Source: a virus
IMG/VR virus record: IMGVR_UViG_3300028840_000849
Coordinates: 1 to 21,612 of that record
Length of the DNA: 21,612 bases
Direction: 5' to 3' (one strand)
Positions 1 to 21,612 of this stretch are shown in pieces; positions within the stretch are counted from its first letter, which is position 1, and every line of letters begins with the position of its first letter. The notes beneath the pieces are model-generated. The model saw only the letters and a list, made by a program, of their open reading frames with translations. It was not told the DNA's origin and did not search any database. Position numbers and translations under genes: made by a program.

Positions 1-1641
1 GCACCAGTGTTCCGCATACACCCTCCACAGCTCAAGTTGCTCAATGGCTGACATGTCATTCCTCAGCACGCTGTCTTCGGGAGCGGTGCGCGGGAAGGAG
101 AATACAGCCGATGTTGACTCCTTACCTAGCTCATCCTCTACGGGCACTCCTTGGTCTTTGAGGAAGCTGTAAAGTGGGTCTTTTTTATCTGTACGGACAG
201 TTCGTATATAATACTCAGAATAGCTAGGATGAATCCCAGAAGAACAGCCAACAAGCTGAGACACAGTGCCACTAGGTTTGACACAACTGATCGCAGCCGC
301 TGGGTTAATTCCCAAGAGGCCAGCCCACTTTTGATTGACTTCCACTGCATGTTCGCGTAGCTCCTCTAGTACGTCTGCCAGTGTGTCTGTGCTCTTGCAC
401 CCAAACCATGCAAAGTGCCCGGACTTATCATTACCGGACAGGAAAGCATGATCCATGATGCCAGTGAAACTTACTCCTAAGAGTGCTTCTTCCTTGGTGT
501 TCTTCTCCCACGCTTTACTGAGGTAGCGGAAGTCTGTGAGTGTTGCTTGCATCGTTCCGAGGATTGTGGCGTACTCAACTTTCCGCTTAATATCAGGGAG
601 TGTATCGTCGGGACGAACCACGACTTCGGTGAGATTGCAGAACTGTTTATTACGTAGTATGATCTCTGAACAGGGGTTCGTTCCAAACTCATAGTTAGCA
701 TCCCGTCTTCCGTTACGTGCAGCAATCTTCTGACTAGCTACTCGGTTGAAGATTCCTCGCTCTCCTGACTTGCTCTCGTAGAGGGCTGTCCACTCTTTGA
801 GGAAGGCACCAACGTCAGGTGACTCGGTGTAGCAGACTGAGTTGTTGGCGAGTGCCCTTTGGTTGTTGTCGAGCCACCACTGTCCTGTTTTTGCATTACG
901 GAGTCTATCGTCCGTAAGATTCGAGAGGCTGATGAGAGCACTTCTACGCACGCCACCGACAACAACAATGTCTGCAACTTTACAGACAACATCGTGGACT
1001 TCGAGACTGTTAAGCTTTCTTCCTGCGGCATTGCGGAATACCTCTATAGTGAACTCAAATAGTTCGACAAGGGGTTCAGGCCCAGATGCCCGTCCACCAA
1101 ACGTCTTGAGGCGGGAGCCTGCGGGTCGAACTCTAGACACGTCCCATTTGGGTACTTTACCGCCATACAGGAGGCTGACAAGCTCACGATATGAACTCGC
1201 CCATCCGATCTTGCTGTCCGGTACAACAATGGTAGTGTCTGTGTCATGGAACTCCTCTGCTACAGTGGGAAGGTTAGTAATATACTGGCGCTCAACGCTA
1301 AAACCAACGCCCGTGCCACACAACAGCACGTACATGATTTCATCGAATGCGCGTATGTCATCCACAGCACGATAGCTACAGTTATATCCAGCGACATTAT
1401 CACGCTCCAGAGCCTTACCCGCTGTCATCATACAGCGCATCGAGGGCATTACTTCATGATCCAGTATAGCACCCCGTATGCAATCGCGGAGAGTAGCATC
1501 ATCGCCAAAAACGCTGGGATGCTTTTCAGCAAAGAAATTGACATATCTGTCAACAGTCTCAGGCCAGTCTTCACGCCGCTTCTCCTCATCAGACCACTTG
1601 GCATAGCGGCTTTTGTGGATGTATGATTGGTAGTCATCCAT
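1..1641 (-). CDS. nrdJ: Adenosylcobalamin-dependent class II ribonucleotide reductase, 3' end cut by window edge
   Basis: Reduces ribonucleotides to deoxyribonucleotides with a B12 radical cofactor, feeding phage DNA synthesis. I translated an open frame of 547 codons with no stop before the left edge. It resembles the monomeric Lactobacillus-type triphosphate reductase (about 740 residues), so roughly 190 C-terminal residues are outside. Seen: YNCSY with C88, the CGTGVGFSVER block near 108-118, RPAGSRLKTFGGRASG near 172-187, VGGVRRSALISLS near 228-240, and GTNPCSEI with C324 (thiyl radical position) and E326. C335 lies 11 residues after C324, matching the C408/C419 spacing of the Lactobacillus enzyme, so C88/C335 are the likely redox pair. 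The ATG overlaps the upstream stop (TGATG), suggesting translational coupling. One CTCCTAAGAG palindrome lies inside at 474-483. The catalytic family is confident; substrate level (NTP or NDP) is inferred. Confidence 0.93.
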   Translation of the reverse strand, partial: MDDYQSYIHKSRYAKWSDEEKRREDWPETVDRYVNFFAEKHPSVFGDDATLRDCIRGAILDHEVMPSMRCMMTAGKALERDNVAGYNCSYRAVDDIRAFDEIMYVLLCGTGVGFSVERQYITNLPTVAEEFHDTDTTIVVPDSKIGWASSYRELVSLLYGGKVPKWDVSRVRPAGSRLKTFGGRASGPEPLVELFEFTIEVFRNAAGRKLNSLEVHDVVCKVADIVVVGGVRRSALISLSNLTDDRLRNAKTGQWWLDNNQRALANNSVCYTESPDVGAFLKEWTALYESKSGERGIFNRVASQKIAARNGRRDANYEFGTNPCSEIILRNKQFCNLTEVVVRPDDTLPDIKRKVEYATILGTMQATLTDFRYLSKAWEKNTKEEALLGVSFTGIMDHAFLSGNDKSGHFAWFGCKSTDTLADVLEELREHAVEVNQKWAGLLGINPAAAISCVKPSGTVSQLVGCSSGIHPSYSEYYIRTVRTDKKDPLYSFLKDQGVPVEDELGKESTSAVFSFPRTAPEDSVLRNDMSAIEQLELWRVYAEHWC

Positions 1642-2048
1642 CAGTAGTCTACCTTGCCAGCAGCAATCAGAGCACGGATGTCGTTCTTAATCTGGGCTGG
1701 CTGTGGGAAGTTATTGGCGTCGAACCACTCATCGACCAACGAGCTGATCTGACCATCGGTTACGTTACCATCATTACCAAGGCGAGAGCCGACCAGTACG
1801 TTGACCTGCACAGCGTCCACCAATGGCCCACCGGGGAACTCGTGGATGAAGCCAGTGGCAGGAGCAGCAGGCTCCACGTCCAGAAAGTAGGTCTGTGTCG
1901 TGTCCAGCACGTCAGTAGCTGGCGCACCATTCACGATGTAATCGTCGGGGTAGACGAAGTTGTGCTTCTTCTCGCCCTCGCAGATCCAGTCGAACAACTC
2001 GTTGCCTGTCTGACTGATAGGAAAGTTCTTTGGCAGTTTCTTAGCCAC
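1641..2048 (-). CDS. Conserved-looking protein of unknown function, GTG start
   Basis: Predicted 135 residues. The start is taken as GTG at 2048 because a strong AGGAGG lies 9 nt upstream; an in-frame ATG further upstream has no ribosome site and would overlap the preceding small gene more deeply. The product is acidic, begins MAKKLPKNFPISQ, and has a Pro/Ala-rich middle and a C-terminal helix ending IRALIAAGKVDY. No catalytic motif, signal peptide or membrane segment is visible. It sits directly before nrdJ with a 1-nt overlap (TGATG), so it may be co-translated with the reductase. I do not recognise a family. Confidence 0.75.
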   Translation of the reverse strand: MAKKLPKNFPISQTGNELFDWICEGEKKHNFVYPDDYIVNGAPATDVLDTTQTYFLDVEPAAPATGFIHEFPGGPLVDAVQVNVLVGSRLGNDGNVTDGQISSLVDEWFDANNFPQPAQIKNDIRALIAAGKVDY

Positions 2049-2178
2049 GGTAGAATACCTCCTTCGGCACACGCCGATAACAAGTCACTGGTTTGTAAGA
2101 AGTTTGCCTACGTCCTGCACGCTGTTCCGTAGTGGCGTAGGGCAGGTACACGTATTTCTTGTCACAGTATGGGATCAT
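2041..2178 (-). CDS. Small basic protein, 45 residues, unknown
   Basis: A 45-residue ORF beginning MIPYCDKKYVYLPYATTEQR. It starts 1 nt after the stop of the two-helix membrane protein gene, with GAGG 7 nt upstream of the ATG, and overlaps the next gene's GTG by 8 nt. That is the same packing used throughout this operon. It is rich in Tyr, Arg and Lys (YLPYATTEQRAGRRQ, then TCYRRVPKEVFYRG) with two Cys, and could be a small nucleic-acid-binding or host-takeover peptide, but nothing proves this. It is supported by context and ribosome site only. Confidence 0.6.
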   Translation of the reverse strand: MIPYCDKKYVYLPYATTEQRAGRRQTSYKPVTCYRRVPKEVFYRG

Positions 2179-2179
2179 G

Positions 2180-2359
2180 TCAGTCCCTCGTCGTATAGTA
2201 AGTCACAGCTACACCGAAAGAAATCCCGTATATCAGCACCAACGGGGTGATCGGCGACGGCGGTTGCATTCCACCGTATAGCACTATGAACGTGTACGTG
2301 AACGTAGCAAGGATGCTACTCAGGTAGAATACACCAACTGCTGCTAGTAGTTTACGCAT
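2180..2359 (-). CDS. Small two-helix membrane protein
   Basis: 59 residues from ATG 2359 (MRKLLAAVGVFYLSS). Two hydrophobic segments, about residues 4-28 and 38-54, are separated by a short Pro-rich turn (GGMQPPSPITP), so a hairpin in the inner membrane is likely. The start is chosen because it follows the upstream stop by 1 nt; a longer in-frame ORF upstream overlaps the preceding gene heavily. The ribosome site is weak, consistent with coupling to the upstream gene. Topology would fit a small holin-like or membrane-modifying phage protein, but no endolysin is visible, so this is only a possibility. Confidence 0.65.
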   Translation of the reverse strand: MRKLLAAVGVFYLSSILATFTYTFIVLYGGMQPPSPITPLVLIYGISFGVAVTYYTTRD

Positions 2360-2360
2360 G

Positions 2361-2645
2361 TCAGCACCACGGGAACGTGAAGTAAAGGGCCATAAAGGCA
2401 CCACCAAAAACGAAGCTAGCAACACCCCACCAGAAATTACCTAGAGCACGCTTGTTCGCCTCACTGTAATACAGGTCGTGGTAGGAATCACGGACCTCCT
2501 CAGTAGCTTTGATCCTCGCCTTGAGTTTCTCGATCTCCTCAGCGTGTGAGCGGCTATGACTCTCCTTCCGGTGTAGCGTAGCCTGCATACGGCGGTTTAT
2601 CTTAGCCCACTCAGTACTGGTAATGTTTGGCACTTTCTTACTCAT
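2361..2645 (-). CDS. Coiled-coil protein with C-terminal membrane anchor
   Basis: 94 residues. Residues about 15-65 are charged and heptad-like (for example SHAEEIEKLKARIKATEEVR), giving a short coiled coil. Residues about 69-91 are hydrophobic and aromatic and end in FTFPWC, a C-terminal transmembrane anchor. GGAG lies 6-7 nt before the ATG, and the gene overlaps the upstream stop by 8 nt. The arrangement suggests a cytoplasmic rod tethered to the inner membrane. Function is unknown; together with the neighbouring two-helix protein it forms a small membrane-protein cluster. Confidence 0.7.
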   Translation of the reverse strand: MSKKVPNITSTEWAKINRRMQATLHRKESHSRSHAEEIEKLKARIKATEEVRDSYHDLYYSEANKRALGNFWWGVASFVFGGAFMALYFTFPWC

Positions 2646-2889
2646 TGTTCACTCCAAAAGGGTCTGGGTCGTCAGTGCACATAAAGCCAGCAGCTTCATA
2701 TCCATCAGCTAACATACGAGCCTGTAACTCGTAGTTAGACTCAATCAGTTTTATGATATTATCAGCACTGGTGATGCACTCTTCTTCAGTAGCAAAGGGC
2801 TGTCCTAGCTGCTCGATAGAGTTCATGTCCGGCTGTCCCCCGTCAAACACGAGGACAGACCAGAGAGCAAAGGCTGCGGCACTAATCAT
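2638..2889 (-). CDS. Small protein with hydrophobic N terminus, unknown
   Basis: 83 residues from ATG 2889. AGGAG lies 10 nt upstream, inside the end of the preceding gene; a GTG at 2910 is possible but would overlap that gene. The N terminus (MISAAAFALWSVLVFDGG) is a hydrophobic stretch that could be a signal or a single membrane segment. The rest is acidic and helical, with two Cys (EEECITSADN and AGFMCTDDPDPF). It overlaps the next gene by 8 nt. If exported, the two Cys could form a disulfide. Family not recognised. Confidence 0.65.
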   Translation of the reverse strand: MISAAAFALWSVLVFDGGQPDMNSIEQLGQPFATEEECITSADNIIKLIESNYELQARMLADGYEAAGFMCTDDPDPFGVNNE

Positions 2890-2890
2890 G

Positions 2891-3061
2891 TTAGATAAAC
2901 TCCTCTTCACCTAGAGGAATCGCTGGGTCGATCAGCTTGCCGACGGCTTCATTGAGAGCAGCTATAGACGCCGCGATGTACGCCTCATTGCCCTTGCTAA
3001 CGACAAAGCCATTCTGAAGAATGGTAATCATAATCTGTTCAGGTTGGTTCTGGTTGCTCAT
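2891..3061 (-). CDS. Small protein of 56 residues, unknown
   Basis: Start ATG 3061 is set by a very good AAGGAG 8 nt upstream; a longer reading to 3106 would overlap the DUF3310 gene and has no ribosome site. The product (MSNQNQPEQIMITILQNGFV) ends IPLGEEEFI and looks like a short beta-strand/helix domain. The stop is followed by a single base and the next ATG. The palindrome GCTCCTAAGAGC (3078-3089) lies between the ribosome site and the upstream gene and covers that gene's stop codon. No function can be assigned. Confidence 0.68.
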   Translation of the reverse strand: MSNQNQPEQIMITILQNGFVVSKGNEAYIAASIAALNEAVGKLIDPAIPLGEEEFI

Positions 3062-3081
3062 AATCTTATCTCCTTTTGCTC

Positions 3082-3369
3082 CTAAGAGCGGTTTAGACGT
3101 AGCCAATCACGATACTTGTTACTCTTGTCGATGTCCTCTTTTAACTCCCCCTTGTCTCCTGCACGCAAGCGGTACTTGAGGATGTTACCAAGTAGATAGC
3201 CCTCGAACTGCTCGGGGGTCAGTGCCCTCTGGATGATATCGATGACTTCAATCCCTTCTGCAATCTGGTAGTGACTTGGATAGTTCACTACGTCATCAGA
3301 GACAACCCGCTTGAGACTTGCTGTGCCGAGATCCTCATCAAGAAGCATCTCTGTCGCTCCATCGCTCAT
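3082..3369 (-). CDS. DUF3310 family protein
   Basis: 95 residues. The signature VNYPSHYQ (28-35), GIEVIDIIQ (39-47), EGYLLGNILKYRLRAGDKG (56-74) and a C-terminal KYRDWL match the DUF3310 family common in phage replication modules, sometimes labelled nucleotide-kinase-like. The biochemical role is not established. The first 25 residues are a variable acidic lead-in. Start ATG 3369 overlaps the upstream TAA (TAATG), with GGAGG 9 nt upstream. The stop codon lies inside a CTCCTAAGAG palindrome. The family call rests on motif memory rather than a search. Confidence 0.82.
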   Translation of the reverse strand: MSDGATEMLLDEDLGTASLKRVVSDDVVNYPSHYQIAEGIEVIDIIQRALTPEQFEGYLLGNILKYRLRAGDKGELKEDIDKSNKYRDWLRLNRS

Positions 3370-3665
3370 TAGTGCAGCCCTCCCTCTATGTTACCTCCAC
3401 CAAACTCAGCTAGTGCGTCAGCAGTATCCTGAGCCTCCTTGATACCCTGAACCATCATGTCAAACGCCTTGGCTATGATGTAGGAGTTCTTCAGGTCATC
3501 GTCCATGTCGTGCGGGTCAGCGTGAGTTTCTTCAGCCTCAATCACTAAGCCCTTGCAGCTAGCCCATACAATAGTGCACGCCGTGATAGGATCACTCTGA
3601 AGGAGATCCACCATCTCATCATCATCGTATATCCGCTGTTCAATGTCCAGTTCATCAAAGTCCAT
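3369..3665 (-). CDS. Small acidic protein, unknown
   Basis: 98 residues from ATG 3665, chosen because AGGGG lies 7 nt upstream and the ATG follows the exonuclease stop by one base. A longer open frame to 3926 runs antiparallel to nothing useful and overlaps the exonuclease gene. The protein is strongly acidic at the N terminus (MDFDELDIEQRIYDDDEMVD) and otherwise helical, ending in a Gly-rich tail (EFGGGNIEGGLH). It could be a small DNA-mimic or partner of the neighbouring nuclease, but no motif shows this. Confidence 0.72.
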   Translation of the reverse strand: MDFDELDIEQRIYDDDEMVDLLQSDPITACTIVWASCKGLVIEAEETHADPHDMDDDLKNSYIIAKAFDMMVQGIKEAQDTADALAEFGGGNIEGGLH

Positions 3666-3666
3666 G

Positions 3667-4413
3667 TTAAAGCCCCTGTTGTGTAAGTTTAACTCTCTTG
3701 CTCTCGCCCTTATCTGCGAGACGGCTCCTACTCCAAGTACCACAGTCCTGACACTGGTATTGCTGGTACACCATTGTCCTCGTCTTTGCCTTACCCTGCT
3801 TGGTAACGTGAGTACCACCACAGTTCGGACAGACGGCTTGTTCGCTATTCGCAAATAGCGCACGGTTAGGATGCCTGTCAATCCAAGGAAGCATGCGCTC
3901 GTACAGCAGCTCCAGCAGCTTAACATCCTGAATGTTATACTTTTTCATGCGGCCCCATGCTGGCTTGTCACCAGCCATGCACTTAACCCACAGCTCATGT
4001 CCCTCGTGCTCGTGCTTCTTGCCAAGCCCAAGCCTACTGGCTACGTAGTCCAGCTTGTTGCTGGGGAACTTGAACTTGCCGCGAATCACGCGGTACAGAT
4101 CAATCTGCTGGTACGGGCTAGGTGGATCATACCCATCAAGTAGAAAGTCCTTGTTGATTGTCGGGATGTCAAACTTGGTGCCGTTGTAGTGAACAACAGC
4201 ATCAGCCTCGTGTAACAGTTCCCATAGCGTATCCATCATGTCTTTGTCGTTGCGCGACTTGAAGATAACCTTCTTCTCACCGTGCCACTTAGCAGCAAAG
4301 CAGAGTGTGTAACTGCTCTCCATGAGTTGCTTGGTCGAGACTGTCTGCTTGAACAGCCCCCAGACATGCGCTGTGTTAGGGCTTGTCTCGATGTCTATGT
4401 GTAGGAGTTTCAT
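3667..4413 (-). CDS. DnaQ-like 3'-5' exonuclease with C-terminal zinc ribbon
   Basis: 248 residues. An RNase H-fold DEDDy exonuclease is indicated by LHIDIET (D7, E9), VHYNGTKFDIP (N77, F81, D82) and KYNIQDVKLLE (Y159, D163). After about residue 190 there is a zinc ribbon with CPNCGG (C195, C198) and CQDCG (C221, C224). The domain likely degrades single-stranded 3' ends or proofreads; the ribbon probably binds DNA or a partner. The ATG overlaps the stop of the endonuclease I gene (ATGA), with GGGAG 6 nt upstream. The polymerase has its own exonuclease domain, so this is an extra activity, probably for recombination or nucleotide salvage. Confidence 0.85.
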   Translation of the reverse strand: MKLLHIDIETSPNTAHVWGLFKQTVSTKQLMESSYTLCFAAKWHGEKKVIFKSRNDKDMMDTLWELLHEADAVVHYNGTKFDIPTINKDFLLDGYDPPSPYQQIDLYRVIRGKFKFPSNKLDYVASRLGLGKKHEHEGHELWVKCMAGDKPAWGRMKKYNIQDVKLLELLYERMLPWIDRHPNRALFANSEQAVCPNCGGTHVTKQGKAKTRTMVYQQYQCQDCGTWSRSRLADKGESKRVKLTQQGL

Positions 4414-4811
4414 TTAATTCTCCCGATGTCGTTAATGTGGAAGTACCGGAAGCCGTGTCGGTTGCACCAGTCTCCCATACTCATCTTCGCTCCTTTGCGT
4501 ACCTTCTTCTCGGGATTAGAGAAGCAGAATACTAGCTCTTTATCTGACTCTTCAGCCTCTAACTGATCCCTAACAGCCAAGTATTTGGCTTGATCCCCGC
4601 TCCTGAAGAAGCCCTTCACTTCGATCAGTATGTCATCCTTAACGAAGTCCGGCTTGTACTTACGCTCCATGACGTAGGGTACATCGTAAGGCTCATACTC
4701 CCAATCTTCTCCTAAGAGCAAACTCGCCTTGTGTTCGAGAGCACTCTTGAACTTGCCAATCTTCTTGGGCTTACAGTTCGACCTCTTCGTCCTGCTCCGA
4801 GCTTTTCTCAT
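4410..4811 (-). CDS. T7-type endonuclease I (Holliday junction resolvase)
   Basis: 133 residues. The pattern SALEHK (E26), YKPDF (D55) and LIEVKG (E64, K66) matches the catalytic E20/D55/E65/K67 arrangement of phage T7 gp3. That enzyme resolves branched DNA and helps break down host DNA. A very basic N terminus precedes the core. Length is slightly below T7's 149. The start overlaps the preceding gene by 41 nt; GGAAG lies 6 nt before the ATG and no later in-frame start precedes the catalytic core. A CTCCTAAGAG palindrome at 4709-4718 encodes part of SLLLGED. Confidence 0.87.
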   Translation of the reverse strand: MRKARSRTKRSNCKPKKIGKFKSALEHKASLLLGEDWEYEPYDVPYVMERKYKPDFVKDDILIEVKGFFRSGDQAKYLAVRDQLEAEESDKELVFCFSNPEKKVRKGAKMSMGDWCNRHGFRYFHINDIGRIK

Positions 4812-5100
4812 TGAATTCTTCCTTTATCTTGGCATCCATGTATGCAACTTCCAGTTCACGCATTACTACAGCCAGTGAGGTGCGCATGCTCTCAAGGAAA
4901 TCTACTGCACTATTAAGTGTATCCTTGTCATCTACACTAAGGTAGAACGAACTAACACTGTGACCGTCATGGACTCTGAGGTCAACGGATAGGCTCACCT
5001 TGCCAGCAGCTTCTGTGTAGTCATCCATCGTAGCACTGATGTATGCGTCACTTTCCTGTGCAGGACGCAGGAACCGCCGATCTAATACTTGGGTGTCCAT
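4771..5100 (-). CDS. Unknown protein, 109 residues
   Basis: Begins MDTQVLDRRFLRPAQES. A beta-rich middle (KVSLSVDLRVHDG, SSFYLSVDDKD) is followed by a helix (VDFLESMRTSLAVVMREL) and a charged acidic tail. It overlaps the 5'-exonuclease end by 19 nt and the endonuclease I start by 41 nt. The ribosome site for this ATG is poor (GGAG 11 nt away), so translation may depend on the upstream gene; an internal Met at residue 25 is an alternative start. Its place between two nucleases suggests a DNA-metabolism role, but no motif confirms it. Confidence 0.7.
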   Translation of the reverse strand: MDTQVLDRRFLRPAQESDAYISATMDDYTEAAGKVSLSVDLRVHDGHSVSSFYLSVDDKDTLNSAVDFLESMRTSLAVVMRELEVAYMDAKIKEEFNEKSSEQDEEVEL

Positions 5101-5882
5101 AGTTCTTTACTCTCCTTCTCGTCTCGTAGCATCCACAGTAAACGGCCCATCTCAACGAGAGCCTCGTAGGGTTTCTCATAGGAGCTATACTCGTAAGCTT
5201 CCATGACCTGCCAAAACATATCTTCTTCAGTCTTACAGTCAGCGAGTAGCTTATCAGCAGTCTTCTTGCCTATCCTTGGAACACCCGGAATGTTGTCCGT
5301 GGTATCTCCAGTAAGCATCTGCCGATAGAAGCTGTACGCCGCCCCGTAGGGCGACACATCATACAGCCGATCAGTATTGTAGTTGTAGTGCCAGCCCTCT
5401 ACCATATCTAAGTCCTTGTCTATGGTACAGATTACTGACTCATTAGTTTGATTTATGGCTAGAGCATCATCGGCTTCCATGCCGGTGATTACCTCCGCCC
5501 CCCAATGGTCGATCATGTAGTTCCTGATGTTGTTGTAGTGTACCGGCTTGTTGTCTGGGCGTGTCCCTTTATAGGGGCGTATTGTTGCCACGCTGTCCCT
5601 AAAGTTAGAGCCGCCGCTGAGGAAAATCCGCATCTCATTGGCCTGCGTAGCATCCTCTACCCGTTCGAGTAGGTTTTTTACCAAGTGTAGCACGTGTGAC
5701 TTAGGTTCTGCCTCCACCAGTCTATTAATCTCATTTGGATCGCAACCGATAAGTTCGCAGTGCTCCTTAGCTTTCCCCGGTGTGGGGTGGATGAGTCCGT
5801 CAGGAGTTTCATAGACGGATTCCTCAGCAGCGAAACCTGTGATGTAAACTATAGGATCGCCGTCCACGAGAGCCGGGTTCAT
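5082..5882 (-). CDS. 5'-3' exonuclease / flap endonuclease
   Basis: 266 residues of the PIN-like FEN family (as in T5 D15, T7 gp6 and the PolI N-terminal domain). It removes RNA primers and 5' flaps; this polymerase lacks such a domain. Metal ligands seen: LVDGDP (D7, D9), MEADDA (E136, D138, D139), TIDKDLDM (D155, D157) and TGDTTDNIPG (D193, D196). A helix-hairpin-helix IPGVPRIGKKTADKLL follows at 198-213. The IRPYKGTR segment (101-108) is the usual arch residue block. The start codon directly abuts the ssDNA-binding protein stop, so the two are translationally coupled. Confidence 0.9.
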   Translation of the reverse strand: MNPALVDGDPIVYITGFAAEESVYETPDGLIHPTPGKAKEHCELIGCDPNEINRLVEAEPKSHVLHLVKNLLERVEDATQANEMRIFLSGGSNFRDSVATIRPYKGTRPDNKPVHYNNIRNYMIDHWGAEVITGMEADDALAINQTNESVICTIDKDLDMVEGWHYNYNTDRLYDVSPYGAAYSFYRQMLTGDTTDNIPGVPRIGKKTADKLLADCKTEEDMFWQVMEAYEYSSYEKPYEALVEMGRLLWMLRDEKESKELWTPKY

Positions 5883-6401
5883 CTACTCTGCCTCAGTCTT
5901 AGCCAGTGCTTCAGCTTCAGCCTTGTCAAGATCGCCAGTAGTGTATGCCTCGAAGTACCGAGCCACCCTCACTACGGCTTCCATGTAACCCTCAACATCG
6001 TCACCAGCGCCTATCTCGCCACATGCCCGCTGAGCCGCTGTGAGCGCGTTCTGGCGGTTAATGGTGCGCTCTGGTGCCAGAGGTTCAACCGGGAATGAAC
6101 GTCCTCCACGGAAGCCACCACCGCCTCCAGAGTTGCTCTTAGGAGCAGGAGTTGATGGTACAGCAGCCCCTGAACCAGCAGCCACGACAGTCAGTGACTT
6201 GATGTTGCGGTAGCCCTTGTCTGTCTGCTCGAAGGTAATCACTACTTCGTCGCCGACATTGGCGCTCCACTTCTTGAAGCCCCCACTGTACTCCTCACCG
6301 TCAATCGTGAACCGCTTAGTGACCTTCGGCCCCCACTTGGTATTCACATTAACGTCCATAACGTTCTGGACTACGCCCTGTTTCTCTAACAAATCACTCA
6401 C
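5883..6401 (-). CDS. Single-stranded DNA-binding protein (OB-fold, phage type)
   Basis: 172 residues from a GTG start with AAGGAG 8 nt upstream. An N-terminal beta-rich domain (about 8-75; KWGPKVTKRFTIDGEEYSG, VGDEVVITFEQ) looks like an OB fold. It is followed by a Pro/Ser/Gly linker with GGGGGFRGGRSF (about 93-104), then a helical domain (TINRQNALTAAQRACG) and an acidic C-terminal tail ending TEAE. OB fold, Gly-rich linker and acidic tail are typical of SSB-like proteins that recruit replisome partners. It is not a classical E. coli-type SSB. A consensus TTGACA-17-TATAAT promoter lies just upstream, giving a separate strong expression start. It contains a palindrome at 6136-6145. Confidence 0.75.
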   Translation of the reverse strand: MSDLLEKQGVVQNVMDVNVNTKWGPKVTKRFTIDGEEYSGGFKKWSANVGDEVVITFEQTDKGYRNIKSLTVVAAGSGAAVPSTPAPKSNSGGGGGFRGGRSFPVEPLAPERTINRQNALTAAQRACGEIGAGDDVEGYMEAVVRVARYFEAYTTGDLDKAEAEALAKTEAE

Positions 6402-6434
6402 TTTAAATCTCCTTTTTCACTATTCGTACCTATA

Positions 6435-6463
6435 ATTATACCACACATTTCAGGATTTGTCAA
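6435..6463 (-). promoter_or_regulatory. Perfect-consensus sigma70 promoter for the SSB gene
   Basis: Reading leftward, TTGACA (plus-strand TGTCAA 6458-6463), a 17-bp spacer and TATAAT (ATTATA 6435-6440). Both hexamers match consensus exactly. The -35 box lies inside the last codons of the coiled-coil gene and the -10 in the short gap. The start would fall near 6428, about 27 nt before the GTG of the SSB gene. Unlike two other internal promoters it has no CTCYTAAGAG site next to it. Confidence 0.88.
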
Positions 6464-6908
6464 GCCCATCACGGATGGCTCGTGCTAATTGTTCAAATAC
6501 ATTCCCGCCCGTATGGTGGGAGTTCTCTACAATCTGCGCAGCCCGTTCCATGCCATCACGTTTGCCTTTCGTATATTCCTCCACTAACTCAAGTTCTGCC
6601 GATTTAGCTAATGGGAGCAGCAGTTCATTCTCCTTCTCCAGTCCGGCGAGGCGCTCATGTGAATCAAGCAATGCTTGTCTATATGTAGCTTGACGTGCTT
6701 CGCTTGCTTGAATCTCTGCCTGCTCCTTCGCGTTTATTGCTGTAGATAATTCCAGCTCCAGTTCGGCTATAGTGGAAGAGACAACCGCATCATGGTAGGC
6801 TTCCAATTTTTGCTCAAGTTCAGCGATGCGCTTGCAGGCTTCCTCATACTTTTCCTTGTAGAAGTTATGCCCGCCTGTATCACCGTACAATGGTCTTTCT
6901 GATTCCAT
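6450..6908 (-). CDS. Coiled-coil protein, unknown
   Basis: 152 residues. The central 100 residues are heptad-rich coiled coil (KEKYEEACKRIAELEQKLEA, then HERLAGLEKENELL). A C-terminal domain contains KGKRDGMERAAQIVENSHH and ends QLARAIRDGLDKS. Many phage coiled-coil hypotheticals end similarly, but I cannot name a family. AAGGAG lies 6 nt before the ATG; the start overlaps the preceding gene by 29 nt. The protein is likely a cytoplasmic oligomer. Confidence 0.75.
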   Translation of the reverse strand: MESERPLYGDTGGHNFYKEKYEEACKRIAELEQKLEAYHDAVVSSTIAELELELSTAINAKEQAEIQASEARQATYRQALLDSHERLAGLEKENELLLPLAKSAELELVEEYTKGKRDGMERAAQIVENSHHTGGNVFEQLARAIRDGLDKS

Positions 6909-7086
6909 TATCCTCTCCTTCTATCTTTGTGATGAAGAACTCTTTACCCGGATGTAGGTCTTCCATGTGCCACTTCCAGACGAGAGCCTCGTTGTAGTTC
7001 TGAATGGGTCTGGACATGACCTGCCACAGACACTTCTGAGCGGTCACTCCAGAATACTGCATACATATATAATACGTAGTTACCAT
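6880..7086 (-). CDS. Small protein of 68-78 residues, unknown
   Basis: ATG 7086 (MVTTYYICMQYSGVT) has GGAG 6 nt upstream and is preferred. An in-frame ATG at 7116 would add ten residues but has no good ribosome site. The sequence has an alternating beta pattern and aromatic residues (NYNEALVWKWHMEDLHPGKE) and ends EGEDNGIRKTIVR. No membrane segment, signal or catalytic motif is seen. The start region is preceded by about 160 nt without a gene, so it may depend on read-through. Confidence 0.65.
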   Translation of the reverse strand: MVTTYYICMQYSGVTAQKCLWQVMSRPIQNYNEALVWKWHMEDLHPGKEFFITKIEGEDNGIRKTIVR

Positions 7087-7116
7087 GGCATGCTCCATCA
7101 TCCTCTCCAGAGTCAT

Positions 7117-7249
7117 GTAATTACTGGTCCCTTTTGGTAGGTGGCATCCCCGCTGGCTGGCTTACCCGTTTGTATGTAAGCAGTTAGCTATCCTAGGCTT
7201 AGCGCGGTGGTTACTCTGATCCAACAGCAACCAGCAGGGACACCATTAC
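7117..7249. other. Short intergenic gap with no recognised element
   Basis: This 133-nt gap between the exported-protein gene and the next small gene is unusual in an operon where most genes overlap. I looked for tRNA arms, a terminator and a promoter and found none that is convincing. Confidence 0.5.
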
Positions 7250-7873
7250 TCAGTTGTTGTGTGGGTTATCAGTGCCGGTGTTCGGGGAGCCATCCTTTCC
7301 GCCTCCCTTACCCGGATTGGTGCCATCACCTAGCCCCGAGTTATTATCCGAATTGCCCCCACTATCACCACCACTATCCCCACCATCAGGATCAGATCCA
7401 CCATCATCCCCGTTGTCGCCTCCACTATCGCCGCCTGAACCTCCACCGGAGTCATCGCCCTCTCCAACACTGCTACGTTTTCGCTTGCCATTATTGTCAT
7501 CTCCTTCGTTGATGCGAGTCCCGGCATAGAAGTATGCCAGATCAGTGTCATAGCTGACAACACCTACCTCAACTTCCCCCTGATAGGTGGATGCAGCTAC
7601 GTATGGAACTACCGACTTGTGGAACGTGCTGATTGATGCTCCAATACTAGCCGTGTAGTCATCCCCTGCTGTTAGGCCCGCACCAAACTGCGCGTTGCCC
7701 ATCGTATCGAAGCCCGTTCGTGCCTCGAAGTTATCGTTGCGTACTACAAGCTGAAACCCTACGCCGCTGAAGTCCGTGGGGATCGTAAGGTGAATAGCGC
7801 CATACTCCTCTGCCTGTACAGGAGAGGTGGCTAACATTGCTGCCAAGATTGTGCTCTTAAGAGGAAATTTCAT
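7250..7873 (-). CDS. Exported Gly/Asp/Ser-rich protein with signal peptide
   Basis: 207 residues. Residues 1-21 form a classic Sec signal peptide (basic MKFPLK, hydrophobic core STILAAMLATS, cleavage after PVQA). Residues 22-120 are amphipathic beta-strand-like (FQLVVRNDNFEARTGFD, YTASIGASIS, EVEVGVVSYD), as in small outer-membrane or periplasmic beta proteins. From about 120 to the end the chain is low complexity, dominated by Gly, Asp and Ser (GGDSGGDNGDDGG repeats), resembling a calcium-binding or flexible tail. AAGG lies 8 nt before the ATG. It sits between polymerase and SSB genes, an odd place for an envelope protein. A CTCTTAAGAG palindrome covers codons 5-8. Superinfection exclusion or surface masking is possible but unproven. 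Confidence 0.78.
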   Translation of the reverse strand: MKFPLKSTILAAMLATSPVQAEEYGAIHLTIPTDFSGVGFQLVVRNDNFEARTGFDTMGNAQFGAGLTAGDDYTASIGASISTFHKSVVPYVAASTYQGEVEVGVVSYDTDLAYFYAGTRINEGDDNNGKRKRSSVGEGDDSGGGSGGDSGGDNGDDGGSDPDGGDSGGDSGGNSDNNSGLGDGTNPGKGGGKDGSPNTGTDNPHNN

Positions 7874-7892
7874 TTCAGTTACCTTTAGTCAG

Positions 7893-8771
7893 TTAGAATG
7901 GAGCTGGGATAAACTCTTCCATGTCCTGCCAGTTTTTCCCAATTTCTGCATCGACTTTAAGTGGCATGCTGAAGTCAACATGGAGATGCTCCTTCAGCAT
8001 CTTCGGCGCTGATTTCATAATCGTTGATGCGATGTACGCCCAAGTTTGGGCGTGACTTTCATTAATGCAATCAAACACCACTGAGTCATGCACTGTGTTG
8101 ATGAACAACACAACTTCTCCTCCTTGGGCATTATTATAAATACACAGTTCCCTGAAAAGCTTGCCTACTACCATAGGAACAATGTCGCCAGTTGCATAGC
8201 CCTGAACCTGATAGTTCTTTACCTTGGTTGGACTAAACGTTGTTGCTTTGGGCTTGGCACCGGGGTATCTTGGGTTCGCCATCCAGTCAGGCGCATCGTC
8301 TTCCCAGAAGGTATAGATCCTGCCAGTCTCTGACTGGAACTTACTCTTACCTTTCTGAAATCCCTTTGGGGTTCTCCTGTCAGTCACTCTCCTGCTGCCC
8401 TCAATCTCGGTCTGTAGATGCTCCTGATATAGACGTATCATCGGATAGCGGCTGTAGTACTGGTCTATGAACTTCTTCGCCAGAGACTCAGGGATGTTAT
8501 TCTGAGCTGCCATGCTCTTGTAGCCTGCTCCGTACTGTAGCTGGAAGCTAAGCGATTTAGCGATACGCCGCTGCGCCTTGGTGAACTTGCTTCCAAACAG
8601 CTTAGAGGCTGAGATCCCGTGGAGATCCTGTCCACTCATCAAGTCCTGTCTCAGTTGCTTATCACCACTTAGATGAGCAAGCACAAAGATCTCAAGCTGT
8701 GAGTAATCAAGCTCAAGAATCCGGCCCTCATCTCCGAAGCGGGATCGTAAGTACTTTCTGATATCACTCAT
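7893..8771 (-). CDS. Family A DNA polymerase, C-terminal (palm/fingers) part
   Basis: 292 residues carrying all polymerase catalytic motifs. Motif A is LDYSQLEI (D22), motif B / O-helix is RRIAKSLSFQLQYGAG (R69, K72, Y80), and motif C is NTVHDSVVFD (H228, D229). Motif C reads HDS where E. coli PolI and T7 have HDE. The ORF starts mid-domain: the preceding gene ends with the GRLS...PNMQQ segment that normally continues straight into IRKYLRSRFG here. AAGGA 6-7 nt before the ATG allows reinitiation 2 nt after the upstream TAG. A -1 slip at C-AAA-AAG would instead fuse the two into about 699 residues, close to T7's 704. It contains no CTCYTAAGAG copy, unusual for its length on this side of the window. 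Confidence 0.92.
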   Translation of the reverse strand: MSDIRKYLRSRFGDEGRILELDYSQLEIFVLAHLSGDKQLRQDLMSGQDLHGISASKLFGSKFTKAQRRIAKSLSFQLQYGAGYKSMAAQNNIPESLAKKFIDQYYSRYPMIRLYQEHLQTEIEGSRRVTDRRTPKGFQKGKSKFQSETGRIYTFWEDDAPDWMANPRYPGAKPKATTFSPTKVKNYQVQGYATGDIVPMVVGKLFRELCIYNNAQGGEVVLFINTVHDSVVFDCINESHAQTWAYIASTIMKSAPKMLKEHLHVDFSMPLKVDAEIGKNWQDMEEFIPAPF

Positions 8772-8773
8772 GT

Positions 8774-9991
8774 CTAGTCCTTTTTGCTCGACTGCTGCAT
8801 GTTAGGTTTGACACACGAGAGCCTGCCAGTGTCAGTATTGGTATGCTGGTAGCTCGGATGAAGCAAGCCAGTGTGCCACGTCATGCCAATATACGGCTTG
8901 TAGAAGGCCGTGATGTCTTTCTGATGCTTGCGGATCTTCCGCATGAGATCAACGATCTCTAGTGTGACTGGATCTATATTACGTGCTCTAGCAATTGCCT
9001 TAAGTATGTCATCGTCCAGCTTCCACGTACCATTCTTGCCCATCGTGGAGCCAACGTCAACAGGGTTTACTCGAATCTCCAGACGTACTTCTGCTTTACC
9101 CTTCTTCGTCTTTACCTGTCCCTTCCTTGCTCCTGTCTTGAACCTCAGTACGTTGCCCTCTGAGTCGTACTGTGTTATGTCCCTCGGGTACGTGTGAATC
9201 CCTCCTAAGAGGAATTTGCTCATCTGAGTAGCTGACATAACATCAAGCGGTACACGATGGGGCAGCTCTGCCTCCACAAGAGTCTCTAGCCGGTTCTTGA
9301 ATCCGAGAATCTTACCCTCGATTTCTGTCATCTCCTTCTCTGCTTCCTTCTTATCAAAGAAGGTGCCGTTGCACTCCATCTTGATAGTAGCCATACGGGC
9401 TTCCATCATCTGCATGATGAGGTTGACCTGATTCTGCTGGTAGGCTATATCAAGCTGCGAAAGAAACACAAGCTCAGTGTTCTGTACATCATGAGCTAGG
9501 TAATCCTTGAGTTCATCTTCCGGTATATCCTCTGTAGCTATACCAGCCTTCCAGTACTCCTTGATCTTATCATCCTTCAGCGTACCTCCGTACTTCTCTG
9601 AGCAAAAGTCCAGAGAAGGCCATTTATGCTCCTGTCCACTGATGATGTATTCAGCTAGCATCGTGTCCCATATCAAGCCACCGCTATGGAACCATTGATA
9701 CCAATCTGCGTACTGAGGGAAAAGATGTCCTAAGCGATGATTCTGGCCCATAAGCAAGTATTGCAAATCAAAGGCGATATTATGCCCAACGACAAGCCTG
9801 ATGTCATCCTCAAGTTCTGGAGGATTAAACTTTGGATAGATGGTTACGTCATCGTCATGCTCATTCTTCACTCCTGCATAGACTATCTCGTTCACGGGGT
9901 GGAATGGAGAGGCCGCAAAGCCGCCGCCCTGTAGATCATCTCCCACATTCCTGACCGTAGTTTCCAAGTCCAACACTTTGTATCTACCCAT
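8774..9991 (-). CDS. Family A DNA polymerase, N-terminal (3'-5' exonuclease and thumb) part
   Basis: 405 residues from ATG 9991, which has AAGGAG 9 nt upstream; a longer frame to 10078 overlaps the preceding gene. It contains the proofreading exonuclease: LDLETT (D8, E10), GHNIAFDLQYLL (N71, F74, D75) and DYLAHDVQ (Y164, D168). The thumb region follows, then TDTGRLSCVKPNMQQ just before the end. The ORF stops at KKD-TAG in the middle of the polymerase domain. Alone it could only be an exonuclease, so it must pair with, or be fused by frameshifting to, the next ORF. A palindrome lies at 9202-9211 and the one-way word CTGACCGTAG at 9951-9960. Confidence 0.92.
   Translation of the reverse strand: MGRYKVLDLETTVRNVGDDLQGGGFAASPFHPVNEIVYAGVKNEHDDDVTIYPKFNPPELEDDIRLVVGHNIAFDLQYLLMGQNHRLGHLFPQYADWYQWFHSGGLIWDTMLAEYIISGQEHKWPSLDFCSEKYGGTLKDDKIKEYWKAGIATEDIPEDELKDYLAHDVQNTELVFLSQLDIAYQQNQVNLIMQMMEARMATIKMECNGTFFDKKEAEKEMTEIEGKILGFKNRLETLVEAELPHRVPLDVMSATQMSKFLLGGIHTYPRDITQYDSEGNVLRFKTGARKGQVKTKKGKAEVRLEIRVNPVDVGSTMGKNGTWKLDDDILKAIARARNIDPVTLEIVDLMRKIRKHQKDITAFYKPYIGMTWHTGLLHPSYQHTNTDTGRLSCVKPNMQQSSKKD
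8780..8786 (-). promoter_or_regulatory. Candidate -1 frameshift site joining the two polymerase ORFs
   Basis: On the minus strand the last codons of the first polymerase ORF read AGC AAA AAG GAC TAG. Slipping back one base at C-AAA-AAG continues as GGA CTA GAC ATG AGT, which enters the second ORF in frame and yields KK-GLD-MSDIRKYL. The A-site codon re-pairs well (AAG to AAA); the P-site re-pairing (AAA to CAA) is weaker than in the classic A-AAA-AAG. An alternative is stop-restart, since AAGGA precedes the second ATG. Confidence 0.5.
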
Positions 9992-10352
9992 TTGGATACT
10001 CTCCTTCAACATCTCTGATCCATCTCTTAAGAGCAGAATCGAATACCTCACGCTGCGGCCTGTCAGGGAACAGGTCATCCCAGAAGTCCCTCTCTATCCG
10101 CACCACCACATCATCGTAGGTAAGGTTGACACAGCACTCACCACCAGCGAGGTTGATACTGACAACCTGCTCGTCGCGTGTTTCTGGAGAAAGGGCGTGC
10201 CAGTAGATGTACCAGACAGACATTTCACCACCGCGACGGAGCTTCTCTTTGTTGATGTCTTCCATCTTCATCTTGTGCTCAGCCATCAGTCGGAGTTCCT
10301 CAGTGAGAGGCATAACGTCTCTGATATCTGTACTCCATCGCACGTAGCTCAT
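9984..10352 (-). CDS. Unknown protein, 122 residues
   Basis: Begins MSYVRWSTDIRDVMPLTEE. It has an N-terminal charged helix (RLMAEHKMKMEDINKEKLRR), a beta-rich middle (EQVVSINLAGGECCVNLTYD) and a C-terminal helical part with RIERDFWDDLFPDR. It has no recognisable domain. It overlaps its upstream neighbour by 4 nt (ATGA) and the polymerase by 8 nt, so it is likely made with the polymerase. The palindrome at 10024-10033 encodes part of SALKRWI. Confidence 0.72.
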   Translation of the reverse strand: MSYVRWSTDIRDVMPLTEELRLMAEHKMKMEDINKEKLRRGGEMSVWYIYWHALSPETRDEQVVSINLAGGECCVNLTYDDVVVRIERDFWDDLFPDRPQREVFDSALKRWIRDVEGEYPNG

Positions 10353-10582
10353 AGTTCCTTTACTCCGTCGATTACCACTGTTTCCTCAGTTTCAATCCAC
10401 ACATGAGCACCACATGATAGGGGCTTGTGAGGGCGGTATACTACACGGCATGGGCCTTTGATGTCAACCTCAAACCCATACTCGTTGTCTTTGTACGTCT
10501 TGACAGTCAACACAGGATCTTGCAGCCCTTTCGACCTGTTTCTTTTGATGATGTGCTGGTTGACGTGGATTACCTTTTTCAT
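10349..10582 (-). CDS. Unknown basic protein, 77 residues
   Basis: Starts MKKVIHVNQHIIKRNRSKG with GGAG 7 nt before the ATG, one base after the upstream stop. Mostly beta pattern (VLTVKTYKDNEYGFEVDIKG, HVWIETEETVVIDG), with a basic N terminus and one Cys in GPCRVVYRP. Possibly a small DNA- or RNA-binding barrel, but no family is recognised. Confidence 0.7.
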   Translation of the reverse strand: MKKVIHVNQHIIKRNRSKGLQDPVLTVKTYKDNEYGFEVDIKGPCRVVYRPHKPLSCGAHVWIETEETVVIDGVKEL

Positions 10583-10583
10583 G

Positions 10584-10766
10584 TCAGATCTCCAAGTTGT
10601 CCAGTACTTCAGTTGCCTTCTTGTTGACGTATGCCTTGTACTTCGGGTCTTTCCTGACCAGCTTCATTACCTCGGTCTTGACGTATTCGTTCAGGTAGTT
10701 GGTCAGTGACTCATGGATATACGAGTCAGTGAAGTCTTCCAGATCTACCTCGATGTTTACCTTCAT
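10584..10766 (-). CDS. Small charged helical protein, 60 residues
   Basis: MKVNIEVDLEDFTDSY, then a long amphipathic helix (HESLTNYLNEYVKTEVMK) and a basic stretch (LVRKDPKYKAYVNKKATE). GAGG lies 8 nt upstream; the ATG overlaps the stop of the frameshifted gene (ATGA). Probably dimeric or a partner-binding protein. Function unknown. Confidence 0.68.
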   Translation of the reverse strand: MKVNIEVDLEDFTDSYIHESLTNYLNEYVKTEVMKLVRKDPKYKAYVNKKATEVLDNLEI

Positions 10767-11000
10767 GGTTTAGTCCTCAGTTTCTTAAGGGTTAAGTTAC
10801 CATCCTTCATTCGATGCCACTGTATGTACTTGTAGCCATCCTCCCAAAACGCTCTTAGGAGTGCTCTGAGGTCGGCGACGCTGGGCAGTGCCATAACACC
10901 CAGCAGCTCTACTGTCTCCTCATCGATGATTTCGTAGGTGCAGGAATCTCACGACGCCGCCCTTATCAATGGACGTTAGAAAAGCCTTTGAATTACTCAT
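10763..11000 (-). CDS. Small gene interrupted by an apparent +1 frameshift
   Basis: AAGGAG 6 nt before ATG 11000 opens MSNSKAFLTSIDKGGVV, but this frame closes after 26 codons. A second frame beginning exactly after GTG, at 10949, continues as DSCTYEIIDEETVELLGVMA and on through ADLRALLRAFWEDGYKYIQ to a TGA at 10763 that overlaps the next ATG. Together they give about 78 residues of normal-looking protein, and both neighbours are spaced as for one intact gene. The second frame has a TGA immediately before its GAT codon, so the shift must occur at or after that point. It may be a sequencing slip, a real mutation or programmed +1 frameshifting. A palindrome lies at 10852-10861. Confidence 0.6.
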
Positions 11001-11010
11001 TTGTGTCTCC

Positions 11011-11334
11011 TTAGTCTAGACGATAGCCCCGCTTGAGATACTCATATCTATTGGTGTTACCTAGAAGTACCGTCCAGCAGCTACCACCTCCGAGTATTGA
11101 AGCGATTTCACTCTCAGTCATATTCCATATGCTATGTACATGTGCAGGATCTTGATACCTGTTCACATCACGCTCTGGCTCGATGCAGATTGCACAAAGC
11201 TGTGATGTCTCCACTTGTGCTATTATATACAGCCCAAGGCCATCAGTGTTTCGTAATACTGTGCCCATGCCTATGCAAATATCCCCATCCTCTATCGCCT
11301 CTTCAAGACTCACTTCTTCTATCTCGCCGCTCAT
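11011..11334 (-). CDS. Unknown acidic protein, 107 residues
   Basis: Begins MSGEIEEVSLEEAIEDGDIC and has a beta-rich core (GMGTVLRNTDGLGLYIIAQV) with Cys at LCAICIEPE, then a helical WNMTESEIASIL segment. Four Cys are present but not in a clear zinc pattern. The ATG overlaps the helicase stop (ATGA). It may act with the helicase because of coupling, but no motif supports a specific role. Confidence 0.72.
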   Translation of the reverse strand: MSGEIEEVSLEEAIEDGDICIGMGTVLRNTDGLGLYIIAQVETSQLCAICIEPERDVNRYQDPAHVHSIWNMTESEIASILGGGSCWTVLLGNTNRYEYLKRGYRLD

Positions 11335-12566
11335 GTGTCTGTATACCTCGCTATGTCAGGTCGAATGACTACCTCGTGCTTGCCATGACGACATTTAGGA
11401 TCGTTTGGTGTCGGGAACTTGTTTTTCACGACATTAAGATACCTAGCATTCTCGGGTATGCTGCCGTCCACATGCCCGATAGTCACGATACCATCCATCT
11501 CACCCTGTACCGCTGTCTGCGTTTCGTACAGGCACGACATACCCGGCCACTGTGTACCCTCTGCCATACCGCCTAGCTGTGACACTGTGAGCACAGGAGC
11601 GAACGCCTTACTCCACTCACGGCCAAGCTGGAAGAGCTTCTCCAGTCGCGTCACACCTTTCATGTCATCAAAGCCATGCACCTTGCGTAACTGGTCGATG
11701 CACACTAGGCCCGGCTGTTCATGCTGGAGCCAGTACTCGATATCCTTGACATGCAGGTCATACTTGTCAATGATGAGGATCTTGTCTGGATCTCCTCCTA
11801 AGAGCATTAAGTACTCATTCCAGTAGCGTTTCTTGTCCTTCTCAAGTGTCATCCGGTCGATGCCAAGTGCTGAGGTAATCATACGGATCTTAACAGGATC
11901 ACCACCCTCCTCGTTGGTGAAGTAAATTAGACGCTCCTCGGGCGGTAACTGCGGGGCCATGTAGCTGCCTTCACTACATAGTAGTGTGGTCTTACCACTA
12001 TCTGGCCTCCCGGCGAAGAGCGCGAAGTTGCCTTTACGCAATGGGCCAAACGATTGATTGAAAGCCTCAAGTCTCCACTTCAACCCGCTCGATGCGGATG
12101 TGGTTTCCAATAGCTGCTCTAAGTCCTTCCTATTGGCTTCAGCCCCAATGATCGTGGCCTTACCTGATACGTCCATGTACTGATCCAACTCAAGCTGTAT
12201 GTCATTCAGGTCATTACGCTTTCCCTCGGCTACCTCTAAACTCATGAAGCCTATCCTCTCAGCGTGATACCGCTGGAGGAAAGTCTCAACCAAAACCCTC
12301 TTAAGAGAAGTACCGCTGTTCAGCCGTAGCTTCTCGAATATCCGCTTGTACTCTTCCTGCTTGTTCTCATTCAGAGCCGGGTTCTTAGCAAGGAAGTATG
12401 TAGAGAAAGAATCCCATGCCAGTTCATTGTCACCCGTTTCCTTGTAGTACTCTCCAATCCAGTTATGGATGCGCAGGATGTCCGTATCCTTAGTGAACCG
12501 CTTCACGATGGCATGGTACTTCTCATAGTCCTCCTTGTCTTCTAGTACATTTAGAACTTCAATCAT
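11331..12566 (-). CDS. Replicative DNA helicase, DnaB/RecA-fold ATPase
   Basis: 411 residues. The RecA-type ATPase core is in the C-terminal half: FALFAGRPDSGKTTLL (Walker A, K192, T193), IYFTNEEGGDPVKIR (near 214-228, the DnaB H1a-like glutamate region), QPGLVCIDQLRKV (Walker B, D291), and LTVSQLGG near 324-331 (sensor-like Gln). The N-terminal 165 residues are helical and unlike the primase-binding domain of host DnaB. It unwinds DNA ahead of the polymerase on the lagging strand. AAGGAG lies 10 nt before the ATG, with an 8-nt overlap with the small gene upstream. It is driven by the promoter at 12817-12845. Palindromes lie at 11795-11804 and 12298-12307. Confidence 0.87.
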   Translation of the reverse strand: MIEVLNVLEDKEDYEKYHAIVKRFTKDTDILRIHNWIGEYYKETGDNELAWDSFSTYFLAKNPALNENKQEEYKRIFEKLRLNSGTSLKRVLVETFLQRYHAERIGFMSLEVAEGKRNDLNDIQLELDQYMDVSGKATIIGAEANRKDLEQLLETTSASSGLKWRLEAFNQSFGPLRKGNFALFAGRPDSGKTTLLCSEGSYMAPQLPPEERLIYFTNEEGGDPVKIRMITSALGIDRMTLEKDKKRYWNEYLMLLGGDPDKILIIDKYDLHVKDIEYWLQHEQPGLVCIDQLRKVHGFDDMKGVTRLEKLFQLGREWSKAFAPVLTVSQLGGMAEGTQWPGMSCLYETQTAVQGEMDGIVTIGHVDGSIPENARYLNVVKNKFPTPNDPKCRHGKHEVVIRPDIARYTDT

Positions 12567-12810
12567 CTTCTGCGTACTCCTTTATCTGGCGTAGCCGGTC
12601 GCTAACATACTCCCAGAACTCATAGCCCTCTGCTGTACAGCTCCAACTGAATGATCCCTCTAACTCTCGAATCAATCTCGACATGGCGTGGGCGTTGGAG
12701 ACAGCCATGATAGCGGGCGTATCACCATCTTTAGCTATCTTCCGTATCTTGCGCCACTCTTTCTGTCTCTCATGGCGCAGTGCTACATGATCTTTTGTAC
12801 TCATAGTCAT
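12559..12810 (-). CDS. Unknown small basic protein preceding the helicase
   Basis: 81-83 residues; two nearby ATGs (12810 and 12804). The N terminus is strongly basic and helical (KDHVALRHERQKEWRKIRKI), the C terminus aromatic and acidic (YEFWEYVSDRLRQIKEYAED). The predicted transcript start falls at about the first ATG, so the mRNA may be leaderless or nearly so. Position and 8-nt overlap with the helicase would suit a helicase partner or loader, but no loader ATPase motif is present. Confidence 0.65.
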   Translation of the reverse strand: MTMSTKDHVALRHERQKEWRKIRKIAKDGDTPAIMAVSNAHAMSRLIRELEGSFSWSCTAEGYEFWEYVSDRLRQIKEYAEDD

Positions 12811-12816
12811 ACCCCT

Positions 12817-12845
12817 ATTATAGCATACGTTCTACTCCAAGTCAA
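12817..12845 (-). promoter_or_regulatory. Sigma70 promoter for the helicase block, with adjacent palindrome
   Basis: Leftward TTGACT (plus-strand AGTCAA 12840-12845), 17-bp spacer, TATAAT (ATTATA 12817-12822). The palindrome CTCTTAAGAG (12847-12856) lies one base upstream of the -35, centred about 41-42 bp before the expected start near 12810. That is the position used by class II activators, or by a repressor covering the -35. Confidence 0.85.
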
Positions 12846-12846
12846 G

Positions 12847-12856
12847 CTCTTAAGAG
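12847..12856. repeat. CTCTTAAGAG palindrome next to a -35 box
   Basis: A perfect 10-bp palindrome in the intergenic region, one base from the -35 hexamer of the helicase promoter. It is one of about 28 copies in the window. Confidence 0.9.
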
Positions 12857-12867
12857 TAATTATAAAT

Positions 12868-12903
12868 GTGATTACTTGTTTCAGAACGTGAAACAGTAAT
12901 CAC
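12868..12903. repeat. Inverted repeat (hairpin) upstream of the helicase promoter
   Basis: Arms GTGATTACTTGTTTC (12868-12882) and GAAACAGTAATCAC (12890-12903) pair over 14 bp with one bulged base and a 7-nt loop. No T-run follows in either direction, so it is not an obvious intrinsic terminator. It could be an operator, or part of a replication origin with the larger repeat beside it. Confidence 0.8.
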
Positions 12904-12909
12904 TATACT

Positions 12910-13009
12910 ACTTAGTACTTAATTAGCTCATAATATTATTACTCAAGTAATGTATTCCTACAGAATACATTACATTCCTAATAATATTATTCACTAATTA
13001 GTACTAAGT
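12910..13009. repeat. Large AT-rich imperfect inverted repeat
   Basis: The left arm 12910-12957 and right arm 12963-13009 share four paired blocks: ACTTAGTA with TACTAAGT, TAATTAG with CTAATTA, ATAATATTATTA with TAATAATATTAT, and GTAATGTATTC with GAATACATTAC. A 5-nt loop (CTACA) separates them, with three short mismatched patches. The structure could form a cruciform of about 48 bp per arm in DNA or a long RNA hairpin. Placed between primase-side and helicase-side genes, it is a candidate origin, RNase-processing site or terminator. Confidence 0.85.
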
Positions 13010-13021
13010 TATAATTATATA

Positions 13022-13192
13022 CTAAAAACCTAAACCAACAAAGACTGGTTTGAACTCTATGTACCTCTGTAACACCAACTTCTCGCTGTCCTTCGTAGCA
13101 ATGCTGTACTCTGGATCATCATCTGCTGGCACATGCTCTATGCTGTAACCCAGCTCTTTGAGAGCCTTCTCCACATCTTCTGCAATCCTCAT
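13022..13192 (-). CDS. Small protein of 56 residues, unknown
   Basis: Translated by hand: MRIAEDVEKALKELGYSIEH, a short acidic middle (VPADDDPEYSIATKD), then LVLQRYIEFKPVFVGLGF. It begins one base after the stop of the upstream gene, whose end supplies GGAGG about 5 nt before the ATG. It has an alpha-beta pattern. It is the last gene before the AT-rich inverted repeats, so its transcript would run into that structure. Confidence 0.7.
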   Translation of the reverse strand: MRIAEDVEKALKELGYSIEHVPADDDPEYSIATKDSEKLVLQRYIEFKPVFVGLGF

Positions 13193-13193
13193 G

Positions 13194-13700
13194 TCAATCC
13201 TCCTGACCGTAGATAAAGTCCATGATGTACTTCTGATCTTCTGCGTCGATCTTCGGCGAACAGGCGCGACTTTTACAGAACTTCATAAACTCTTCCTTCT
13301 CATAATCCGTGTGGTATGCGTCGCAGACAGGGATGTACACTGCTCGTGCTGCGAGGTCAATGTCATCGGTTCCTGTATACTCAACACCAAACGCAACTGC
13401 ATCGTGTATATTGCTGTACATATGACTCACCTTCCGTTTACCAGTGGGGAAGGCATGGATCAATCCAGAAAAGATTACACCCTGCTTGTCGCCACGCCAT
13501 GCTGCATCACGCACCGCCCTGCCTCCAAACAAAGGCCGCTCAGGGATAAGTACTCCACTCCGAGGTACAGCCTTGTATTGGAATGGGGTTTCATACATAG
13601 GCTGAGCACCATAAGCGAATGTCCGTTTCAGTAACATCTTTTCGCACATGACAACTGGAATTGGTTTCTTACTGTAATCATTCTTAACTATTAAGCACAT
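13194..13700 (-). CDS. Unknown protein, 168 residues, with own promoter
   Basis: MCLIVKNDYSKKPIPVV starts with AAGGAG 8 nt upstream. The chain is mixed alpha/beta, with YGAQPMYETPFQYKAVPR, a Gly-rich turn (PLFGGRAVRD), IHAFPTGKRK and several Cys toward the C terminus (PVCDAYH, FCKSRACS). No family is recognised. It overlaps the primase end by 10 nt, but a good internal promoter (13758-13785) lies just upstream inside the primase gene, so it can be expressed separately. The one-way word CTGACCGTAG spans its last codons (IYGQED). Confidence 0.75.
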   Translation of the reverse strand: MCLIVKNDYSKKPIPVVMCEKMLLKRTFAYGAQPMYETPFQYKAVPRSGVLIPERPLFGGRAVRDAAWRGDKQGVIFSGLIHAFPTGKRKVSHMYSNIHDAVAFGVEYTGTDDIDLAARAVYIPVCDAYHTDYEKEEFMKFCKSRACSPKIDAEDQKYIMDFIYGQED

Positions 13701-14575
13701 GAGATAATCTCCTTAAGCTGTTGATCTGTAAAGTGTTTAGGATCTTTGCCTTGTGCTACTATAGCACATTTTCCTAGTTTGTCAAGTCCTCTCTTAAGAG
13801 CAAGTTGCTGCTGCTTAACGATCAGGTTGTCATCATCAAGGAACACGATGAAGTCATGAACACCACTTGACAAAATGGTAGTTTTATGCTTATCACTCAA
13901 CTGCGTGCTGTTCAGTGGCATAGCTAGCCATTGTCTGCCAACTTTGATAGCTGATATAACGTCCTCAGTGATGACAAGCCTCTCCATGTTTGCACCGGGA
14001 GCCGCGTATAGCATGCTTGTCGGCCTCCAGTAGTAGGTGAGATACTTGGCATCCTTGTCGTCGGGTCGTACAGCTCTAGCTTGATAGCCAGCCACACCCT
14101 CAGAATCAAAGATGGGAATGAGAATCTTGTCCCACTCTTCATCGTAACAGATCCCATAGGTCTTTACCTCATCATCAGTTATGCCGTACCGCTTGATCCA
14201 GAGCCTTCCGTGGATTCCGAAGTCGTCGATGTCTTCAACGATTCTTGCTCCTTCACGTACTGAACCAAGCCGTTGTTTGAGGCGATCAACCGCCCAATCA
14301 AATCCAGACACATTTCCATGTGCAGCTCCAGATGGAACACCTGTTGCTGCATCGATTTTTCTCTTAAGAGCAGCAGCACCATGACTACCGTGGTAGCCAC
14401 GGCTACCGCAGCGATAACACCTAGCAATGATTGATCCATCTTTTGTAACCTCTATACGTAGTGATTTAGAATTTCCAGAGCAGTCAGCACTCTCATGACT
14501 TACTCGCTTTACCTCACCTTCAACCATGCCCTCACTAAGCGGAAGGTATTCGTCCTTCGATAAGTAGTTGCTCAC
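13691..14575 (-). CDS. DnaG-like DNA primase with zinc-binding and TOPRIM domains
   Basis: 294 residues from GTG 14575, chosen because GGAGG lies 9 nt upstream; ATGs further upstream lack ribosome sites and overlap the previous gene more. The N-terminal zinc site is seen as SHESADC (H27, C32) and ARCYRCG (C53, C56), with SLRIEVTKDG between. A TOPRIM catalytic domain follows: MERLVITEDVISAIKVG (E204) and DFIVFLDDDN (about 245-255) hold the metal-binding acids. It makes RNA primers for the lagging strand and has no helicase domain, so it works with the separate helicase gene. Palindromes lie at 14361-14370 and 13791-13800, both in an ALKR frame. Confidence 0.88.
   Translation of the reverse strand: MSNYLSKDEYLPLSEGMVEGEVKRVSHESADCSGNSKSLRIEVTKDGSIIARCYRCGSRGYHGSHGAAALKRKIDAATGVPSGAAHGNVSGFDWAVDRLKQRLGSVREGARIVEDIDDFGIHGRLWIKRYGITDDEVKTYGICYDEEWDKILIPIFDSEGVAGYQARAVRPDDKDAKYLTYYWRPTSMLYAAPGANMERLVITEDVISAIKVGRQWLAMPLNSTQLSDKHKTTILSSGVHDFIVFLDDDNLIVKQQQLALKRGLDKLGKCAIVAQGKDPKHFTDQQLKEIISCA
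13758..13785 (-). promoter_or_regulatory. Sigma70 promoter inside the primase 3' end
   Basis: Leftward TTGACA (plus-strand TGTCAA 13780-13785), 16-bp spacer, TATAGT (ACTATA 13758-13763). Palindrome CTCTTAAGAG (13791-13800) begins 5 bp upstream of the -35, centred about 44-45 bp from the expected start near 13751. The promoter would drive the 168-residue unknown gene and the small gene after it. Confidence 0.8.
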
Positions 14576-14942
14576 CTGATAATCCCTCCAGTTTGCTGTC
14601 ATCCAGATGTCCAAGCTTATATCTAGCAGCAAGCTTAGCCAAGAAGCTTGCGTTAAGTAGGATAAAACATGAAGGCTCGTTTAATATTGCCTTGTATCTA
14701 ACCCTATGGATGCGATTATTCGCTAACTTCCTCAATGACCATCCACTATAATCAAAGGCACTCGCATTTTCCTGCTGGTCGGCTGCCCTGCCAAGGAAGA
14801 TGAGAGTCACCATTTGTTCCATGTCCTTAACAGGCTCAGGTTGCCCTTTCGTATTCTCATCAGTGGTGTGAAGTACGAACAGCTTCCCCCCTATGTAAAG
14901 CACATCATTGTGTATCGGATTCCTCTCGGTATCATCCTTCAT
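14535..14942 (-). CDS. Unknown protein, 135 residues
   Basis: MKDDTERNPIHNDVLYIGGK, with a beta-strand N half (KLFVLHTTDENTKG, MVTLIFLGRAAD) and a C half with RVRYKAILNEPSCFILLNAS and a final helical LGHLDDSKLEGLSG. GAGGAG lies 7 nt before the ATG, one base after the upstream stop. It overlaps the primase by 41 nt, so co-translation is likely. No known domain. Confidence 0.72.
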   Translation of the reverse strand: MKDDTERNPIHNDVLYIGGKLFVLHTTDENTKGQPEPVKDMEQMVTLIFLGRAADQQENASAFDYSGWSLRKLANNRIHRVRYKAILNEPSCFILLNASFLAKLAARYKLGHLDDSKLEGLSGEQLLIEGRIPSA

Positions 14943-14943
14943 G

Positions 14944-15165
14944 TCACTTCTCCTCTATGCCGCTTGCCTTAAGGAACCGCGCCTCATCAAACCTTGGATT
15001 ACTCTTCTTAAGAGCAATAACTAACTGCTTGATAGCAGCACCATACCCGTCTGCGAAGTGATACGCAACTGTTGGGCACGCAATAAACCCCGGATTATCA
15101 GCAAACCTATCCAGCCCGTCCTTAAAACACTTAGCCATTAATTCAAAGTCCATCCTAGTCATCAT
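14944..15165 (-). CDS. Unknown protein, 73 residues
   Basis: ATG 15165 has GGGAG 6 nt upstream; longer readings overlap the preceding gene fully and lack a site. The product is MMTRMDFELMAKCFKDGLDR, then a helix-turn pattern (TVAYHFADGYGAAIKQ) and ALKKSNPRFDEARFLKASGI. That resembles phage proteins of the 'FxxiA..l........R..F' type often seen as small conserved hypotheticals. An imperfect palindrome copy (TTCTTAAGAG, 15005-15014) lies in the ALKK codons. Confidence 0.72.
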   Translation of the reverse strand: MMTRMDFELMAKCFKDGLDRFADNPGFIACPTVAYHFADGYGAAIKQLVIALKKSNPRFDEARFLKASGIEEK

Positions 15166-15349
15166 GCTGTTCTCCCGTGCTGTATACTTTGTACCAGCCC
15201 TCTCCATCCATGCCCTGTGACTTGGTGCTACCAAATGGGGGCTGGCGTATGACATACTTCTTCTCTTGATCGTTTGCATACACCTCCCACTCACCACCAA
15301 ACATGCTCTTAAGAGAGGAAGATCTGTCGATTGCTTCGTCTTTAGTCAT
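15155..15349 (-). CDS. Small protein of 64 residues, unknown
   Basis: MTKDEAIDRSSSLKSMFGG, then WEVYANDQEKKYVIRQPP and a Gly/Trp-rich end (GMDGEGWYKVYSTGEQHDD). It looks like a small beta-sheet domain. The ATG overlaps the upstream stop by 4 nt and has only a weak ribosome site, so coupling is likely. The palindrome at 15306-15315 encodes part of SSLKSM. Confidence 0.68.
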   Translation of the reverse strand: MTKDEAIDRSSSLKSMFGGEWEVYANDQEKKYVIRQPPFGSTKSQGMDGEGWYKVYSTGEQHDD

Positions 15350-15633
15350 GACTTGCCCGCCTGATTAAGCTCGAATAGCCTACGTTTCCAAGTCTCCTCA
15401 ACATCCTCAAATATCTCGTGCATGTTGAACATGAAAACATCGTCCTCGGTAAACTTAACATCGTCAGCCTTATGCCATAGAGTACCATCGAACTGGCAAC
15501 ACTGCGACCAGTTAAGATACTTAGCCATATATCCAGTGCTACTAACTCCGTGCTTAACGTAGACTATTAGATACAGATCACCTTGTGGATCTGACCACAC
15601 ATCACCTGCCTTTGCTTTTCTTGGCTCACTCAT
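15346..15633 (-). CDS. Unknown protein, 95 residues
   Basis: ATG 15633 has GAGGA 8 nt upstream. MSEPRKAKAGDVWSDPQGD leads into a beta-rich core (LYLIVYVKHGVSSTGYMAKY, WHKADDVKFTED) and a C-terminal helix (FEDVEETWKRRLFELNQ). The 'AGDVW.DP.GD.YLIV' opening resembles small SH3-like or barrel phage proteins. It overlaps the zinc-ribbon gene by 8 nt. Confidence 0.72.
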   Translation of the reverse strand: MSEPRKAKAGDVWSDPQGDLYLIVYVKHGVSSTGYMAKYLNWSQCCQFDGTLWHKADDVKFTEDDVFMFNMHEIFEDVEETWKRRLFELNQAGKS

Positions 15634-15814
15634 CGTCAAAGTCCTCTATGTCAGCGACGTGCATACCGATGCGCTCCACATCGTAATCAGTCTCTAGTAA
15701 GTCGGAAAATACCTTGCTGCGACACTTCTTGCACATGTCTTCATGCCGGTGTTCAGCAGGATACCAGATAATCTCACTACTCTTAAGAGCAGTATTGCAG
15801 CATGTGCATCTCAT
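15626..15814 (-). CDS. Small zinc-ribbon protein, 62 residues
   Basis: MRCTCCNTALKSSE carries C3-x2-C6, and MCKKC carries C28-x2-C31, a typical zinc ribbon with His residues between (EHRHED). The C-terminal half is acidic (ADIEDFDDE). Such small ribbons often bind nucleic acid or RNA polymerase, so a transcription-modulating role is possible. GGAG lies 8 nt before the ATG; 4-nt overlap with the upstream gene. The palindrome at 15780-15789 encodes ALKSS. Confidence 0.75.
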   Translation of the reverse strand: MRCTCCNTALKSSEIIWYPAEHRHEDMCKKCRSKVFSDLLETDYDVERIGMHVADIEDFDDE

Positions 15815-16143
15815 TTGAATGTCTCCACAAAGTCAAAGCCAATATTAATCCAGTTGCCCTTATACTCATCATCAAACATCCCAAACATGAAGGGTACGTA
15901 GACTGTAGGTGGCAGAGGAAAGTCATTTACAACGGATAGCCCATCAGCGAACCTCTCTAGTGCTACGCACGTACATGCAGGCCCAACGTGTATGGCAATG
16001 TAAGTGAACTTCTCCTCCATCTGACCGTTGTTGTTGGCAAGCCGGAAGAACTGACCTGTGTATAACGAGCCTCTATCCACCTGCTTCCATCCATATGTAC
16101 CGGGTAGCATTGTGTCCACAATGTCGCTCCATTTATCGTGCAT
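15811..16143 (-). CDS. Unknown protein, 110 residues
   Basis: ATG 16143 is preferred because the palindrome CTCTTAGGAG (minus strand of 16151-16160) supplies AGGAG 7 nt upstream; a longer frame to 16191 overlaps the ATPase gene. MHDKWSDIVDTMLPGTYGWK, then YTGQFFRLANNNGQMEE and a beta-rich second half (FTYIAIHVGPACTCVALE, TVYVPFMFGMFDDEYK). Family not recognised. It follows the CobS-like gene and may act with it. Confidence 0.72.
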   Translation of the reverse strand: MHDKWSDIVDTMLPGTYGWKQVDRGSLYTGQFFRLANNNGQMEEKFTYIAIHVGPACTCVALERFADGLSVVNDFPLPPTVYVPFMFGMFDDEYKGNWINIGFDFVETFK

Positions 16144-16171
16144 GATATCTCTCCTAAGAGGAAATCCCCCT

Positions 16172-17314
16172 TCAAATGAGGGGGGTGCCATAGACAGTCG
16201 TCCAGAAGTTAATCACCGTGTCCCGCTCGTTCTCATCGGCGAAGCGGTTGAGCATGGTGTACACGAAGCCATTCTCATAGCTGCGTGTAGCAATAGCCAG
16301 CTCCATCCAAGCCATGAGATTACGTGGTGACATGGTAACACCGAGCTGCCCATCACGGCAACCCTGACGGATCATGTTAGCCATCTGCACAGCGCGGCCA
16401 GCCTGCTTAACTGGCACAGCCGGGAACCGTCCACGGAGCATCCCAATCTCCTCATCCTGCGGGAGATAGTCAAGATGAACCACGATGTCCACACGATTCA
16501 AGGTAGAGCTATCCTGAATCATGGTAGCAGCGAACCGCCCATCGTCATCACCCGTGCCGACCACGTTGTCAGCCAGCATCAGGATGGTGCGCTCATGGGG
16601 AGCGAACTGCTTGGACTTCAGGTCGCCCTTCATGTCGTCAATCTGAAGGATGCCATCACGCTCCAACGGACGCTGAAGAGCCATGCTGATGCTAGCCGGG
16701 AGCTTCCACGGCTCATCCAGCAGCATGTAGTAGCCCTTGACAAACCGCTTCGGAAATTCTCCTAAGAGGAAAGTCGTCTCGCCACCCTCCAGATCCACAC
16801 GGCCAAGGATGGTGTCTGACTCCATATCACCGCGCCCATTCAGCCTGTAGAAAGGCTGGTTGTACACAGCAGCCAGATTCTCGTGCAGCTTGGACTTACC
16901 TGTGCCCGTGTCGCCAACAGTGAGAGCCTTCATACCGACGAGCTGTCCCTGTACCAGAGGATACAGAACGTGGTGCTGCCATACATAGTGCGGGTCAAGC
17001 TTGGGAACGAAGCACCTGTCCTCCTCATCCCAATCTGAGTCATCAAAGCACAGCTTGGAGATGTCAAGATCAGGACGATGGTTGTCCTCCAGCCATTTCT
17101 TGCCGCCCTCAAACGTATCGCTGTACATCACCGCGCCTGTACTACTGACCGTAGTTACTCCTTCCCCTCCCTCAGAAGGAAGCTCGAACAGCTCTTCAGG
17201 TTTCTCTTCAACATGTACCTCCTCGCTCTCATCCAGCCCCTTAGCTGCCTTGATGCGATCAAGGATCGTGTTGCGGCACAGATTACGTACACTGTCTTCG
17301 GTTGGTGTCGTCAT
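16172..17314 (-). CDS. MoxR/CobS-like AAA+ ATPase
   Basis: 380 residues. AAA+ core: LTVGDTGTGKSKLHENLA (Walker A, K140, S141), YYMLLDEPWKLP (Walker B, D200, E201), ILMLADNVVGTGDDDG (sensor-1 Asn region) and STLNRVDIVVHLDY (Arg-finger-like region, R near 294). This matches CobS/MoxR ATPases that remodel a VWA partner, here the next gene. In cobalt chelatase the ATPase/VWA pair helps CobN insert cobalt, but no CobN-like subunit is present. Residues 1-110 are an acidic, probably flexible N-terminal region. The ribosome site comes from the palindrome copy at 17322-17331 (AGGAG, 7 nt). An internal palindrome lies at 16759-16768. Confidence 0.85.
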   Translation of the reverse strand: MTTPTEDSVRNLCRNTILDRIKAAKGLDESEEVHVEEKPEELFELPSEGGEGVTTVSSTGAVMYSDTFEGGKKWLEDNHRPDLDISKLCFDDSDWDEEDRCFVPKLDPHYVWQHHVLYPLVQGQLVGMKALTVGDTGTGKSKLHENLAAVYNQPFYRLNGRGDMESDTILGRVDLEGGETTFLLGEFPKRFVKGYYMLLDEPWKLPASISMALQRPLERDGILQIDDMKGDLKSKQFAPHERTILMLADNVVGTGDDDGRFAATMIQDSSTLNRVDIVVHLDYLPQDEEIGMLRGRFPAVPVKQAGRAVQMANMIRQGCRDGQLGVTMSPRNLMAWMELAIATRSYENGFVYTMLNRFADENERDTVINFWTTVYGTPLI

Positions 17315-17324
17315 GTTTTTGCTC

Positions 17325-19115
17325 CTAAGAATAAGAAATGATGTGATCTTTAATTACGCCAAGCACTGCACCTTCAAGCTCATTACTGTGATTGATAACC
17401 CTCCAGTTACTATATATCCTTTCCACAGTGTCGTCAAGTATACCGATACTGCACAGCTCAACTCTGCCCTGCTTCTCGATGTCCTTCACCACCGCTATTG
17501 TATGGCCCATTGAATCACCATAGCCACATGCAGGTTGCCCATCACTCAGGATGAGCAGGATCTTACGCTGCGTATCCTGCCTGAGCAGCCGATCATACGC
17601 AAAGAGCAGGGACTCGCCGTCACTATTGCTATTCATACCACCAGCAGCAAAGGCACTAACATTCAGCATCAACTGCTCCTGTGATACACGTTTGCCGAAC
17701 GACTTGAAGATGCCATGCTTTGGTGCACTGCCTCTAGTAGTAAAGCCAAGCATCTCCAGTGGTAGCCCTAATGGTGCGATGGCATCGTTGAGTAGTATCA
17801 GCGACTGACCAGCATGCGTGAACTTGTGATTGCCCATACTACCAGAGCAATCCATCAGCACAGTTACTGCTGTGTCCAGCATGTTGTTGACCTGCTTCTT
17901 CTTGAACACCTTGCGTGCCGCCTCGCCTCCCTGAGCCGTGCGATAAAGGCTCTTAGGAGAGATTTTGCCACGCTTTTGTGCATGCTCATACCGTGACTGC
18001 CCCTTAATCATGAGCAGTCGCTTGACCTTCTTGCTCAAGCCCTTGCTATCAGGCATCAATGAGGCATGGTATCGGCCCGGCGATGTAGCAGGTTCCTTTG
18101 AGTAGTCAATGAGAACGAAGTCCTCAAGCGCAGCATCCGGCCAGCGCGTCGGCGTGTAGTTGTCGTAGTTGATCGTCAGGTTCGCGAACGATTCACCGCT
18201 ATCCGTACCGGCATCATGCTTACCGTCATGGTTGTGGGCGAGTAGGTCGGAATAGTCAACAGTTCCATCGGTAGTTCGCCGACCGACAGCCCCGGATTCA
18301 GAGCCTTCGCCGTCATCACCACTAGATACTCCCTGCCGTCCTGACTTCCCATCGCCCTTCTCACCTGAGCTGGACTCATTCCCAGAGTCTCCGCTATCAG
18401 GAGATCCTCCTGTAGCTCTGTTGTATTCATCTGCACTCTCCTTCTCTTCCTTCTCAGGATCAAGCTCGAACACTTCCTTCAAGATCTTGAGCACCAGTTC
18501 ATACTCTTCCCGTTCATCGATTCCGCTCTTAAGAACAGTTCCGTAGCCGCCAGCATTCAGCCGGTCTACCCACTCACGTTGCTGCGGGTTCATGTGCTTG
18601 TCATATATCTGCTCACCAAGCCCAGCAAGCCGTGGCATCCACTCAGTGCGCTGCATAGCATCCCAGCAGAACAGAGCCTCAGCCGCCTGCCGCTTCATGG
18701 GAGCCGTGCCCTGACCGTAGCTATCCCACTTTGCCTCCGTGGTCATGAATGTGTAGTAGCCATCCTGTATACGCCTGTCCCTGCCCTTGTAGTGCCCTCG
18801 ATCATACATCTCCTGCCTATGATCCTCCAGCACATTGAACACGAAGCCAAGGAAGCTCTGTGTTGATATCTTCTTCTCCTTCATCAGATCCCAAACAACC
18901 ATAAGATCAGGATGGTTATGCCCAAGCTCATGCTCGAACATATACCACCACACGATCTTCTTGTTGTCGTTCATGTCAGGCGTGGGCCGCTCAAGGTAGA
19001 TGTACCTGCCATCGGTACGTGGTGCGCACTTATCCTCGAACACCACACTCAAGCCCATGTTGCCAGCCCTGACCTTGACCTCACGCTGTAGTGCGTAGTA
19101 GTTAAGGACACTCAT
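17325..19115 (-). CDS. CobT-like VWA-domain protein with N-terminal HExxH motif
   Basis: About 596 residues from ATG 19115 (AGGAG 9 nt upstream, in palindrome 19125-19134; an ATG two codons earlier is only 3 nt from it). The N-terminal domain has FEHELGH (H62, E63, H66), a zincin-type metal motif, followed by FNVLEDHRQE (93-102), as in CobT-family proteins. A Ser/Gly/acidic linker spans about 222-310. The C-terminal VWA domain has the MIDAS LMDCSGSM (D422, S424, S426) and ILSDGQPACGYGD further on. It is the partner of the AAA+ ATPase downstream. A chaperone or metal-insertion machine is the family expectation; the phage substrate is unknown. Internal palindromes lie at 17950 and 18526. Confidence 0.83.
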   Translation of the reverse strand: MSVLNYYALQREVKVRAGNMGLSVVFEDKCAPRTDGRYIYLERPTPDMNDNKKIVWWYMFEHELGHNHPDLMVVWDLMKEKKISTQSFLGFVFNVLEDHRQEMYDRGHYKGRDRRIQDGYYTFMTTEAKWDSYGQGTAPMKRQAAEALFCWDAMQRTEWMPRLAGLGEQIYDKHMNPQQREWVDRLNAGGYGTVLKSGIDEREEYELVLKILKEVFELDPEKEEKESADEYNRATGGSPDSGDSGNESSSGEKGDGKSGRQGVSSGDDGEGSESGAVGRRTTDGTVDYSDLLAHNHDGKHDAGTDSGESFANLTINYDNYTPTRWPDAALEDFVLIDYSKEPATSPGRYHASLMPDSKGLSKKVKRLLMIKGQSRYEHAQKRGKISPKSLYRTAQGGEAARKVFKKKQVNNMLDTAVTVLMDCSGSMGNHKFTHAGQSLILLNDAIAPLGLPLEMLGFTTRGSAPKHGIFKSFGKRVSQEQLMLNVSAFAAGGMNSNSDGESLLFAYDRLLRQDTQRKILLILSDGQPACGYGDSMGHTIAVVKDIEKQGRVELCSIGILDDTVERIYSNWRVINHSNELEGAVLGVIKDHIISYS

Positions 19116-19254
19116 AATCATCTGCTCCTAAGAGTGATTCCAGCTCAGCACGAAGGTACATCTCATGCTGATATATCAGGTAATCGTAGTCTACCACACC
19201 CTGATACGGGTCGTCAAAGTCCTCGAACGTGCGGGTATCTTCTGCGATATTCAT
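19102..19254 (-). CDS. Small acidic protein, 50 residues
   Basis: Translated by hand: MNIAEDTRTFEDFDDPYQGV, then DYDYLIYQHEMYLRAELESL and ADDYECP. The AGGAG of palindrome 19263-19272 lies 8 nt before the ATG. The gene end overlaps the VWA gene start by 14 nt and encodes the palindrome 19125-19134 as SLLGA. Strongly acidic with many Tyr; it could mimic DNA or act as an adaptor, but no proof. Confidence 0.68.
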   Translation of the reverse strand: MNIAEDTRTFEDFDDPYQGVVDYDYLIYQHEMYLRAELESLLGADDYECP

Positions 19255-19265
19255 GGTATTTGCTC

Positions 19266-19541
19266 CTAAGAGTAGTTATTGATGAGGTGCCAGAATGACA
19301 GTGGGTCGTCGAAGTACGCACGCGCCATGATATACTCATCATCGCTCGAACAGTCGCAATCGAGAATCATGGCCCTTAGCGCGGGCACTGCCTCCTCGTA
19401 GGTCTTGTAATAGCCAGTGTACCTGTCATACGGCAGGAAGTACATCCCATCAGTCCATTTAGCCTCACGATAGCCCTGCCCTATGTAGTAGCCAGCCGCT
19501 GACTTGATAATGCGATACTCACTGATAATGTCATTACTCAT
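19266..19541 (-). CDS. Unknown protein, 91 residues
   Basis: MSNDIISEYRIIKSAAGYY, followed by GYREAKWTDGMYFLPYDRY and KTYEEAVPALRAMILD. The GYYIG..YREA....G.....Y.TYEEA..AL pattern looks like a short beta-sheet plus helix domain of the kind found in small phage proteins that handle data from tandem strands. The C terminus has CDCSSDDEYIMARAYFDD. GGAG lies 6-7 nt before the ATG; 8-nt overlap with the upstream gene. Unknown function. Confidence 0.72.
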   Translation of the reverse strand: MSNDIISEYRIIKSAAGYYIGQGYREAKWTDGMYFLPYDRYTGYYKTYEEAVPALRAMILDCDCSSDDEYIMARAYFDDPLSFWHLINNYS

Positions 19542-19722
19542 AAGATTCTCCGAATATGTTCATCATGAACTGCTCAGTGTCATAGTGTGGATACTTGCGC
19601 TCGATGGAATGCTTCATGGCTATGCAGGCCAGCTCGAAGCCCTCGACCTCACTGCCTACATCATGGTTAATGTTGTGCTGCCACGTGTACTGCAATGCTG
19701 ACTCAATCATTAAAATGTCCAT
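19534..19722 (-). CDS. Small protein of 62 residues, unknown
   Basis: ATG 19722 follows AGGATTAGG and is preferred over an in-frame ATG at 19794 that would add a basic stretch and lacks a site. MDILMIESALQYTWQHNINH, then GFELACIAMKHSIERKYPHY and TEQFMMNIFGESYE. Mostly helical, His- and Met-rich. Two copies of the word ACGGTCAG lie 12 bp apart just upstream (19739-19760). Confidence 0.65.
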   Translation of the reverse strand: MDILMIESALQYTWQHNINHDVGSEVEGFELACIAMKHSIERKYPHYDTEQFMMNIFGESYE

Positions 19723-19815
19723 ACCTAATCCTCGCCGCCTGACCGTACTTCTGACCGTAGTTATAGGGTGGCAGTGGTGCAGCCTCTCAGCCATCGGGAT
19801 GCCAGCCCGTTTTTG

Positions 19816-19825
19816 CTCTTGGGAG
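19816..19825. repeat. Variant palindrome CTCTTGGGAG just after the first gene
   Basis: Extended form GCTCTTGGGAGC, 3 nt beyond the stop of the first operon gene. A run of five T precedes it on the plus strand only, so it is not a leftward intrinsic terminator. Confidence 0.6.
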
Positions 19826-19828
19826 CAA

Positions 19829-20407
19829 TTATGCAGCAGCGTCCTGATTCAGCACGCCCTCGGCCAGCTCTTTGAGCAGGCTAGCATACTCGCGCTGCGT
19901 GTTCTCAGTGCACTTGCCATAGATGTTGATGAAGGTGGCGTATGCAGTAGCCAGCTTTTCATCAGCCGACTTCTCAGGCTTAGCCTCTTTGGTTTCCTTC
20001 TCAAGCTGCGACTTGCCCTTGATGCTACCATCAGCGTCCACCAGATCCACGCCAGCCTCAAGTGCACCGCCAACTACAGCCTTGGTGCTGGAATATGTGC
20101 TGTTGCTGCACACCTTGGACATTTTCCACTTGCCTGATTTAGTCTGGACGTTCTCACCCTGTGCCTTGCGGTATTCCAGTATCTCCAGCTCACCGGGAAG
20201 CAGTGCATTGAAGTAACTAGCCTTGTCATATGCACCAGTGTCCAGTGCAATGTTGACCATCCGCTTATAGTTATCCTCACCACTGATCTTCTCAGCCTCG
20301 TAGCCGACCACGATATCAGCCACTACGTTGGTGAATGTCTCAGTCAGGATAGATGCAGCATGCCCGACGGTGTGTCCATGAATTGTCGAGGTTACGATTG
20401 GATTCAT
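19829..20407 (-). CDS. First gene of the leftward operon, 192 residues, unknown
   Basis: ATG 20407 has GGGAG 8 nt upstream, supplied by the variant palindrome at 20416-20425. MNPIVTSTIHGHTVGHAASI opens a mixed domain to about residue 130 (NYKRMVNIALDTGAYDKASY, KWKMSKVCSNSTYSS). A Lys/Glu-rich hinge follows (KGKSQLEKETKEAKPEKSAD), then a helical end (NTQREYASLLKELAEGVLNQ). As the first gene behind four tandem promoters and a dyad operator it should be highly expressed early. Abundant early proteins in this position are often regulators or DNA-binding proteins, so it is a candidate for binding the repeats seen across the window, but no helix-turn-helix is obvious. Confidence 0.78.
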   Translation of the reverse strand: MNPIVTSTIHGHTVGHAASILTETFTNVVADIVVGYEAEKISGEDNYKRMVNIALDTGAYDKASYFNALLPGELEILEYRKAQGENVQTKSGKWKMSKVCSNSTYSSTKAVVGGALEAGVDLVDADGSIKGKSQLEKETKEAKPEKSADEKLATAYATFINIYGKCTENTQREYASLLKELAEGVLNQDAAA

Positions 20408-20430
20408 AATATTTTCTCCCAAGAGTAGAA

Positions 20431-20475
20431 TTAACAGTACATGAGCACTGTACTGTTACAGTGTACTGTTACAGT
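20431..20475. promoter_or_regulatory. Operator-like tandem dyads before the first gene
   Basis: GTACTGTTACAGT occurs twice head to tail (20450-20462, 20463-20475). Each copy contains the odd palindrome ACTGT-T-ACAGT. A partial inverted copy, TTAACAGTAC, lies at 20431-20440. It sits about 25-70 nt before the ATG of the first gene, within the transcribed leader. Likely a repressor operator or iteron pair. Confidence 0.7.
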
Positions 20476-20793
20476 GCCCATGCTGATGTTAACTCACATC
20501 AGTCCCGGTATATTCCCCCGAGCGGGTTACAGGATGTGCTTATGCACCGCTCACCACCAGCCTATGGTGGATCACTTAGCACGCTAGCCGTTTCTATCAT
20601 CAGTCTAGAATGTTAGTCCTTTTCTATCCCGACCGGCCATCATTGTCGCCGGATGCGGTTAGATCTGATCGCTATCGTAGCCTCTGGTCTGATCGTATGT
20701 CCCTTCGTTGGGTACATCTATCAGGCATTATGCAAGACTACGGCTTTCCCATGTCTGTCAATCGACAAGGTAGCGGCCTGTTTTGGCAATCTA

Positions 20794-20803
20794 TTCCTAA
20801 GAG
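20794..20803. repeat. Palindrome variant TTCCTAAGAG in the leader
   Basis: One mismatch from CTCCTAAGAG, in untranslated sequence between the promoters and the first gene. Confidence 0.6.

Positions 20804-21612: not shown

Follow-up and report, generated by a model that had tools for sequence, protein, structure and literature searches.

A family A DNA polymerase on two neighbouring genes of a metagenomic virus contig and its split relatives in a Zobellviridae-like lineage

Organization of the polymerase locus

The window, that is, the whole analysed stretch of 21,612 bases from an IMG/VR virus record, is a single metagenomic contig representing a genome fragment. ORF calls and searches against Pfam and PHROGs showed the presence of a compact replication operon on its minus strand (Table 1). 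Two consecutive genes of this operon, ORF-N and ORF-C, together encode the domains of a family A DNA polymerase. Neighbouring genes in the window are packed equally tightly, with overlaps of 4–8 nt.

The C-terminus of ORF-N is TGRLSCVKPNMQQSSKKD, followed by the stop codon TAG, and the N-terminus of ORF-C is MSDIRKYLRSRFG; the junction reads CAG CAG TCG AGC AAA AAG GAC TAG AC ATG AGT. The A-run of C-AAA-AAG forms the beginning of AAAAAGGA, the Shine–Dalgarno sequence of ORF-C, and a similar sequence is also located upstream of the gene for the probable single-strand DNA-binding protein. The order of an exonuclease/thumb ORF followed by a palm/fingers ORF, described in an earlier note on this DNA, agrees with the coordinates and with Pfam matches on both pieces, and the AAGGA which that note placed before the second ATG is present as described.

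Directly after the polymerase genes lies an ORF with a signal-like start and a Gly/Asp/Ser-rich repetitive tail, for which a PHROGs search gave no match. Elsewhere, the window contains an AAA ATPase and CobT/VWA-like pair resembling the cobaltochelatase subunits CobS and CobT; such pairs are present in other phages. A nucleotide search of the phage collection with the polymerase region of the window gave no match, so all comparisons were made at the protein level.

Table 1. Features of the window and of related loci
Sequence	Feature	Position	Strand	Remark
Window	Replication operon: primase-like protein, DnaB-type helicase, two polymerase ORFs, 5'–3' exonuclease, endonuclease I		-	
Window	RNase H-like/zinc-ribbon protein		-	same operon
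Window	Gene similar to DUF3310	3082-3369		elsewhere in the operon; by eye
Window	Probable single-strand DNA-binding protein	5883-6401	-	assigned by eye
Window	ORF with signal-like start	7250-7873	-	
Window	ORF-C	7893..8771	-	292 aa; remaining palm and fingers; motif A, O helix, motif C
Window	Gap between ORF-N stop and ORF-C ATG	8772..8773	-	2 nt
Window	ORF-N	8774..9991	-	405 aa; 3'–5' exonuclease domain, thumb, first palm segment (TGRLS..PNxQ)
Window	ORF-N tail codons	8777..8848	-	residues 382-405, including R390 (= Klenow R668)
Window	Shine–Dalgarno sequence of ORF-C	8778..8785	-	
Window	C-AAA-AAG run	8786-8780		
Window	AAA ATPase and CobT/VWA-like pair	16172-17314 and 17325-19121	-	
ICP2 (L004)	ORF in the gap, annotated HNH	3576-4025		NC_015158.1 41371-41820
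L030	DUF3310 gene	3927-4500		between polymerase halves
L094	tmRNA match	7546-7624		Rfam RF00023
L166	EndoVII-like cassette	3104-3760		break AAG -CA TTA GAA
L254 (=L168)	EndoVII-like cassette	about 2501-2990		break CAA CTG TAA CTG GAG
L255 (=L167), L256, L257, L258	EndoVII-like cassette			break CAA CTT T CTT GAG
L259	EndoVII-like cassette			break CAA CTG TA GAG

Domains and catalytic residues

The Pfam profile DNA_pol_A matches both pieces, with profile positions 55–130 in ORF-N and 141–381 in ORF-C (8.9e-38), and ORF-N also has a weak match to the 3'–5' exonuclease profile, below its cut-off. In PHROGs, each half is represented by a separate DNA polymerase family, phrog_9556 and phrog_2573, each covering about that half. 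The exonuclease residues of ORF-N, namely, D8/E10 (DxE), N71/D75 (NxxxD) and Y164/D168 (YxxxD), are invariant or nearly invariant. The same is true of R390 of the TGR motif in ORF-N among type I chains (defined below) and, in 20 type I chains, of ORF-C residues D22 (motif A), R68/K72/F76/Y80/G81 (O helix) and H228-D229 (motif C).

AlphaFold2 predicted ORF-C alone with a mean pLDDT of 92.5 and pTM of 0.87, and the predicted fold matches Pol I, Taq and Pol theta. The prediction for ORF-N alone, matching phiVC8 DpoZ, T7 polymerase and Pol I, is good except for residues 83–90 and the last 24 residues (382–405), where pLDDT is below 50. In E. coli Pol I numbering, taken as the Klenow chain position plus 323, profile matches put the end of ORF-N near residue 680 and the beginning of ORF-C near residue 689. 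The cut thus falls within the palm, where a short linker of variable length joins the R668 motif to motif A.

Split polymerase loci among relatives

IMG/VR and GTDB genomes were searched with a profile for each half, and a locus was classified by HMM as intact when both profiles matched one stop-to-stop ORF, and otherwise as split. The sample, which comprises the best-scoring loci and is thus biased by the search and is no census, contains 175 intact and 71 split loci. After removal of duplicates and partial loci, 26 loci of type I (25 without L176) and 34 of type II were retained; L176, a genome contig classed as split but weak, was excluded from subset trees, and L018 and L020, each matched to an incorrect upstream ORF, were dropped from the split set by coverage.

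Two break positions were found. In type I, to which the window belongs, the break follows PNxQN and precedes MS-x-I-[KR]; in type II, the kind found in phage MEP401, it is shifted towards the C-terminus by about 15 residues and falls between FDGEIKxLFxSRY and M[LI]LQADAK[QA]LEW. The window is divided between PNxQN and motif A into two consecutive genes, as are polymerases of the ICP2 and MEP401 kind. The start MS-x-I-[KR] is conserved in second chains and is absent from intact relatives, which in the break region contain, for example, NISNNPIKQIFTSRF or SKSNIKNAYISRWG, with no MS start. Since about 25 non-redundant relatives, cultured phages among them, share this break, the split in the window is more than a chance event.

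The distance between the halves is far less constant. In both types, the second ORF can lie in each of the three possible frames with respect to the first, and the gap ranges from -4 nt, with an ATGA overlap (L015, L039 and L040), and -1 nt (L141 and L148) up to 831 nt (L027). The contents of the gap are unrelated, being empty or represented by HNH, DUF3310, a small HTH protein or ORFs with no Pfam match, while an SD-like sequence precedes most second ORFs. One contig with a split polymerase, L094, also contains a tmRNA match (66 bits) of only 79 nt.

In trees of the joined halves, the distribution of intact, type I and type II loci requires three changes, versus about 21–54 with shuffled labels. 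Type II forms one branch with full support in careful trees, and type I as a single clade was not rejected (AU p 0.50). The window falls among the type I rows, in a position within type I that is unsupported and has no starred branch. The same three changes may correspond either to one old split with later refusion or to two or three separate splits.

Split DNA polymerase genes were reported in 2023 for the OM43 phages MEP401 and MEP402, for which an intron was suggested (PMC10580990), and in a few Zobellviridae, separate genes were noted for the exonuclease domain and the polymerase domain (PMC10143988). Split family A polymerase in Zobellviridae is accordingly already published, and the window is a further example; the additions made here are the two break positions, their clustering in the tree and the evidence against the published intron idea.

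Cultured relatives with the same break

The closest isolates are the Vibrio phages VP41s3 and the ICP2 group (Zobellviridae), with 37–41% identity in each half. The same break was found in Vibrio phages ICP2, ICP2_2013_A_Haiti, MJW, Rostov-5342, Saratov-12 and VP41s3. In VP41s3 and the ICP2 group, the first gene ends with TGRLSSSxPNLQN[IL]SN and a stop codon, and the second gene begins with MS-D-[IV]-K. In Haiti, Rostov-5342 and Saratov-12, the halves share one frame with 9 nt between them; they are separated by an HNH_3 endonuclease in MJW, by an unrelated ORF of about 87 aa in VP41s3 and by a 72-aa ORF in the IMG/VR contig L005. The ORF in the gap of ICP2 is annotated as HNH, and a Pfam search gave no match for it. 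Within the ICP2 group, dN/dS is about 0.03–0.16 in both halves, indicating purifying selection.

EndoVII-like cassette in type II loci

In seven type II IMG/VR contigs, an EndoVII-like ORF (phrog_3322, phrog_1035), with a promoter-like TTGACT...TATACT upstream of it, was found where the second polymerase gene begins (Table 1). Since L257 is identical to L258 over the compared part, the independent count is about six. To the left of the cassette, a short remnant of the old start is retained, and to its right, the SD, ATG and MLLQADAK are re-supplied, with the recoded start MLLQADAKQ. A small frame break occurs just after the cassette, each time before LEW of motif A (DAK[QA] / LEW). In the first survey, the motif was in frame in all 32 cassette-free type II split loci versus none of the three cassette loci.

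An assembly error was first suspected; recurrence of the break in separate contigs argues against it. L255 and L256, which share one common break, differ with dN of 0.006 and dS of 0.211, evidence of strong purifying selection downstream, so the ribosome may shift or hop at this point. Tentatively, these contig sequences might be explained by invasion of the second gene at motif A by an EndoVII-like homing endonuclease, with a shift or hop possibly required of the ribosome there, a reading that we consider doubtful on balance. For L255–L258, initiation beyond the catalytic Asp is a possible alternative to recoding, and an assembly artefact is a further possibility for the cassette contigs.

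Alternative explanations of the break

One alternative is a programmed -1 frameshift at C-AAA-AAG, fusing both ORFs into a 699-aa polymerase; the earlier note had raised a -1 slip there as a possibility. The arithmetic of the note is correct, as the slip would read SSKK-GLD-MSD and give 699 residues (404+3+292), and the -1 frame is open through KK-GLD-MSD with no stop. The AAA AAG pair is rare, occurring in 3 of the 32 scanned ORFs of the window, and slippage is somewhat favoured at A-AAG codons in the many bacteria that have a single tRNA-Lys (PMC5009743). However, the best known bacterial slip site is A_AAA_AAG (PMC5009743), and C_AAA_AAG is no X_XXY_YYZ heptamer; pseudoknot-free RNA folding around and downstream of the site does not exceed that of shuffled sequences (z of 0.22, 0.68 and 0.92); and the SD-led ATG comes right after the ORF-N stop, with the A-run of the slip site overlapping that SD. 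Conservation of the slip site and of the frame relation was sought in the examined split relatives and found to be absent: among them, all of the offsets 0, +1 and +2 occur, and some inserts are several hundred bases long. Since the frame relation and distance vary between phages while the break residue is constant, a programmed slip would be unable to serve the lineage, and this explanation is highly improbable. Low-level slippage yielding a fused minor product at the window junction is possible. The other option of the same note, stop and restart with a two-subunit enzyme, is favoured by the break, catalytic residues and own SD and ATG of the second gene, which are shared or kept across relatives.

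It is also very unlikely that the break results from a sequencing or assembly error in which one A was lost from a homopolymer of an intact gene. One extra A would restore an open frame, and the source is a single metagenomic contig. Against this, the homologous break occurs in cultured, independently sequenced phages as well as in many contigs, and intact relatives have neither the MS start nor the SD of the window. The earlier note named intact relatives differing here by one base as a sign of such an error; when these were looked for, the nearest relatives proved to be split too, their second chains beginning with the conserved MS-x-I-[KR], which makes the error unlikely.

A self-splicing intron has been implied both by GenBank, where the ICP2 polymerase is written as a two-piece spliced join around the HNH ORF, and by the suggestion for MEP401 (PMC10580990). 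Group I introns do occur in family A polymerase genes of other phages, and MJW, like ICP2 according to its annotation, has an HNH endonuclease between the halves. However, the window, Haiti, Rostov, Saratov-12, L015, L033 and L039 have no insert, or an overlap, yet retain a separate stop and start; the inserts of other loci include ordinary genes, such as DUF3310; and no intron was found by an Rfam intron search of 16 sources. Insert-free and overlapping pairs are incompatible with an intron as the general cause, and there is scarcely any likelihood that one interrupts the gene; because in the insert-free sister phages of ICP2 the two ORFs are bounded by a stop and a start of their own, the ICP2 join is probably unnecessary. 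Decay of the polymerase gene, leaving one or both halves non-functional, begins with just such a broken ORF, but is barely credible given catalytic motifs intact in both halves across deep divergence, dN/dS well below 1 in the ICP2 group and the location of both ORFs in a tightly packed operon alongside genes for helicase, primase, SSB, exonuclease and endonuclease I.

Proposed two-chain enzyme

Accordingly, the locus very probably encodes a replicative family A polymerase (Pol I/T7 type) as two adjacent genes, the products of which would be two separately started chains sharing one active site. The same break in ICP2 and in dozens of environmental phages points to an old split, inherited in a Zobellviridae-like lineage, rather than to a sequencing error or a ribosomal frameshift.

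ORF-N would provide the proofreading exonuclease, thumb and first palm segment, and ORF-C the remaining palm, fingers and catalytic aspartates. ORF-C would be initiated at its own Shine–Dalgarno sequence and ATG, probably by coupling to the termination event at the ORF-N stop, 2 nt before the ATG; the ATGA overlaps of L015 and L039 are as in coupled genes. The chains may then assemble into a composite palm, with the R390 motif of ORF-N against D22 and D229 of ORF-C. Judging by the structural models, the ORF-N tail (residues 382–405) probably folds only upon completing the palm of ORF-C, which suggests a shared active site and an obligate two-chain complex. As the contig is a 21.6-kb fragment, an intact second polymerase is possibly present elsewhere in the phage.

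A family A polymerase cut inside the palm and kept so over deep phage divergence indicates that the fold tolerates the cut and that lineages retain what would be a two-chain active site. The junction, located in a short linker of variable length, offers a ready-made model from nature for the design of split Pol A enzymes. The comparison also speaks against any need for an intron, as suggested in the literature, or for the spliced annotation of ICP2, and it disposes of an attractive but false frameshift call.

Comparison with known systems

In fold and catalytic motifs, the window polymerase is similar to T7 DNA polymerase, the Klenow fragment of E. coli Pol I and DpoZ of vibriophage phiVC8, but these are single chains, whereas the window has two ORFs. 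Gene order and break point are as in gp50/gp51 of ICP2_2013_A_Haiti and other Icepovirus. The Haiti break is PNLQNISN-stop / MSDIKRC, and identity to the window is 37–39% in both chains; in the window, however, the gap is 2 nt rather than 9 nt and the frame offset is different. ICP2 (by annotation) and MJW contain an endonuclease ORF in the gap, while the gap of the window has no insert.

MEP401 and MEP402 (PMC10580990), which are also Zobellviridae, resemble the window in having Pol A in two genes, exonuclease/thumb and then palm/fingers. Their break, however, is about 15 residues later, after FDGEIKTLFLSRYGE and before MILNADAKALEW, with a small ORF in the gap, and they belong to a separate, well supported branch of the tree from the type I of the window.

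T4 gene 60 is a recoded gene adjoining an endonuclease (PMC5009743), of which the breaks at the type II cassettes, known from contig sequence, are reminiscent. A replicative polymerase is likewise divided between two genes, which may or may not have an endonuclease between them, in gp43A/gp43B of the T4-related Aeromonas phages 25 and 44RR; the two T4-type chains of phage 25 purify together and polymerise actively (review PMC2988022). These proteins belong to family B and have a different break, whereas the window polymerase belongs to family A.
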